This document shows, piece by piece, positions 1 to 64,000 of a stretch of DNA of 64,000 bases. Below the pieces are notes generated by a model, which was not told where the DNA came from, did no database searches, and saw nothing but the letters and a program-made list of their open reading frames with translations. How positions within the stretch are numbered: position 1 is the stretch's first letter; every line of letters begins with the position of its first letter. The position numbers and the translations under genes are program-made. The DNA is taken from assembly GCA_015222055.1 (NCBI GenBank), contig JADFUR010000020.1, forward strand, positions 1-64,000, in the 5' to 3' direction. This DNA comes from Bacteroidota bacterium. GTDB lineage: Bacteria; Bacteroidota; Bacteroidia; Bacteroidales; B39-G9.

Positions 1-432
1 ATAAATTGAACGCAGATTGCTTGTTTTCCTAAAAATTTATTTGTATTTTAAAAATTTTATTCAAACTTACAGTCTGTGCTCTGTTGCTCATGCAGGGCAC
101 ACACAAAGTGTCATATGTAATGCGGGTTTCAGTGATTATTTTGGCTGTGGCTCGTTGTTGCAACACCGCCAACTCGTCTTTGACGACTTGACGAAAAATT
201 TAAAACATTTAATAAACTAATTGGCTCTGTGCAAACTTGAAAGTTTACCAATTTTTAATCCCGCACTACACATAGCATAACCGTCAGACTGCCGTTAGCA
301 AGCATTTTCCAAATTTGCGACGAGATAGTCCGCTCCAATAAAAATAATATTTTTCAAACTAGAATTAGAAAGAATACTCAATTTGTTCCATATTAATTGG
401 AATAAATATTATATCTTTACAAAAAAATAAAA
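1..432. other. Intergenic region without a convincing gene
   Basis: I see no credible coding sequence here. A 67-codon open frame at 17-220 has no family resemblance and poor composition. The stretch around 235-310, read on the minus strand, resembles the non-coding sequence that often follows accessory genes in Bacteroidota (a GCTAACGGCAG block, then GTGCGGGATTAAAAA). It suggests that a minus-strand accessory gene lies to the left of the window edge. A degenerate -7-like element (TATCTTTA, 412-419) lies just upstream of the toxin gene. Confidence 0.5.
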
Positions 433-774
433 TTGAATTTAATACGTAAAGATAAATTGCTGAAACTGAAACAAAAAAATTAAGGCAATGTGAAGCTTTC
501 AAAGGCAATTGATAAGTTGATAATGGACATTGAAAGTTCTGAATGGAAGAGCAAATTGGAAGTAATGGAATCACGACCTGATGCAGATAGAGTTCATAGT
601 GATATTTTTTTCTTTTTCGATATTAATATTCATAGGACAATAATTTTAATTGCATTTAATGAGCAAGAAGCTGAAATCCTTTGGGCTGGAAATCATGCAG
701 AATATGATAGTCCTTTCAAAGGAAAAAAAAGAATAATAGAAACATGGTTAAGAAATCACGGAAAAATTAAATAG
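433..774 (+). pseudogene. HigB-like toxin gene interrupted by an in-frame TAA
   Basis: This encodes a RelE/HigB-fold mRNA-interferase-type toxin. The C-terminal part (490-774, up to 94 residues from a GTG) contains HSDIFFFFDINIHRTIILIAF and WAGNHAEYD, typical of HigB toxins. Reading upstream in the same frame from a TTG at 433 gives NLIRKDKLLKLKQKN, then TAA at 481-483, then GNVKLSKAIDKL. This aligns along its length with the N-terminus I remember for the family (KLISRKKIEKLKKKNKGNTKL). The gene therefore looks full length except for one nonsense codon in place of Lys. Translation could restart at GTG 490, giving a shortened toxin. It lies 7 bases upstream of an antitoxin gene. The toxin family is well supported; the nonsense reading rests on remembered homologues. 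Confidence 0.7.
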
Positions 775-781
775 TACGAAA

Positions 782-1336
782 ATGGATAAGTTGGAAATAG
801 ATAATATATTGAAATTGAAAGAACTCAAAAGTGAATTGGAATTTGAAAGAGCTACTTCTATTTATGGAAAATTAAGATGGATGACGAAAGATGATAACTC
901 ATTAGAACCGATACGTCAGCATTTAAAATCTTTAATAACTCAGTATGAAGAAAATCATTGGAATGACGAATCAGGAATAAGTGATGAGCAGATTACTGAA
1001 AGTGATATTGCAGAAAAAATTGTTAGCTCAGAAAATAAATTCACCCAGAAACGAAAAGATTTGATTAGGAGAAAATTAAAAGAAGCTGGCATTTCGCAAC
1101 AGGATTTAGCTAAAATATTGGGACACCGACCAAATTATATGTCAGAATTGATAAATGGTGTACGTCCATTTTCAAGGGATGATATTGTTGTCCTTTATAG
1201 ACTTTTTGAAATTGAATTTAAAGATTTAGTTCCTCCGTTTTTAAAATCAGAAGTGACTAATCATATAAAATTGACACTTAGAAGATTGAAAAATAAAAAA
1301 GTAAAATTGAAGATAAAGGACTTGGAAACAGTATAA
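782..1336 (+). CDS. HigA-type antitoxin, XRE-family HTH protein
   Basis: This 184-residue protein is the likely antitoxin of the upstream HigB-like toxin. It would bind the toxin and repress the shared promoter. An N-terminal alpha-helical region (about residues 15-60, with ELEFERATSIYGKLRWM and a YEENHW end) is typical of antitoxins of this class. A helix-turn-helix follows at about residues 95-155: RRKLKEAGISQQDLAKILG, then PNYMSELINGVRPFS. The toxin-first gene order is usual for higBA modules. The start is ATG 782, directly after the toxin stop; no Shine-Dalgarno sequence is visible, as is common in this phylum. The gene looks intact, as expected if the toxin has decayed first. Confidence 0.85.
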   Translation: MDKLEIDNILKLKELKSELEFERATSIYGKLRWMTKDDNSLEPIRQHLKSLITQYEENHWNDESGISDEQITESDIAEKIVSSENKFTQKRKDLIRRKLKEAGISQQDLAKILGHRPNYMSELINGVRPFSRDDIVVLYRLFEIEFKDLVPPFLKSEVTNHIKLTLRRLKNKKVKLKIKDLETV

Positions 1337-1440
1337 ACGTTTGCTAACACGCAATATAAAAAATTAGGTAAAATGTGCTGAACATAAGCAAATTAACAAA
1401 AAATAAACGGTGTCGTAAATTGAAAAATTGGTATTTTAAA

Positions 1441-1469
1441 TTGCCCAAAATTTCATATTTCCATCTTTG
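1441..1469 (+). promoter_or_regulatory. Bacteroidota-type promoter of the pseudouridine synthase gene
   Basis: TTG at 1441-1443 is separated by 18 bases from CATCTTTG (1462-1469), one mismatch from the phylum's TAnnTTTG -7 element. Transcription would start near 1476. That excludes the first in-frame ATG (1467) and favours ATG 1506 as the start codon. Confidence 0.5.
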
Positions 1470-1505
1470 TGTGGCATTTTAATCGAATTCACCAATTTAA
1501 TACAA

Positions 1506-2234
1506 ATGCAAGAAAAAAGGGCTCCATTTAAAAAAGTCTCAGTGAAATACCAACCAAAAGGACTTTCGATTCTTTATGAGGATCATGAGATTCTTGTTGT
1601 TGATAAAATAGCTGGTCTGTTGACCATAGCAACTGAAAGAGAGAAGCAGAAAACAGCTCATTTTATTTTGAATGATTATGTAAAAAAAGGGAATGTACGA
1701 TCAAAAAATCGTGTATTTATAGTACACCGTCTCGATAGAGATACTTCAGGGATTCTAATTTTTGCAAAAAATGAAAATGTAAAACGTTATTTACAGGATA
1801 ATTGGAAAGAATTTAGTAAAAAATATTTTACAGTAGTGCATGGTAAACTTAAAGATAAAGAAGGCATAATCACATCATATTTAACGGAGAACAAGGCATT
1901 TAGAGTATATTCTGTAAATGACCCTGATAAAGGAAAGTTTTCTAAAACAGGCTACAAAGTCATTAGAGAATCGAATAAATATAGTTTGCTGGAAATTAAT
2001 CTCTTTACGGGTAGAAAAAATCAAATTCGTGTTCACCTGTCTGAAAAGGGACATCCTGTTGTCGGAGACAAAATTTACGGAATTGCAGATAACGGAATTA
2101 AAAGGTTAGCTCTTCATTCTGCTTCACTTTCAATAAGACATCCATTAACACAAAAAGAAATGAATTTTAAGACTAAGATTCCTCTTTATTTTAAAACGCT
2201 GGTAAAATTAAGAGAAGAAAAACATGAAAACTAG
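1506..2234 (+). CDS. RluA-family RNA pseudouridine synthase
   Basis: This cytoplasmic enzyme isomerises specific uridines in rRNA or tRNA to pseudouridine; the target cannot be read from the sequence. The 242-residue protein carries the family signature HRLDRDTSGILIFAK (about residues 75-90) with the catalytic Asp in RLD, and a later GRKNQIRVHLSEKGHPVVGDKIYG block that is the conserved C-terminal RNA-binding/catalytic segment. There is no N-terminal S4 domain. The start at 1506 is preferred over ATG 1467 because a promoter -7 element ends at 1469 and because homology begins near LSILYEDHEILVVDK. It appears to be monocistronic. Confidence 0.88.
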   Translation: MQEKRAPFKKVSVKYQPKGLSILYEDHEILVVDKIAGLLTIATEREKQKTAHFILNDYVKKGNVRSKNRVFIVHRLDRDTSGILIFAKNENVKRYLQDNWKEFSKKYFTVVHGKLKDKEGIITSYLTENKAFRVYSVNDPDKGKFSKTGYKVIRESNKYSLLEINLFTGRKNQIRVHLSEKGHPVVGDKIYGIADNGIKRLALHSASLSIRHPLTQKEMNFKTKIPLYFKTLVKLREEKHEN

Positions 2235-2284
2235 AAACTTTGTTGTTTGAGTTAAATAATACAATCCAAAAATAAAAAAACAGC

Positions 2285-2660
2285 CTGTAATCAAGTAAGC
2301 GGCTGACGGTCAAATAACCGCCAGTGCACCTCTCACAGACCTGCTGAGCGATAGTCGAAGTGCCACCAAGCTTACGGTTCCCGTTCTTGGCAGTTCATTA
2401 GACATAAAAAATTTTGAGCTGTACTTCTCTTGGTACAGTTCTAAAAGATTTTCGAAATTGCACTGAAAAGGAAAGGCATCCCATTCTTTTCAGCCTTTCA
2501 ATTGTTACCGTCGTTCTCATTATTGGGCTTTGGGCTATTACACATAAATATTTTTATATTTATGTGTAATCATCGGCGTATCATACAAATCGTAAACCTC
2601 GCTTTTCTAACTCTTTATCCAGTTCTTTTAAGATAATATTAGATAACAAAGAAGTATATA
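2285..2660 (-). mobile_element. Group II intron remnant (reverse transcriptase fragment plus 3' intron end)
   Basis: Read on the minus strand, 2583-2655 gives SLLSNIILKELDKELEKRG, the conserved segment of group II intron reverse transcriptases just before the active site. After a frameshift, 2566-2581 encodes Y-A-D-D-Y, the catalytic motif. The maturase region is missing. The sequence then runs into AACTGCCAAGAACGGGAACC (about 2375-2395) and TGTGAGAGGTGCACTGGCGG with CCGTCAGCCGC (about 2297-2335). That is the pattern expected of the structured 3' end of Bacteroidota group II introns (domains IV-VI). It is clearly non-functional. The exact 3' boundary, near 2285, is an estimate. Confidence 0.72.
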
Positions 2661-2891
2661 AAAAGAGCGAAGGCTGATATTGGAATAATGTTTACAATTT
2701 ATAATCTTAAAAAGATAATTAACACAATCGGGTTCAGTGCTTTGAAGGAGTATTCGAAGATTAATTCTCACTTGTTTTTAATCGTAATAAATCTTATTAG
2801 AAGCAAAATAATACCTTTTGAGGCATCACTAATTTTAAAAAAAAGCAAACGGTTTTTATTGAAAAGTAGCCTTAAAAAAGCTTATTTTTGA
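2661..2891 (+). pseudogene. C-terminal remnant of an IS1182-type transposase
   Basis: The plus-strand frame reads KRAKADIGIMFTIYNLKK followed by IINTIGFSALKEY. This closely matches the conserved C-terminal end of IS1182-family DDE transposases (pattern: ...A-D-[VI]-G-x-M-F-x-x-Y-N-L-[KR]-R-[IL]-I-N-I-I-G-F). The remainder is basic and hydrophobic, as usual for the tail. The fragment starts directly where the minus-strand group II intron remnant ends, so the junction at about 2660 marks an old insertion or recombination. No catalytic DDE core remains. The ATG at 2688 is internal to the fragment and not a real start. Nothing else coding is seen up to 3047. Confidence 0.6.
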
Positions 2892-3047
2892 TAAATTGTT
2901 AATTAAATACAATGGTTTTTAGACAAACTGCCGTTGTCCCTAATTATTAAATACTACGAAAAAAAAAGGATGTACTCAATTTTAAGTTAAAATATTAGAC
3001 AGAAGTAATGGTTTCAAGGTTCTTTTAATCACTATTGTAGACCTGAT

Positions 3048-3659
3048 TTATTTGGACTTAATAATTTTCGGATTTTTCATTATTCGTCCCGACAATTTCG
3101 CAAAATTTTTATTCCACGAATTTGCGACCATGATAAATTGTGATTTATTGATACTGTCTGCTAACTGGTAAATCATGTCATATTTATCAAGAGCATAAGA
3201 TTCTGCATCATCAACCACAAACATTCTTATTTTGGCAAGACAAATTCCATTTATCTTTACCAATTCTTTCAGACGTTTAGGTGTTCCAATAAGCACATCC
3301 AATCCTTCGTAAATAATATCTTTCTGATACTGTATTATACCCTTATCAAATACTGTGAATGTTCTTAAATTGGTATGCTTACCAAGAATTTTAAATTGGG
3401 CTTCTAACTCAAAAGCTTTTTCTTTTGTAGCTGCCATAATAATAGCTCGGGGAGCTTCTTCGAATAACTCTTTTAGCTGTTGAATAACACCAATTACAAT
3501 GGCAGTTGATTTACCAGACCCTTCGGGCGAAACAATAAAAAGATCGGCTCCTGATTTAATTTGAGGTATACTCGTACTCTGTATTTCTTTTGAGTTATTG
3601 TCAAATCCTGCATCATTCAGTCCAGATACTAATTCCGGAATTAATTTTTTTAAATTCAT
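3048..3659 (-). CDS. Stand-alone DEAD-box ATPase domain protein
   Basis: This 203-residue protein matches only the first RecA-like domain of DEAD/DEAH-box RNA helicases. Visible motifs are a Q-motif-like EIQSTSIPQI, Walker A SPEGSGKST (about residues 43-51), IGTPKRLKELV (motif Ib, about 123-133), and VVDDAESYA at about 148, where the DEAD box has become D-D-A-E. The SAT motif is degenerate (MVANSW). The second helicase domain is absent, and the protein ends cleanly after KNPKIIKSK rather than by frameshift. I remember similar ~200-residue proteins in other Bacteroidota, so this is probably a genuine short family. Its role is unknown; a non-helicase RNA-binding or regulatory ATPase is plausible. 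Confidence 0.75.
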   Translation of the reverse strand: MNLKKLIPELVSGLNDAGFDNNSKEIQSTSIPQIKSGADLFIVSPEGSGKSTAIVIGVIQQLKELFEEAPRAIIMAATKEKAFELEAQFKILGKHTNLRTFTVFDKGIIQYQKDIIYEGLDVLIGTPKRLKELVKINGICLAKIRMFVVDDAESYALDKYDMIYQLADSINKSQFIMVANSWNKNFAKLSGRIMKNPKIIKSK

Positions 3660-3698
3660 TTATATTCTTTCGTTCTAGGCATGTCATTTATAAAAATA

Positions 3699-3706
3699 CA
3701 AAGCTA
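3699..3706 (-). promoter_or_regulatory. -7 promoter element of the DEAD-domain gene
   Basis: On the minus strand this reads TAGCTTTG, an exact match to the Bacteroidota -7 consensus TAnnTTTG, about 40 bases upstream of the ATG. No TTG at the expected -33 spacing is evident. Confidence 0.45.
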
Positions 3707-3808
3707 GTTAAAATTTATTGTTTTGAACCTTTTATACTAATCCTCTTCTGAATTTTTCAACTTTCAAAGAAGTAACTTACTCAATTAGTATTACTTAAAT
3801 TATTTTAA

Positions 3809-4018
3809 AATGAAAATCACAATACAGTTATTGGGATTATTTATAAAGCTTTGTGGCGGGAATTTGTTTTTTTAATTTCTAATGTAAAACGTGGATATAA
3901 AAATGAAAATCAGATACGTAGAATAAAAAATTATGCACAACACCTAAGAAAACAAAAGCACTGTAGAGCAAGGTCTTCTACAGCTTTTATATTCGATGTT
4001 GAACTAAACCAAAGGTAA
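3809..4018 (+). other. Open reading stretch without a start codon, possible gene remnant
   Basis: A 69-codon stretch between two stops has no ATG in frame. It reads plausibly as protein (for example VIGIIYKALWREFVFLISN and IRRIKNYAQHLRKQKH). It is unusually long for this AT-rich intergenic DNA. I do not recognise the family. A small hairpin (CTGTAGA/TCTACAG, 3961-3984) lies inside it. The rest of the 3660-4195 gap contains nothing else I can support. It could be a chance open frame. Confidence 0.25.
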
Positions 4019-4198
4019 CAGATTGCTTATTATGAAGGTGATTTGAGCTAATATATAATTTTTATTTTTGTAACGAGTTTTAATTCTATCAAAAAATTTA
4101 GATTAATTTCCATAATATTTATTTTTTTAGTTTTTAGGCATTACTAAGCTAAAGCACATAATTAATTATACTGTATATTATTTTTGATTTGGCTTGAT

Positions 4199-4231
4199 AA
4201 AAAAATGACATATCACCAGACATGTCATTTC
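4199..4231 (-). terminator. Rho-independent terminator of the FadL-like gene
   Basis: An 8-bp inverted repeat, AATGACAT (4204-4211) and ATGTCATT (4222-4229), is followed on the minus strand by a run of seven T residues. It lies 25-50 bases beyond the stop codon of the minus-strand outer-membrane gene. Confidence 0.7.
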
Positions 4232-4255
4232 CATTAAAAAAAAACAAACTATTTA

Positions 4256-5701
4256 TTAAAACTTAATCCCCAAAGTTGCCATTATAATATTTGATTTCGA
4301 ATCTAAATTAACTTCTGAACTATGCTCGCTATAAAGATAATATTTTTGCGATTGTGTTGAATGAAGAAATGCTAAATCGAAAGAATAATTCCCCTGACTT
4401 ATTCCAAAACCTCCAGAATAAATTGAATATGTAGCATCATGATTTGCTTCACTTGAAACATAAGGACTGCCATAATAAGCATACCCGCCTCTAAAATTAA
4501 AAGGACCAAATTTGTATTCAGCACCAAGTTTTAAATTACCTGTTGCAGTATAACGAGTTGAAACATTCGCATTTTCATTTGTAAATGTGTAATCGTCAGC
4601 TCTTAATCGAGAAGAAGAATAATCAATGTATTCATAATCAACACTTATTATTGCTGTCTTTTTAATCACAAATGCAAGACTACCAATAAATTTTGCGGGA
4701 GTAGTTAATTGATAATTATAATTCTGATTTGATTTTTCAGATGTATTTATATCTGTGCCCTCAACATAATCAATTGTTGCGTCAACACTAGAAGAATATT
4801 CATCTGTCAAATCAAAAAAAGTAGGTGTATGAACAGCAGCTCCTATTCTCATCCAATAGATTGGTTTGTAAATTGCTCCAAACTTAAAATTAAAACCATT
4901 ACCTTTTGTTATTAAATGGTTATGATAATTAAATGACACTAAATTTTGTATATTATTATTAATATCAATCTCAGAATAATCGGTATTTTCCTCATACAAA
5001 ACACTTTGATAACCAAATGTAGCACCCAAATAAAGTTTATTAGTATAATTTGCCCCAAACGAAAAATAATACTCTCCCATTCTACCTTTTGTTCTTATTG
5101 ATTTATTTTGCAATTCACCATAATGACCATCTACTAAATAATCACTCACATATCCAGTTTCTGGATTCTTATATATTAAATCACTATTAATAAATAAATC
5201 GGCTTGAGATTGAATATCTTTATTAGTTGAGTTTGCAGCATCCACATAATAATCTAATAATGAACTGTTAGAATTTACGCCTTCAATAATAACATTTTGA
5301 TTAAAATCATTTATTCGATTATATCCAATAGCATAATTAATATTCATCCACCCTGTTTGTTCTTGTTCTGTATTTATTGATTTAACATAACCAATATTAT
5401 TAAGATTCATATTATAAGCATTATCAACTAAATTATTTCCATAATATTTAGAGCTAGCTTCATTATAATTCAGGCTTGGAGTAAATGAAAATTTACTTGA
5501 ACGAAAGACACCTATTCCTGCGGGATTAAAACTTAAGGCTGAAAGGTCTCCACCAAGAGCTCCAAAAGCCCCCCCCATACTCATATAACGGGCTGTTCCT
5601 CCATAAAAATTTTGAGAATATCGCAAAGCATCAACTTCATTTTGTGCAAACAATGCTGTTGAAACAAACAAAAACACTATTATTAATTTTATTGATTTCA
5701 T
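4256..5701 (-). CDS. OMPP1/FadL/TodX-family outer membrane transport protein
   Basis: This is a predicted beta-barrel outer-membrane protein of 481 residues, likely a channel for hydrophobic or small organic solutes; the substrate cannot be told. A signal peptide is visible (MKSIKLIIVFLFVSTALFA, cut before QNEVDALRYS). Just after it comes the Bacteroidota OMPP1 hallmark GTARYMSMGGAFGALGGDLS and NPAGIGVFRSS (about residues 35-70), corresponding to the N-terminal hatch region. The rest alternates aromatic and polar residues as in beta strands and ends with MATLGIKF, a typical aromatic C-terminus. It is the second gene of a two-gene unit with the lipoprotein gene 54 bases upstream and ends at a good terminator. 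Confidence 0.82.
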   Translation of the reverse strand: MKSIKLIIVFLFVSTALFAQNEVDALRYSQNFYGGTARYMSMGGAFGALGGDLSALSFNPAGIGVFRSSKFSFTPSLNYNEASSKYYGNNLVDNAYNMNLNNIGYVKSINTEQEQTGWMNINYAIGYNRINDFNQNVIIEGVNSNSSLLDYYVDAANSTNKDIQSQADLFINSDLIYKNPETGYVSDYLVDGHYGELQNKSIRTKGRMGEYYFSFGANYTNKLYLGATFGYQSVLYEENTDYSEIDINNNIQNLVSFNYHNHLITKGNGFNFKFGAIYKPIYWMRIGAAVHTPTFFDLTDEYSSSVDATIDYVEGTDINTSEKSNQNYNYQLTTPAKFIGSLAFVIKKTAIISVDYEYIDYSSSRLRADDYTFTNENANVSTRYTATGNLKLGAEYKFGPFNFRGGYAYYGSPYVSSEANHDATYSIYSGGFGISQGNYSFDLAFLHSTQSQKYYLYSEHSSEVNLDSKSNIIMATLGIKF

Positions 5702-5755
5702 CTTATATATTTTTTAAATTTTTCACCATTTTATTAAAATCATTTATATTTAAAT

Positions 5756-7114
5756 CTATCTTCTATGACGTGTAGAAGAACCAGAATTTGAACTTGATTT
5801 AGTATTTGAACTGGAACTTGAACTGGAACTTGATCTAGAACTGGAGCTTGGTCTTGAACTTGAACTTGAACTTGAGCTTCTTCTACTTGGCGAATAGTTT
5901 GAAGAAGAACTACTGTTGCTACGCGATTTTGAATAATTTGAACTAGAGCTTCTTCTATTAGGAGTATTATTTAAATTACTAGTTCTCGTTGGTGTTCGTG
6001 ATGTCGACCTTGAATTATATGATTTTGATGAATTGCTTTTTGAAGAATTATAATTTGTATTATAAGCAGGTTTCTTACTATTATATTGTTTTGAATAACT
6101 TGGCGTGTAGCCTCTGCTGTTATTCACATTTGTTCGTTGCTTGTTATTTTTACTGCTAATTCTTGGTTTACTATAGTTAGGAAAAGTATTAGTATTAGTT
6201 CTAGTAGAAGAACGAGATTTACTATAATTACCAGTATTTAATCGCCCCGTAGTTGTGCTTATTCTTTGTTTGTTGATTTTCGAATTTGCAGAATTAGCCT
6301 GTCTCGTTGAACTTACATTACGAGTTCGTATAGTAGCAGAGCCTGCTGAGGAAGTAGTCGTTCTACTTCTATTTGGCTTGCTTGAATTAAGAGTTGAATT
6401 TATTGTATTCCTATTTACAGTCCCTGAAGACGAAGCTGAAGAACCGGCTTGACTTGCACGAGTTCGTGATGATGTCGGCATCCTGTAAAGACCATTTTTT
6501 GCATTATGGCTAAACCCATTTGTAACAATTGAAGCTCTGTGCCCATAATTATTTCTGTTCCAAGATGTTGACCCATAATATGGATAATAATCATTTGGAT
6601 AAAAGCCACCATAAAAACCACCATAAAAACCACCGTAATAACCTTGGGAATAAGGATGATATGAATAAAAATTATTTCTGTAAGGATTATAAAAGGAATC
6701 GTAGTAATAACTATAAGGATAGTTATAGTTATATCCAAATGAAAATGAAGGGGTATAATAATATGGACTGTAAAAAGAATTCCCAAAAGTCGAATTCCAG
6801 CCAAAATTCCAACCAAAATTATTATTTCCGTTGTTATAATAAGGATCATAATTATTTATTCCATTATCATAATTCAGAGTATTATTTGATCCATTATAAT
6901 TTTCTTCATATACTATTGAATCGTTATTATATTCCTGTATATTATATGTTTCGGGAATTTTTGGTGAGACTTGAGCAACATTTTGCTGAACATTATCATC
7001 ATCATTGGGATTATAATAAATATCATCTGAATATCCAGAATTCATATACACCCCGGTGCTACATGCTGTAAAAAATAAAGACAATAAAACTAAAGTTTTT
7101 GTTAATGTTTTCAT
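5756..7114 (-). CDS. Low-complexity lipoprotein, Tyr/Asn/Gly-rich then Ser-rich
   Basis: This 452-residue exported lipoprotein has lipobox FFTAC with Cys at about residue 18. Two compositional blocks follow. Residues about 60-190 are very rich in Tyr, Asn, Gly and Phe, with repeated [11 protein letters not shown] near 165. Residues about 205-450 are rich in Ser, Arg, Thr and Asn and end in polyserine tracts with interspersed Arg. No enzymatic domain is recognisable. The ATG is preceded by a strong AGGAGG about 8 bases upstream, rare among genes of this phylum, which decides the start. The gene lies directly upstream of the FadL-like gene and is probably co-transcribed, suggesting a joint role at the outer membrane or cell surface. 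Confidence 0.72.
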
Positions 7115-7213
7115 AATTGTTCCTCCTATTTACTAAAATTTAATATATTTTTCATTTACTTTGTAAAATCAAATTTCATTATAGCAAATGCAATAATTAT
7201 ACCAAAGATTGAT

Positions 7214-8689
7214 ATGGCTAAAGTTTTAATAAGTAGAAAAGAAAATTATTCACAATGGTACAACGATTTAGTTATAAAAGCTGACTTAGCAGAAAATTCT
7301 GCAGTAAGGGGTTGTATGGTAATCAAACCCTATGGTTATTCTATATGGGAAAAAATGCAAGCTGCATTAGACATTATGTTTAAAGAAACAGGACACTCAA
7401 ATGCTTATTTTCCTTTATTCATTCCAAAATCTTTTTTTAGTCGTGAAGCAAATCATGTTAAAGGTTTTGCTAAAGAATGTGCAGTTGTTACTCATTATAG
7501 GTTAAAAAATGACCCGGACGGGAAAGGAATAGTTGTTGACGAAGATGCAAAACTGGAAGAAGAATTAATTGTTAGACCTACATCTGAAACTATTATTTGG
7601 AATACTTATAAGGGCTGGATACAATCTTATCGCGATTTGCCAATTTTATGCAACCAATGGGCAAATGTTGTAAGGTGGGAAATGCGAACACGTTTATTCT
7701 TACGCACTACAGAATTTTTATGGCAAGAAGGCCACACAGCTCATGCTACTAAAAATGAAGCTTTGCAAGAAACAAAACAAATGATAAATGTTTATGCTGA
7801 ATTTGCTGAAAAGTGGATGGCAATGCCAGTTATTATAGGAACAAAAACTGAAACTGAACGATTTGCTGGAGCAATTGACACATACACAATTGAAGCGTTG
7901 ATGCAAGACGGCAAAGCATTACAGTCTGGGACATCACATTTTTTAGGACAAAATTTTGCTAAAGCTTTCGATGTAAAATTTGCAAATAAAGAAGGAAAAC
8001 TTGACTATGTATGGGCTACATCCTGGGGCGTTTCAACCAGGCTTATGGGTGCATTAATAATGGCTCACTCCGATGATAAAGGATTAGTGTTGCCTCCCAA
8101 ACTAGCTCCTTTTCAGGTAGTTATTGTTCCTATTTACAAAAATGCAGAACAATTAGAAAAAATTAGTGAGATTGTTAAACCATTAATGCAAAGACTTAAA
8201 GCAAAGGGTATTAGTGTAAAATATGATGACAGAGACACTCAAAAACCTGGTTGGAAATTTGCTGAATATGAATTAAAAGGCGTTCCTATAAGACTTGCTC
8301 TTGGTGCTCGCGACCTTGAAAATAAAACTATTGAGCTTGCCAGACGTGATACTCTTGAAAAAGATACATATCCTCAAGAAAATATTGAAAGCAGAATTGA
8401 AACATTACTTGACGATATTCAAAATAATATTTACACCAAGGCTTTTCAATATAGAAAAGAGAACACTCATAAAGTTGATACTTACGATGAATTTAAAAAT
8501 ATCATTAATAATAAAGGAGGTTTTGTATTAGCTCATTGGGATGGAACGGCAGAAACAGAAGAAAAAATTAAAAAAGAAACAAAAGCCACTATTAGATGTA
8601 TTCCTTTAGATAATGAAATGGAAGAAGGTAAATGTATTTATTCTGGAAAACCATCTAAACAAAGAGTGATATTTGCAAAGGCTTATTAA
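7214..8689 (+). CDS. proS: Prolyl-tRNA synthetase, archaeal/eukaryotic-type (ProS type 3)
   Basis: This class II aminoacyl-tRNA synthetase charges tRNA-Pro in the cytoplasm. At 491 residues it has the length and layout of the short ProS type 3. The core includes [19 protein letters not shown], motif 2 region [25 protein letters not shown], and motif 3 region with [16 protein letters not shown] and [17 protein letters not shown]. The anticodon-binding domain starts at about residue 300 with [12 protein letters not shown], followed by a C-terminal domain ending in [10 protein letters not shown]. It lacks the editing insertion of the bacterial long form. The start is ATG 7214. It is transcribed divergently from the lipoprotein gene. 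Confidence 0.95.
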
Positions 8690-8760
8690 AAAACTGCTAA
8701 GGCATATGAATAAAAGCTAAAGTATTTACTATTTAGAGTTTATCTATAAAGGTGCCTATT

Positions 8761-8837
8761 TGTCATTCCGAAGCGAGGCACGAGGGAGGAATCCCTTTTT
8801 AAATTGAAGGGAATTCCTCCCTACGGTCGGAATGACA
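8761..8837. repeat. Long palindromic intergenic element (REP/MITE-like)
   Basis: TGTCATTCCGA (8761-8771) pairs with TCGGAATGACA (8827-8837), and inside it a GGGAGGAAT...CCCTT block pairs with AAGGG..ATTCCTCCC. Together they form a nearly continuous 77-base hairpin. Related fragments (CGCAATGACGG, AAATGACA) occur elsewhere in the window. It is probably a dispersed non-coding repeat. Confidence 0.65.
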
Positions 8838-8862
8838 GCATTAATTGATCTTTTTCGGATTT

Positions 8863-8903
8863 AAAAGGAGAAACATAAGTTATATGTTTCTCCTTTTTTT
8901 ATT
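8863..8903. terminator. Bidirectional-type hairpin terminator downstream of proS
   Basis: A perfect 15-bp stem, AAAAGGAGAAACATA (8863-8877) with TATGTTTCTCCTTTT (8883-8897), is flanked by A residues on one side and a T run on the other. It is the first terminator after proS, about 175 bases downstream. Confidence 0.8.
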
Positions 8904-8990
8904 ATTCGAAAATTTAATTTACCAAAAAAATTTTACTTATAATCTGAACTAATTATATTTATAAATAATAATTACTCTTAAAAAAATTAT

Positions 8991-8998
8991 TAACTTTG
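8991..8998 (+). promoter_or_regulatory. -7 promoter element of the interrupted conserved gene
   Basis: TAACTTTG matches TAnnTTTG exactly. It lies 29 bases upstream of ATG 9028, which supports 9028 rather than 9130 as the ancestral start codon. Confidence 0.5.
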
Positions 8999-9027
8999 TT
9001 TGCAAACGAACAAACACGTTAAATATT

Positions 9028-9717
9028 ATGCAAAAAAAAGATGCTACAGAACTAATTCTTAAAACATTATCTGAAAAATCAATAATTAAATAACAAATTT
9101 ATCACAACACCTTTAAAGTATTTAAGAGTATGAAAAAGGTCTCGAAATATTTAATTACCAATTATAAAAAGCAACTTAAAAACAGCCCTAACAAAATTGC
9201 TCTTGAATATAAAGACAGAGGCTCATATGAAGCAGAAATAAAAGTAGCAGGAGACTTGATAATATCAAATATGCACACAAATATTTTTGATTTTGATAAA
9301 GATCATAGTATTTGGAAAATACCTTATGTTGAAAATAATGAAATGAATAGTTATTGCGGAATTATAAACATTTATAATTTTTTGTCAGATTCTTTTAAAT
9401 ACGACAGATTAAATGACGTAGGTTACTTAATAGGCAGAATTTTTATTAATAAAGACAATCACTATTTTGTTGAAGGTAAAAGACAATTGGGATTTTTATA
9501 TAATGACTTTGGCAATGCCATTATTGATACAAAAGCAATAAAAAATATAATTCAATCAGCAATACTTTATACACTAGATTTTGATTTACTAGTACCTCCT
9601 TATGAAAATATGCAGGTTGCTTCTGTTGCACAAATGAAACAACGTATTAATAAATCAAAAATCCAAACTGGTAAACGTTTAGGTTTTAAATTTTACTCAG
9701 ATGAAAAATTAAAATAG
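9028..9717 (+). pseudogene. Conserved Bacteroidota hypothetical protein, broken by one in-frame TAA
   Basis: The downstream part (9130-9717, 195 residues) matches a conserved Bacteroidota protein of unknown function that I remember, with blocks such as EYKDRGSYEAEIKVAGDLI, SNMHTNIFDFDKDHSIWK, NSYCGIINIYNFLSDSF and LGYLIGRIFIN-like sequence. Its usual N-terminus, about 35 residues longer, is also present. From ATG 9028 the frame reads MQKKDATELILKTLSEKSIIK, then TAA (9091-9093), then QIYHNTFKVFKSMKKVSKYL without a frame change. The stop sits where homologues have Gln (CAA to TAA). Either a nonsense mutation truncates the protein or translation restarts at ATG 9130. No known domain or signal peptide is seen; it is likely cytoplasmic. 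Confidence 0.75.
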
Positions 9718-9725
9718 ACAACTAT

Positions 9726-10886
9726 TTAATTGTTAGAAGAATTATTTTTCGTATAAAATAGACCTCCAATAATTGCGGTAAATGGTGCAACCAAAATTAA
9801 ACCGAAACTTCCAACTAGTGTATGTAATATTTCAGCAGAGACATAATTGATGTTCAAAATATTAATTGTTGGCGTGCCTTGTCCCATAAAAACAAGCAGC
9901 ATAGCAGTAAAACCTCCGGAATAAGCCAGTAAAAGAGTTGTTGTCATTGTTCCCACAACAGCTTTACCAACAGCAAATCCTGATTTAATTAAATCTTTAC
10001 GAGATATTGTTGAATGCTTTTTTACTATTTCATTTTGAGAAGCTGATATATCCATTGCAATATCCATTACTGCACCAGAAGAAGATATAAAAATTCCTGC
10101 TAAAAAAATCTCTGTTAAGTCTAAATGAGGAAAGCCCGAATATAAAAGGGTTTCTGAAAATGGTTGAACAGCACCATTAATATAAAAACCTTTTCCAAAA
10201 AACACCGACAACAAACAAGTAATAAAAACACCTGTAATGGCTCCCAAAAAAGCAACCAAGCCTTTTTTTGTAAATCCTGCAATGAGAAAAATTATGACAA
10301 AAGTTAAAATTGAAATTGCTATTAATGATAATAAAATTGGGTTATAGCCTTTTAAAATTAATGGAAATAAAACCTTTAAAACAAGCATACCAGCAAAAAC
10401 AAAAGAGAGAACAGCTTTTGCTCCGGTATAACCAGCAAAAATAATTAGAAAAACTATAAACAAAGCCAATAAAAATAACTCTATATTAATTCGATAATGA
10501 TCAATAACATTTACGTCAATTACTTTTGAATTTTGTTTGTTTAAATCAATAGTAACAAGAGCATTATCTCCTTTTTGAAAAATTTTATCAAACTCCATTT
10601 TCCCAATAAGATGGTTAACAGCTTGAAAAGTTTCTCCTTTATATTTCCCTTGTTTTACTAATACTTCTAATTTTTGTTCTCCTGTCTTAATAATACCAAA
10701 TTGCAAAATATTTGCATTATCGACATTTACAATTTGAGCTTTAACTCTTATTGAATTTGGATATTGTTTTTCAAAACCTGTTGGTGTAAAAAACAATGCA
10801 ATAATTATTATAAAAACTATTATTACAAATAAAGCATCTCTGTTGTGAAAAAAAGAATTTAAATTGTTTTTTATTTTAAGGCTCAT
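9726..10886 (-). CDS. YibE/F-family integral membrane protein
   Basis: This 386-residue inner-membrane protein has one N-terminal transmembrane helix (about residues 18-38) and an extracytoplasmic domain of about 90 residues (VKAQIVNVDNANILQFG through SKVIDVNVIDHYR). Seven or so further helices follow. The second half contains the YibE/F block with FPHLDLTEIFLAGIFISSSGAVMD, MDIAMDISASQNEI and a GFAVGKAVVGTMTTTLLLAYSGG stretch. The family is widespread in Gram-positives and Bacteroidota; its function is not established and a transport role is only inferred. Its stop lies 8 bases from the end of the convergent conserved gene. Confidence 0.82.
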   Translation of the reverse strand: MSLKIKNNLNSFFHNRDALFVIIVFIIIIALFFTPTGFEKQYPNSIRVKAQIVNVDNANILQFGIIKTGEQKLEVLVKQGKYKGETFQAVNHLIGKMEFDKIFQKGDNALVTIDLNKQNSKVIDVNVIDHYRINIELFLLALFIVFLIIFAGYTGAKAVLSFVFAGMLVLKVLFPLILKGYNPILLSLIAISILTFVIIFLIAGFTKKGLVAFLGAITGVFITCLLSVFFGKGFYINGAVQPFSETLLYSGFPHLDLTEIFLAGIFISSSGAVMDIAMDISASQNEIVKKHSTISRKDLIKSGFAVGKAVVGTMTTTLLLAYSGGFTAMLLVFMGQGTPTINILNINYVSAEILHTLVGSFGLILVAPFTAIIGGLFYTKNNSSNN

Positions 10887-11242
10887 TTATTGCTTCTTAA
10901 ATTTTATTTGAGTTATTATATTATGCGTAATATGATTTGTTATTTTCAGATGTTTATTCTTCATATTCCATAATATTATAATTCTTTTACAGGATTAACA
11001 AGCTTTTTATATGTTTATAATTTAATTCCGAATTAAAAATTATAGCTATTTGAAGTTTTTACGGTTTTAATAACACTTCCGAATTTCAAATTTCAGTCTA
11101 TAATCATTCCCTTTGTTAAAATTTATAATGGACGTTTCACGTAATTTGTTGTTTTGGTTTAATGACTATAACTTTGACACTTCCAGGTCTTTCAGACACT
11201 GGAAGGTCTATAAATAAAAAACAATTCTGTATAAAAGTATTA
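10887..11242. repeat. Gap with an 11-bp imperfect hairpin
   Basis: No gene is seen. At 11180-11205, CTTCCAG-GTCT pairs with AGAC-a-CTGGAAG, a compact stem-loop downstream of the minus-strand phosphatase gene. It has no T run on the minus side, so it is more likely a dispersed palindromic repeat than a classical terminator. An AT-rich dyad (ATATTA-tgcg-TAATAT) lies near 10919. Confidence 0.4.
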
Positions 11243-12775
11243 TTACTCAACACCCAAAACAGTCATTATTTTTTTTGGCACTTCGGTATTATCATAATAA
11301 CCTTTAAAAATTTGCGATCCAACTCCCTGAGCATGAACAGGAACAGGCATTCCAGTATGTGAATAAGTCGTCCATGCAAGGCCTACTTTATTATCTAAAA
11401 TTCTTGTTGCTGCAAGAGTAATAGGTTCATAACCTCCGTAAAGAAGATAAGTTTGACTATTACGTTTCTTATTCTTTTGTTTCTTACTCATCTTATTCTT
11501 CTTATGTACTTTTTTATTTTTGTTTGAAAAACTTTCAACATAAGCAGCAAAAATTTGTTTCTTTTCAAATTCAGTCAATTCCAATCCTTTTTCTTTATCT
11601 CCTATTCCAAAATTATTTTCAATTAATTTTAATATCTCCTCAAATGAAGGTTTTGTCTTATTTTTTTTATAATTATTAATAATATTTGAAAACTCTTCAA
11701 AAGATACTTTTTGATATTTTAAATTTTGCAATGATGATTCATAACCCATGCCTGCAAATCCGAGGGTCATACCTCCTGTTTCATGATCACTGACAACAAC
11801 AATTAAAGTTTCTTTAGGGTGTTTTTCATAAAATTTAAGTGCAACCTTAACGGCATTATCTAAATCAAGAACCTCGTGAATTGTTGTAGCAGCATCGTTA
11901 GCATGACAAGCCCAGTCTATTTTACCGCCTTCAGCCATAATAAAAAATCCTTTTTCATTATCAAGCAATTCAATAGCTTTTGTTGTAAAATCGGCAAGAC
12001 TTATATCTTCCTCGGTCTGATCAATAGAATATCTAAGAGTATTTCCCATAGCCATAATCGGACCAATCGCTATAACTTTACCAGATTTAGTATTTAGTTT
12101 ATTAAACTCTTTTTTAGTTTTTATATATTTATAACCACTTTCCTGAGCAAATTCAACTAAATTAATTGTTTTGCCATCGCGTATTTCTGAGCTTTCTTTA
12201 AAATCACCTCCTCCAAAAAAATCAAAATTGCTATTAATAAGGTCAAGCGAAATATCAAAAAACATTCCCCTTGATGGTTGATGAGCATAGAAACAAGCAG
12301 GTGTAGCATGATCAATATCAACAGTAGTTATAATCCCTACTTTCATACCTTTTTCTTTAGCCATTTCGGCTACAGTTTTTAGTTTGTTTTGATGATCACC
12401 ATCCATTGATATTGTAGAAATGCTTGTTTTGTGACCTGTTGCAAGTGCCGTTCCGGCAGCAGCCGAACCTGTTATATAACGGTTTTGAGCATAAGTTGTA
12501 ACATAACCTTGCGTAGCTAATTTACTTATGCTTAAACGCTTAACACCAATCTCGCCCTGTAAAGCAGCCATGTAGTTTTCTGCCGAATTAATTTGAGTTA
12601 AACCCATACCATCGCCAATAAAATAGAAAACGTATTTTGCATGCTTTCCCGAATATTTCTCATTATTATTATCCTCAGATATAGATTGCGAACAAGAAAA
12701 ACTCATTCCTGTTATTGCAACAATAGCAATAGATATAAATAATACTTTAATGTTTTTTTTATCTATTAAATTCAT
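11243..12775 (-). CDS. Alkaline phosphatase, PhoA family, lipoprotein
   Basis: This 510-residue phosphomonoesterase is exported and probably lipid-anchored (N-terminal hydrophobic segment with SFSC at about residue 28). Family motifs are FIGDGMG (metal-binding Asp, about residues 53-59), the nucleophile segment ITGSAAAGTALATGHKT (Ser near 104), DIDHATPACFYAHQPSR, AEGGKIDWACHANDA, VVVSDHETGG (metal ligands), and a C-terminal YSHTGMPVPVHAQGVG (His ligand). The residue before the nucleophile is Gly rather than the Asp of E. coli PhoA (D-S-A). A Lys-rich insertion (about residues 420-450) is unusual. It lies 27 bases downstream of the SLC12-like gene on the same strand, so co-transcription is likely. 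Confidence 0.9.
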   Translation of the reverse strand: MNLIDKKNIKVLFISIAIVAITGMSFSCSQSISEDNNNEKYSGKHAKYVFYFIGDGMGLTQINSAENYMAALQGEIGVKRLSISKLATQGYVTTYAQNRYITGSAAAGTALATGHKTSISTISMDGDHQNKLKTVAEMAKEKGMKVGIITTVDIDHATPACFYAHQPSRGMFFDISLDLINSNFDFFGGGDFKESSEIRDGKTINLVEFAQESGYKYIKTKKEFNKLNTKSGKVIAIGPIMAMGNTLRYSIDQTEEDISLADFTTKAIELLDNEKGFFIMAEGGKIDWACHANDAATTIHEVLDLDNAVKVALKFYEKHPKETLIVVVSDHETGGMTLGFAGMGYESSLQNLKYQKVSFEEFSNIINNYKKNKTKPSFEEILKLIENNFGIGDKEKGLELTEFEKKQIFAAYVESFSNKNKKVHKKNKMSKKQKNKKRNSQTYLLYGGYEPITLAATRILDNKVGLAWTTYSHTGMPVPVHAQGVGSQIFKGYYDNTEVPKKIMTVLGVE

Positions 12776-12802
12776 ACGAAAACTTTTTTTTATTAATTAA
12801 AT

Positions 12803-15037
12803 TTATCCAATCTCTTTTTTATTAAAAGCATTAACGAAAAGAACATCTCCAATATTATCAAAACCTTCAAATACTTCTTTACCTGAATGCTTTATTTGTT
12901 CAGGAATAAAGCCAATAAGTGTTAATCCGGCATCAGCTGATCTTTCATTAATAATTGATTTACTAGAAATACCTTCACTAATTTTAATTATCTCGATATT
13001 CTTTTTGGGGATAGGCAACCTTCCCGAAAGAATTAACTCAGATAGTTGCAGCCTTGTTTCTTCAACTTTATTTTCTTCACAAATATCAAAAATTTTTATT
13101 TTCCCTTTTTTCCAGTCAGAATGCCCAATAATAATATAACTCAATAAAATCATTAAACTATAATTTTCAGCATCAAGGTTTCTAATCCATATATGTATTC
13201 CATTTTTTGCTATTAAGTTCCTTGTTGAACTTGCCAAAACACAAACATCATAATTACCAGCTCTTACTAATGAATAATTATCAATAATCTGGTCAAGATT
13301 GACAGGAGATTGTTTATCGAATTCAAAAATAATCATATTATTATCTAATCCTGAAATGCCCGGGAGCTGAATTATTTGTGCAATTGCGGATGTGTAAGAA
13401 GGAGATATTATTGTGTCTATAAAAACATTTGTATTAATTTTTTCAGAATTTTCAACAAGTTTGTCTAGTTCCTGCTTTGCTCTATCGTGAATTGATTTAG
13501 AATAATATCCTTTAATTAAATGAATATATGTACCAAAGCCATATTTATGAGAAATCCAGTTTAACAAAACCTGAGCTTTGTCTCTATCGAAAGAATCTGT
13601 TGATACACAAACAGCGGCAGGTCTCCAGCTATTTGAGTGATTAATTTTTTTTGTTCGCTGAAGATAAACTTGTAAACTGCGATTAATTTGAAAAAGAGCT
13701 CCTTGAAAAATTGTCTCAAGACCTTTTCTTTCTTTATGATAATAATTTACATACAAATATATTACAACAATAAATACCAAAGCAAGAAATGCATAAAGAG
13801 GACTTATTTTGAACATGAACCAAACACTAAACAAAAACCCAACAAGAGAAAAATACCACTTTGATTTGAATGAAGGACGATAAGACGGAGAGGAACCAAA
13901 ATGATTAAGAAAAGATATTAAACATATTGAGCCGTAAGTAAGCATAAAAAACATTGTAATAATCTTAGCAACAGCATTAACATCACCTAGGGCAACAAAT
14001 ATAAAAGCAATTATGATTGTAATTATTGAAGAGTTATAAGGCTCATTTGTTTTTGGTTTTCCTTTCGATAAAAAACGGTTAATAAATTTCAAAGGAAAAG
14101 ATTTATCAGAAGCTAAAGCCTGCAATGTGCGTGGCGCAACCATAATTGAGCCTAATGCAGAAGAAATTGTTGAAGCAGCTAATCCTAATGGGACAATAAT
14201 GCTTCCGTATTTAGCAATTTTACTCATAATAAGTTGGTCTGATAACAAATCTCCTGGAGATGCAGAAATAGTTAATTTCCAAGTAACAAGAATATAAACA
14301 ATAATACCAACAACAGTGGCTGTGATTGTTCCTCGAGGTATTGATTTTCCGGGGTTTTTCAAATCACCAGACAATCCAACACCGGCAGACATACCTGTAA
14401 ATGCAGGGAAACAAATAGCAAACACAACAAAAAAACTATCCATATTTCTAAATCCATCAGAAAAAACATTTACCTCTGTAACTTGAGAATAGTCTGATTT
14501 CCCTATTAAAAATAAAAATATTGATAAGAATAAAATCCCAACAACATAATATAATGCTTTAACACCAACATTTGCTCCTTTTTTTAAAATTAAAATTGAT
14601 AGTAAGGCCATTGACGGCAGGCTAACAACTTGTCGGGATAATTCTATATTATAATGATTTTGCATGAATTCAAAAAAAGGTTGAAAAGCTTCGGTAAAAG
14701 CAATCACATAAAATGCTACACTAATAGCCTGCGAAAAAAACAGAGCAATACCAATTGTTGCACCAATATTTAAACCAAACGAACGCGAAATAATAAAGTA
14801 TTCTCCTCCACCCTCAACACGCTGATTTGTTGCCAATTCAGAAACAGCAAGTGCGGTTGGAAACGCAACGAGATGACCTAAAACAATCATTAAAATAACT
14901 CCCCAAAAACCAAGTGTACCAACAGCAAACCCAAAACGCAAGAACAAAATTGCACCTAGAATAGTAGATATTGCTGTAAAAAATACCGGAGCTGTTCCAA
15001 ATCCTTGTCCTTTAACTTTTGAAGAATTACTTTCCAT
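12803..15037 (-). CDS. SLC12-like cation-chloride cotransporter / APC-superfamily permease
   Basis: This 744-residue polytopic inner-membrane transporter has an N-terminal region (residues about 15-450) with the amino-acid-permease fold of cation-chloride cotransporters: GTAPVFFTAISTILGAILFLRFG (first helix) and VEGGGEYFIISRSFG, with about 12 helices in total. About 290 soluble residues follow (SWRPAAVCVSTDSFDRDKAQVLLNW onward), resembling the cytoplasmic C-terminal domain of SLC12 proteins, which contains nucleotide-binding-like repeats. Ion or amino-acid specificity cannot be decided from the sequence. It is followed by the alkaline phosphatase gene in a likely two-gene operon. Confidence 0.82.
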   Translation of the reverse strand: MESNSSKVKGQGFGTAPVFFTAISTILGAILFLRFGFAVGTLGFWGVILMIVLGHLVAFPTALAVSELATNQRVEGGGEYFIISRSFGLNIGATIGIALFFSQAISVAFYVIAFTEAFQPFFEFMQNHYNIELSRQVVSLPSMALLSILILKKGANVGVKALYYVVGILFLSIFLFLIGKSDYSQVTEVNVFSDGFRNMDSFFVVFAICFPAFTGMSAGVGLSGDLKNPGKSIPRGTITATVVGIIVYILVTWKLTISASPGDLLSDQLIMSKIAKYGSIIVPLGLAASTISSALGSIMVAPRTLQALASDKSFPLKFINRFLSKGKPKTNEPYNSSIITIIIAFIFVALGDVNAVAKIITMFFMLTYGSICLISFLNHFGSSPSYRPSFKSKWYFSLVGFLFSVWFMFKISPLYAFLALVFIVVIYLYVNYYHKERKGLETIFQGALFQINRSLQVYLQRTKKINHSNSWRPAAVCVSTDSFDRDKAQVLLNWISHKYGFGTYIHLIKGYYSKSIHDRAKQELDKLVENSEKINTNVFIDTIISPSYTSAIAQIIQLPGISGLDNNMIIFEFDKQSPVNLDQIIDNYSLVRAGNYDVCVLASSTRNLIAKNGIHIWIRNLDAENYSLMILLSYIIIGHSDWKKGKIKIFDICEENKVEETRLQLSELILSGRLPIPKKNIEIIKISEGISSKSIINERSADAGLTLIGFIPEQIKHSGKEVFEGFDNIGDVLFVNAFNKKEIG

Positions 15038-15277
15038 GAAAAAATATCTGTTTAAACGTTAACAATAAAAAACACGAAGTTCAAATTTATTAATAATAAT
15101 TGAATAATCAACCGTGATTAATTATTATTTGTATAAAATATTTTGGTGTTTCTAATAATTGTATAAAAGCAGTTTACTAGTTTTTATTAGCACCTAGTAG
15201 TCGAGTAATAAAAATATGAAATTCGAAAAGCGACAATATTTACATCAAAAAAATGTATATTTAGAAATTGATTTTTA

Positions 15278-15285
15278 TACTTTTG
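15278..15285 (+). promoter_or_regulatory. -7 promoter element of tilS
   Basis: TACTTTTG matches TAnnTTTG, 22 bases upstream of the tilS ATG. This implies a short leader of roughly 15 bases. A clear -33 TTG is not seen. Confidence 0.45.
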
Positions 15286-15306
15286 TTGTAAGTTATTGAA
15301 ATAATT

Positions 15307-16638
15307 ATGTTCAACAAATTTAATAAATATATAGAAAACGAAAAACTGTTTAATAAAAACGATAAAATTTTATTAACAGTAAGTGGAGGGATTGATTCTG
15401 TTGTAATGCTAAATTTGTTTATTAAATCAGAACTTTCGTTTGGAATTGCTCACTGCAATTTTAATTTAAGAAGCAGCGAATCTGATTTAGACGAAAAACT
15501 TGTTAAACAATTGGCAAAAAAAAACAATGTTGAAATTCATACCGTGAGTTTTAAGACTGAGGAATATGCTAAAAGCAATGGTATTTCAATAGAGATGGCT
15601 GCCAGAGATTTAAGATATGAATGGTTTGAAAAAATCAGACGAAATTTCGGCTACTCATATATTGCCACTGCTCATCACAAAAACGATGTTATTGAAACTT
15701 TCATTTTAAACATTTCGCGAGGCACCGGAATTAAGGGATTGTGTAGCATTCAGACAAAAATGAATAAAATTATCCGTCCTCTTCTTTTTGCTTCTCGCCC
15801 AGATATTGATAAATATTGCATAAAAAATAATCTTCAATACAGAGAAGATGCAAGCAATGCAAGCTTAAAATATAAACGTAATATTATTAGACATAAGATA
15901 TTGCCTGAGTTAAAAAATCTCAACCCCAATATTAACAATACAATAATTGACGATATTGCAATTTTTAATGATGTTGAAAAAATTTACAGAAGCTCTGTTG
16001 AAGAAAAAAAACTTAAAGTTTTAAGCAAAGAGGATGAAAAAATTTTAATCAATATTAAGAAGTTGAAAAAATTAAATCCTTTAAAAACTTATTTGTTTGA
16101 ATTTTTAAAACCATATAATTTTCAATCCCAAAATGTTGCAGATATTATTAAATCATTAGATAATATTTCGGGCAAACAGTTTTATTCATCATCACATTAT
16201 TTGATAAAAGACCGCGATTTCTTAATTATCTCAAAAATCATTTCTAATGATGATGAAAAAAATTTTAGTCTCGATAAAGAAACGACAAACATTGATTTGC
16301 CAATTGCTTTAAAAGTAGAGATTACTGATAATGAGGTAAACACAGATTTATCAGAACTGAAAAATGAAAAATTTGCTTTCTTAGATTATGACTTACTAAA
16401 ATTTCCTTTACATATCAGAAAATGGGTAACCGGGGATTATTTTTATCCCATTGGTATGAAAAAAAGAAAAAAATTAAGTGACTTTTTTATTGATAATAAA
16501 TTTTCAATTATTGATAAAAAAAATACTTGGTTATTATGTTCAGGTAAAGACATTGTTTGGATTATTGGCAAAAGAATTGACAACCGATTTAAGATGACAA
16601 ATAAAACACAAAAATTATTTATTATTAAAGTGAAGTGA
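15307..16638 (+). CDS. tilS: tRNA(Ile)-lysidine synthetase
   Basis: TilS attaches lysine to C34 of the CAU-anticodon tRNA-Ile, converting both its identity and codon specificity; it is essential in most bacteria. The 443-residue protein has the PP-loop ATP-binding motif VSGGIDSVVML (about residues 25-35), then HCNFNLRSSESDLDE, ATAHHKNDVIETFILNISRGTGIKGL (about 118-143), and RPLLFASRPDIDKYC. The C-terminal TilS domain carries HIRKWVTGDYFYPIGMKKRKKLSDFFID. Start ATG 15307 lies just downstream of a -7 element. Nothing is unusual apart from a strong Lys/Asn bias shared with the window. Confidence 0.95.
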   Translation: MFNKFNKYIENEKLFNKNDKILLTVSGGIDSVVMLNLFIKSELSFGIAHCNFNLRSSESDLDEKLVKQLAKKNNVEIHTVSFKTEEYAKSNGISIEMAARDLRYEWFEKIRRNFGYSYIATAHHKNDVIETFILNISRGTGIKGLCSIQTKMNKIIRPLLFASRPDIDKYCIKNNLQYREDASNASLKYKRNIIRHKILPELKNLNPNINNTIIDDIAIFNDVEKIYRSSVEEKKLKVLSKEDEKILINIKKLKKLNPLKTYLFEFLKPYNFQSQNVADIIKSLDNISGKQFYSSSHYLIKDRDFLIISKIISNDDEKNFSLDKETTNIDLPIALKVEITDNEVNTDLSELKNEKFAFLDYDLLKFPLHIRKWVTGDYFYPIGMKKRKKLSDFFIDNKFSIIDKKNTWLLCSGKDIVWIIGKRIDNRFKMTNKTQKLFIIKVK

Positions 16639-16642
16639 GACA

Positions 16643-17100
16643 AAAAAATTGTTTTCTTAAATGGTGCAAGTGTCTTCGCTTATAACTTGATTTTGGATGA
16701 TTTATAAATCCACAAATTCCTACTCTATCATTAATTGCTTTAATATTCTTATGTAGATTTGTAGTAATTTCATGTCTTCTCCAATTGCATTTTTCAAAAA
16801 TCTTTTTTTGTAATTTCGCTTCCTTTGAATAGCTTATGTTTTTCTCTTTCACTGTTGTATCTAAAACCTCCCTTTTCAGTTTTGCTCCAATACAATTTCT
16901 GAAATGAACAAATTCACTTGGCTATATATGGTATTATAATTGAAAAAAAATACCCCTATAAAAGTATTGACAATAGGAATTTTCTTTTCATCTTTCAATT
17001 GTTGCTACATCACTTAAATTGCACATATATTTTAACAAAAAAATACTACCATATTGAAAAATTTTTACACAATTTCGAAATATACTTTCAATTTCCCCTG
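16643..17100 (-). pseudogene. IS5-type transposase remnant
   Basis: Translating the minus strand with several stops and small deletions recovers ordered pieces of an IS5-group DDE transposase: MCNLSDVATIER (near 17020), KENSYCQYF, SEFVHFRNCIG (near 16905), EVLDTTVKEKNISYSKEAKL (about 16805-16870, carrying the first catalytic Asp in D-T-T), and FINHPKSSYKRRHLHHL near the left end. The order and spacing match family members I remember, with an internal deletion between FRNCIG and EVLDTT. No intact ORF remains, and inverted ends were not identified. The rest of the gap up to 17316 is AT-rich without a gene. Confidence 0.65.
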
Positions 17101-17108
17101 CCTTTTCA

Positions 17109-17142
17109 GTTGATTATTAAAACAATAATTTTAATAATCAAC
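17109..17142. repeat. Perfect 14-bp stem-loop
   Basis: GTTGATTATTAAAA (17109-17122) and TTTTAATAATCAAC (17129-17142) form a perfect inverted repeat with a 6-base loop. It sits at the upstream edge of the IS5-type remnant. It may be part of the element or a leftover terminator; no gene nearby needs it. Confidence 0.5.
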
Positions 17143-17316
17143 AATTTATTTACTTTTTTAAGTTTGACTAATTAAGAGAAAAACTATTTCAATTCAAGAC
17201 ATCTATTATTTTATAATTTATTCCTAATTTACTTCAACTTATATTTTTTTTAATTTTTTAAAATTAGCTTTAATTCTACTCAACTCCACCTTACAGGCTC
17301 TTTTAAAGTTTATTAT

Positions 17317-17344
17317 AGCAATATGTATATAGATACATATTGCT
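17317..17344. promoter_or_regulatory. Perfect 28-bp palindrome overlapping the AOR promoter, candidate operator
   Basis: AGCAATATGTAT (17317-17328) and ATACATATTGCT (17333-17344) are exact reverse complements around a 4-base centre. The right arm contains the TTG of the predicted -33 box of the AOR promoter. Such a position is typical of a repressor site (or an activator site just upstream), though an RNA hairpin is excluded only if transcription starts downstream as predicted. Confidence 0.55.
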
Positions 17345-17370
17345 ACACGAGCATACATTTTATATATTTG
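17340..17370 (+). promoter_or_regulatory. Bacteroidota-type promoter of the AOR gene
   Basis: TTG (17340-17342), a 20-base spacer, then TATATTTG (17363-17370) closely match the TTG-N19-TAnnTTTG consensus. It lies 31 bases upstream of the start codon. Confidence 0.6.
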
Positions 17371-17401
17371 TACAATATTATTCACTAAAACCCAAAAAAC
17401 A

Positions 17402-19204
17402 ATGTCGTACCATGGTAAAATTTTAAGAATAAATCTTGAAACAAAAGAGATCAAAACTGAAGAATTATCAAAAGATCTTGCTAGAATGTATATAGGCGGA
17501 CGCGGAATGGGAACTAAAATTTTCTATGACGAAGTTGATGCTAAAGTTGATGCACTTTCCCCTGAAAATAAGCTTATATTTGCTACCGGAGCTTTAACTG
17601 CAACCACAGCACCTACCGGAGGAAGATATATGGTTGTAACAAAGTCACCGCTTACAAGCTCTATAGCCTCAAGTAATTCTGGTGGATTTTTCGGACACAA
17701 ACTAAAAAGTACAGGCTATGATGTACTTATTTTTGAAAAAAAAGCAAAAAAAGCCTGTTATCTATATCTGGATGAAGAAAAAGCTGAATTACGCGATGCC
17801 ACTCACCTTTGGGGCAAAGACGGCCACGAAACTACAGACATCCTAATGGAAGAAGTTGGAGAAAAAACAGCAAAAGTTGCCTGCATAGGACCCGCTGGTG
17901 AAAATCTTTCATTAATATCAGGCATAATGAATGACAAAAACCGTGCAGCCGGTCGTTCTGGAGTTGGTGCTGTAATGGGAAGTAAAATGCTAAAAGCAAT
18001 TGTTGTTTCTGGCAGAAAAAAAACACTCATTGATGACAAAGAAGCTTTCAAAACAGCGGTTAAACAAAGAGTTAAGATATTAAAAGAAAATGGAATAACC
18101 GGTCAAGGATTACCTGCTTTAGGGACAAAAGTGCTCGACAATATTTTAAACTCTATTGGTGCTTACCCAACACGAAATTTTCAAAAATCACAATTCGAAT
18201 TTGTCGATGAAGTATCAGGAGAAGCTCTAGTTGAAAAAGGCTATCTTGTAAAAAATGTTGCTTGTTATGCTTGCCCAATTGCTTGCGGACGATTAATTGA
18301 GTTACCACAAGGCAAAAAGGGTGAAGGACCTGAATATGAAGCCGGGTGGTCATTTGGTGCCCTGTGCGAAGTTCATGATTTGAATACTATTACTCAAGCA
18401 AATTTCTTATGTAACGAATTGGGCTTAGATTCTATCTCAGCAGGTGTAACTATTGCAACAGCAATGGAATTATATGACAGAGGTTATATTAAAAAAGAAG
18501 AACTGGAAAAAGGACCTGAACTGAAATTTGGAAACGCCGAAGCTATTCTTTACTACATAAAAAAAATGGGACAGAATCAAGGTATTGGAAAAAAATTGGC
18601 TCTTGGCTCATATCGACTGGCTGAAAGTTACGGACATCCAGAATATTCAATGACAGTTAAAAAAATGGAAATCCCTGCATACGACCCCAGAGGAATACAG
18701 GGTCATGGACTTGGTTATGCAACAAACAATCGTGGTGGATGCCATGTAAGATGTTATATGATTTCTCCTGAAGTATTGGGTGCTCCCGAAAAACTTGACC
18801 CTCAAGAATTAAAAGATAAACCAGAATGGGTGAAAACATTACAGGATTTAACTGCAGTAATTGATTCTAGCGGTTTATGTTTATTCACTTCATTTGCACT
18901 GGGTGCTCCTGATTATACAGAATTACTAAACAAAGCCACAGGTTTTAATTACTCTGTTGAGGAAATAATGCTTACAGGCGAAAGAATTTGGAATTTAGAA
19001 CGACAATTTAACCTAAAGGCAGGATTGACAGCGGCAGACGACACTTTACCTAAACGCTTGCTAGAAGATCCAATCCCTGCAGGACCAAACAAAGGACACG
19101 TACACCGTCTGGGCGAATTGCTTCCTCACTATTATGAAATAAGAGGTTGGTCAAAAGATGGAATTCCTACTAATGAAAAATTGAAAGAACTGAGTCTTTT
19201 ATAA
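17402..19204 (+). CDS. aor: Aldehyde:ferredoxin oxidoreductase (tungsten/molybdenum bis-pterin enzyme)
   Basis: AOR-family enzymes oxidise aldehydes to carboxylic acids with ferredoxin as acceptor, using a tungsto- or molybdo-bispterin and one 4Fe-4S cluster; they act in the cytoplasm and are characteristic of anaerobes. At 600 residues it is the usual length. The N-terminal domain has MYIGGRGMGTKIFYDEV and APTGGRYMVVTKSP. The cluster ligands appear as CYACPIAC (CxxCxxxC, about residues 289-296) plus a later Cys in DSSGLCLFTS (near 497), matching the spacing in the archaeal enzyme. PAYDPRGIQGHGLGYATNNRGG is the conserved pterin-site region. A palindrome overlaps the promoter. MoaD-like and ThiF-like genes follow, as expected for cofactor supply. 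Confidence 0.93.
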   Translation: MSYHGKILRINLETKEIKTEELSKDLARMYIGGRGMGTKIFYDEVDAKVDALSPENKLIFATGALTATTAPTGGRYMVVTKSPLTSSIASSNSGGFFGHKLKSTGYDVLIFEKKAKKACYLYLDEEKAELRDATHLWGKDGHETTDILMEEVGEKTAKVACIGPAGENLSLISGIMNDKNRAAGRSGVGAVMGSKMLKAIVVSGRKKTLIDDKEAFKTAVKQRVKILKENGITGQGLPALGTKVLDNILNSIGAYPTRNFQKSQFEFVDEVSGEALVEKGYLVKNVACYACPIACGRLIELPQGKKGEGPEYEAGWSFGALCEVHDLNTITQANFLCNELGLDSISAGVTIATAMELYDRGYIKKEELEKGPELKFGNAEAILYYIKKMGQNQGIGKKLALGSYRLAESYGHPEYSMTVKKMEIPAYDPRGIQGHGLGYATNNRGGCHVRCYMISPEVLGAPEKLDPQELKDKPEWVKTLQDLTAVIDSSGLCLFTSFALGAPDYTELLNKATGFNYSVEEIMLTGERIWNLERQFNLKAGLTAADDTLPKRLLEDPIPAGPNKGHVHRLGELLPHYYEIRGWSKDGIPTNEKLKELSLL

Positions 19205-19246
19205 TAATAAAACATTTAAAATTTTTACAATTATAATTAAATGAAT

Positions 19247-19289
19247 ATAATGTCAGCCCTTGATAAATAGCAAAAATGGCTGACATTAT
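19247..19289. terminator. Hairpin between AOR and the MoaD-like gene
   Basis: ATAATGTCAGCC (19247-19258) and GGCTGACATTAT (19278-19289) form a perfect 12-bp stem with a 19-base loop, about 45 bases after the AOR stop. The T content downstream is modest (ATTGTTTAT), so it may attenuate rather than fully terminate transcription into the moaD-thiF pair. Confidence 0.55.
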
Positions 19290-19344
19290 ATTGTTTATAA
19301 AAATCAAATAAAAAAAACAAGTTTTCATACAAACAAATATACTA

Positions 19345-19626
19345 ATGAAAATTCAAGTTAAATTATTTGCAACTTTACGTCTTAAACTAGGAGTAGCAGG
19401 CATAGAAATTGAAATTGATAATCCCGTTACAATAATGGAACTTCTAAAATTATCATCCAAAAAATTAAAATTTGATATTATTCCTGAATTAATTGAGGAT
19501 GGAAAAATAATGGTTGGAACAATACTTTTGATTAATGGAAAAAACATTTTTCACGCCCAAAAGCTTGAGACAATGATAACCAGGGAGTGCGAAGTATCCG
19601 TTTTTCCACCTGCAGGAGGAGGTTGA
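19345..19626 (+). CDS. MoaD/ThiS-family sulfur-carrier protein
   Basis: This 93-residue protein of the ubiquitin-like beta-grasp fold ends in PPAGGG. In MoaD/ThiS proteins the terminal Gly-Gly is adenylated by a ThiF/MoeB-type enzyme and converted to a thiocarboxylate that donates sulfur. MKIQVKLFATLRLKLG is the characteristic MoaD-type first strand. Here three glycines precede the stop. Its place between AOR and a ThiF-like gene suggests a carrier dedicated to the pterin cofactor of AOR, but cannot exclude another sulfur pathway. The Gly codons GGA GGA GGT also form the Shine-Dalgarno sequence of the next gene. Confidence 0.87.
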   Translation: MKIQVKLFATLRLKLGVAGIEIEIDNPVTIMELLKLSSKKLKFDIIPELIEDGKIMVGTILLINGKNIFHAQKLETMITRECEVSVFPPAGGG

Positions 19627-19628
19627 TT

Positions 19629-20306
19629 ATGGAAAGGTATTCAAGACATAAGACGTTTTTGGGGGAAATGAAATTTGAAAAAATAAAAAAAGCATCTGTG
19701 ATGGTTGCCGGTGCCGGAGGATTAGGATGCGGTGTGTTAGACCTATTGGCTCGCTTAGGTGTTGGTACAATACATTTTTTTGAATTTGATGAAATCAACC
19801 CATCCGATCTCAACCGTCAGGTATTATATAATTCAGAAGATATTGGAGCTTCTAAGTGCGAAACAGCTCTCAATAAATTAAAAAAAATAAACCCCAACGT
19901 TAATATTTTTGCACATTGCGAAAAAATAAACGAGAAAACCGAAATTCCAAAAGTAGATTTGGTTTTTGACTGCCTCGATAATTTTACTTCGCGATACATT
20001 CTCGATGATTTAATATTCCCCAAAAAAATACCTATGGTGCATGCAGGAGTGAGCACATATTTTGGTCAGCTTACCGTAATAATTCCCGGAAAAACCGAAT
20101 GTTTTAGAAAAACTATAAGCCTTAATGCTACTCAATTCGACAAAAAAATAAGCAAAAAAATATTCCCACCACTTGTAACAACCATGGCTTCACTCCAAGT
20201 ATCTGAAGGAGTAAAATATTTAACAGGCGATTTTAAAAATCTACTGTACAAAAAAATTCTTGTCGTTGACTTATTGTCTAACTCTTTTGATGTGATAAAA
20301 TTATAA
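19629..20306 (+). CDS. ThiF/MoeB/HesA-family adenylyltransferase
   Basis: This E1-like enzyme activates the C-terminal glycine of a ubiquitin-like carrier with ATP; its partner is almost certainly the MoaD-like protein encoded directly upstream. The 225-residue protein has the nucleotide-binding VMVAGAGGLGCGVLDLLARLGVG (about residues 21-43), the DLNRQ motif with its conserved Arg (near 58), and VFDCLDNFTSRYIL (Asp of the ATP site, about 115-128). The zinc-binding CxxC pairs of MoeB/ThiF are absent, as in some short HesA-type members. ATG 19629 is chosen over upstream codons because AGGAGG sits 8 bases before it and homology begins at RYSRHKTFLGE. The genes are separated by 2 bases. Confidence 0.88.
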   Translation: MERYSRHKTFLGEMKFEKIKKASVMVAGAGGLGCGVLDLLARLGVGTIHFFEFDEINPSDLNRQVLYNSEDIGASKCETALNKLKKINPNVNIFAHCEKINEKTEIPKVDLVFDCLDNFTSRYILDDLIFPKKIPMVHAGVSTYFGQLTVIIPGKTECFRKTISLNATQFDKKISKKIFPPLVTTMASLQVSEGVKYLTGDFKNLLYKKILVVDLLSNSFDVIKL

Positions 20307-20343
20307 AAGAAAGGACTTGTTTATTTTCCCTCACAGGTGCAAA

Positions 20344-20365
20344 ATTGCATCACGTTCCGCTTTTA
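20344..20365 (+). repeat. Copy A of a 22-bp direct repeat flanking an accessory gene
   Basis: ATTGCATCACGTTCCGCTTT with its neighbours recurs at 21611-21632 with three mismatches in 22 positions, in the same orientation. An outer dyad (ACTTGTTT...AAACAAGT) surrounds this copy. Nothing else is recognisable in the 20307-20686 gap. Confidence 0.5.
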
Positions 20366-20686
20366 AAACAAGTTGACAACCAAACCTTTCTATTAAAAAA
20401 ACAACAAAATATTTTTTAACTCACCCAAAATTTATAAATTTACCCGAGTAATAAAAACTGTACTACAAAAACAATATTTTTTCCTACAGCTTTTAGTAAA
20501 TGCCTTTTTTAAAAAGACATAAACGATAATTTACTATAATGGAATTAAGCGGCATTGTGAGGGTATTTAATTGTTAAAAAGCATATTATGAGCACTCTCA
20601 GAAATCAATAACCAAACGCAACAAATCAAAAATAATACGATTTGTTGAATGGAAGTAAAAAAATATAATTACTAAAATATTTACGG

Positions 20687-21538
20687 ATGGAATTTTTTTT
20701 TAAAGACCTGTTAAATACATATAGAGAACGTCTAAAAAGCACATTTTTTAGTTCATTTGTTTTAGCATGGATTGGTTGGAATTGGAAATATTTTTATATT
20801 ACATTATTTGTAAGCGAAGAAGCACTAAATGGTTATGCTAATAAATTTACTTATATGGCATCCATTGATACTAATAAATATATTTTATTAGTCTTTCCTT
20901 TATTGACTACTGTTTTATACATATTATTATTGACACCAATAAATTGGGGTGTCAACAGTTTTGTTGAGTTCTTTAAATTACAAGCAAAAAATACAAGAAT
21001 TAATATTTGGGAGAAAGAAAAATTTTCAAAAGATGAAGTTGCCAAATTTCGTAAAATGGATAAAAATGAGATAAAGGAAAAAGAAATAGAAATAGAGGAA
21101 TTAGAGAAAAGATTTACTAAAAAAGATAAAGAAATTGGTGATTTAAACGAAAAAATTGGGAGTTTACAAGGAGAAATTGACACTTTAAATAACGTTTCCA
21201 AAGCTAAAATGACTAACCCTATAGACAAAAATAAAAGTAAAGACCCAACTAAAAAAATAATTGATAGTGATTTTAATACGGATGAAGAAATAGCTAAATT
21301 CTTAAAATTTAGCTATTTTACTAAAGAACCAACACTGCCGAATATATATTATTATGATAAATTAGTAAATGATAATAAAATTTTTGATTTTGCCCTTTTA
21401 AAAAGGCATACTCAAGTAAGGGACTTTTTCATAAAGAATCAATTTGTTTTACTTCTTGAAGATGGCGAATATGCTAAACTAACTGAGAAGTTTCTTTCTT
21501 TTTATAAACGATATTATAAATATTTGAAAACTGAATAA
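20687..21538 (+). CDS. Membrane-anchored coiled-coil protein of unknown function
   Basis: I do not recognise a characterised family. The 283-residue protein has two transmembrane segments: about residues 18-42 (STFFSSFVLAWIGWNW...) and about 62-88 (YILLVFPLLTTVLYILLL). A charged coiled coil follows at about residues 115-170 (EIKEKEIEIEELEKRFTKKD), then a Lys-rich linker and a C-terminal globular domain (DEEIAKFLKFSYF to the end). The start RERLKSTFFSSFVLAWIGWNW resembles an N-terminal module I have seen in accessory-genome proteins, where it precedes variable C-termini. It is monocistronic and bounded by two copies of a short direct repeat, suggesting an inserted cassette. Confidence 0.65.
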   Translation: MEFFFKDLLNTYRERLKSTFFSSFVLAWIGWNWKYFYITLFVSEEALNGYANKFTYMASIDTNKYILLVFPLLTTVLYILLLTPINWGVNSFVEFFKLQAKNTRINIWEKEKFSKDEVAKFRKMDKNEIKEKEIEIEELEKRFTKKDKEIGDLNEKIGSLQGEIDTLNNVSKAKMTNPIDKNKSKDPTKKIIDSDFNTDEEIAKFLKFSYFTKEPTLPNIYYYDKLVNDNKIFDFALLKRHTQVRDFFIKNQFVLLLEDGEYAKLTEKFLSFYKRYYKYLKTE

Positions 21539-21610
21539 AATTTAAAAATATCAGATGCAATAATAAAAACACAAATAATCTTCATAACAAAACATCCCCG
21601 CCGGCAATCG

Positions 21611-21632
21611 ATTGCATCACGCCCCGCTTTCA
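21611..21632 (+). repeat. Copy B of the 22-bp direct repeat
   Basis: ATTGCATCACGCCCCGCTTT with its neighbours is the partner of the copy at 20344-20365. It is followed by GTTTTGCGGTTTGATAAGTT (21649-21668), also reminiscent of dispersed Bacteroidota intergenic sequence. The rest of 21539-21765 holds no gene. Confidence 0.5.
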
Positions 21633-21765
21633 AATTCAATGCGAGTAGTTTTGCGGTTTGATAAGTTATTGTTACTTTTTGTTTCATTATTAACGGATGA
21701 TACTAAAACACGGCACAATCCCCCACAAAGTTTAAAGTGGAATCATTACTGCATTTCACAATACC

Positions 21766-22668
21766 CTAAATTACCTCAAAATTTATAAAGTCAACAATTT
21801 TTTCTTTTTCAAAAGTATTAAACCACTTTATTGATTTATCTCTGTTAAACCACGAGAGTTGTCGTTTAGCATAATGTCGTGAATTTCTTTTTATTAATTC
21901 AATGGCTTTATCCAAAGTAATTTTATTATCGAAATATTCAAAAAGTTCTTTATAACCAACTGTATTTAAAGCGTTAAGGTTTTTATCTTTATAAAATTCA
22001 CGTGCCTCATCTTCCAATCCATTTTCAATCATTATATCGACTCGTAAATTTATTCTTTCATAAAGTTTCTGCCTGTCAATATTCAAACCTATTTTAATAA
22101 TATTAAAATCTCTTTTCTTCTTATTTTTTGTTAAGAAAGAAGAATACGGTTTTCCTGTCATAATAAAAACTTCGAGAGCCTTTAAAATTCGCTTAGGATT
22201 TTTCACATCTGCTGTTAAATAATAATCAGGGTCAATTTTATGCAATTCTGTTCTGAGGCTATCAATCCCTTCATTGTGAAGTCTGCTTGCTAAATTTCGT
22301 CTAACTTCATCATCAATAGTAGGTAAATCGTCAATTCCATTACACACAGCATCAATATACATTCCCGAGCCACCAACCATTAAAACATTGTTGCTTGTTT
22401 TAAAAAGCTCATTAAGCAAATCAATCACCTCAAACTCAAATTGACTGGCATTATAATAATCGCAAATAGATTTATTGGCAATAAAATAATGCTTTACTTT
22501 TTTTAATTGTTCATCGGAAGGAACAGCAGTACCAATTTTTAACTCTTTATATATTTGTCGCGAATCAGACGAAATTATGCAAGTGTTTAATTCCTTGGCA
22601 ATATCTATACTTAAATCAGTTTTACCAATTCCTGTTGGACCTAAAATTACAATTAAATTCTTGCTCAT
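21766..22668 (-). CDS. miaA: tRNA dimethylallyltransferase
   Basis: MiaA transfers a dimethylallyl group to N6 of A37 in tRNAs reading U-starting codons. The 300-residue protein begins with the P-loop VILGPTGIGKTDLSIDIAKEL (residues 6-26), followed by ISSDSRQIYKELKIGTAVPS (about 33-52), the VGGSGMYIDAVCNGIDDLP stretch (about 97-115), and NTVGYKELFEYFD with RNSRHYAKRQLSWFNRD near the C-terminus. All conserved residues I know for the family are present. It stands alone on the minus strand. Confidence 0.95.
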   Translation of the reverse strand: MSKNLIVILGPTGIGKTDLSIDIAKELNTCIISSDSRQIYKELKIGTAVPSDEQLKKVKHYFIANKSICDYYNASQFEFEVIDLLNELFKTSNNVLMVGGSGMYIDAVCNGIDDLPTIDDEVRRNLASRLHNEGIDSLRTELHKIDPDYYLTADVKNPKRILKALEVFIMTGKPYSSFLTKNKKKRDFNIIKIGLNIDRQKLYERINLRVDIMIENGLEDEAREFYKDKNLNALNTVGYKELFEYFDNKITLDKAIELIKRNSRHYAKRQLSWFNRDKSIKWFNTFEKEKIVDFINFEVI

Positions 22669-22830
22669 TGCTTATATGATAGGGATTTATGAATATTTGT
22701 AACTTATATTATTGATTGTCATTAGTAGTCATCGATAGTCGAACAAATAGATGACAGCGAAGCAAAATGACAAATCAAATTTCGCAAAATATAAGCACTC
22801 AAAGGATAAACTATAGCTAAACTCATAAAC

Positions 22831-23643
22831 CTAACGATGCAAATCTTTTAATTCACTTTTATCCTTTTTTTTCTTAAATTTCTTTTTATTTTTCATTCTT
22901 CCATTAATAATATTACCAAAACGATAACTCACAAATAATGAAACGAAATAAAAACTATTATCTTTAGTCGCCATTATCTTGATGTCGGCAGGAAAAACTT
23001 CTAGGGTAGCACCTAGTTCTATTGCATTTATTTTTTCATCTTTATTGCTATATTCAAAACTAGCTCCAACTTTTGAGAACAAACCGGGCATAACAGATAT
23101 CTCATTAAAGCCTTTAAAAAAAGAGGCTCTCTCATAAATACCAAAAACACTATGAATAGATGTATTAAATTTCTCAGTTTTTATTTCATAGGTATTAGTT
23201 GTAGATGAATATAAAACCTCGTAATAAATTGGTTTAAGAACGCCTATGGATGTACCAATGGTATAAAAATATCTTATCTCAACCCCACCTTTGTCGAGTT
23301 TGCTATACAATTTTTTTTGTTTTCCTAAACCAAAGCGGAAGCAGTAAAAATTATTTTTTTTGCCAAAAACAAAGCGCTTTAAATTGGGATAATTCGGATT
23401 TACAATTTTTATCTCTTTAGGATGTCTTATGCCAACAATATCAACAGTATAAAGTTTCTTGTTAAAAGCATCAATCATTTTACCATAGCGGTAATTTACA
23501 CCCCAACCGTTTGAGTTAAGGAGGAAACTGTAAGTACTCTCATTTCGTAAAAATATTTTTGCTTCGTCGTCAACATCTCCTTGTGAAAAAACTAATTTAC
23601 TAATAGCTATTAAGAATGCTAGTATTAGTAAATGCCTTTTCAT
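22831..23643 (-). CDS. Predicted outer-membrane beta-barrel protein, conserved hypothetical
   Basis: This 270-residue exported protein has signal peptide MKRHLLILAFLIAISKLVFS, cut before QGDVDDEAKIF. The mature part has alternating aromatic/polar segments (STYSFLLNSNGWGVNYRYGK; SFYFVSLFVSYRFGNII) compatible with a small barrel, then a strongly basic tail (KNKKKFKKKKDKSELK). I remember similar proteins in Bacteroidales without assigned function. ATG 23643 is preferred over an in-frame TTG three codons upstream because it gives a canonical signal peptide. Confidence 0.68.
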   Translation of the reverse strand: MKRHLLILAFLIAISKLVFSQGDVDDEAKIFLRNESTYSFLLNSNGWGVNYRYGKMIDAFNKKLYTVDIVGIRHPKEIKIVNPNYPNLKRFVFGKKNNFYCFRFGLGKQKKLYSKLDKGGVEIRYFYTIGTSIGVLKPIYYEVLYSSTTNTYEIKTEKFNTSIHSVFGIYERASFFKGFNEISVMPGLFSKVGASFEYSNKDEKINAIELGATLEVFPADIKIMATKDNSFYFVSLFVSYRFGNIINGRMKNKKKFKKKKDKSELKDLHR

Positions 23644-23797
23644 AAATATCAATTTAAGAAAATCAAAAATAATATTTGAAATATATTTTTATGAAATTTA
23701 AAAATAAATTACAGTATCTTGTTGTATATCAAATAATTTCAACAACAGAGAAATAAACATTATTCCCCAAATGAAATATAAAATAGTTAAAGAATCC

Positions 23798-23923
23798 TTA
23801 TGCTGGTGTTTCTACCTGAGCTGTGTTTATTTGACTATAAGCAGGACACTTTTTTGTGCTACAAGAGCTTAAAACAGTAACTATAATAACAAAAAATGCG
23901 AATAATAAAGCTTTTTTCTTCAT
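23798..23923 (-). CDS. Small 41-residue lipoprotein
   Basis: The minus-strand frame encodes MKKKALLFAFFVIIVTVLSS followed by CSTKKCPAYSQINTAQVETPA. It starts with a Lys-rich n-region and hydrophobic core and has lipobox LSSC with Cys at residue 21. The mature peptide is about 21 residues with a second Cys in CPAYS. The K/G-x-CPAY-S signature recurs, to my recollection, in tiny lipoproteins of other Bacteroidota, which supports a real gene despite its size. Function is unknown. It lies alone in a gap between an OM protein gene and the O-antigen-ligase-like gene, with a matching orientation. Confidence 0.72.
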   Translation of the reverse strand: MKKKALLFAFFVIIVTVLSSCSTKKCPAYSQINTAQVETPA

Positions 23924-24023
23924 TGTGAAAATTATTTAATTAAAAAAATATTTATGTGTTTAAATATACGAAATTTTAAATTTAGGGACTAAAAATAATT
24001 ATAATTTTTATATTTTAAAAATT

Positions 24024-26102
24024 TCACACGTTTAAAATAAACTCTTCAAACTTGATATTCTCTCGTTTTGACTTATTAAACAATCGAATAAGCCGTTTAT
24101 CATTATTTCTTATTTTTAATATTTTATTTCTTTTTGCTGAATTATTAATCTTTTTTGCCAAAACATCAATTTTCTTCTTTAAAATGGCTTTTAAAACAAG
24201 ATTATATTTTGGTGGTACAGGTTTTTGTTCACTACATCTATAAATTGTATTGTATGCTTTCTCATTTTTTCTTTTGTTAAAATAAACGATTGAAAGATTT
24301 ACCAAAGCATCTTTAAAATCAGGTGATATTTCCAGAGCTCTGTTATAATAATTCTCAGCCAGTTTATGCTCACCTAATAAATCACAGCAAGATGCAAGAT
24401 TGTTTAAGACCTGAATATGATATGGATGAATTTCTAACGCTTTTTCGTACTCGGTTTTTGCCTCGGCATATTTTTGCAATTGCGATAAAGCGACTCCTTT
24501 ATACCAAGCTATTGGGGTTGAATAAGGATCTAATGAATAGTAATTTCCCTCAATTTTATCAACTTCACGAATCTCTCTATTCCATCGACTAGCATATTGG
24601 TTTTTTATTACTTTTCTTGTCTGACTTTCACCATTAATCTTTTGTTTAGTAATAAAAAAAGAATAAGTACCTATCGCTAAACAAAAAAGTATTAAAATAA
24701 ATCTGTATTTATCTTTTACTCTAATTATTTTATTCTCTCTTTCGTAAAACAAAGAAACTATAATCGCAAAATATGCAAAAACAATAATGTTATGAGAAAC
24801 TCTCTCTTTAGGAAATGTGAAAAATGAAATTGTGAGGAAACCTAAAATGTTTATTGCAATCAAAAAGGATAATAACTTTTCTCTCTTGTCAACAGCAGTA
24901 AAAAATTTTTTAACAGATAATACTAAAACAAAAATAAATGCTGAAAAATAAAAAACGAAACCAATAATTCCTGTTTCACATAGCACCCATAAATAATCGT
25001 TATGAGATCGTTGAAAATGTTTTATACCTTGTTCAATATCTGTTTTAAATCCATTCAATCCGTATTTTGGAATATTTATTCGCCAGTTGCCGAGACCAAC
25101 TCCAAAAAATGGATTATCTTCAAACATTTTAAATGACTTATACCATGCAAGAATTCTAGTTTGTGCTACATTTGGATTTTCATTATTTAATATTAATTCT
25201 TTATCAAAATTTTCTTTATTTGTTATTTGTTCAACTTTTTCTTTAGCAACTTCGAGTATTTTACTGTCAGCGACATGTAAAAATCCTAGTGAAGAAAACA
25301 AACCTATTATAAACACAAAGAAAATATAAATTAAATAGCGTTGCTTTGAAGCATAAATTATTTTACCTTCCTTTATAAGATATATAACAAATAAAACTAA
25401 AGCACTAAATAATGAAACTCCTAAAGCAACCCAAACAGTTTTTGAAACAAGCATACCAATAAATCCCAAACTTAAAATCATGAGAATTATTGATAAAAAT
25501 TTCCAAAACTTATTAAAATAAACTATTCCATAAATTAAAAAAGGAAAACATAAAAACAGTGCGTCAGAAAATAAATTTTTGTTTCCCATTGTTGATTTAA
25601 CGGGCGTTATGGCTTGCACAAAATAATATCCTAAATCATTTTCATGACTACGGAAATCAGAAAAATCGACTTTCAAAAACTGAAAAACAGCAATTGTTAT
25701 TATAACAAAAGAAAAAACAATAAATGATTTTAATAATATGTCAATTTTAATTTTATCGCCTTGTATTGTAATAACAACAAAAAATAAAAATAAAATAAAA
25801 AGTACCGACTTAAAAATTTCGAAAACACTTTCATATCCATTAATTGCACCAAAACTTGATATTATTGAAGTAAGCAGATAAGCAGATAGAAGCAAAATTA
25901 AAATTGTGGCTTTTCTTCCTAAATAAATTTTTTTCTTATTTGTTAGCCAAACAATCGATAATAAAATAATTAATACAGATAATACTAAAACCCGAGGCAT
26001 CAAAATTCTATCAATAGTATGCGTAAAATACGTTGCAGGTAATACTATTGAAATAAAAAAGGCAATCAATAAAAAACTTTTATTTTTTAATATTTCTTTC
26101 AT
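24024..26102 (-). CDS. O-antigen ligase/polymerase-like membrane protein with TPR domain
   Basis: This 692-residue inner-membrane protein has about 12 transmembrane helices across residues 10-470. It includes the Wzy_C/O-antigen ligase region with a periplasmic loop carrying FFGVGLGNWRINIPKYG and FQRSHNDYLWVLCETGIIG (the conserved R-x-H-N-x-x-L pattern, about residues 345-375). Three to four TPR units follow (about 525-650: KYAEAKTEYEKALEIHP, HKLAENYYNRALEISPDFKDA), then a basic tail. The fold implies ligation or polymerisation of a lipid-linked glycan. The TPR extension would sit in the periplasm or bind partner proteins. No other polysaccharide genes lie next to it. Confidence 0.8.
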   Translation of the reverse strand: MKEILKNKSFLLIAFFISIVLPATYFTHTIDRILMPRVLVLSVLIILLSIVWLTNKKKIYLGRKATILILLLSAYLLTSIISSFGAINGYESVFEIFKSVLFILFLFFVVITIQGDKIKIDILLKSFIVFSFVIITIAVFQFLKVDFSDFRSHENDLGYYFVQAITPVKSTMGNKNLFSDALFLCFPFLIYGIVYFNKFWKFLSIILMILSLGFIGMLVSKTVWVALGVSLFSALVLFVIYLIKEGKIIYASKQRYLIYIFFVFIIGLFSSLGFLHVADSKILEVAKEKVEQITNKENFDKELILNNENPNVAQTRILAWYKSFKMFEDNPFFGVGLGNWRINIPKYGLNGFKTDIEQGIKHFQRSHNDYLWVLCETGIIGFVFYFSAFIFVLVLSVKKFFTAVDKREKLLSFLIAINILGFLTISFFTFPKERVSHNIIVFAYFAIIVSLFYERENKIIRVKDKYRFILILFCLAIGTYSFFITKQKINGESQTRKVIKNQYASRWNREIREVDKIEGNYYSLDPYSTPIAWYKGVALSQLQKYAEAKTEYEKALEIHPYHIQVLNNLASCCDLLGEHKLAENYYNRALEISPDFKDALVNLSIVYFNKRKNEKAYNTIYRCSEQKPVPPKYNLVLKAILKKKIDVLAKKINNSAKRNKILKIRNNDKRLIRLFNKSKRENIKFEEFILNV

Positions 26103-26193
26103 TCTAATAAATATATTATCAAATGTTTCGTTAATTAATTATATGTAACAAATGTAAAAACTTAATTTAAAAAAACTTAATTTTTATCAATCT

Positions 26194-26201
26194 TATATTT
26201 G
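26194..26201 (+). promoter_or_regulatory. -7 element upstream of the nitroreductase gene
   Basis: TATATTTG matches TAnnTTTG exactly, about 100 bases before the ATG of the nitroreductase-like gene. The long leader makes the assignment uncertain. Confidence 0.35.
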
Positions 26202-26302
26202 TTTGTTCAGTTTTTTTATTCATTTTTGTTCGTTGAAATTATGGATGTATTTAATTTAAATTATTACAATTTAACAAAAAAACAATATTAATATAAAAAA
26301 TT

Positions 26303-27052
26303 ATGATGCACACAATACAAAATCACCGTTCAATACGAAAATATAAAAATAATAATATTGATGAAAAAACCTTAAACGACATTCTCAATGCCGGCATTAG
26401 AGCATCTAACACAGGTAATATGCAGACATACAGTATTGTTGTTACGAAAAATGAGGACATCAAAAAACAACTTTGGGATGTACATTTTAAACAAAATATG
26501 ATTTTGCAGGCTCCTGTTATCTTAACATTTTGTGCAGATATTAACCGATTTAATAAATGGTGTAAGTTACGTGATGCAGAACCAGGATATGACAATTTGC
26601 TTTGGTTATACAATGCTAGTATTGATGCAGTTCTTGCTTCTCAAAATGTTGTTTTAGCTGCCGAGAATAAAGGTCTCGGAATTTGCTATTTAGGTACAAC
26701 AACATATATGGCAGATAAAATTGTTGATCTTCTAAAACTTCCTAAAGGCGTTATTCCTGTTGCTACAATTACTTTGGGTTATCCCGATGAAAATCCAGGA
26801 TTAACAGACCGTTTACCTTTAAATGGAGTTATTCACAAAGAAACTTACCAAGACTATTCTGACAGCGATATAAATGAGATTTATAATGAGAAAGAAAATT
26901 TGCAAGAATCTATTGATTTAATTAAAGAAAACAAAACCGAAAATCTTGCTCAAATTTTTACGCAAAAAAGATACACAAAAAAAGACAACTTATTTTTCTC
27001 AAATCAATTTATTGAGGTGCTAAAAAAACAAGGTTTTATGAATAATAAATAG
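26303..27052 (+). CDS. Nitroreductase-family flavin oxidoreductase
   Basis: This is an FMN-dependent NAD(P)H oxidoreductase of the nitroreductase fold; the physiological substrate is unknown. The 249-residue protein opens with HRSIRKYKNNNIDEKTLNDIL (FMN phosphate contacts), followed by AGIRASNTGNMQTYSIVV (about residues 30-47), AAENKGLGICYLGTTTYM (about 119-136) and VATITLGYPDENPGLTDRLPL. About 40 residues of C-terminal extension resemble the NfsA/FRP-type subfamily. The start could be either of two adjacent ATGs. Nothing in the neighbourhood specifies its role. Confidence 0.85.
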   Translation: MMHTIQNHRSIRKYKNNNIDEKTLNDILNAGIRASNTGNMQTYSIVVTKNEDIKKQLWDVHFKQNMILQAPVILTFCADINRFNKWCKLRDAEPGYDNLLWLYNASIDAVLASQNVVLAAENKGLGICYLGTTTYMADKIVDLLKLPKGVIPVATITLGYPDENPGLTDRLPLNGVIHKETYQDYSDSDINEIYNEKENLQESIDLIKENKTENLAQIFTQKRYTKKDNLFFSNQFIEVLKKQGFMNNK

Positions 27053-27053
27053 A

Positions 27054-27081
27054 GTTTCATGTTTCATGTTTCGTGTTTCAT
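27054..27081 (+). repeat. Four tandem 7-bp repeats
   Basis: GTTTCAT, GTTTCAT, GTTTCGT and GTTTCAT follow one another without gaps just after the nitroreductase stop, with a fifth partial unit. This is a microsatellite-like array. It contains the first ATG of the following open frame, which is therefore unlikely to be the true start. Confidence 0.85.
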
Positions 27082-27111
27082 GTTTGGCTTTATAGATTAA
27101 TAATAAATTAT

Positions 27112-28872
27112 TTGAACTACAAAGTTTACATATTTTTTTTGATGCTATTTTTTTGTGTTAATATTTCGAAGTCGCAGGATACCTTATTTCGGCTTAATAT
27201 TATTCAAACAGATACTTTTAACACATCATTCATAAAAAAGATAAACTATAAAGATAAACTCAACGATACCATTTCTGCAAATAAAGAGTTGAAAAAAATT
27301 TTACAATATTCTTTTTCAAAAGGGTTCTTATCATCTAGTTTTGATAGTATTTTTATAAAAAATAATAACATTAACGCTTATCTATATCTTGACAAACAAT
27401 ATTTTTGGAATAAATTACTGTTTAAAAATATTGATAATATTGCTTTAAAAAAGGCTGGTTTAAAAAACTCAAATTACTGCAACAAACCAATAAATTATAA
27501 TCAATTAACTAAAATAAAAAAAGACCTGATACAATATTACGAAAACTCTGGTTACCCATTCGCTTCTGTTCAACTAACAGATGTATCAATAAACAGACAT
27601 TTCATAAATGCAGACTTAGACTTAAATAAAAATAATTTAATTACAATAGATAGCATCTATATAAAAGGTAATGCGAAAATATCAAAGAATTATATTTATA
27701 AGTATATTGACATTAAACCCAAAGATTTATATAACGAAAAAAAAATTAAAGAAATAAAATTTCGCATTAACGAACTTAAATTTATAAATATATCAAAACC
27801 TTATGAAGTAACTTTCGCAAGAAACAAATCTGATATCTATTTATATCTTGACAAAAAAAATGCCAATCAATTTAATGGTATAATTGGTCTTTTACCTGAC
27901 AAAACAAATAACAACAAACTATCATTAACCGGACAAGTTAAATTACTATTACTAAATTCTTTAGGAAAAGGGGAGTCTTTCTTTGTGGATTGGTCTAAAT
28001 TAAAAAAAACATCTCAAGAATTAACAACAAATATTATTTACCCATATATTTTTTCATCCCCAATAGGGATAAACTTCAATTTTAATTTGTTAAAACAAGA
28101 CACCTCATACCTTACAATTAACACAAATTTTGGTTTGCAATTTTTATTAAATCGTAATAATTACATTAAAACTTTTCTTGAAACAAAAAATTCAAAACTC
28201 TTATCAACAAAAAATGCTATTAACAACAACACACTCAATAATGCAGACTTTAACACAATAATATATGGCTTGTCATATAAATTCGAAAATTTAAATTATG
28301 GATTAAACCCACGAAACGGATTCGATTTTTTTATTAATATTGGTATTGGCGAAAAAAAAATTAAAAAAAACTCAAAATTATCTAATGATATATATAACAA
28401 TTACGACCTAAAAACATCACAGGTAAATGCGTATTCAGACATATCATATTATTTCCCTGTTTATAAAAACATTATTATTAAGCTCCAAAACCAATCTGGG
28501 ATTATAAGTAATATAAACAACTCTAACAAGCAATTGGTTAATAATGAACTATTTAGAATTGGAGGTTTAAACACAATTCGTGGTTTTGATGAAAAATCAA
28601 TATTAGCAAGTTCTTACTCAATAATTAAAATTGAATGCCGATACTTATTAAATCAGAATTCAAATTTCATTATATTTTATGATGAAGCTTATTATGAAAA
28701 ACAAAACGAAATGAATTTAATTTCAGATTTCCCTTTCGATTTTGGATTTGGAATAAATTTTCAAACAAAAGCCGGGGTATTCAGTACCAGCTATGCTATT
28801 GGCAAACAATTTAATCAACCATTGAAAATAAATAATGCGAAAATAAATTTTGGCTATACAAACAAATTTTAA
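27112..28872 (+). CDS. BamA/TamA-like (Omp85) outer membrane protein
   Basis: This predicted Omp85-superfamily protein of about 586 residues has POTRA-like repeats in the first third (including YYENSGYPFASVQLTDVSI and ITIDSIYIKGNAKISKNYIYKYI) and a C-terminal 16-strand-type barrel. The barrel contains FRIGGLNTIRGFDEKSI (about residues 495-511), the conserved I/V-R-G-F motif of loop 6. It ends with KINFGYTNKF, a typical barrel end. The role in inserting or secreting outer-membrane proteins is inferred; it is too short for BamA. Start: the ATG at 27073 lies in a tandem repeat, whereas TTG 27112 gives a proper signal peptide (NYKVYIFFLMLFFCVNISKS), so I prefer TTG. Confidence 0.78.
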   Translation: MNYKVYIFFLMLFFCVNISKSQDTLFRLNIIQTDTFNTSFIKKINYKDKLNDTISANKELKKILQYSFSKGFLSSSFDSIFIKNNNINAYLYLDKQYFWNKLLFKNIDNIALKKAGLKNSNYCNKPINYNQLTKIKKDLIQYYENSGYPFASVQLTDVSINRHFINADLDLNKNNLITIDSIYIKGNAKISKNYIYKYIDIKPKDLYNEKKIKEIKFRINELKFINISKPYEVTFARNKSDIYLYLDKKNANQFNGIIGLLPDKTNNNKLSLTGQVKLLLLNSLGKGESFFVDWSKLKKTSQELTTNIIYPYIFSSPIGINFNFNLLKQDTSYLTINTNFGLQFLLNRNNYIKTFLETKNSKLLSTKNAINNNTLNNADFNTIIYGLSYKFENLNYGLNPRNGFDFFINIGIGEKKIKKNSKLSNDIYNNYDLKTSQVNAYSDISYYFPVYKNIIIKLQNQSGIISNINNSNKQLVNNELFRIGGLNTIRGFDEKSILASSYSIIKIECRYLLNQNSNFIIFYDEAYYEKQNEMNLISDFPFDFGFGINFQTKAGVFSTSYAIGKQFNQPLKINNAKINFGYTNKF

Positions 28873-29092
28873 ACTCACATGTTTATTTTCATTTGAGTAA
28901 TTTCATTTTTTAACTTTTTTTTTTAACTTTAAACATAATTTCAAGCAAATTACAAGTTTCAAACCTACAATCAATATTTATTAAATAAACAAATGAAAAA
29001 AATTGGAATTAAAACCTAAAATAAACTACTTTGTTATTTATTATTACATAGCTTTATAAATGTTATTATTATTAAAAATCAAAAAAATGACA

Positions 29093-29614
29093 ATGAAAAA
29101 ACCAAAATCAATAATTTTCTTACTAATATTCTTGTCTTTAACTACAAGTAATCTTTATTCACAAGAAATAAAATTTAAAGCAATTTTCATATATAACTTC
29201 ACCAAACATTTTGAATGGCCTCCAGATGCCAGAACAGGTAATTTTGTTATTGGGGTTGTAGGTAAATCAATGTTATATGATAAATTAGTTGAAATAACAA
29301 GCTCAAAAAAAGCAGGAAGCCAGTCAATTATTGTTAAAAATTTTCGTTCAACAAAAGATATTACACAATGTCATATCTTATTTATCTCAGAATTTAACTG
29401 TGGGCGAAATAGTATGAATTCTGCTATTTCAAAAATCGGCAATTATCCAACATTAATGGTTACTGAAAAAAAGGGGATGTCAGATAATGAAGCTGCAATT
29501 AATTTTGTAATAAAAAACCAAAAGATGCAATTTGAAATGAACAAAACAAATATATCAAAATGTGGTTTAAAAGTTAGTAAATATTTACAAAATTTAGCTA
29601 TTATTGTAGAATAA
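29093..29614 (+). CDS. YfiR-like periplasmic protein (DUF4154)
   Basis: This 173-residue exported protein has signal peptide MKKPKSIIFLLIFLSLTTS up to LYSQ. The mature part begins KFKAIFIYNFTKHFEWP, the hallmark opening of YfiR/DUF4154 proteins, and continues with VIGVVGKSMLYDKLVEI, CHILFISEF and FVIKNQKMQFEMN. It ends SKCGLKVSKYLQNLAIIVE. In Pseudomonas YfiR is a periplasmic inhibitor of the membrane diguanylate cyclase YfiN. Here the next gene encodes a membrane sensor without a GGDEF domain. The paired position suggests the same type of periplasmic control with a different output. ATG 29093 is chosen because earlier in-frame codons precede the signal peptide. Confidence 0.85.
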   Translation: MKKPKSIIFLLIFLSLTTSNLYSQEIKFKAIFIYNFTKHFEWPPDARTGNFVIGVVGKSMLYDKLVEITSSKKAGSQSIIVKNFRSTKDITQCHILFISEFNCGRNSMNSAISKIGNYPTLMVTEKKGMSDNEAAINFVIKNQKMQFEMNKTNISKCGLKVSKYLQNLAIIVE

Positions 29615-29762
29615 AATTCAATCAAAATAAAAATGAAACAAGCATTACAAAATTATAATCCTTTAAAAAATCTTGACTAACATATCTATTATGATTAAAT
29701 CAATATGATTATTTTTTAAAAATGCGGTTCCATACGTCATTAAAAAATTAAAAACTAAACGT

Positions 29763-31778
29763 ATGAAAATTAGGTTTACAATTGTAAAAAAAATAACTGT
29801 TGGTTTTGGAATATTAACTTTTGCTGTCATATTAAACAGCCTTTTAATATACACAACCTTAAACAGCAACAAAAGACTTAATGAAGAAATAATAAACATA
29901 TATACACCTTCTGTTTCCTATTTGAACGACCTCTCCTTTTTAATTAACAACTCAAAAATGTTAATTAAAAACTGGGTTTTTGTTGAAAGAAAAAACGAAA
30001 CTCATGACAAACTCAATCTTATTGCTATTCATAATGAAAAATTTCCTGAGTTAACAAAAAATTTATCCAAAATTAGTAAACAATGGACAAAAAAAGAGCA
30101 AGCAATTTTCAAAAAAATATCTACTACTATAAGTGATACATTATTTGTTAAACACAAAGAAATAATGCAAAGTCTTAATTCGTTTGAAAGCTACGATGAT
30201 CCTATGGTCATTTTGGAAATAAACCAAATTGTAGAAGAAGGAGGCGAAGTAAATAATCTAACCAATAATATTTTAAAAGAGCTTGGTTCTCTTTCCGAAA
30301 AATTAAATAAAAAAACAAATGACAGTAATGTCGCAATGATAAAATCTTTTGTGGGATTTCAGAAATTTATTATTTACTCTTCAATTTTTTTAATTATTAC
30401 AGCTTTAATAATAGCTTATTTTACCACCACAAGCATAAAATATCAAATAAACTATTTGAAAAGGTTTTTACTTACTATGACTAAAGGCATATTGCCAAAA
30501 GAAAAGCTAAAAGCTAAAAACGATGAAATTGGAGATATGTCAACTGCACTAAACACATTTATTGGAACATTGATTAAAACTTCAGAATTTGCCCTCGAGA
30601 TTGGTAAAGGTAATTACAAAACCGACTTTAAACCCATTGGCGAGCAAGATATTTTAGGAAACTCATTAATTAACATGAGAAATAATCTTAAAAAAGCTGA
30701 AAAAGAAGAAGAAAATCGCAAACAGGAAGACGAACGTAGAAATTGGGTTGCTCAAGGCATAGCCAAATTAGGAGATATATTGCGTCAAGATAATGATAAT
30801 ATTGATAAATTATCATTTAATATTATGAGTTTCATAGTTGACTATCTTAAAGCTAATCAAGGATCGTTTTTTATTCTTAATAATAATCTCGAAGAAGAAA
30901 AATATTTTGAATTAAAATCTGCTATTGCTTATGGAAGAAGCAAATTAATGAACAAAAAAATTCCTTATAAAGAAGGTTTAATCGGAAGGTGTGCGTATGA
31001 AAAACTCCCAATATACCTAAAAGAAATTCCCGAAAATTATATTCAAATTACATCCGGATTAGGAACATCTAATCCAAAAAACCTACTCTTAGTTCCATTA
31101 AAATTAAATGAAGATATTTTTGGTATAATTGAAATTGCTTCCTTTAATGAAATTATGCAGTATCAAATTAATTTTCTTGAAAAAGCAGGAGAAAATATTG
31201 CCTCAACAATTTCAAGTGTTAAAATAAATGAACAAACATCCCAATTATTGACTGACGCTCAGCAAAAAGGAGAAGAATTAGCAGCTCAAGAAGAAGAGAT
31301 GAGACAAAACATGGAAGAGTTACAAGCCACACAAGAAGAAGCATTAAGGCGAGAAACTGAAATGAGAGACGTTATTGAAGCTATTAACAATACCGTAGGT
31401 AATCTAGATATTGACATGAATGGCGTTGCTTTAAATGTCAATGATAAATACTCCAATATGATTAGTGTTTCATCTGAAAAAATTATAAACACGAAACATA
31501 TCGACCTTGTATCTTCTGATTATAATGAAGACGATGAAGATTATCAGGCTCTTTGGATTAACTTGCGGAAAGGATTACCTTGCGAAAGAATATTTAAATA
31601 CAATACTCCTAGCGGAGATGTATGGCTAAATGAAACATTCACAGCTTTTAAAAATGCAGATGGAAACTATGATAAAGTTGTTGATTTAGTTATTGATATT
31701 ACTGAAAAAATATTATTAGAAAATAAATCTATTTCTGATAATATCATGCCTCACTCTACATTAGCTTATAAGCTATAA
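29763..31778 (+). CDS. Membrane sensor protein: periplasmic helical bundle, HAMP, GAF, coiled coil, PAS
   Basis: This 671-residue signalling protein has transmembrane segments at about residues 10-30 and 200-222, which enclose a periplasmic four-helix-type domain of about 165 residues. A HAMP-like region follows (about 223-275, EIGDMSTALNTFIG), then a GAF domain (about 330-490, with GSFFILNNN, PYKEGLIGRCAYEKLPIYL and LLVPLKLNEDIFGIIEI). A coiled coil (about 495-540, EELAAQEEEMRQNMEELQATQ) and a PAS domain (about 540-655) complete it. No histidine kinase, GGDEF, EAL or methyl-accepting hairpin domain is present, so its output must be through a partner. The YfiR-like gene upstream is a likely periplasmic partner. 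Confidence 0.8.
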   Translation: MKIRFTIVKKITVGFGILTFAVILNSLLIYTTLNSNKRLNEEIINIYTPSVSYLNDLSFLINNSKMLIKNWVFVERKNETHDKLNLIAIHNEKFPELTKNLSKISKQWTKKEQAIFKKISTTISDTLFVKHKEIMQSLNSFESYDDPMVILEINQIVEEGGEVNNLTNNILKELGSLSEKLNKKTNDSNVAMIKSFVGFQKFIIYSSIFLIITALIIAYFTTTSIKYQINYLKRFLLTMTKGILPKEKLKAKNDEIGDMSTALNTFIGTLIKTSEFALEIGKGNYKTDFKPIGEQDILGNSLINMRNNLKKAEKEEENRKQEDERRNWVAQGIAKLGDILRQDNDNIDKLSFNIMSFIVDYLKANQGSFFILNNNLEEEKYFELKSAIAYGRSKLMNKKIPYKEGLIGRCAYEKLPIYLKEIPENYIQITSGLGTSNPKNLLLVPLKLNEDIFGIIEIASFNEIMQYQINFLEKAGENIASTISSVKINEQTSQLLTDAQQKGEELAAQEEEMRQNMEELQATQEEALRRETEMRDVIEAINNTVGNLDIDMNGVALNVNDKYSNMISVSSEKIINTKHIDLVSSDYNEDDEDYQALWINLRKGLPCERIFKYNTPSGDVWLNETFTAFKNADGNYDKVVDLVIDITEKILLENKSISDNIMPHSTLAYKL

Positions 31779-32006
31779 AAAAATTAAGACTAAATAAATA
31801 ATACAAAAAAATTAGTGCCCACAGATAATTAACAATCAAATTCTGATTGGACAAAATTTTGCAAAAATTCAAATAACTTTTAAAAAAAAATCATTATAAA
31901 AAAACAGCTTTTATGAATTTAAATTCAATATTTTTATTTGAATTTAGATATGTATTTTTTGAAGGAATGTAATAATTCAATAATTTAAACAATTAGATAA
32001 TACAAA

Positions 32007-33071
32007 ATGAATATTAAACAAAGAATTGAATCCTTTACAAAACTTGGTGATTTTTTATCCCAATTCATCAATAACACAACGAATAAAAACTGCGAATTAC
32101 TGAATAATAAATTTTATATAAGCTTTAATGAAATTTTATCAACAATTGAAACCAAAAATCAATGGTTTACACAAAAATACACTAGGTATTCAGTATCTGC
32201 ATTTGCTAACTTACTGACAAAAAAAAACCTAACAAAATGGATAAATAATTATCAAAATATTAATAACAGCAACACAAATAAAACCATTGGTGTTATTATG
32301 GCTGGGAACATTCCATTAGTTGGATTTCATGATATGCTTTGCGTTCTGATTTCAGGACATGTTTTTTTAGGAAAAATGTCTTCAAAAGACGATCAAATAT
32401 TAAAAAAAATTACCGAAATATTAATTGCAATTAATCCAGAATTTACCGAATTAATAAACTTTACTGATAAATTATCAAATTTTGATGCGATTATTGCTAC
32501 CGGAAGTAATAATACATCAAGATATTTTGAATCTTTCTTTAAAAATCATCCTCACATTATTAGAAAAAATAGAAATTCTATTGCCATACTAGATGGAAAT
32601 GAAACACATGAGGAATTATACAAATTAGCCGATGATATTTTTCTCTATTTTGGTTTAGGATGCAGAAATATCTCAAAACTATTCGTACCTAAAGAATACA
32701 ATTTCAACAATTTTCTTAATGCAATTAAACAATATCAAAACATCATAACTCATAAAAAATACTTCAATAACTACAAATACAATAAATCAATATTACAAAT
32801 AAACAAAACGCCTCATATTGATAATGGTTTTATGTTACTTAAAAAAGATTATGCAATATCATCACCAATATCGACAATTTATTATGAAGAATACATTAAT
32901 ATTCTTGATTTAAAAAGGATGGTAAATCAAAACATAGATAATATACAATGCATTGTAACAAACACTAATCATTTCAATAATGGAGTGAAATTTGGACAAG
33001 CTCAAAAACCAGAATTGTGGGATTATTCAGATAATGTTGACACACTGAATTTTACGATCAAAATTAAATAA
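32007..33071 (+). CDS. LuxC-type acyl-CoA reductase
   Basis: This 354-residue protein belongs to the acyl-CoA/fatty-acid reductase (LuxC) family, which reduces acyl-CoA or acyl-thioester to aldehyde with NADPH within the aldehyde dehydrogenase fold. Visible features are the nucleotide-binding IGVIMAGNIPLVGFHDML (about residues 95-112), FDAIIATGSNNTSRYF and KNRNSIAILDGNE. The segment DDIFLYFGLGCRNISKLFVP carries the presumed catalytic Cys (near 225). Bacteroidota often carry this gene next to ferredoxin or serC; here it stands alone. The physiological substrate is unknown; an aldehyde product would be a possible AOR substrate, but the two loci are 13 kb apart. Confidence 0.82.
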   Translation: MNIKQRIESFTKLGDFLSQFINNTTNKNCELLNNKFYISFNEILSTIETKNQWFTQKYTRYSVSAFANLLTKKNLTKWINNYQNINNSNTNKTIGVIMAGNIPLVGFHDMLCVLISGHVFLGKMSSKDDQILKKITEILIAINPEFTELINFTDKLSNFDAIIATGSNNTSRYFESFFKNHPHIIRKNRNSIAILDGNETHEELYKLADDIFLYFGLGCRNISKLFVPKEYNFNNFLNAIKQYQNIITHKKYFNNYKYNKSILQINKTPHIDNGFMLLKKDYAISSPISTIYYEEYINILDLKRMVNQNIDNIQCIVTNTNHFNNGVKFGQAQKPELWDYSDNVDTLNFTIKIK

Positions 33072-33304
33072 ACTATGATTGAATAAATCTAAAATAAAAA
33101 TTATTTTTTTTACTATTCTTATTATTTCAAAAATATAAATCAGAAATAATTTTTTTTTAAAAAATTAATATTTATATATAAAATTTTTGACATTATAAAA
33201 ATGCCATATAACATTAAAAAAAATGCTTTTTTTTAAACTAAATTATTATTAACTTGCTTGCTGATATTTTTAAAGATTTATTATAAATTTGAAAACGTAA
33301 CACT

Positions 33305-36300
33305 ATGAGAAACAAATACTTATTTTTATCTTTTGCCGCTGTTCTAACGGTTGTTTTATTACTAATTTCCTCTTTTTCAGGAGATGTTACAAGAAACTAC
33401 ATCCCACGTAAAATCGTTACACAAAAAAATGATACCGGAATTAAAGGTGCTATTGAATGGGTAAGTAGAAGAAGAAACAACCAAATAACACATACAGTTG
33501 ACATAAAAGATATTGAAAGAGCAAAAAATAAAATTTCTGCTCTTAAAAAACAAAAAAGCAAATCTACATTAGGTTTAGAATGGAAAGAACTAGGACCTGA
33601 TAATATTGGTGGTAGAACTCGTGCCCTTTTAATCGATAAAGATAACCCTAGCCTTATGTATGCAGGCGGAGTATCAGGTGGTTTATGGAAATCAACAACC
33701 GCAGGACAAACATGGTCACAAGTAACTTACACAAATGCCGAATTTGGAAATCCCGCTGTTGTTTCAATTTGCCAAGCCATAAATGGTGATATTTATTTTG
33801 GTACTGGCGAAGGCATGTATTCCAACTCGGGAACTGGAACTGGTGGTATTGAAGGTGCTGGTATGTGGAAATCAACCGACCATGGTGAAACTTTTTCAAA
33901 AATAGAATCGACATGGGACAATCCTGAAGCACAAGCTATTTTTGTTAATGTTAACAAATTAGCAGCAGACCCTGACGATGCCAATTCAATTTATGCTGCT
34001 ACAAAAAGAGGTTTGCATCACACTTCTGATGGTGGAAAAACATGGGAAAGTACCACCTTAGATGTTGTTGGTTACGATACTAGAATTTCATCTGATGTGA
34101 AAATCGCTAGCGATGGTTCTATTATTGCTTCTATAGGTAATATTGCTTTTATTAAGCGTAAAGGTGTTGATGATGTTTTTAAAAAACGTTCCGGTCTTGA
34201 TAATGAAGAAGACCCAGCAGGAACAAAAATTTCAAGCTCATCAATAAGTCGTCTTGAATTTGCTTTTGCTCCTTCTGACCCTAATTATGTATATTGTGCA
34301 GCAGCAAACTCTGATCAAACATTAAAAAATATTTATCAATCAAAAGATAAAGGAGACACATGGACAATTATCGGTAACGGAGGTAGCGATAGCTTCCAAC
34401 CCTTTGGCACACAAGGTGCATATGATAATGTTATAGCTGTTTATCCTGATGATCCTGAAAAAATTCTTGTTGGAGGACTTGATATCTGGAAAGGTAATGC
34501 TATTGCGAATTCAACAATATTTCAATGGGAACAACTTACATTCTGGAGTTTATCAACAATTCATCCTTTTTATATTCATGCAGACCAACATGCTATTGTT
34601 TTTAATCCTGCAGACCCAACAATAATTTTTATTGGAAGTGATGGCGGTATATCAAGGGTTGTTGATGACGGAAAAAGCTTTTTATGCAAAACATTAAATA
34701 CAAATTATAACGTTACTCAATTTTATTCTGTTGCTTACTCTGGCACAGGTGAAGTTCTTGGTGGAACACAAGATAACGGTTCTTTATATATAAACTTTAA
34801 AGGAAACACTCCTCAAAGTGCTAAGGAAGTTATGGGCGGAGACGGTGCTCAATGTGAATTTTCTAAAATGAACCCAAATATTTTCTATACTACCTTGTAT
34901 TATGGAGGTTTAAAACGTACTAATGATTTAGGTGGTGCTTCAAGCGAATTTTATTCACCTTATTTACTTAAAAAACACGGCTGGAATGCACCAGGCGGTG
35001 GATGGGCAAGTGATCCCGAGCAAGGAGCGTTTGTAACTCCAATTGCATTGTGGGAAACAAGAAACGACCCATCAAGTAAAGATACTATTAATTTTATTGC
35101 TAGACGCGATTACTTTCAAGGCGAAAAAGTGATTTTTAAAAGTCATAATGCTTATGACCAGCCAATTGAATATACTATTATGCCTAACGATGCTCATCCA
35201 GATAATTTATCTTACGTTAAAGGTGATACAATAAAAATTCATGATAGATATCAATCACTATTTGCTTTAGGTTTAACACAAAGGGTATGGATAACACGAA
35301 AAGCAACAAACTTTAACGATGCAATAACTGATTTAGACTGGTGGTCTATTTTCCCTAAAGATTTCTTAGAAAAGCACGAAACTGTTGAATATATGGCATT
35401 TTCAAATGATGGAAACAATTTGTTTTTCTCTACAAATTATAACAATATTTATCGATCATCAAACTTAAAAAAGGCAACAACCCGTTATAATGCAGATGAT
35501 TCCTTTGCAGAAGATGACTTAGTTGTTAAAACACAATTAATTGGTAATTTTGGCAACAGATCAATTACAAGTATAGCTACTGACCCTCAAAATATTGAAA
35601 ATATTGTAGTAACATTAGGGAACTATGGTAATAATACTTATATTTATTTTTCTTCAAATGCAGCTTCTACTACAAGCACAAATATGAATGCTAACTTCTA
35701 CGAACGACAAGGAAATTTACCAACAGCTCCTGTTTATTCTTCAGTAATTAGTTATAAATCTTCTGATAAAGTTATTATTGGTACAGAAAATGGCGTTTTT
35801 TCAACAGAAAATATTACTGGTGGTCACGGACAAGTTTCTGAAACATGTGTATGGAATTCAGAAAATACCGGTTTACAAAATGTTCCTGTATTTATGATTC
35901 GCCAACAAACTTGGCCAAATTGGTATCCTAATATTCATAACGAAGGTTATTTATACATTGGTACTCATGGTAGAGGTATTTTTTCATGCGAAACATTAAA
36001 AGCACCTGTTGCAATTAATGAAAACCCTACAGCGGATTTAAATTCATCAAACAAAATAAATATTGATGTTTATCCAAACCCAATTATTGATGTTGCAAAT
36101 ATTTCTTATAATATTAAAGATAATTCTAATGTTAAAATTAACCTTTATAACATTCAGGGTAAATTAATCAGAAATGTAGACTTATCTAATCAAACAATTG
36201 GTAAACACAACTATAAATTTAATATGCAAGGTATTCAACAAGGCACTTATATATTAAATATTGTTGCCGGAAATAAATCAAACTCAAAAAGAGTTGTTGT

Positions 36301-36307
36301 TTACTAA
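33305..36307 (+). CDS. Secreted beta-propeller protein with T9SS type A sorting domain
   Basis: This 1000-residue exported protein has a hydrophobic N-terminal segment (about residues 5-25) that serves as signal peptide. The bulk is a BNR/sortilin-type beta-propeller: recurrent GGLWKSTTAGQTWSQV, MWKSTDHGETFSKI, LHHTSDGGKTWE and YQSKDKGDTWTII units, each with the Asp-box pattern S-x-D-x-G-x-T-W. Large inserts lie between propeller halves (about residues 590-700). The last about 80 residues (DVYPNPIIDVANISYNI ... GTYILNIVAG ... KRVVVY) form the type A C-terminal domain recognised by the type IX secretion system, so the mature protein is exported to the surface or medium. No catalytic residues are evident. 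Confidence 0.9.
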   Translation: MRNKYLFLSFAAVLTVVLLLISSFSGDVTRNYIPRKIVTQKNDTGIKGAIEWVSRRRNNQITHTVDIKDIERAKNKISALKKQKSKSTLGLEWKELGPDNIGGRTRALLIDKDNPSLMYAGGVSGGLWKSTTAGQTWSQVTYTNAEFGNPAVVSICQAINGDIYFGTGEGMYSNSGTGTGGIEGAGMWKSTDHGETFSKIESTWDNPEAQAIFVNVNKLAADPDDANSIYAATKRGLHHTSDGGKTWESTTLDVVGYDTRISSDVKIASDGSIIASIGNIAFIKRKGVDDVFKKRSGLDNEEDPAGTKISSSSISRLEFAFAPSDPNYVYCAAANSDQTLKNIYQSKDKGDTWTIIGNGGSDSFQPFGTQGAYDNVIAVYPDDPEKILVGGLDIWKGNAIANSTIFQWEQLTFWSLSTIHPFYIHADQHAIVFNPADPTIIFIGSDGGISRVVDDGKSFLCKTLNTNYNVTQFYSVAYSGTGEVLGGTQDNGSLYINFKGNTPQSAKEVMGGDGAQCEFSKMNPNIFYTTLYYGGLKRTNDLGGASSEFYSPYLLKKHGWNAPGGGWASDPEQGAFVTPIALWETRNDPSSKDTINFIARRDYFQGEKVIFKSHNAYDQPIEYTIMPNDAHPDNLSYVKGDTIKIHDRYQSLFALGLTQRVWITRKATNFNDAITDLDWWSIFPKDFLEKHETVEYMAFSNDGNNLFFSTNYNNIYRSSNLKKATTRYNADDSFAEDDLVVKTQLIGNFGNRSITSIATDPQNIENIVVTLGNYGNNTYIYFSSNAASTTSTNMNANFYERQGNLPTAPVYSSVISYKSSDKVIIGTENGVFSTENITGGHGQVSETCVWNSENTGLQNVPVFMIRQQTWPNWYPNIHNEGYLYIGTHGRGIFSCETLKAPVAINENPTADLNSSNKINIDVYPNPIIDVANISYNIKDNSNVKINLYNIQGKLIRNVDLSNQTIGKHNYKFNMQGIQQGTYILNIVAGNKSNSKRVVVY

Positions 36308-36324
36308 CAAAAAATCTTTTTAAC

Positions 36325-36359
36325 AAAAAAAGGCTTTCTTCTTGAAAGCCTTTTTTTTT
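36325..36359 (+). terminator. Rho-independent terminator of the T9SS propeller gene
   Basis: AGGCTTTC (36331-36338) and GAAAGCCT (36344-36351) form the stem, preceded by A residues and followed by a nine-T run. It is about 20 bases after the stop codon. Confidence 0.92.
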
Positions 36360-36547
36360 GTAAAAGCACAGGCGATGACGCTTGCACTAGTTATGGCAAA
36401 AAAATGTATCGTAATTTTTTAAACTTAACCCCTATTTTATTGTAATCCACCCTAATTTTCTAAAAAAAATAAATAAAATCTAAATAATTGCAACATTAAT
36501 AAAAAAGCACTCGTCTTTAAACTGATTATTAATAAAAATTATAAGAG

Positions 36548-37246
36548 ATGAAAATAAAAATAATATTAAACACAATCATTCTTATTGCATTATTTTCATG
36601 CAATAATGCTAATTCGGAAATTATTAAACAAGAAAGAAACGTTGATCAGTTTTCAAAAATTGATTTAAGTATTGCTGCACATGTATATTTAAAGCAAGGA
36701 AATGAACAAAGTATTATTATTGAGGCAGACGATGATATTATTAATGAGATTAAGACTGTTGTAAATAACAATACATTAGTAATTAAAATTGAAAAATGGA
36801 TGTTGCATTATAAAAATGTAAATGTTTATATTACTACTCCAAATGTTGATGGTTTAAATGTATCAGGTTCAGGTAAAATTGAAGCACTAACACCTTTAAA
36901 TACCTCAACTCTTCAGCTTGACGTAAGCGGTAGCGGTAAAATTTTCATAACTGAATTAAATGCAACAAATGTTTCTGCAGATGTTTCAGGTTCAGGTAGA
37001 ATAAACTTAAAAGGCAAATCTGAACTCAACAAACTAAGCTTTGATATTAGCGGATCTGGTAAAATTACTTGCACTGAACAGACAAAACATGTAACTGGAA
37101 GCATTAGCGGTTCAGGAACAGGTAATGTATATGCTACAAAAAAATTAGATATTGATATCTCAGGAAGTGGCAAAGTTTATTATAAAGGCAATCCTTTAAT
37201 AAATTGTGATATTAGTGGTTCAGGTAAAATTCTTGAAAATAAGTAA
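36548..37246 (+). CDS. GIN-domain (DUF2807) lipoprotein with SGSG repeats
   Basis: This 232-residue lipoprotein has lipobox LFSC at about residue 18. It is a head-GIN-domain protein: ERNVDQFSKIDLSIAAHVYLKQG is the typical opening. Seven copies of a [VI]-S-G-S-G-[KRT] turn follow at roughly 20-residue spacing from residue 104 to the end, consistent with a right-handed beta-solenoid. The family is common in Bacteroidota; its function is unsettled and it is often called a putative auto-transporter adhesin head. It sits alone and ends at a hairpin terminator. Confidence 0.88.
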   Translation: MKIKIILNTIILIALFSCNNANSEIIKQERNVDQFSKIDLSIAAHVYLKQGNEQSIIIEADDDIINEIKTVVNNNTLVIKIEKWMLHYKNVNVYITTPNVDGLNVSGSGKIEALTPLNTSTLQLDVSGSGKIFITELNATNVSADVSGSGRINLKGKSELNKLSFDISGSGKITCTEQTKHVTGSISGSGTGNVYATKKLDIDISGSGKVYYKGNPLINCDISGSGKILENK

Positions 37247-37283
37247 TATCAACCCTTAAAGCATATCAAATTATATAATAAAA

Positions 37284-37316
37284 TATAATAGCCGGAATTA
37301 CGGCTATTATATTTTT
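37284..37316 (+). terminator. Terminator of the GIN-domain lipoprotein gene
   Basis: AATAGCCG (37287-37294) and CGGCTATT (37301-37308) form a stem with a 6-base loop, followed by ATATTTTT. It is about 40 bases past the stop. Confidence 0.75.
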
Positions 37317-37435
37317 ATACCAATAACTAATATATCATCAACTTTTTCATTTAAACCTTTTGATTCTCCTAAATTATTTTCTAAAACTTCACGCTACTCA
37401 GTCATTGTTTTATCATTTATATTAAGCAATAATTT
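37307..37435 (-). pseudogene. C-terminal remnant of a SpoIIE-type serine phosphatase gene
   Basis: The minus strand reads KLLLNINDKTMTE, then TAG (37394-37396), then REVLENNLGESKGLNEK and VDDILVIGIKI with a stop at 37307-37309. The pattern ...M-[ST]-x-Q-[KR]-x-x-[IL]-E-x-x...-Q/K-V-D-D-[IV]-L-V-I-G-[IV]-[KR]-I at the very end is characteristic of PP2C/SpoIIE phosphatases fused to sensor domains in Bacteroidota. The TAG replaces an expected Gln. Upstream the frame is broken by a TAA at once, and the rest of the gene is missing. Nothing else coding is seen in 37436-37643. Confidence 0.6.
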
Positions 37436-37584
37436 TTATGTAATCCCTTTTTATGTGAAGAATAAATACTAAACAATAAAAGTCAAAAGTCAATAGCTAA
37501 CAAGTTGACTTACTTATCAAAAAAATTAATATTAATAAACTTTTATTTAGATTAAAAAAGTTATGTGATATTTTCTTTTTTTTG

Positions 37585-37592
37585 TAATTTTG
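37585..37592 (+). promoter_or_regulatory. -7 promoter element of gapA
   Basis: TAATTTTG matches TAnnTTTG, about 50 bases upstream of the gapA start codon. A good -33 TTG is not evident. Confidence 0.5.
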
Positions 37593-37643
37593 CAAAACAG
37601 ATTAGAAGTAAATCTTTTTAATTAAATATAAAATAAAATTATT

Positions 37644-38648
37644 ATGTCTAAAATTAAAGTTGGAATAAACGGATTTGGTAGAATCGGAAGAAATGTATTT
37701 AAAATTGCATTAGATAATTCTGAAATTGAGATTATTGGAATAAATGATTTAACTAATACTAAAACTTTAGCACATTTATTAAAGTACGATTCAACACAAG
37801 GAAAATTTGATGGCACAGTAAAATATGACGATGATGGAATAATTGTAAATGGTAAAAAAATTATTGTTTGTGCAGAAAAAAATCCAATTAACATACCTTG
37901 GTCAGTAAATCCGGATTTAGTAGTTGAAGCAACTGGTATTTTCAGAGAAAAAGAAAGTCCAAAAGGAGGTTATGGCGACCACATAAAAAATGGTGCAAAA
38001 AAAGTTATACTTACGGTACCAGCCAAAGACCAAATTGACAACATGATTGTTTTAGGTGTAAACGACGACGAAATTAAAAAATCAGACGTTTGTGTATCAA
38101 ATGCATCATGCACAACCAATTGTTTAGCCCCAGTTGCAAAAGTGCTGAATGATAAATTTGGTATTGTAAACGGATTTATGACAACAATTCACTCATACAC
38201 AAACGACCAAGCAATATTAGATGGTCCTCATTCAGATTTAAGAAGAGGTCGCTCTGCTGCTGTATCTCAAATACCAACAACTACAGGTGCTGCCAGAGCC
38301 GTTGGTAAAGTTATTCCTGCTTTAAAAGGGAAATTAGACGGTATAGCTGTAAGAGTTCCAACCCCAACAGGTTCTTTAGTTGACTTAGTTGTTAATCTTG
38401 AAAAAGAAGCAACTGTTGAGGAAATAAACGCAGCAATGAAAGAAGCTGCAGAAGGTTCAATGAAAGGTGTTTTATCGTATACCGAAGACCCTATTGTTTC
38501 TGTTGACATTATTCACGATAGTCACTCTTCAATTTTTGATGCTCTTTCTACAATGGTTTTAGGAAAAACTGTAAAAATACTTACTTGGTACGACAACGAA
38601 TGGGGATATTCAAACAGAGTTGTTGACTTAATTTCAAAACTTTTCTAA
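37644..38648 (+). CDS. gapA: Glyceraldehyde-3-phosphate dehydrogenase, type I
   Basis: This glycolytic NAD-dependent enzyme converts glyceraldehyde-3-phosphate to 1,3-bisphosphoglycerate. The 334-residue protein is canonical: INGFGRIGRNVFKIAL (NAD-binding), HLLKYDSTQGKF, active-site SNASCTTNCLAPVAKVL with Cys at about residue 154, TTIHSYTNDQAILDGPHSDLRRGR (catalytic His), RVPTPTGSLVDLVV and WYDNEWGYSNRVVDLI. It has its own promoter and a strong terminator, so it is monocistronic. A second, divergent GAPDH is encoded at 48847-50091. Confidence 0.96.
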   Translation: MSKIKVGINGFGRIGRNVFKIALDNSEIEIIGINDLTNTKTLAHLLKYDSTQGKFDGTVKYDDDGIIVNGKKIIVCAEKNPINIPWSVNPDLVVEATGIFREKESPKGGYGDHIKNGAKKVILTVPAKDQIDNMIVLGVNDDEIKKSDVCVSNASCTTNCLAPVAKVLNDKFGIVNGFMTTIHSYTNDQAILDGPHSDLRRGRSAAVSQIPTTTGAARAVGKVIPALKGKLDGIAVRVPTPTGSLVDLVVNLEKEATVEEINAAMKEAAEGSMKGVLSYTEDPIVSVDIIHDSHSSIFDALSTMVLGKTVKILTWYDNEWGYSNRVVDLISKLF

Positions 38649-38668
38649 GTTTACGATAAAAAACTTCT

Positions 38669-38704
38669 ATAGCCTGAAGTTATCTTTAGGCTATTTTTTT
38701 TATT
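38669..38704 (+). terminator. Terminator of gapA
   Basis: TAGCCT (38670-38675) and AGGCTA (38688-38693) form the stem, followed by a run of eight T residues. It is 20 bases after the stop codon. Confidence 0.85.
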
Positions 38705-38733
38705 CAAACAAAATTTATTAAAATTTAAACATC

Positions 38734-40152
38734 TTGAGAAAAAAAAAACAATTACCTTTTTTCGAAAAAGTAGAAATTATAGATATTGGTGCTGAAGGAA
38801 AAGCAATTGCAAAAATAAACGACTTAATTGTTTTTATTCCATACGTTATCCCTGGAGATATTGTTGATATACAAATCAATAAAAAAAAGAAAAATTTTCT
38901 TGAGGGTTATGCTGTGAAATTTCATGAATATTCACCTGACAGGCAAGAAGCATTTTGTTCACATTTTGGAATTTGTGGTGGTTGCAAATGGCAAATACTG
39001 CCATATCAAGAGCAATTAAAATTTAAACAAAAACAAGTTGTTGATAATCTTGAAAGAATAGGAAAAATAAAATTAGAAGAAATTGGGGATATATTACCAT
39101 CGGAAAAAACAACTTATTATAGAAACAAATTAGAATATTCATTCTCAAATAAAAGATGGTTAACAAACGATGAAATTGATGATGAAGACAATGAATCAAA
39201 ACAAATGAATGCTTTGGGATTTCATATTCCTAAAAAATTTGATAAGATATTAAATATTGAGCATTGCTATCTGCAAAAAGAGCCCTCTAATAAAATTAGA
39301 CTTGCAGTAAAACAATATGCTCTTGATAATAATCTGTCATTTTTCGATTTAAGAAAACAAAACGGGTTTCTTCGCAATCTAATTATCAGAACATCAACTA
39401 CTAATGAATTAATGGTAATTGTTTCTTTCTATTATGAAGATGAAAAAGAACGAGAAAAATTATTAAACCATTTATCTGAAAATTTTGATGAGATAAGCTC
39501 ATTGATGTACGTGATAAACTCTAAACCTAATGATAGTATTACTGACCTTGATGTAAAACTCTTTAAAGGAAAAGATCACTTTTTTGAAGAAATGGAAAAT
39601 CTTAGATTTAAAATTGGTCCAAAATCATTTTATCAAACAAACTCTGAGCAAGCCTATAATTTATATAAAATTGTTAGAGAATTTGCCAACTTATGTGGTA
39701 AGGAAAATGTTTACGATTTATATACCGGCACTGGTACAATAGCTAATTTTATAGCTAAACAATCAAAAAAAGTAATTGGCATTGAATATATTGAAGAAGC
39801 TATTGAAGATGCAAAAATTAACTCTACAATAAACAATATTGATAACACTGAATTTTTTGCCGGCGATATAAAAGATATTCTATCACAAGAATTTATTGAT
39901 GAAAAAGGGAAACCGGATGTAATAATTATTGACCCCCCTCGAGCAGGAATGCACAAAAACGTAATAGAAAGTATTTTATATGCAATGCCTAAAAAAATTG
40001 TTTATGTAAGTTGTAACCCCGCAACACAAGCACGTGATATTAATTTATTATTAGAAAATTATTCGGTGAAAAAAATTCAGCCTGTTGATATGTTTCCTCA
40101 CACTCACCATGTTGAAAACGTAGCTTTATTAGAGCTTAAAACTCAAGGATAA
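38734..40152 (+). CDS. rlmD: 23S rRNA (uracil-C5)-methyltransferase, RlmD/RumA type
   Basis: This SAM-dependent RNA m5U methyltransferase is probably specific for U1939 or a related site of 23S rRNA. The 472-residue protein has an N-terminal TRAM domain (about residues 5-65, KVEIIDIGAEGKAIAKINDL), the iron-sulfur cluster motif CSHFGICGGCKW (about 75-86), and a SAM-binding region YDLYTGTGTIANFIA (about 328-342). The catalytic part has IIDPPRAGMHKNVIES and YVSCNPATQARDINLLL (nucleophilic Cys). The start is TTG 38734: no ATG is available upstream of the TRAM domain. Confidence 0.92.
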   Translation: MRKKKQLPFFEKVEIIDIGAEGKAIAKINDLIVFIPYVIPGDIVDIQINKKKKNFLEGYAVKFHEYSPDRQEAFCSHFGICGGCKWQILPYQEQLKFKQKQVVDNLERIGKIKLEEIGDILPSEKTTYYRNKLEYSFSNKRWLTNDEIDDEDNESKQMNALGFHIPKKFDKILNIEHCYLQKEPSNKIRLAVKQYALDNNLSFFDLRKQNGFLRNLIIRTSTTNELMVIVSFYYEDEKEREKLLNHLSENFDEISSLMYVINSKPNDSITDLDVKLFKGKDHFFEEMENLRFKIGPKSFYQTNSEQAYNLYKIVREFANLCGKENVYDLYTGTGTIANFIAKQSKKVIGIEYIEEAIEDAKINSTINNIDNTEFFAGDIKDILSQEFIDEKGKPDVIIIDPPRAGMHKNVIESILYAMPKKIVYVSCNPATQARDINLLLENYSVKKIQPVDMFPHTHHVENVALLELKTQG

Positions 40153-40202
40153 AGACATTAAATAATAACATTAGCATTCTTTTTTAATTTACAATAATTT
40201 TC

Positions 40203-40210
40203 TAAATTTG
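40203..40210 (+). promoter_or_regulatory. -7 promoter element of the Crp/Fnr regulator gene
   Basis: TAAATTTG matches TAnnTTTG, 50 bases upstream of the ATG. Confidence 0.45.
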
Positions 40211-40260
40211 TGTGTTTTTTAACATGAAATTAATTTCTATAAAAAATTAAACAAAGCCAA

Positions 40261-40962
40261 ATGAATCTTAATGATATTAACTGTAGTGAATACTTAAATG
40301 ATGAAAATAATATTTTTAATGTATTATCAACCAACGAAAAAAGCACTCTGCTAAACAATCACATCTTATCTTCTTATAAAAGAAACAATATAATTTTTAA
40401 AGAAGGCGAAATTCCAAATAGCATTCTTTTGTTGATTGAAGGAAAAGTTAAAATTTTAAAAAAAGGAATTGGTAGCAGAAGTCAAATACTTAGGATGACA
40501 AAACCTATAGATATTATTGGTTATAGGGCTTTACTCGCCGACGAACCATACATTTCTTCAGCTGTTGCCCTTGAAGATACAATAATTTTTGCTTTTGATA
40601 AAAACAAATTTAAAGAATTAATTCATAGCAATAATGATTTTGCTACAAATATAATCAAACTGCTTGCTTCAGAACTAGGATTCTCAAATAAAAAGATTGT
40701 AGCACTTACACAAAAACATATTAGAGGAAGACTAGCCGAAACCCTTCTGTTTTTAAAAAACACTTACGGATTTGATGAAGATAATTGCACCTTAAATATT
40801 TGTTTGTCGCGTGAAGATCTTGCCAACTTATCAAATATGACTACATCAAATGCAATACGCACTTTATCAACTTTTGCAAGCGAAGATGTAATATCTGTGA
40901 AAGGCAGAAAAATAAAAATAAAAAATTACAAAAAATTACAAAAAATTAATGACCTGGGATAA
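40261..40962 (+). CDS. Crp/Fnr-family transcriptional regulator
   Basis: This 233-residue DNA-binding regulator has an N-terminal cyclic-nucleotide-binding-type beta-roll (about residues 20-140: NIIFKEGEIPNSILLLIEGKVKI, IDIIGYRALLADEPYISSAVALED). A dimerisation helix follows, then a winged-helix domain (about 150-225) with LSREDLANLSNMTTSNAIRTLSTFASEDVI as recognition segment. No cluster-binding cysteines of the FNR type are arranged in the N-terminus, so oxygen sensing through an Fe-S cluster is unlikely. The effector and regulon are unknown. Confidence 0.88.
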   Translation: MNLNDINCSEYLNDENNIFNVLSTNEKSTLLNNHILSSYKRNNIIFKEGEIPNSILLLIEGKVKILKKGIGSRSQILRMTKPIDIIGYRALLADEPYISSAVALEDTIIFAFDKNKFKELIHSNNDFATNIIKLLASELGFSNKKIVALTQKHIRGRLAETLLFLKNTYGFDEDNCTLNICLSREDLANLSNMTTSNAIRTLSTFASEDVISVKGRKIKIKNYKKLQKINDLG

Positions 40963-41066
40963 TAATTTAATTAACAATTAATTACAGCATTTTAGTAAAT
41001 TTTGATATTGTTAAAATTTAGCCTTTATAAATTTATTAAAAAAGTATAAAAACAGTAATAAATTTA

Positions 41067-41074
41067 TATCTTTG
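41067..41074 (+). promoter_or_regulatory. -7 promoter element of the purH-mre operon
   Basis: TATCTTTG is an exact TAnnTTTG match, 56 bases before the purH ATG. It probably drives the whole purH-mreBCD-mrdA-rodA unit. Confidence 0.55.
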
Positions 41075-41130
41075 TACAACATAAATCACGCTAACGTAAA
41101 GACTTGATTAATTTTTCATGACCAAATAAG

Positions 41131-42654
41131 ATGACTTGTATAAAAAAAATAAAAACAGCATTAATTTCTGTATATAATAAAGAAAATCTTGCCCCGCTAA
41201 TAAAAAAATTAAACCAATTAAATATAAAAATTTATTCAACAGGAGGAACTCAAAAATTTATTGAGGACTTAGAAATAGATGTAACTTCCGTTGAAAGTCT
41301 TACTACATATCCTCCAATATTAGGAGGAAGAGTTAAAACATTACATCCTAAAATATTTGGTGGTATATTATCTCGTCGTTCTAATGAAAACGATAACAAT
41401 GAAATTAAAAATTACGATATACCTGAAATTGACTTAGTTATAGTTGATCTTTATCCCTTTAAAGAAACCATTGCATCAGGAGCTAAAGAAGAAGAAATTA
41501 TTGAAAAAATTGATATCGGAGGTATTTCATTAATAAGAGCTGCAGCCAAAAATTACACAGACGTTTTCACAATTAGTTCTCGCAATCAATACAAATTGCT
41601 TTTAGACATCTTAAATAAAAACAATGGTGAAACATCAATAGAAGAACGCAAAATTTTCGCCCGCCAAGCATTTAATATTTCTTCTGATTATGATACAACA
41701 ATTTTCAAATATTTCAACAATGAAAATCTAAATGTTTTTAAAGAAAGTATCACAAGTTCAACCACATTGAGATATGGAGAAAATCCACATCAGAAAGGTG
41801 TTTTCTTTGGAGAATTTGATAAACTTTTTGACAAGCTTAATGGAAAAGAAATATCATATAATAATTTACTTGATATAGATGCGGCTGTAAAATTAATAAA
41901 TGAATTTAAAGAAACTTCATTTGTTATTATGAAGCATAATAATGCATGTGGTGTTGCATCGCGCACAAAATTAATAGATGCATGGAAAGAAGCTTTATCG
42001 GGCGACCCTGTTTCTGCTTTTGGAGGCATCCTAATTACTAATTCAAAATTAGACAAAGAAACAGCTACAGAGATTAATAAATTATTTTTTGAAGTAATAA
42101 TTGCTCCTGATTACGAAAATGAAGCTTTTGAAATATTAAGACAAAACAAAAAAAGAATAATTCTTATTCAAAAAGAATTTAGTTCCCAAAAAAAACAATT
42201 CAAGTCTATTCTAAATGGAGTAATAGCACAAGATACCGACACAAAAATTGAAGAAGAAAAAGATCTTCGATTAATAAGCAACTCAAAGCCAACAAAAGAC
42301 AACATAATTGATTTAATATTTGCAAATAAAATCGTAAAACATTCAAAATCAAATTCAATAGTTCTTGCAAAAGACAAAAAACTTTTAGCAAGTGGAGTTG
42401 GACAAACTTCTCGCGTTGATGCGTTAAAACAAGCAATTAATAAAGCTAATTCTTTTGGCAACAATCTTGAAGGAGGAGTTATGGCTTCAGATGCATTTTT
42501 CCCTTTTGGAGATTCTGTAGAAATTGCTTATAATGCTGGCATAACATCTGTTATTCAACCAGGAGGTTCAATAAGAGATAAAGAATCTATTGATTTTTGC
42601 AATAATAATAACATGTCAATGGTATTTACTGGAATAAGGCATTTCAAACACTAA
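41131..42654 (+). CDS. purH: Bifunctional AICAR formyltransferase/IMP cyclohydrolase
   Basis: PurH catalyses the last two steps of de novo IMP synthesis. The 507-residue protein has the N-terminal MGS-like IMP cyclohydrolase domain (KTALISVYNKENLAPLIKKL, IKIYSTGGTQKF, GGRVKTLHPKIFGGIL) and the C-terminal formyltransferase domain (LRYGENPHQKG, VIMKHNNACGVASR with the Lys-His pair, DPVSAFGGIL, GGVMASDAFFPFGDSVE, IQPGGSIRDKE). It lies directly upstream of mreB, an order conserved in Bacteroidales. Confidence 0.96.
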   Translation: MTCIKKIKTALISVYNKENLAPLIKKLNQLNIKIYSTGGTQKFIEDLEIDVTSVESLTTYPPILGGRVKTLHPKIFGGILSRRSNENDNNEIKNYDIPEIDLVIVDLYPFKETIASGAKEEEIIEKIDIGGISLIRAAAKNYTDVFTISSRNQYKLLLDILNKNNGETSIEERKIFARQAFNISSDYDTTIFKYFNNENLNVFKESITSSTTLRYGENPHQKGVFFGEFDKLFDKLNGKEISYNNLLDIDAAVKLINEFKETSFVIMKHNNACGVASRTKLIDAWKEALSGDPVSAFGGILITNSKLDKETATEINKLFFEVIIAPDYENEAFEILRQNKKRIILIQKEFSSQKKQFKSILNGVIAQDTDTKIEEEKDLRLISNSKPTKDNIIDLIFANKIVKHSKSNSIVLAKDKKLLASGVGQTSRVDALKQAINKANSFGNNLEGGVMASDAFFPFGDSVEIAYNAGITSVIQPGGSIRDKESIDFCNNNNMSMVFTGIRHFKH

Positions 42655-42674
42655 TTTTTAATTAAAAAAAATAG

Positions 42675-43697
42675 ATGGGATTTTTTTCATTTTTAACACA
42701 AGAAATTGCAGTCGATTTAGGAACAGCTAATACAATTATAATCAATAAGGATAAAATTGTTGTGGATGAGCCTTCAATTGTTGCTATAGATCAGAACACA
42801 AAAAAAGTAATTGCTGTAGGTGGTAGAGCACGACAGATGCAGGGAAAAACACCCGACTATATAAAAACAATACGTCCTCTTCGTGATGGTGTAATTGCAG
42901 ATTTTAATGCAGCGGAGCAAATGATTCGTGGCATGATTAAAATGATTGATAATAAACCAAGGCTATTTTCTCCTGCACTTAAAATTGTTGTATGTATTCC
43001 ATCAGGTAGCACCGAAGTAGAATTACGTGCTGTAAGAGATTCTTCCGAGCATGCCGGCGGTAGAGAAGTTTATCTTATCTACGAACCAATGGCTGCTGCT
43101 TTAGGATTAGGCATTGATGTAGAAGCTCCTGAAGGAAATATGGTTGTTGATATAGGTGGTGGTACAACAGAAATTGCAGTTATATCATTAGGCGGTATTG
43201 TTAGCAATAAATCTATCCGTATTGCAGGAGATGATTTCACTGCTGATATTAAAGAATATATGAGACATCAACATAATATAAAAATTGGCGAACGAACAGC
43301 AGAGAACATTAAAACAAATGTTGGTTCTGCATTAACAGATATTGATGATGCTCCATCTGATTTTATTGTAAGCGGTCCTCATCAAATGACGGCTCTCCCA
43401 ATTGAAATTCCTGTTTCATATCAAGAAATCGCACATTGTTTAGATAGATCCCTTAATAAAGTTGAAGCAGCTATCTTATCAGCTCTTGAGCAAACACCTC
43501 CTGAATTATATTCTGACGTATTAAAAAACGGTATATATCTTACTGGCGGTGGTGCATTGCTTAGAGGTTTAGATAAAAGACTTAGCGAAAAAACTAAAAT
43601 AAAATTTCATGTTGCCGAAGATCCTCTTCATGCTGTTGCAAGAGGCACAGGTATTGCTCTAAAAAATGTTGATAAATTCCCATTTTTAATGAGATAA
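42675..43697 (+). CDS. mreB: Rod shape-determining protein MreB
   Basis: This actin-like cytoskeletal ATPase organises cell-wall elongation at the inner membrane. The 340-residue protein shows the actin-fold signatures IAVDLGTANTII (phosphate 1, residues 10-21), YEPMAAALGLGID, GNMVVDIGGGTTEIAVISLGG (phosphate 2) and GIYLTGGGALLRGLDKRL (adenosine motif). It is the first of the mreBCD-mrdA-rodA genes and follows purH by 20 bases. Confidence 0.97.
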   Translation: MGFFSFLTQEIAVDLGTANTIIINKDKIVVDEPSIVAIDQNTKKVIAVGGRARQMQGKTPDYIKTIRPLRDGVIADFNAAEQMIRGMIKMIDNKPRLFSPALKIVVCIPSGSTEVELRAVRDSSEHAGGREVYLIYEPMAAALGLGIDVEAPEGNMVVDIGGGTTEIAVISLGGIVSNKSIRIAGDDFTADIKEYMRHQHNIKIGERTAENIKTNVGSALTDIDDAPSDFIVSGPHQMTALPIEIPVSYQEIAHCLDRSLNKVEAAILSALEQTPPELYSDVLKNGIYLTGGGALLRGLDKRLSEKTKIKFHVAEDPLHAVARGTGIALKNVDKFPFLMR

Positions 43698-43894
43698 TAT
43701 AAGAAATTCTATCTTGCACACAATTTCTTAATCTTTTTATACTAACATCTTAATTTAAAAAGAATATATAACTGTATAAAAAAATTAAGAAATTAATTAA
43801 TTTTAAATCATATAATAAAAAATGCATTTTTAGTGACACTAAAAATTATAATTAGAAACTGCAAAAAAAATGTTTACATATTTTTACTTGATAA

Positions 43895-44725
43895 ATGAGG
43901 GCGTTAATTAATTTTTTTTTAAAACATTATTACTTTTTATTATTTCTTGCTTTTGAATTATTTTCAGTATTTCTTGTTATTGAAAATAATAATTATCAAA
44001 AATCTTCATTTCTAAACTCAGCTAATTTTATCTCTGGAAATATTTATAATGGTCTATCTAATTTTAATTCATATATTAATTTATATGAATTAAACGAAAA
44101 ATTATCTTCAGAAAACACTCAGCTTTACAATAGCTTAAAAACAACATATAAGTCAAACAAAATTTCTTTACTTGAAATTTACGATTCTACTTATTTTCAA
44201 CAATATGTTACTACATCAGCTCATGTTATTAACAATTCTGTGAATCGACAAAATAATTACTTAACGATAGATAAAGGCGAAAATCAAGGTGTATATCAAG
44301 AAATGGCAGTAACATCTCCAACAGGTATTGTCGGAATAGTTAAAAACGCATCAAATAATTTCGCATCTGTAATATCAATTTTAAACACTAATGTACATAT
44401 TAGTGCAATGATTAAAAAAAATGAATACTTTGGGTCATTAATTTGGGATGGGAAAAATTATAAAGAAATTACTTTAAAAGATATACCTAATCATGTTAAT
44501 ATAAATATTGGTGATACAATAATAACCAGTGGCTATTCATCAATATTTCCGAAAGGCAAATTAATTGGTGTAATATCTGATTTCGAACATGAAAAAGGAG
44601 GTAATTTTTATTTAATTACTGTAAAATTATCGACCGATTTTAAAAAGCTTTCTTATGTTTATGTAATAGGAAACTTGCTAAAGCAAGAACAAAAAGATTT
44701 AGAAAAAACATCTGAAAATGATTAA
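43895..44725 (+). CDS. mreC: Rod shape-determining protein MreC
   Basis: This 276-residue bitopic protein has a single N-terminal transmembrane helix (about residues 10-30), a short periplasmic coiled coil (ELNEKLSSENTQLYNSLK, about 66-85) and the MreC beta-domains (AHVINNSVNRQNNYLTIDKG, GIVGIVKNASNNFASVISIL, GDTIITSGYSSIFPKGKLIG). MreC scaffolds the elongasome in the periplasm. It overlaps mreD by 8 bases. Confidence 0.93.
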   Translation: MRALINFFLKHYYFLLFLAFELFSVFLVIENNNYQKSSFLNSANFISGNIYNGLSNFNSYINLYELNEKLSSENTQLYNSLKTTYKSNKISLLEIYDSTYFQQYVTTSAHVINNSVNRQNNYLTIDKGENQGVYQEMAVTSPTGIVGIVKNASNNFASVISILNTNVHISAMIKKNEYFGSLIWDGKNYKEITLKDIPNHVNINIGDTIITSGYSSIFPKGKLIGVISDFEHEKGGNFYLITVKLSTDFKKLSYVYVIGNLLKQEQKDLEKTSEND

Positions 44726-45224
44726 ACTTACATTAAGAAACATATGGCGATTTGCGATTTTAGTTTTTCTACAAATAATAATATTTAACAATATTCAATT
44801 TAGTGGATACATCAACCCATATTTTTATATAATATTCATAATATTGCTTCCTTTTGAAACACCGAAATGGATTTTAATGTTATCAGCCTTCTTATTAGGA
44901 TTTTCAATTGACATTTTATCAAACACTTTAGGAATGCATGCTTCTGCATGTGTATTTATGGCGTTCATACGACCGTTTGTTTTACAATACATATCACCCC
45001 GTGACGGATATGAAGCAAGCTCACTTCCACGTATTCATTACTATGGTTTCACATGGTTTCTTAAATATTCTGTAATATTAATCCTAGCACATCATCTTTT
45101 TCTATTTTATATTGAAGTTTTCACTTTTTCTGGGTTCTTTTATACTTTATCAAGAGCTTTGTTAAGTTCCTTATTTTCAATTATTATTGTTGTGTTTAGT
45201 CAATATATTGTCTATAGAAAGTAG
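44718..45224 (+). CDS. mreD: Rod shape-determining protein MreD
   Basis: This 168-residue inner-membrane protein has five predicted helices (such as FAILVFLQIIIFNNIQF and WILMLSAFLLGFSIDILSNTLGMHA, the latter carrying the conserved G-x-x-x-D-x-L-x-x-x-x-G-x-H pattern). The start codon overlaps the end of mreC, indicating translational coupling. MreD is a membrane partner of MreC in the elongasome. Confidence 0.9.
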   Translation: MIKLTLRNIWRFAILVFLQIIIFNNIQFSGYINPYFYIIFIILLPFETPKWILMLSAFLLGFSIDILSNTLGMHASACVFMAFIRPFVLQYISPRDGYEASSLPRIHYYGFTWFLKYSVILILAHHLFLFYIEVFTFSGFFYTLSRALLSSLFSIIIVVFSQYIVYRK

Positions 45225-45307
45225 TTTTGAGATTGTGAAATAGCTAAATTGTTAGACACTAATTTCTCAAAAAAAACACAAAAAATTATTATTAAATTGC
45301 TTTTTTT

Positions 45308-45352
45308 TAACTTTTAACTTTTGTCTTTTTACTTTTGTCTTTTGTCTTGTTA
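45308..45352 (+). repeat. Short tandem low-complexity repeat
   Basis: Iterations of (A)CTTTTGTCTTT between mreD and mrdA form a degenerate microsatellite. It splits the otherwise tight operon by 166 bases. Similar AAGTCAAAAGTC fragments occur near 37490. Confidence 0.6.
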
Positions 45353-45390
45353 TACTGTGAAATCTAAATTCTAAATTGTTCAATTACTAA

Positions 45391-47235
45391 ATGGATATTT
45401 TTAAGCAAAGAAAATATTTTATACAAATTATAATTATACTTATAAGCATAATTTATATTATACGTTTATTCGCATTACAAGTCGTTGACACTTCATACAA
45501 AATATCAGCAAGTAATAATGTTTTAAGACATATTACCCAATACCCTGCTAGAGGATTAGTCTACGACAGAAACGAGGAATTACTTGTATATAACCAAGCA
45601 GCCTATGATTTGATGATAGTCCCACGTCAACTTGAAGCTTTCGACACAACAGACTTTTGTAATATTATAAATATTTCGAAACAGCAATTAATTAAAGAAA
45701 TAAATAAGGCTAAAAAATATTCGTATTTTAAACCTTCTCTATTTTTAAAACAAATGTCATCTGTAACTTATGCAAAACTTCAGGAAAAACTATATAAATA
45801 TAAAGGCTTTTTTGTTCAAACAAGGACATTAAGGAAATATACTCAAAAAATTGCAGCACATGCTTTAGGTTATGTTGGTGAAGTTGATGAGGAAATTACC
45901 AAAAAAAAACCATATTATAAGCTTGGTGACTATATGGGAATTAGCGGAATTGAAAAGTCATATGAAAAAGAATTAAGAGGCAAAAAAGGTGTACAAATAT
46001 ACCTTGTTGATGTTCATAACAGAATAAAAGGAAATTATAAAAAAGGAAAATATGATACTAATGCTGTTGCCGGAGCAAACATAACAACTACATTAGATGC
46101 AAATTTACAAGAATATGGCGAAAAATTAATGCAGAATAAGAAAGGAAGTATTGTCGCTATTGAGCCATCAACAGGCGAAATATTAACAATGGTTACCAGC
46201 CCATCATATAATCCTGCTTTATTAGTAGGTAGAATAAGAACAAAAAATTATTTAAACCTACTTAAAGATACATTAAAACCCTTATTTAACAGAGCTGTAA
46301 TGGCAAAATATCCTCCCGGATCAACATTTAAAATTATAACAGCTTTGGTAGGATTACAAGAAAAAGTGCTTTACAAAAATACTCTATACTCTTGTCATGG
46401 AGGTTATCATTACGGCAGACAAATAGTTGGCTGTCATAATCATCCTTCTCCTTTAGATTTAACTCATGCAATTCAGTATTCATGCAATGCATATTTCTGT
46501 AATGTTTACCGAAGTATTATTGATAATCCTGAATTTACATCTGCCGATGAAGGTTTTAAAGTATGGAGAGACTATGTTACATCGTTTGGACTTGGAAATA
46601 AACTCGGGACTGACTTTGCAAACGAACTGAGCGGAAATATTCCCACCACCAAATATTATGACAAGTATTATGGACATGGTCATTGGAGTTCACTTACAAC
46701 GCTTTCTCTTTCTATTGGGCAAGGAGAATTAGGAATTACTCCTCTCCAACTGGCAAATATGACCAGTACCGTTGCAAACAGAGGATTTTACTATACACCT
46801 CATTTAATAAAAAAAATAAGTAGTAAAAAAAATATTGACGAAAAATTTTTAGTTCAGCGTTATACAAAAATTGACTCTTCATATTTCCCAATAGTTATTG
46901 ATGGTATGGAAAAAGTTATTAATGGTGAGGCAGGAAGCACTGCAAGAATTGCAAAAATTAAAGACATAATTGTTTGCGGTAAAACAGGAACAGCTCAAAA
47001 TCCTCATGGTGATAATCATTCAATTTTTATTGCATTTGCACCAAAAGACAATCCTAAAATAGCTATTGCTGTATTTATTGAAAATGGAGGATATGGTGCA
47101 AGATGGGCTGCACCTACTGCCAGCTTAATGATTGAAAAATATCTAAAAAAAAATATTTCCAGAAAATGGTTGGAAAACTATATACTTAATTGTGATTTAA
47201 TAAATGAACAAACGCAAGACAAACATATGGAATAA
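45391..47235 (+). CDS. mrdA: Penicillin-binding protein 2 (elongasome transpeptidase)
   Basis: This class B PBP has 614 residues: an N-terminal transmembrane helix (about residues 10-30), a dimerisation region with PARGLVYDRNEELLVYNQAAYDL, and the transpeptidase domain. Active-site motifs are YPPGSTFKIITALVG (S-x-x-K, about residues 310-323), SCNAYFCNVY (S-x-N) and VCGKTGTAQNPHGDNHSIF (K-T-G, near 532). It cross-links peptidoglycan during rod elongation together with RodA. Its 3' end overlaps rodA by 32 bases. Confidence 0.95.
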   Translation: MDIFKQRKYFIQIIIILISIIYIIRLFALQVVDTSYKISASNNVLRHITQYPARGLVYDRNEELLVYNQAAYDLMIVPRQLEAFDTTDFCNIINISKQQLIKEINKAKKYSYFKPSLFLKQMSSVTYAKLQEKLYKYKGFFVQTRTLRKYTQKIAAHALGYVGEVDEEITKKKPYYKLGDYMGISGIEKSYEKELRGKKGVQIYLVDVHNRIKGNYKKGKYDTNAVAGANITTTLDANLQEYGEKLMQNKKGSIVAIEPSTGEILTMVTSPSYNPALLVGRIRTKNYLNLLKDTLKPLFNRAVMAKYPPGSTFKIITALVGLQEKVLYKNTLYSCHGGYHYGRQIVGCHNHPSPLDLTHAIQYSCNAYFCNVYRSIIDNPEFTSADEGFKVWRDYVTSFGLGNKLGTDFANELSGNIPTTKYYDKYYGHGHWSSLTTLSLSIGQGELGITPLQLANMTSTVANRGFYYTPHLIKKISSKKNIDEKFLVQRYTKIDSSYFPIVIDGMEKVINGEAGSTARIAKIKDIIVCGKTGTAQNPHGDNHSIFIAFAPKDNPKIAIAVFIENGGYGARWAAPTASLMIEKYLKKNISRKWLENYILNCDLINEQTQDKHME

Positions 47236-48631
47236 TATTGACTGGATAACAGTTTTACTTTATATAACCCTAATTATTTTTGGTTGGTTAAGTATCTACT
47301 CAGCTGTATATAATGATGGTCATCAAAGCATTTTTGACATAACGCAACGCTATGGCAAACAGCTACTATGGATTTCTGCTTCATTTATATTAATTCTTAT
47401 AGTCTTTTTAATTGATGTAAAATTTTATAGCCTTTTTGCATACTTTATCTACATTGCTACAATACTATTATTAATATCAGTTTTATTTTTAGGTAAAGAA
47501 GTTCATGGAGCCCGCTCATGGTTTGAAATTGGCAACTTTAGAGTTCAACCTTCCGAATTTGCAAAAGTTGCAACAAGCATTGTATTAGCTAAATATATGA
47601 GTTCATATAATCAAAAATTTAAAAAATTTAAAAACCTTTTCACTTTAGCTATAATTATACTTACCCCAGTTGTATTAATCTTTTTGCAAAATGATACCGG
47701 TTCGGCTTTAGTTTATTTTGCATTCATTCTCGTTCTTTATCGAGAAGGATTATCAATTAATTATATTTTTATTGGAATTTTGATTGCTGTTCTTTTTATT
47801 GTATCACTTTTAGTAGATAAATTAATAATATTATTTTCTATAGAAATAATTGCCATTATTATTTTTGCCTTTAGAAATAAAAAAATAAAAAATATTATTA
47901 TAACACTAATTACTATTTCTTCAGCGACATTTGTTGTTTGGGGAATTAACAAAATTTTCAGTTTTAATCTATCGTTTTATATCGTCAACTTAATAGGATT
48001 AACTTTATCAACAATAATATTGAGTATTTTTGCTTATTGGAATAAAATGAATTACATTTTTATTATACTTGGAATTTTATACTCATCCATACTATTCACT
48101 AACTCTGTTGGCTATTTTTTTAATAATATTTTAGAACCTCATCAACAAACAAGAATAAATATCCTTCTAGGAATAAAAAAAGACCCATTAGGAACAGGAT
48201 ACAATGTTAATCAGTCGAAAATTGCGATTGGATCTGGAGGATTTTCAGGGAAAGGCTTTTTACAAGGGACTCAAACAAAATTTAACTTTGTCCCAGAGCA
48301 AAGCACAGACTTTATTTTTTGTACTATTGGTGAAGAAAGTGGCTTTATTGGAACATCAATAGTAATATTACTATTCGTCTCCCTTTTGATGAGAATTATA
48401 TATCTCGCTGAACGGCAGCGTTCAAAATTTAGCAGAATATACGGCTATTGTGTTGCGTCAATAATATTCTTTCATTTTGTAATAAATATTGGAATGACTA
48501 TTGGTATAACACCAGTTATTGGTATTCCTTTACCATTTTTTAGCTACGGAGGTTCTTCTTTATGGGCTTTTACTATTTTGTTGTTTATATTTATTAGATT
48601 GGATGCAAGCCGTTTAGATCTATTTGCTTAA
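47204..48631 (+). CDS. rodA: Peptidoglycan glycosyltransferase RodA
   Basis: This SEDS-family polymerase has 475 residues and multiple membrane helices. SEDS motifs include GARSWFEIGNFRVQPSEFAKV (about residues 102-122), FLQNDTGSALVYFAF (catalytic Asp region), IAIGSGGFSGKGFLQGTQTKFNFVPEQSTDFIF and GITPVIGIPLPFFSYGGSS. The extra helices in the middle (about residues 185-310) make it longer than E. coli RodA, as is usual in Bacteroidales. The start overlaps mrdA, implying coupled synthesis of the polymerase and transpeptidase. It is the last gene of the operon. Confidence 0.95.
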   Translation: MNKRKTNIWNNIDWITVLLYITLIIFGWLSIYSAVYNDGHQSIFDITQRYGKQLLWISASFILILIVFLIDVKFYSLFAYFIYIATILLLISVLFLGKEVHGARSWFEIGNFRVQPSEFAKVATSIVLAKYMSSYNQKFKKFKNLFTLAIIILTPVVLIFLQNDTGSALVYFAFILVLYREGLSINYIFIGILIAVLFIVSLLVDKLIILFSIEIIAIIIFAFRNKKIKNIIITLITISSATFVVWGINKIFSFNLSFYIVNLIGLTLSTIILSIFAYWNKMNYIFIILGILYSSILFTNSVGYFFNNILEPHQQTRINILLGIKKDPLGTGYNVNQSKIAIGSGGFSGKGFLQGTQTKFNFVPEQSTDFIFCTIGEESGFIGTSIVILLFVSLLMRIIYLAERQRSKFSRIYGYCVASIIFFHFVINIGMTIGITPVIGIPLPFFSYGGSSLWAFTILLFIFIRLDASRLDLFA

Positions 48632-48846
48632 TTCCCTTGTTTAAAATATTTTTGACAACTAAAAAAAACGCAATATATGATTCAAAATTCTATATAAAAA
48701 AAATGAAGTCTAAAAAAAAATTCAGAAATAGACAATCTTTGCACCTAAAATTCTTCTAAAGAACCCATTATTAGTTCAGAATTTTATTCACAAATTTTAC
48801 TCATTCCTGAATTTCTGTATTTTTATCTTATATCTAATTCAGATTA

Positions 48847-50091
48847 TTACATGTTTTTATCTACATATACAGTAAGTTTACCTAAAGAGTTAACATAGCT
48901 ACCAAATTCATTATCATACCAGCCAAAAATTGTTGCATGAGTAACCGGCATTCTTACATCCTGAGCATTTGTGATGCCAAGATTTTGAAGCATTTTTGCT
49001 GAAATGTCAGTAAATCCGGTACGAGTATGTGTTTCAAATCCTTCAAGAACAACTGCTGCTCTTCTTCCGATTATGTCAGCAGAAACATTTTGCTTATCAG
49101 TATATACCAATAAATCTTTTTGTGAGCCTTGTGCTGCATTTTTATAAATATCATTAATGTAATTTCTGTTTATAAGCGGATCTCCCGATTCTGTAAGAGA
49201 TGTATGAAAAGTAACATTAAGAATTATTAACGAAGCTGTATTAGTCGGAATTCTAATAGAATCAGCCATAAAACCAACACTTTGTATTTCGGGAATAACA
49301 TATTCGAGAGCCTTAGCGGCACCGGTTGAAGTAAGAATAATATTATTAAAAATTGATCGTGATTTTCTTAAATCGCCCTCATTTGCTTTTGGAACAGAAT
49401 CTAATATGCTTTGAGTGCTGGTAGAAGCATGAATGGTTGACATTGAAGCAGTAAGAATATTAGAAGTTCCTTTATTTTCGAGAAGAGGTTTTATCATGTG
49501 AGACAAACCTGTAGTAGTGCAACTTGCAGCTGATATAACATCATGCTTCATAGGATCAAAATCTAAATGATTTATTCCATAAACAAGCATTGCACTATCT
49601 TCTGGCATCTTTAACAAAGAATCTTTAATTTTAAAAGGAGCACTAACAATAACCTTTTCTGCTCCTGCAGCCAAATGACCTCTTACACTGCCTTTTTTAG
49701 TGTCAACAGGCGAAGTAGGATCTTTATAAGCACCTGTACAATCAACCACCAGACGAACTCCTTCTCTTCCCCAATTAATATCTTTCGGATTTCTTTCTTT
49801 ATTAAGTATTTTTACCGGCATACCATTTACTTCAAGCATTCCTTCTTTTTCATCAACAACCTTAATCTTAAAATTGTTTTTGGAATCCCCATACAAAAAT
49901 CTACTCAATTCTCCATACGTAGAATCTGTTTCAATTATGTGAACAACAGCATCAAGGCTTTTACCAATTTCTCGTCCAACATTCACAACAAATCCATCGA
50001 AATGTTTTATAGACAAATGATTCCACAGAGTTAATTTACCTATTCTGCCCAAGCCGTTAATACCTAATAAATTTTTATCTTTAAAGTCCAT
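48847..50091 (-). CDS. Divergent second glyceraldehyde-3-phosphate dehydrogenase
   Basis: This 414-residue GAPDH-fold protein is distinct from gapA. It retains GINGLGRIGKLTLW (NAD-binding), IISAASCTTTGLSHMIKPL-like active-site segment SAASCTTTGLSHM with the catalytic Cys, STIHASTSTQSILDS with the catalytic His, IRIPTNTASLIILNV and IFGWYDNEFGSYVNSLGKL. The canonical C-T-T-N-C has become C-T-T-T-G, the GD-type S-loop residues differ, and several insertions lengthen it by about 80 residues. It may use a different cofactor or substrate, or work in the gluconeogenic direction. It lies 24 bases downstream of the large PPDK-like gene and is almost certainly co-transcribed with it. Confidence 0.85.
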   Translation of the reverse strand: MDFKDKNLLGINGLGRIGKLTLWNHLSIKHFDGFVVNVGREIGKSLDAVVHIIETDSTYGELSRFLYGDSKNNFKIKVVDEKEGMLEVNGMPVKILNKERNPKDINWGREGVRLVVDCTGAYKDPTSPVDTKKGSVRGHLAAGAEKVIVSAPFKIKDSLLKMPEDSAMLVYGINHLDFDPMKHDVISAASCTTTGLSHMIKPLLENKGTSNILTASMSTIHASTSTQSILDSVPKANEGDLRKSRSIFNNIILTSTGAAKALEYVIPEIQSVGFMADSIRIPTNTASLIILNVTFHTSLTESGDPLINRNYINDIYKNAAQGSQKDLLVYTDKQNVSADIIGRRAAVVLEGFETHTRTGFTDISAKMLQNLGITNAQDVRMPVTHATIFGWYDNEFGSYVNSLGKLTVYVDKNM

Positions 50092-50115
50092 AATTATTTA
50101 AAATTTAATTAATTA

Positions 50116-53100
50116 TTAATATTCTTTTTTATTTAATTTATCATACAAAATTTCAGTATTTTCAATAGAATAATTACCCTTGTAAATATTTCCTAAACTT
50201 CCATCTATGGCAATTTCATCCCCTGCTTTAAAAATATGTCCATTTATGCTACATTCTTTTTTAGTTTCGTAAACCAACAATTCTCTACAATTGACAACAC
50301 AAACCTTTCCTAACCTGACAGCAGTAACTGCCGCATGAGATGTTGCACCGCCTTTAGCAGTAAGTAATCCGGCACATTCAAAAATCATTCCTATATCATC
50401 AGGAACAGTGTCTGGTCTAACTAGAATTAAATTTTTTTCAGGATATTTTTCAGCAAAATACTTTAGGTCTTCCATATCAAAAGTTAGAATACCATTTAAA
50501 GCTCCTCCACCAATTCCAATTCCTCTTCCCACTCTTATCATATTTTTCAACAATGAAGAAAAAACATCAATATTTGTATTCTCTCTTATATTTTGATCTC
50601 TTGTTTGAAGAATATATAAATCGTCAGGGTTTTCCGACTCAAAAGTAAACTCAATTTCTTGATGACTAAAGCCATGATTTTCTGTCATTTCTTTAGCAAT
50701 TCGATAAACTTTTTTATAAATAAGTGGAAAAGCTTCTTGCAAAGAAGTACCTTCTAATTTCAATTGCTTACGTTGAGTCTTTCCTATTGGGAGAGCATGA
50801 ACAAGACCTGATACTATATCTTCACCCTGTCCACACAAAGTAAAGTCTCCATAAAGATGAACCCCAGGTCTGTGTCTGTTTGGATTATGAGTAAATACAA
50901 CACCTGTTCCTGAAGTTTCATAAAGGTTTCCTAAAATCATTTTTTGAATAATAACGGCTGTTCCCCACTCATCTGCTATCTGAAGATATTCTCGATATAC
51001 TCTTGCCCTCTTAGATGACCAAGAATCTAAAACAATAGAAATAGTTTTCTTTAACTGCAAAAACACATCTTCTTCAAACTTAATATTATGTTGTTTGAGA
51101 ACATTTTTGTATGCATGGGCTATAGTTTTGATTTGTTCTGGTTTTAAATTAATTTTTTTCTTAACATTATATTTTAATTTATAATCAGAAATTATTTTAT
51201 CAAAAACATCTCGGTGTATACCCATTGACATTCCCCAACTTTGCAATAACCTACGATAACAATCCCAAGCACACCAAGCATAACATTTTTGTTTGCTGAG
51301 ATTTTCTGCTATTTCTTCGTTCATCCCTACATTAAGGAAGGTATCCATGGCTCCCGGCATAGAAATTACACCTCCTGATCGTACAGAAAACAACAAAGGA
51401 TTTTTAGGGTTACCAAACTGCTTTCCTGTAATTTTTTCTATTCGCTTTATTTGTTTTTTTATCAAAGCATCCATTTCTTGTGAAAGGTAAGAATGAAATG
51501 CAACAGCTTTTCTCCTTCTGAAAACTTCAGTAGTAAGAACAAATCCCGGAGGTACCGGAAATCCAGCAAGATATAATTTCTTTAGAAAAAAAGCTTTTGA
51601 CCCAAGAAATATTTGGTTATCTGTTAATAAATTTTCTTTATTAAAAGGATTAATAATCAAGTTCGAATTATATGACATAACATCGTTAATAATTTCGGGA
51701 GTAAAATTATCAACCATATTATTTAAAGAATTTAAAATATTTGAAATAAAATTATCTAAAGCTTTTAACAAAAATGCATTAGAGATAATATCCCTATAAA
51801 ACTCTTCCGATTTTTTTATAATCAGCGTCCTCTTTTCTTTTTCTAAAGCTTTCTTATCAATCTTAAAAATCTGAGGAATAACCACTCCTAAAGAATATTC
51901 ATACGAGCGTATAAAATATTTATTAATTATCTCTTTTATGCTAACAGCCATAAACTGAAATATGTTATGATACTGACTGAGAGAAAAACTGGCTGAAGTA
52001 AGACTGTATTTAAACATTTGCAGGTTAGAATCAAATCCCTGATTTACAATGCCATCTAATTTCATACCCTGCTTAAAATATTCTAGAACAGTATAAATCT
52101 GATTTAATGTTTTTGCAGAAATATAATCTAGGTATATTTCTTCAATAATTTTTTCCATTAGCCTTGAAGCAACTCTTTCAAGTCTAAAAACATGCCCCAA
52201 TGCTTCGAATTTAACTTCTCTGTACATACCATACATCGAAGGAATACCAAATGCAATATGTCGTTTATGATAAATATTTTCCCAGCCATCTGTAATATCC
52301 GAGCTAAAAATAATATTATTGAGTTTTTCGATATATTGATAAACAATTTTTAAAGATTTATGGTAATCTTTATGGTCAAGAGAATTTCGTAAAACATTAA
52401 TTTCTTCTGGTTTAAAAAAATTATACTTACTAAGAACACTTAAAATATTTATAGTATCAAAGGAATACTTTTCTCTAAGCAAAACATATAAGTTACAAAC
52501 ACATTTGAATCTTTTCTTGTCAAGTTCATTATTGCTAGGATATTTTTCAAGAATGGCATCCAATTTCTCTTTTTCAAATTCTAAAAATTTTTCTGGCCTA
52601 CATTTATATTTCTTACACAAATCGTTTACCATTTTATGAACAGGTGCATACCACCTTCCATTAATATCAATTGATTCGTAAACATCTTGTGGTAAAAATC
52701 TTTTTAATGTATTTAAATCTCCATCGTACCAAAAATTAAAAACTTTTTTTACAATATCTATAAGAGTGTTATTACTCTCAACATGTACTTGTTTTCTCAA
52801 AAAATGTAATAATTTGTCATTTCTATGAGACAATTCGTCCATAGTGGTAGTAACCTTTCTGATATCACCTTCGGCTCCTATTTCATTAAAATAAACAGGA
52901 AAAATTCTTGTGAGTTGTTTTACTTTTTGAAAATGAGGGACAATATTAGAATTTAATATTTTTGTAACATCTCTCTGAAAAAGGTCAGTATCAGAAATAT
53001 AAATACCTCCCAATCGAAGGTTTACAATAAGTGAAGACAATAGTTTGACAGGTATTGATGAAGCAGTTTCTATTAATTCAAGCCATACTCTAATATTTTT

Positions 53101-54249
53101 AATATGGTTTTGGTTAACCTGCATCTGCCAATTATCCTTCATATAAACTACTCCTGGAGTTTCAAAACCAAAATCTATAAGTTTTTTTTCAAAATAATTC
53201 ACTCTGAATTTATCTTCAGAATCATCAAGTTCAATAATTTTCTTCCCTAGCGTACTTATACAATCCAGAATTGCAGAAATATGCTCCTTTTTAAATTCTT
53301 TAAATAATACAAAAATCTTATCAATATATTGAAATATCTGATTTAGCTCTATTTCATTAATAACATTTTTAAGCAAGTTGTTAATATCTCCTATAATTCT
53401 ATCTTTCAAATTATCGAGTCCCTCAAGATGGAGAATATAAAAGGTATAATAAAATTTTTCTCTAAATGTTTCAAATTTATTCGAAAAATAACGAAAAGAA
53501 TTAGCTATATCATTAAATGATGGGATCTTTTCCACAATATCCTCACTTGACTTTGCTTGCTCAAGTTCTTTTTTTAATTTTTTATAGTATTGCTTTCCAA
53601 ATTCGGAAACTGCTTCAGTATAATCATGCTCAAATAACGATTCTTTTTCTTTATACCATTTTTCAATTTTAGATGTATCTTCCCAAAAAGCAATATTGTA
53701 TTCGAAAACTTTTTTAGTTAAAGAAAACAACATTTCTTTAAATTCCGGTATTTTAGATACTATTACAGTATGTTTTTTAAAATAAACTGAGCTGTGAATA
53801 AAACATTCTTTGTTATTTTCAATACTTTTATTTAAAACATTAAGTAATTCTATTACAACTGATTTGTATACTACATTACTCTCGCAAATCAACTCAATAA
53901 ACTCTAGAATAGTCCTTACAAGTTGTTCTTTTAAATTCACTTTAATTTTTTTGTGAAACAAATCACGAAAAATATCTGTAAGTACAAGAAAAGCTTCTTC
54001 TGCACAGTCTAAAGTAATATAGAACCAAAAATCTTTTAAAACAATTTTGCGTAGTTCGTCAACTACAAAACTATAATTTGAATAAGGATGGTAAATTTCT
54101 TTAATACATTCTTCAGTTCTTTTATGAATTCCCCAATGGCTTTTTGAAAGTTCAATAAACGCTTTATACTTATCAGGGATGGTAAATTTCACTTTCCTTG
54201 TTTCTGCCAAATTTACTTCAAGGGCTTCTGATTTAAGTTGTTCTTTCAT
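50116..54249 (-). CDS. Giant PPDK-like protein: unknown N-terminal region, ATP-grasp and phosphohistidine domains, no PEP barrel
   Basis: This protein has 1377 residues. Residues from about 875 to 1260 match the nucleotide-binding domain of pyruvate phosphate dikinase: LGSKAFFLKKLYLAGFPVPPGF, LLFSVRSGGVISMPGAMDTF, CAWDCYRRLLQSWG, ADEWGTAVIIQKMILGN, GTGVVFTHNP, CGQGEDIVSG and a final LYILQTRDQN. Residues about 1280-1360 match the swivelling phosphohistidine domain, with GGATSHAAV (His near 1305) and KAGDEIAIDGSLGNIY. The C-terminal PEP/pyruvate TIM barrel of PPDK is absent: the protein stops 72 residues after the His. The first about 870 residues are largely helical, Lys/Glu/Phe-rich, without signal peptide or a family I recognise. 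It may phosphorylate an acceptor bound by the N-terminal region. Operon with a second GAPDH. Confidence 0.8.
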   Translation of the reverse strand: MKEQLKSEALEVNLAETRKVKFTIPDKYKAFIELSKSHWGIHKRTEECIKEIYHPYSNYSFVVDELRKIVLKDFWFYITLDCAEEAFLVLTDIFRDLFHKKIKVNLKEQLVRTILEFIELICESNVVYKSVVIELLNVLNKSIENNKECFIHSSVYFKKHTVIVSKIPEFKEMLFSLTKKVFEYNIAFWEDTSKIEKWYKEKESLFEHDYTEAVSEFGKQYYKKLKKELEQAKSSEDIVEKIPSFNDIANSFRYFSNKFETFREKFYYTFYILHLEGLDNLKDRIIGDINNLLKNVINEIELNQIFQYIDKIFVLFKEFKKEHISAILDCISTLGKKIIELDDSEDKFRVNYFEKKLIDFGFETPGVVYMKDNWQMQVNQNHIKNIRVWLELIETASSIPVKLLSSLIVNLRLGGIYISDTDLFQRDVTKILNSNIVPHFQKVKQLTRIFPVYFNEIGAEGDIRKVTTTMDELSHRNDKLLHFLRKQVHVESNNTLIDIVKKVFNFWYDGDLNTLKRFLPQDVYESIDINGRWYAPVHKMVNDLCKKYKCRPEKFLEFEKEKLDAILEKYPSNNELDKKRFKCVCNLYVLLREKYSFDTINILSVLSKYNFFKPEEINVLRNSLDHKDYHKSLKIVYQYIEKLNNIIFSSDITDGWENIYHKRHIAFGIPSMYGMYREVKFEALGHVFRLERVASRLMEKIIEEIYLDYISAKTLNQIYTVLEYFKQGMKLDGIVNQGFDSNLQMFKYSLTSASFSLSQYHNIFQFMAVSIKEIINKYFIRSYEYSLGVVIPQIFKIDKKALEKEKRTLIIKKSEEFYRDIISNAFLLKALDNFISNILNSLNNMVDNFTPEIINDVMSYNSNLIINPFNKENLLTDNQIFLGSKAFFLKKLYLAGFPVPPGFVLTTEVFRRRKAVAFHSYLSQEMDALIKKQIKRIEKITGKQFGNPKNPLLFSVRSGGVISMPGAMDTFLNVGMNEEIAENLSKQKCYAWCAWDCYRRLLQSWGMSMGIHRDVFDKIISDYKLKYNVKKKINLKPEQIKTIAHAYKNVLKQHNIKFEEDVFLQLKKTISIVLDSWSSKRARVYREYLQIADEWGTAVIIQKMILGNLYETSGTGVVFTHNPNRHRPGVHLYGDFTLCGQGEDIVSGLVHALPIGKTQRKQLKLEGTSLQEAFPLIYKKVYRIAKEMTENHGFSHQEIEFTFESENPDDLYILQTRDQNIRENTNIDVFSSLLKNMIRVGRGIGIGGGALNGILTFDMEDLKYFAEKYPEKNLILVRPDTVPDDIGMIFECAGLLTAKGGATSHAAVTAVRLGKVCVVNCRELLVYETKKECSINGHIFKAGDEIAIDGSLGNIYKGNYSIENTEILYDKLNKKEY

Positions 54250-54398
54250 ATTACACCTCTATTTGTTAAGCTTAAAAATTAATCTGATTAATCTATAAAA
54301 TTATGTAGATTAAGAAACAAATAAACCTTTCATACAATGAAATGAAAACTATATTAAATCTTTGAAAAATCTATTTACTAAAAAAATTTAATAAAAAA

Positions 54399-54433
54399 AA
54401 TCCTGAATAATATATATAAAAATTTTCAGGATT
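54399..54433 (-). promoter_or_regulatory. Leader hairpin with T run, possible attenuator of the PPDK-like operon
   Basis: AATCCTGAA (54399-54407) and TTCAGGATT (54425-54433) form a 9-bp stem. Read on the minus strand it is followed by seven or more T residues, like an intrinsic terminator. It lies 150 bases upstream of the minus-strand start codon. A TAAATTTG -7 element (minus strand, 54442-54449) lies immediately upstream, so the transcript would begin at or in this hairpin. No gene ends nearby on the minus strand. Confidence 0.45.
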
Positions 54434-54618
54434 ATCATTTACAAATTTACATCTTTTATGAATAATATTAAAATTAATTCATATGAGATTATTTATAAAT
54501 TAATTTTAATCAAAATAATTAAAATCATATAAATTTATTTTTTAAGTATTTATAATTGACACATCAACCATTTATAACAGTCTCAAAACAAAATATATAG
54601 GAATCTAAATTAAAAAAT

Positions 54619-54663
54619 AACTATAAAATTAGTTGTATAACTATAAGTTTAGTTGTATATTTG
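54619..54663 (+). promoter_or_regulatory. Double BlaI-type operator overlapping the blaI promoter
   Basis: Two tandem 20-bp units (54619-54638 and 54639-54658) differ at 2 positions. Each contains an imperfect dyad of the form ACTATAA..TTAGT, the type of site bound by BlaI/MecI dimers. The -7 element TATATTTG (54656-54663) overlaps the end of the second unit and ends 4 bases before the blaI ATG. Binding of BlaI here would block its own promoter. Confidence 0.7.
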
Positions 54664-54667
54664 TTGT

Positions 54668-55054
54668 ATGAAAGAATTAACAAAGGCAGAAGAACAAATA
54701 ATTCAAATTCTCTGGGAAGAAAAAAAGGGATTTGTAAAAAACATTATTGAACATTTGCCAGAACCAAAGCCTGCATACAATACAGTATCTACAATAATCC
54801 GTATTTTAGAAAAAAAAGGTTTTGTTTCTCACAAGGCTTACGGTAAAACTTATGAGTATTATCCTTTAATTAGCAAAAAAAAATATACAAAAGTTTACTT
54901 CAAAAATTTTGTTCACAATTATTTCAGCAATTCCTTTCAACAAATGGTTTCTTTCTTTGCAAAAGAAGAGGATTTATCTTTAAGCGAAATGGAGGAAATG
55001 AAAAATATTATTGAAGAAGAAATTAATAAACAAAAAATTAATTCTCATGAATAG
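54668..55054 (+). CDS. blaI: BlaI/MecI/CopY-family transcriptional repressor
   Basis: This 128-residue repressor has an N-terminal winged helix (ELTKAEEQIIQILWEEKKGFVKNIIEHL, then PAYNTVSTIIRILEKKGFVSHKAYGKTYEYYPL) and a C-terminal dimerisation helix pair. In this family the paired membrane metalloprotease relieves repression on a stimulus. ATG 54668 is chosen over an upstream in-frame TTG because homology begins at MKELTKAEEQ. The -7 element ends 4 bases upstream, so the mRNA may be almost leaderless. It overlaps the M56 gene by 8 bases. Confidence 0.92.
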   Translation: MKELTKAEEQIIQILWEEKKGFVKNIIEHLPEPKPAYNTVSTIIRILEKKGFVSHKAYGKTYEYYPLISKKKYTKVYFKNFVHNYFSNSFQQMVSFFAKEEDLSLSEMEEMKNIIEEEINKQKINSHE

Positions 55055-56333
55055 TATCTCAATTTATTTAATAGAAACAGCTATTTGCTTAGTCCTTTTC
55101 TATTCAATTTATAAAATTTTTCTTCAAAAAGAAACATTGTTTAAATTTAATAGATACTATATAATGGCAACAGTATTACTATCATTTATTATTCCGGCTT
55201 TAAACTTTAGCTACAAAGGAAGCTCAGATGTAATAATTTATAACAATGTGTTAAATGCTGTTGTTATTAGTGCAGATGGAATAGAACAAATTGTTAGCAA
55301 TAAATTAAGCACACAACTAATACTAACTTATTTATATGCCTTTGGAGTAGTTTTTTTCACATTGCGTTTAGCATTTCAAATATTTCAATTACTTATTATT
55401 ATAAAAAAAGGTAAAATTAATCACACCAATAACTTGCGATTTGTAATTACAAATAAAAATATTTCTCCATTTACTTTTTTTAACATTATTTTTCTGAACA
55501 ATTCCGGAATATCAGAAAAAAACATGGAGAAAATAATAGCTCACGAACATGCTCATGTTAAACAACTTCATTTTATTGATTTAATCATTTTGGAGTTATT
55601 AACAATTGCTCAGTGGTTTAATCCATTTATTTGGAAGTATAGAAAATCGCTGAAAGAAGTACACGAATACCTTGCCGACGAAGACGTTCTGAAACAGGGT
55701 TATGATTCTATTAACTATCAAAAGTTAATATTTAATTCAATTGCAGGTACTAAAAATTATGAACTTACCAGCAATTTTGATTGTTCACTTACTAAAAAAA
55801 GATTAATTATGATGACAAAAATAAAAACACCTAAATGGGCAAAACTCAAAGCCTTGGTATTATTGCCAATTGTTGCACTTTTGGTTTTAGCTTTTGCTTG
55901 CTCTGAAAAAAATGAAGAAGCAAAAATTACTGAAAAAACTGGGAAAATTATTATTGAAAAAGCTTCTTCAATAACAAAATCTTCTGATTCGGTTTATTAT
56001 AAGGTAGATGAAATGCCTGAATTTGAAGGTGGAACTAATGAATTAATAAGATTTATTGCTAAAAACACAAAATACCCAAAACAAGCAAAAGAAGACGGTA
56101 TTCAAGGAAAAGTATATGTTTCATTCATTGTTAATAAAACCGGTAAAGTTGTTGATGTAAAAGCATTACAAACCAGAATGTTAACTGATAAAGATAAAAA
56201 ATTAGAAGCTCCTTTACTCGAAGAAGAAGCTGTAAGAGTAATCTCTTTAATACCAGACTGGAAACCAGGAAAAATGAAAGGGGAAGCAGTAAACGTTCAA
56301 TTTACTATTCCAATAAATTTTAAGCTCAATTAA
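55047..56333 (+). CDS. BlaR1-like M56 membrane metallopeptidase fused to a TonB C-terminal domain
   Basis: This 428-residue inner-membrane protein has three N-terminal helices, a zinc-protease motif IIAHEHAHVKQLHFIDLIILE (HExxH, about residues 168-172) with the downstream Glu in EYLADEDVL, and a fourth helix (LKALVLLPIVALLVLAFAC, about 272-290). The periplasmic C-terminus (about 325-428: MPEFEGGTNELIRFIAKNTKYPKQA ... IPINFKLN) is a TonB-C/energy-transducer-like domain instead of the beta-lactam-binding domain of BlaR1. The likely role is to sense an envelope signal and cleave or release BlaI. ATG 55047 is chosen because it overlaps the blaI end and begins a first helix. Confidence 0.9.
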   Translation: MNSISIYLIETAICLVLFYSIYKIFLQKETLFKFNRYYIMATVLLSFIIPALNFSYKGSSDVIIYNNVLNAVVISADGIEQIVSNKLSTQLILTYLYAFGVVFFTLRLAFQIFQLLIIIKKGKINHTNNLRFVITNKNISPFTFFNIIFLNNSGISEKNMEKIIAHEHAHVKQLHFIDLIILELLTIAQWFNPFIWKYRKSLKEVHEYLADEDVLKQGYDSINYQKLIFNSIAGTKNYELTSNFDCSLTKKRLIMMTKIKTPKWAKLKALVLLPIVALLVLAFACSEKNEEAKITEKTGKIIIEKASSITKSSDSVYYKVDEMPEFEGGTNELIRFIAKNTKYPKQAKEDGIQGKVYVSFIVNKTGKVVDVKALQTRMLTDKDKKLEAPLLEEEAVRVISLIPDWKPGKMKGEAVNVQFTIPINFKLN

Positions 56334-56516
56334 TTAATAATCAAAACAGAACATAGATAATTTGATTAACCGAATTCTAATGATAATAATTTACTTTATT
56401 TGTGTTCTGTTTTAGATTTATCGAGCATTTTAAAAACCATAATTGAATTAATATAAAACATCTCTATTGAATATTGTGCAAAAAAACAATTCTTAATTAA
56501 TTTTTTTTTTACTTCT

Positions 56517-57869
56517 ATGAAATACAAAAAATATTTTTTAGTTATTTTCACATTTATTTATTGCTTCAGCATAAAAGCACAAAATAAAAATTTTGAAATT
56601 TTATTTCTCGAGAATAAATTTGATGAGATTATTCAATTAGCCGACAGCAATATTACATACAAAAATAAATTATCACAAGATTATTTTTGGAAAGCAAACG
56701 CCTTAAAAAATATCGGTAAAAATTCTCAAGCTATAAGTAATTTAGAAACCGCAATTAAACTCTTCCCTACTGATATTGTTTTACAAGAATTCTTGGTTAA
56801 TATGTATTTTGAAAAAGGCATGTACTTTTATGCCAAACCAATTATTGACACACTTTTGCTTAACGATTCTACAAATTTCAACCTTTTAAGTAAAAAAATA
56901 CTCTTATGTGAATTTAACCATAAATATAATGATGCTATATCTATAATAAAAAAACAAAGTTTACGAGATACAACAAACGAATTTTTCATGCTTCACTTAG
57001 CAGATAATTATTATAAAATTAACAATATAGATAGTGCTATTTTTTATTATAATAAAGCATATAAACATAACCCTAACAATATAAAAACAGCATATAAAAT
57101 TGCTAAAATTTATTTAAAAATTGATACAAAAAAGGCTCTTCCTATATGTGATTCAATACTAAAAAAAGATAATTTAAATATCCCTTTTATAAAAATAAAA
57201 GCTTATGCCTTAAAAAAATTGGATAGAAACAAAAAGGCATTAAAATCATTTGAAAATCTTACCAGTCTGGGAGATTCGTCTTTCTCAACTTTAAAACACA
57301 TAGGTATTCTAAGATATAAAACCAGAGATTCTCACAATGCAAAAATAATAATGGAAAAAGCATTAGCAATAGATTCTTCTGATGTAGATTTAACATATTT
57401 TTACGGGTGTGCATTAGCTTCTGACACAATCCAATACAAATTAGTAAACGGAGAAGGAGAAACATTAACAGTAATGATTTGTAAATTATCATTAGACACA
57501 ATCAATAAGAATAAAGAAGAAGCTTGTTTCTACATTAAAAAATCTATTGATTTATTAGCTCCTCCAATAACATTATCAATTATTTATGATCAATTAGCTG
57601 GCATTTATAGAGACTTAAAGCAATACAAAAAAGCTATAAATTATTATCAGCTTACTTATAAAAACAATCCTAAAAAATTGAATTTACTCTTTTATATTGC
57701 AAATATATATGAAGTTAATCTTAATGATAAGAAAACCGCACTAAAAAAATATCAGCAATTTCTTAACAAAATAGACAAACAAGAATCGATATCTGTGTAT
57801 AAAGAGATAACCATTAATCGAATTAGACAGTTGAAAGAAAATTTGTTTTTTGCAGGGGAATTAAAATAA
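56517..57869 (+). CDS. Exported TPR-repeat protein
   Basis: This 450-residue protein has signal peptide MKYKKYFLVIFTFIYCFSIKA, cut before QNKNFEIL. About nine degenerate tetratricopeptide repeats follow (for example NSQAISNLETAIKLFPTDIVLQE, DSAIFYYNKAYKHNPNNIKTAYKIAKIYL, KKAINYYQLTYKNNPKKLNLLFYIANIY). No enzymatic domain is present; it is likely a periplasmic or outer-membrane-associated scaffold. It follows the BlaI/M56 pair by 180 bases but shows no obvious BlaI operator of its own. Confidence 0.8.
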   Translation: MKYKKYFLVIFTFIYCFSIKAQNKNFEILFLENKFDEIIQLADSNITYKNKLSQDYFWKANALKNIGKNSQAISNLETAIKLFPTDIVLQEFLVNMYFEKGMYFYAKPIIDTLLLNDSTNFNLLSKKILLCEFNHKYNDAISIIKKQSLRDTTNEFFMLHLADNYYKINNIDSAIFYYNKAYKHNPNNIKTAYKIAKIYLKIDTKKALPICDSILKKDNLNIPFIKIKAYALKKLDRNKKALKSFENLTSLGDSSFSTLKHIGILRYKTRDSHNAKIIMEKALAIDSSDVDLTYFYGCALASDTIQYKLVNGEGETLTVMICKLSLDTINKNKEEACFYIKKSIDLLAPPITLSIIYDQLAGIYRDLKQYKKAINYYQLTYKNNPKKLNLLFYIANIYEVNLNDKKTALKKYQQFLNKIDKQESISVYKEITINRIRQLKENLFFAGELK

Positions 57870-57891
57870 TGCTATACTGATTATAATACTT

Positions 57892-57899
57892 TATATTTG
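57892..57899 (+). promoter_or_regulatory. -7 promoter element of the DUF6624/TPR lipoprotein gene
   Basis: TATATTTG matches TAnnTTTG exactly, 22 bases upstream of the start codon, implying transcription independent of the TPR gene before it. Confidence 0.5.
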
Positions 57900-57921
57900 T
57901 TATGCTTTTAAAAAAAAACCT

Positions 57922-58818
57922 ATGAAAAAAATTATCTTACTATCAATAATAATCGGGTTTATTTCCTGCAATTCTAAAAATGGTAAAACGACAACCGAAA
58001 TCCAAGAACAAGTTGTGGATAACCCAGAACTTATTGAAATCTATAAAATCGACCAAGCAGATCGGAAAACTGAAAATATAGATTGGAATATTGTAACAAA
58101 AAAAGATCGTTTAAGGGAAGTGAGAATATATGAATTGCTAGATTCAAACAAAGTACGTACTTCATTAGATTATCATAATGCAGCAATGATTTTTCAACAC
58201 GGCAGAGACTCTATTGCATTTGGAATGGCTGTAAAATTTATGAGAAAATCTATTGAATTAGATTCAACAGCAAATAAATGGTTATTGGCTGCAGCAATTG
58301 ATAGAGATTTATTGAGCCGAAATAAACCTCAAATTTATGGTACGCAATATTGGAAAATAAAAAACCAACCTTGGGAATTAAGAAAAATTGATACAACAAA
58401 AATTTCTGATGTTGAAAGAATCGAATATGGTGTAGAAACTTTAGCTCAACAAAGAGAGAAAGAAAAACGATTGAATAGCAAAAAAATAAATGAATTACTA
58501 AACGAAGGTAAAACTATTGATGAGTTAATTCATTTTATCAAAACCGAGAATGTTAAAGAATCAAAATATGATTTATCTGAAAGTGGATTAAATAATTTTG
58601 GTTATCAACTAATTAGTCAAGGGAATGAAAAAGAGGCTTCAAAAATTTTTAAACTTAATACAGAATTATATCCAAATGGATTTAACACTTTCGATAGTTA
58701 TGGAGAATGCCTTTTGAAATTAGGAGATAAAGCAAATGCAATTAAAGCATATAGAAAATCATTAAATTTAAATCCTGACAATAAAAATGCCGAGAAAATA
58801 CTGACAGAAATGGAATAA
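57922..58818 (+). CDS. Lipoprotein with DUF6624-like domain and C-terminal TPRs
   Basis: This 298-residue lipoprotein has lipobox FISC with Cys at about residue 16. Residues about 40-145 contain YKIDQADRKTENIDW, RVRIYELL-like VRIYELLDSNKVRTSLDY, HNAAMIFQHG and WLLAAAIDRDLLSRNKPQIYGTQY, which match the DUF6624 domain I remember (function unknown). About two TPR units follow at residues 215-295 (KEASKIFKLNTELYPNG, ANAIKAYRKSLNLNPDN). It has its own promoter element. Confidence 0.78.
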   Translation: MKKIILLSIIIGFISCNSKNGKTTTEIQEQVVDNPELIEIYKIDQADRKTENIDWNIVTKKDRLREVRIYELLDSNKVRTSLDYHNAAMIFQHGRDSIAFGMAVKFMRKSIELDSTANKWLLAAAIDRDLLSRNKPQIYGTQYWKIKNQPWELRKIDTTKISDVERIEYGVETLAQQREKEKRLNSKKINELLNEGKTIDELIHFIKTENVKESKYDLSESGLNNFGYQLISQGNEKEASKIFKLNTELYPNGFNTFDSYGECLLKLGDKANAIKAYRKSLNLNPDNKNAEKILTEME

Positions 58819-59266
58819 CAAAGCATAACGCCTAAGAATATAAAAGAATGCGGTTCTTCAATTTCATTTTTATTTATTGTTCAATTCGCTATCTTTGGGT
58901 ACGATTTAAAAGTCTGTGCTTTTAATTCCGCACTTTTTATATTGCCATAGTTATTAATTTTTCATTCGTATTAAATGACAATATTTCTAATGATAAATTA
59001 AATTTTCTAAATATTTTTACTCAAACTATTTTTGGGGAAATTCTTACGCAAAAACAAGAAAACCTCTATAAACTTGCAAAAGTCAAAAAAAATCCTTATA
59101 TTATAAACGGAATTTAAATTTTCTTATCTCTCAAAAGATAACAATATAATACCTCTTTGATTTTCACTTTTTGCTAAGATTCAATTCATAAATTCCGAAA
59201 TAAATAATTCCAATAATAATCAACACTTTGCAAATAATTTTGCTTCTAAATAAATAACTTATTACC
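58819..59266. other. Gap with accessory-type intergenic sequence and an orphan open stretch
   Basis: The first 120 bases resemble Bacteroidota intergenic cassette sequence (TAACGCCTAAG, GTGCTTTTAATTCCGCACTT). From about 58935 to 59117 on the plus strand a frame without an ATG stays open for some 60 codons and reads like protein, for example NFLNIFTQTIFGEILTQ and ENLYKLAKVKKNPYIINGI. It may be the 3' end of a lost gene; I do not recognise it. Confidence 0.3.
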
Positions 59267-60643
59267 ATGAAATACAAAAGCTATACATTAAATAACCTAA
59301 GAGAAATCCCTCAAATAAGTAAATTAACCAAAGAACAATTATTTGACATTGAGGTAGTTGGCAGAGTACTTCCATTTAAAACCAATAATTATGTGGTTAA
59401 TGAACTAATTGACTGGCAAAATTTTCAAAACGACCCAATGTTTATTCTCAACTTTCCACAAAAGGGAATGTTAATACCTGAACACTATAAAACGGTATCC
59501 AATTTATTAAAAAATTCTGCAAGCCCAAAAGCCATAGCAAAGGCAACAAAAGAAATACGATTGCAACTAAATCCTCAACCTGATGGGCAATCTAATAATG
59601 TGCCCATATTTAAAGGAGAGAAGCTTCTCGGTGTTCAACATAAATATCGCGAAACAATTCTGTTTTTCCCAACCCAAGGACAAACATGTCATTCATACTG
59701 TACATTTTGTTTTCGTTGGCCTCAATTTACAGAGAGTAATAATTTAAAATTTGCCGATAGTCGAATCCAACGTTTAATAGAATATTTAAAACAACATACT
59801 TCAATTACTGATATTATTTTTACAGGCGGAGACCCAATGATAATGAGTACCAAAATTCTTGAAAGATATATTAATTTACTACTTGAAGCAGATTTACCTA
59901 ATTTAAAAACTATAAGAATAGGAACTAAATCTCTTAGTTATTGGCCATATCGTTTTACAAAAGATAATGATTCTGAAAATTTACTGAGACTTTTTGAAAA
60001 GATAAATAATTCAGGTAAACATTTAACAATAATGGCTCATATTAATCATTATAAAGAATTAGAAACACAAGAAGTACAAAAAGCCATAAAAAACATTCAA
60101 AACACAGGGAGCATTATTAGATCACAATCACCACTACTAAAACATATTAATGACAAACCTGAAATATGGCAAAAAATGTGGCGTCAACAAGTAAATCTGG
60201 GAATAATTCCTTATTACATGTTTATTGCCAGAGATACAGGTGCTCAACATTATTTTGCTGTTCCATTAGTTAAGTCATTGGAAATTTTTAAAGATGCTTA
60301 TTCAAGGGTGAGTGGAATTTGTCGCACAGTAAGAGGTCCAAGCATGTCAACCAATCCTGGCAAAATTTTAATTAACGGCGTTAGCGAAATAAACGGTGAA
60401 AAAGTAATAGTGCTTAATTTTCTTCAGGGCAGAAACCCCGATTGGGTAAACAAACCGTTTTTTGCTAAATATGATGATAAAGCAATTTGGCTAAGCGATT
60501 TAGAACCAGCTTTTGATAAAAAAGAATTCTTCTATGAACAGAGTTTGTTTTTTGACAATAAAATTGATCTTTTAGAAAATAATCTTAGTTCGAAAAAATA
60601 TTGTTGTAAAAAAATAGAAAAAAACGAAACAAATTTTAATTAA
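59267..60643 (+). CDS. KamA-family radical SAM protein (lysine 2,3-aminomutase-like)
   Basis: This 458-residue protein carries the radical SAM cluster motif CHSYCTFC (CxxxCxxC, about residues 143-150) and IIFTGGDPMIM (SAM-binding GGD), in the KamA arrangement. The region TIRIGTKSLSYWPYRF and YYMFIARDTGAQHYFAVPL continue the aminomutase barrel. The PGGGGK lysine motif that binds PLP in lysine 2,3-aminomutase is not visible; NPGKILI (near 365) is the nearest candidate. It is therefore a KamA-like radical enzyme whose aminomutase activity and substrate are uncertain. No partner genes for lysine fermentation are adjacent. Confidence 0.85.
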   Translation: MKYKSYTLNNLREIPQISKLTKEQLFDIEVVGRVLPFKTNNYVVNELIDWQNFQNDPMFILNFPQKGMLIPEHYKTVSNLLKNSASPKAIAKATKEIRLQLNPQPDGQSNNVPIFKGEKLLGVQHKYRETILFFPTQGQTCHSYCTFCFRWPQFTESNNLKFADSRIQRLIEYLKQHTSITDIIFTGGDPMIMSTKILERYINLLLEADLPNLKTIRIGTKSLSYWPYRFTKDNDSENLLRLFEKINNSGKHLTIMAHINHYKELETQEVQKAIKNIQNTGSIIRSQSPLLKHINDKPEIWQKMWRQQVNLGIIPYYMFIARDTGAQHYFAVPLVKSLEIFKDAYSRVSGICRTVRGPSMSTNPGKILINGVSEINGEKVIVLNFLQGRNPDWVNKPFFAKYDDKAIWLSDLEPAFDKKEFFYEQSLFFDNKIDLLENNLSSKKYCCKKIEKNETNFN

Positions 60644-60678
60644 TTTTTATTCTGTCACTAATAAAAACATAAAGTATA

Positions 60679-60728
60679 AAACAAACAGCCTTGTTGAAAA
60701 AATTTATTTCAATACAAGTCTGTTTGTT
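60679..60728. terminator. Long stem-loop shared by convergent kamA-like and kinase genes
   Basis: AACAAACAGCCTTGTTGAAA (60679-60698) pairs with the stretch from 60708 to 60728 with few mismatches. The loop holds the kinase stop codon (60704-60706), and the right arm encodes the last codons of the kinase. The structure could end transcription from both convergent genes. Confidence 0.55.
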
Positions 60729-61342
60729 CCAATCTTATATTCATTATCGAAAATTGCATCAATAATCAACTTATAATCTTCCTTATTATTAACAAAATCG
60801 ACATTATTTGTATCAAGTATAAGTATTCTAAAATCTTTTTGTTGTTTAAAATATTCAAAATAACTATTTTGAATTTTTCTCAGATAATCTTCTGTTATGT
60901 TTTGCTCATAATCACGCCCACGTTTTTTTATGTTTTTCATTAAGTTGTCTGTAGTAAGATGCAGATAAACATATAAATCGGGCTTGGGTAATTGATTATA
61001 GATTATATCAAAAATCTGCCGATACAAATTATACTCATCATCCTGTAAAGTAGATTTTGAAAAAATTAACGACTTCATAAAATAATAATCGGAAATAGTA
61101 AAGCTCTTAAATAAATCGCGGTGAGAAAGATCCTTCTTCAACTGATTATACCTATCGGCAAGAAACGACAATTCTAAAGGAAACGAATATCTGTCAGGAT
61201 TTTCGTAAAATTTTGGCAAGAAAGGATTGTCTGCAAATTGTTCAAGAATTAATTTTGCATTAAACTGTTCGGCAAACATTTTCGTCAAAGATGTTTTTCC
61301 TGCTCCAATATTTCCCTCAATAATAATGTAGTCGTAATTCAT
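60704..61342 (-). CDS. Deoxynucleoside kinase
   Basis: This 212-residue P-loop kinase phosphorylates deoxynucleosides for nucleotide salvage. Motifs are IIIEGNIGAGKTSLTKMFAEQF (Walker A, residues 6-27), LILEQFADNPFLPKFYENP (about 31-49), LSFLADRYNQLKKD, TISDYYFMKSLIFSK (D-x-x-x-x-K-S, with the D-R-S/E-x-Y-type base region), and KKRGRDYEQNI (lid arginines). It resembles the deoxyadenosine/deoxyguanosine kinase group; the exact specificity is not readable. Confidence 0.88.
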   Translation of the reverse strand: MNYDYIIIEGNIGAGKTSLTKMFAEQFNAKLILEQFADNPFLPKFYENPDRYSFPLELSFLADRYNQLKKDLSHRDLFKSFTISDYYFMKSLIFSKSTLQDDEYNLYRQIFDIIYNQLPKPDLYVYLHLTTDNLMKNIKKRGRDYEQNITEDYLRKIQNSYFEYFKQQKDFRILILDTNNVDFVNNKEDYKLIIDAIFDNEYKIGTNRLVLK

Positions 61343-61397
61343 TTATTTTTTATAAAAACTTATAATATAATTTTATGCTTTTTCTTTCTTTTCCCAT

Positions 61398-61475
61398 TGC
61401 TCCCTAGCTCTTTCAGATTTGTAATCCGAAAGTCAAAATTAATACAGAATTTTCGAATTATAAAACCGAAAATCA
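61398..61475 (+). repeat. Palindromic repeat element, left copy
   Basis: Two 23-bp dyads, CTTTCAGATTTGTAATCCGA.. (61410-61432) and TTTTCGAATTATAAAACCGA.. (61450-61472), are spaced by 17 bases. The same two dyads, in reverse order and on the opposite strand, occur at 63791-63870 on the other side of the prolyl oligopeptidase gene. A CTTCGTC...CGCAATGACGG sequence follows at 61517-61549. Confidence 0.6.
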
Positions 61476-61566
61476 ACCGTATGGAGGAGAAGCAATCTAT
61501 AAATCAATGGATTGCTTCGTCTTTCATCCTCGCAATGACGGCAAATATTAAATTTTCTTTCAGACA

Positions 61567-63666
61567 CTATTCAGGTTTCATTCCCAAATTATAAAATAAG
61601 AAAGACCAAATATCAGTATATTCATCAATTTGTTTTGATGTTGGCATTCCACCACCGTGACCAGCTTTTGTTTCAATACGAATAAGAACAGGATTATTAC
61701 CTTTATATTTTTCCTGCAATGTAGCCATATATTTAAATGAATGAGCAGGCACAACTCTATCGTCGTGGTCAGCTGTTGTTACCATAACAGCAGGATATTC
61801 AACATTCTCTTTAATATTATGCAATGGTGAATATTTAATTAAATTATTAAATTGAACAGAATCGTCGCTTGTACCATAATCGCTTGCCCAAGCCCAACCA
61901 ATTGTAAATTTGTGATATCGAAGCATATCCATAACACCAACTTCAGGAATAACAGCTTTGTATAAATCAGGTCGTTGATTAATAACCGCACCAACTAACA
62001 AGCCTCCGTTTGAACCACCTTTTAAAGCAAGTTTCTCGGGAGAAGTATATTTTTTCTCAATTAAATATTCAGTAGCAGCAATGCAATCGTCGAACACATT
62101 TTGCTTATTTAATTTAGTTCCTTGTTCGTGCCAATCTTTACCATATTCTCCACCACCTCGAAGGTTTACAACAGCAAAAACACCTCCGTTTTCAATCCAA
62201 AAAATTCTTCGTGGAGAGAAATAAGGAGTTAGGCTAATATTAAAACCGCCATAGCCATAAACTATTGTTGGGTTGTTACTGTCTAATTTAATTCCTTTTT
62301 TATGAAAAATAAACATTGGGACTTTAGTACCGTCTTTACTCTCAAAGAAAACCTGTTCAGTAACAAAATCATCGGGATTAAAATTAACTACCGGTTTACT
62401 ATAAATCTCTGATTTTTTTGTAGTAAAATCATATTTATAAACTACACTGGGAGTAGTAAAAGATGTAAATACATAGAAACCAATATTTTCGTCTTTTTTT
62501 CCACTTATACCTCCTGTTGTGCCTAATCCGGGTAATTTAAATTCATAATCAAAAACACCATCTGTATTATATACTTCGACTTTACTGTGAGCATCTTTCA
62601 TATAAGATAAAACGATTTTACCTCCTACCAATGAGCAACTTCTTAAAACATTTTCATTTTCAGGAATAAAATCTTTAATTTTTTTCGTTTTAAGATCAAT
62701 ACAAATCAATTTATATCTTGGTGCTTCAAAATTCGTTTTTACCAACAATTTATTATCAATATCATCAATCACACCATATTCATAGTCAAATCCATCGGCA
62801 AGTTTAATAAACTTTGAATTATATTTTGTTAAGTCTTTGTAATATAAAGAATTTCCATCACCGGCTTCGCTTTCATATAGAAACAAGAATTTTTCATTTT
62901 CAGAAACACTTGCACCAAACATTCTTTTTGGATGTTTTTTATCTTCATAAATTAATTTATCTTTTGATTGGTCATCTCCAATTTTATGATAATATACTTT
63001 TTGAAATAAATTTGATTTTGTTAATTCCGAGCCTTCTTTTGTTTCATCATAACGAGAATAGTAAAAACCATTTTTAAAAAACGAAATACCTGAAAATTTC
63101 ACCCATTTAAGATGGTCTTTTAAATCTTTCCCTGTTTTAATATCTCTTACGAAAATCTCATTCCAATCGGAACCCGATCTTGCAATACTATAAGCTAAAT
63201 ATTTCCCATCTTTCGAAAAATCAAGACCTGATAAAGCTACGGTTCCGTCATCTGACAATATATTTGGGTCAAGCAAAACGTTTGCTTCACTATCTAAATC
63301 ATCTTGAATATATAAAACACTTTGGTTTTGTAAACCATCATTTTTAAAATAAAAATATTTATCTCCTTTTTTGAAAGGTGTTGATAATTTTGGGTAGTTC
63401 CACAATTCCTTTAAACGTTTATTAATTACATCTCTATAAGGAATTTGTGCAAGGTAATCGTTAGTTACTTTATTTTCTGCCTTAACCCAATCACCTGTTT
63501 CTTTCGAATTATCGTCTTCTAACCAACGGTAAGGGTCGGCAACTTTAGTTCCAAAATAAGTATCAACAGTATCAACTTTTTTTGCCATGGGATAATTTAA
63601 TTTTTTGTTTTGCTTATTGCATGACATAATGCCAATTAACAGAAGCACAAATAATAAATTCTTCAT
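61567..63666 (-). CDS. Prolyl oligopeptidase (S9A), lipoprotein
   Basis: This serine peptidase cleaves after proline in short peptides. The 699-residue protein has a lipobox (GIMSC, Cys at about 16) indicating export and lipid attachment. The opening YPMAKKVDTVDTYFGTKVADPYRWLEDD is typical of S9A enzymes, followed by a seven-bladed beta-propeller. The C-terminal alpha/beta hydrolase has LALKGGSNGGLLVGAV (catalytic Ser in G-G-S-N-G-G, near 552), TTADHDDRVVPAHSFKY (catalytic Asp) and IETKAGHGGGMP (catalytic His). Family proteins of this lipoprotein type are common in Bacteroidota. Confidence 0.94.
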   Translation of the reverse strand: MKNLLFVLLLIGIMSCNKQNKKLNYPMAKKVDTVDTYFGTKVADPYRWLEDDNSKETGDWVKAENKVTNDYLAQIPYRDVINKRLKELWNYPKLSTPFKKGDKYFYFKNDGLQNQSVLYIQDDLDSEANVLLDPNILSDDGTVALSGLDFSKDGKYLAYSIARSGSDWNEIFVRDIKTGKDLKDHLKWVKFSGISFFKNGFYYSRYDETKEGSELTKSNLFQKVYYHKIGDDQSKDKLIYEDKKHPKRMFGASVSENEKFLFLYESEAGDGNSLYYKDLTKYNSKFIKLADGFDYEYGVIDDIDNKLLVKTNFEAPRYKLICIDLKTKKIKDFIPENENVLRSCSLVGGKIVLSYMKDAHSKVEVYNTDGVFDYEFKLPGLGTTGGISGKKDENIGFYVFTSFTTPSVVYKYDFTTKKSEIYSKPVVNFNPDDFVTEQVFFESKDGTKVPMFIFHKKGIKLDSNNPTIVYGYGGFNISLTPYFSPRRIFWIENGGVFAVVNLRGGGEYGKDWHEQGTKLNKQNVFDDCIAATEYLIEKKYTSPEKLALKGGSNGGLLVGAVINQRPDLYKAVIPEVGVMDMLRYHKFTIGWAWASDYGTSDDSVQFNNLIKYSPLHNIKENVEYPAVMVTTADHDDRVVPAHSFKYMATLQEKYKGNNPVLIRIETKAGHGGGMPTSKQIDEYTDIWSFLFYNLGMKPE

Positions 63667-63790
63667 CTCTATATTTTTTAATTTATAATTAAACTATTTA
63701 CAAAATCAATTTAACAAATATATAAAATTGATAGTAGTTTATAAAGTTAAAAGTTTATAAAGTTGATTCTACTCCGAAAAGTATTACTCG

Positions 63791-63870
63791 TCCTCTGCTC
63801 TTTCGGTTTTATAATTCGAAAGCATTAATATACAGCTTGTTAATTCAGGATTACAAATCCCGAACAGCAG
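63791..63870 (-). repeat. Palindromic repeat element, right copy (inverted)
   Basis: CTTTCGGTTTTATAATTCGA.. (63800-63822) and TTCAGGATTACAAATCCCGA.. (63844-63864) are the reverse-complement counterparts of the two dyads at 61410-61472, in swapped order. The 63667-64000 stretch contains no gene apart from this element and the terminator at the edge. Confidence 0.6.
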
Positions 63871-63977
63871 TACTATCATTAAATTGCTTCGAGCTTCGCC
63901 CTCACAATCACGGATATGAAGAACTTACGGGGTGAATTAAAATTTAAAAGTCTATAAAGTTGAAGTCTATAGTAAAC

Positions 63978-64000
63978 AAAAAAAAGGCTATAAAAGCCTT
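63978..64000 (-). terminator. Terminator of a gene beyond the right edge
   Basis: AAGGCT (63984-63989) and AGCCTT (63995-64000) form a stem that, read on the minus strand, is followed by an eight-T run. It indicates that a minus-strand gene ends just outside the window; the stem may extend further. Confidence 0.6.

Follow-up and report, generated by a model that had tools for sequence, protein, structure and literature searches.

A widespread family of probable PPDK-like dikinases with a large helical N-terminal region and a genomic link to GAPDH

We describe here a widespread dikinase family that is tied to GAPDH. The member studied is encoded in a window of 64,000 nucleotides (the whole stretch of DNA that was analysed) from a Bacteroidales bacterium, and the family is best read as dikinases that belong to the PPDK/PEP-synthase/RPH superfamily and comprise three domains, the one for the acceptor being their own. 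To the core of this reading, namely an active dikinase with a novel acceptor domain and a link to GAPDH, we assign a probability of roughly 0.6. The features on which it is based are collected in Table 1.

Table 1. Coordinates of the dikinase gene, its regions and the neighbouring GAPDH gene in the window.
Feature	Positions	Strand	Basis
Whole dikinase gene, 1377 aa, ATG start	50116..54249	-	ORF call
Residues 1-870, all-alpha, proposed acceptor-binding part	51640..54249	-	no family match; AlphaFold; Foldseek
Residues 351-500, block with the highest conservation in the protein, candidate acceptor site	52750..53199	-	identity to distant clade
Residues 641-790, second conserved block	51880..52329	-	identity to distant clade, AlphaFold models
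Residues 880-1219, PPDK-type ATP-grasp domain	50593..51612	-	Pfam, PDB sequence, Foldseek
Residues 1240-1364, phosphohistidine swivel domain, GGATSHAAV	50158..50532	-	Pfam, PDB sequence, Foldseek
H1305 codon, expected phosphohistidine	50335-50337	-	motif
24-base gap, dikinase stop to GAPDH-C ATG	50092..50115	-	sequence
GAPDH paralogue 'GAPDH-C', 414 aa, dedicated partner	48847..50091	-	Pfam, NCBIfam, tree, residue mapping

Domain layout and the ATP-dependent half

A first, sequence-only reading had proposed a PPDK-like protein of 1377 residues that carries C-terminal ATP-grasp and phosphohistidine domains, lacks the PEP/pyruvate barrel and can therefore not be a normal PPDK. All of this was borne out. 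The open reading frame is real. The architecture is more than chance, since full-length homologues at about 45–57% identity are found across phyla and the order of N-terminal 870 residues, ATP-grasp domain, His domain and stop is identical in the complete family members. Pfam, NCBIfam and PDB sequences agree on the two C-terminal domains, with PPDK_N at residues 883–1151 (7.9e-28) and the PEP-utilizers mobile (His) domain at residues 1271–1353 (2.2e-16) in Pfam, and the PEP-utilizers_C barrel (PF02896) is absent from the 1377-aa protein in the same search. The PPDK model TIGR01828 of NCBIfam reached 366 bits and thus stayed below its cut-off of 843 bits, showing that the dikinase corresponds to only a part of PPDK. 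Likewise, in the PDB sequence search the C. symbiosum PPDK (1kbl) aligns with residues 881–1219 and 1239–1364 only, leaving a linker of ~20 residues between both domains, and 1kbl also matches the AlphaFold model of residues 178–1377 (pLDDT 85) with a Foldseek E value of 1.5e-31 and 33% identity. The dikinase therefore shares with PPDK the ATP-grasp and swivel domains in the same order, at ~33% identity and with the same catalytic residues, whereas it differs in the missing barrel, in the 870-residue helical region preceding the ATP-grasp domain and in the C-terminal position of the swivel domain.

According to the 1kbl alignment, K885, R957, R1000, T1115, E1198, E1200, Q1215, R1217 and H1305 correspond to K22, R92, R135, T253, D321 (present as Glu), E323, Q335, R337 and H455 of PPDK, which we take to be catalytic residues there. 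With the exception of the T253 position all of them are kept in 91 near members and in 23 of 23 distant sequences. Clades A, B and D of the family all retain the ATP-grasp residues, and H1305, which lies inside the GGATSHAAV motif (residues 1300–1308), is present in every family sequence covering that stretch. Judged from these intact residues, the dikinase is likely to be active. Its ATP half is far closer to the Pi-using PPDK than to the water-using PEP synthase (366 vs 71 bits, NCBIfam). That the dikinase uses Pi and not water is nevertheless uncertain, since S262 of PPDK is not conserved in the family and the T253 position, occupied by Thr or Ser in the near clades, carries Ala or Ser in the distant one.

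An ordinary PPDK of 912 aa is encoded elsewhere in the same genome, and a PEP-barrel gene was found elsewhere in 19 of 19 dikinase-bearing genomes, nearly always in a frame of PPDK length (about 880–990 aa). No separate barrel gene was found adjacent to the dikinase, and the idea that a neighbouring gene provides the barrel in trans was rejected for this reason. A role in a defence system was also rejected, as the dikinase gave no PADLOC match.

The N-terminal helical region

Residues 1–870 had matched nothing in the sequence-only reading, and they have no significant match in Pfam, NCBIfam or PDB sequences either, including a profile search of the PDB. The HMM- and structure-based search that had been set beforehand for this region found no characterised domain. 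The AlphaFold model of residues 1–880 (pLDDT 83.5, pTM 0.73) consists of nearly all helices, and Foldseek against the PDB returned only generic helical (HEAT/ARM-like) solenoids, with TM values of 0.07–0.20 among the 50 matches listed, on which ground a known fold was rejected. Weak sequence matches to L20, AP5B1 and DUF3819 were at chance level and not common to the members. Small-molecule sites seldom come with a helical N-terminus of this size, which would fit protein binding as well.

Comparison of the near clades with the distant Desulfobacteria-class clade revealed 52% identity for residues 351–500, 39% for residues 641–790 and 45% for the ATP-grasp domain, against 16–27% for the remainder of residues 1–870. 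Across ~30% identity, 101 residues of the N-terminal region are near-invariant, many of them charged. The first block contains the conserved residues D420, T421, D422, IGAEG (457–461), R464, D471, E472 and R476, followed by H482, R485, K486, Q487, H489, E491 and N494. Inside the second block the loop 656–674 (WENIYHKRHIAFGIPSMYG) is near-invariant yet modelled with low pLDDT, making it a candidate for a mobile active-site loop. Residues 1–18 are poorly folded in the model and conserved, with S7, A9, L10 and N13 being near-invariant. No internal duplication of the two blocks was detected by hhalign. We infer that the conserved blocks form a putative substrate site. The earlier idea of a dikinase whose acceptor is bound by the N-terminal region is supported, as neither of the two findings named beforehand as refuting it, a characterised domain in residues 1–870 or a barrel gene always adjacent, was made.

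Large N-terminal acceptor regions with a His relay are known from the plant enzymes GWD and PWD, and GWD has its His domain ahead of the ATP domain. The dikinase would share such a region with GWD/PWD, whereas its ATP-grasp domain precedes the His domain. No carbohydrate-binding module (CBM45/CBM20) was found by Pfam in eight dikinase members. ATP-grasp and swivel His domains combined with a non-PEP acceptor domain have been described for RPH (PMC4844700) and for the two-component dikinases HpeHI, CreHI and PpsAB (PMC12167813). This general architecture is common to our dikinase, with acceptor binding being putative here, and the difference lies in its ATP half, which is PPDK-like and not PEP-synthase/RPH-like. 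In addition, the proposed acceptor domain differs from that of RPH as it is N-terminal, much larger and without a match to the RIF-binding domain; a RIF-binding-type domain between ATP-grasp and His is absent and the RPH model NF041857 gave 26 vs 999 bits (NCBIfam).

The GAPDH partner and the distribution of the pair

A survey of conserved gene neighbours, which the sequence-only reading had called for, identified the strongest clue, one that reading itself had missed: GAPDH is the recurrent partner of the dikinase. GAPDH-C and the dikinase follow each other on the same strand and are likely one transcript because of the short gap between them. An ordinary GAPDH of 334 aa is encoded in the window as well (37644–38648).

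A collection scan confirmed 301 relatives of the dikinase. The 80 of them that were kept come from Bacteroidales, Deltaproteobacteria including strain NaphS2, Chlorobiota, Calditrichota and Clostridia MAGs, and the carriers include rumen and sediment Bacteroidales as well as relatives of sulfate reducers. In the window's order the dikinase is patchy (25 of 295 genomes), being absent from the one other genome of the genus and from the two of the family that the order sample lists. The class of NaphS2 (Desulfobacteria) has it in 35 of 85 genomes, mostly as a second clade that is ~30% identical over the N-terminal part.

Of 28 loci of the NaphS2 class, 25 can be resolved, and all 25 have a GAPDH of ~415 aa directly downstream on the same strand, down to ~30% identity (three of these genes were masked by antisense ORFs and recovered via tblastn); the other three loci stop at the contig end. 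Most clade-A loci from Bacteroidales and Clostridia show the same arrangement. In locus L022 the long GAPDH, again directly downstream, overlaps the dikinase gene by a few bases. Within the window's order the long GAPDH occurs in 14 of 295 genomes, and the dikinase is present in 14 of these 14, which come from nine families (~1e-17 by a hypergeometric estimate ignoring relatedness). Most Bacteroidales without a long GAPDH have an ordinary gapA as divergent neighbour, at a distance of up to 600 bp in 49 clade-B loci and within about 8 kb in 15 more; a few loci in the counts given here are one genome reached twice. That this divergent GAPDH might also be a special paralogue was rejected, as the tree places it as ordinary gapA. 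GAPDH flanks the dikinase on both sides and on the same strand in four loci; in a fifth locus the upstream GAPDH is present and the contig then ends. Four carriers have no GAPDH beside the dikinase (one of them reached twice, as L025 and L101), and in one genome the long GAPDH is found on a different contig. In the neighbour clusters inspected, GAPDH is the sole recurrent neighbour with an evident link, lepA and mutL-miaA also being shared locally.

The long GAPDHs form one clade in the tree (support 1.0) and show about 37% identity to the ordinary ones; altogether the partner GAPDHs of the dikinase fall into three lineages. These long proteins, GAPDH-C among them, keep Cys149, His176, Thr179, Thr208, Gly209 and Arg231, and thereby the catalytic pair and both phosphate sites. 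The position of Asp32, which favours NAD over NADP, is not occupied by Asp. GAPDH-C is thus likely, as far as its residues tell, a catalytically competent enzyme with changed cofactor preference. The distances of dikinase and GAPDH partner correlate (r = 0.88, 0 of 5000 permutations), and for both proteins the window copy is closest to deltaproteobacterial ones, which suggests that the pair was transferred as a unit. From the pairing as a whole, it is very likely that the dikinase works functionally with GAPDH. No description of such a pair was found in the literature searched, which covered few subscription papers.

Proposed reaction and alternatives

The reaction would start with the ATP-grasp domain binding ATP together with inorganic phosphate, the latter as in PPDK. 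H1305 on the C-terminal swivel domain would accept a single phosphoryl group with release of AMP and PPi, so that the first half would read ATP + Pi -> AMP + PPi + phospho-His. The swivel domain would then dock onto the helical residues 1–870 and pass the phosphate to an acceptor held at the two invariant blocks. Such a phosphohistidine relay to an acceptor on this region is the natural reading, as it is used in PPDK, RPH (PMC4844700) and HpeHI (PMC12167813). As every step may be reversible, formation of ATP from AMP and PPi would be possible as well.

The acceptor would belong to the GAPDH step, and our first choice, a tentative one, is 3PG/1,3-BPG. With 3PG + ATP + Pi <-> 1,3-BPG + AMP + PPi the dikinase would be a PPi-linked counterpart of PGK acting with the adjacent GAPDH. 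This choice is based on the classical partner function beside gap, on a near-equilibrium reaction and on sulfate activation as a source of AMP and PPi: textbook free energies put the reaction near +4 kJ/mol and thus make it freely reversible, and sulfate reducers generate AMP and PPi when activating sulfate. The position beside gap and the proposed acceptor resemble PGK in classical gap-pgk operons, whereas PGK is unrelated to the dikinase as a protein and is present in the same genomes too. It was found in all carriers among 60 relatives and, among further carriers, in 19 of 20 and in 15 of 18. For this reason replacement of PGK was rejected as sole explanation; growth does not depend on another 3PG/1,3-BPG route, and the dikinase would be an additional, PPi-linked one. 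A connection to the pyrophosphatase type was dropped, as membrane PPase does not separate carriers (18 of 19) from non-carriers (16 of 19). The full model, a PPi-linked phosphoglycerate dikinase that has a new all-alpha acceptor fold and, in hundreds of species, a special GAPDH as its dedicated partner and runs part of the triose stage of glycolysis/gluconeogenesis on AMP/PPi, is more speculative still.

The linkage to GAPDH would be accounted for equally well by another triose-level acceptor that feeds or drains the GAPDH step, as in the conversion of D-glyceraldehyde to glyceraldehyde-3-phosphate, of glycerate to phosphoglycerate, or with dihydroxyacetone as acceptor. We regard this as doubtful, since the neighbour clusters inspected show no recurring gene for a transporter, an aldolase or glycerate metabolism next to the pair. 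Unlikely, too, is a protein dikinase whose helical region holds GAPDH or a GAPDH complex, so that the phosphohistidine phosphorylates GAPDH and regulates flux. The size and all-helical nature of residues 1–870, the Foldseek matches to protein-binding solenoids, the conserved and poorly folded tail that could bind a partner and the close coupling of evolutionary rates with GAPDH-C would fit such a role, but the candidate site is near-invariant while its GAPDH partners are spread over three lineages, and the near-invariant residues sit in two blocks rich in Arg, Lys, His, Asp and Glu, as expected for a small phosphorylated ligand. The carriers without adjacent GAPDH and the local sharing of lepA or mutL-miaA would agree with an acceptor unrelated to GAPDH chemistry and a linkage reflecting shared co-expression with central metabolism; this is improbable, as the dedicated paralogue is restricted to carriers in the order sample and the pairing, in its several arrangements, goes far beyond synteny. 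A degenerate PPDK paralogue that lost catalysis together with its barrel would explain the missing domain but is very hard to reconcile with the retention, across ~30% identity, of the mapped ATP-grasp and phosphohistidine residues and with near-invariant N-terminal blocks.

If the favoured reading of an active, GAPDH-linked dikinase is true, a large enzyme family annotated by sequence tools just as a portion of PPDK would represent dikinases of a new kind, whose acceptor domain is without known fold and which are wired to the GAPDH step, one of the best-studied in metabolism. The pairing with GAPDH narrows the candidate acceptors to a short list, and the fact that it recurs almost without exception in anaerobic bacteria of distant relationship suggests a step of their central metabolism that has so far not been described.

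Cofactor residues of the long GAPDH

The 414-aa GAPDH encoded directly downstream of the dikinase and its relatives lack Asp32, and in nearly all of them Asn152 is replaced by Thr. These enzymes are likely NADP-linked or changed in their cofactor use in some other way.

Genomic setting of the dikinase

In the window, a BlaR1-type M56 peptidase gene follows a repressor gene on the side away from the GAPDH, and the peptidase ends in a TonB C-terminal domain. The dikinase gene of genome G010 is divided between contigs, and near residue 84 the N-terminal fragment is spread over two reading frames, reflecting either an assembly error or a decaying copy.

Positions of the genes discussed
Feature	Location	Orientation or remark
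PPDK-like dikinase, 1377 aa	window 50116-54249	minus strand
Long GAPDH, 414 aa	window 48847-50091	minus strand
MecI/BlaI-type repressor, then BlaR1-type M56 peptidase	window 54653-56333	divergent from dikinase
G010 dikinase, divided	L103 11212-11981	
G010 dikinase, divided	L004	

The deltaproteobacterial genome G353 carries the dikinase-GAPDH pair twice, on separate contigs (L065 on C151, L247 on C214). In the NaphS2 group (L022, L065, L247) the pair is directly followed by a dynamin-like membrane GTPase of ~510 aa, identified by reading the sequence. Many dikinase carriers of the NaphS2 class (G352, G353, G642, G643 and others) have as their sole PGK a divergent, longer form, whose open reading frames span roughly 436-485 aa and match with E values near 1e-75.

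GAPDHs upstream of the dikinase

At five loci (L202, L205, L208, L209, L211) a GAPDH of ~335 aa lies directly upstream of the dikinase. These proteins form a separate clade and retain Cys149 and His176, and in their inorganic phosphate site Gly209, and often Thr208 as well, is replaced by Ser. They may be non-phosphorylating GAPDHs or act on an altered substrate.
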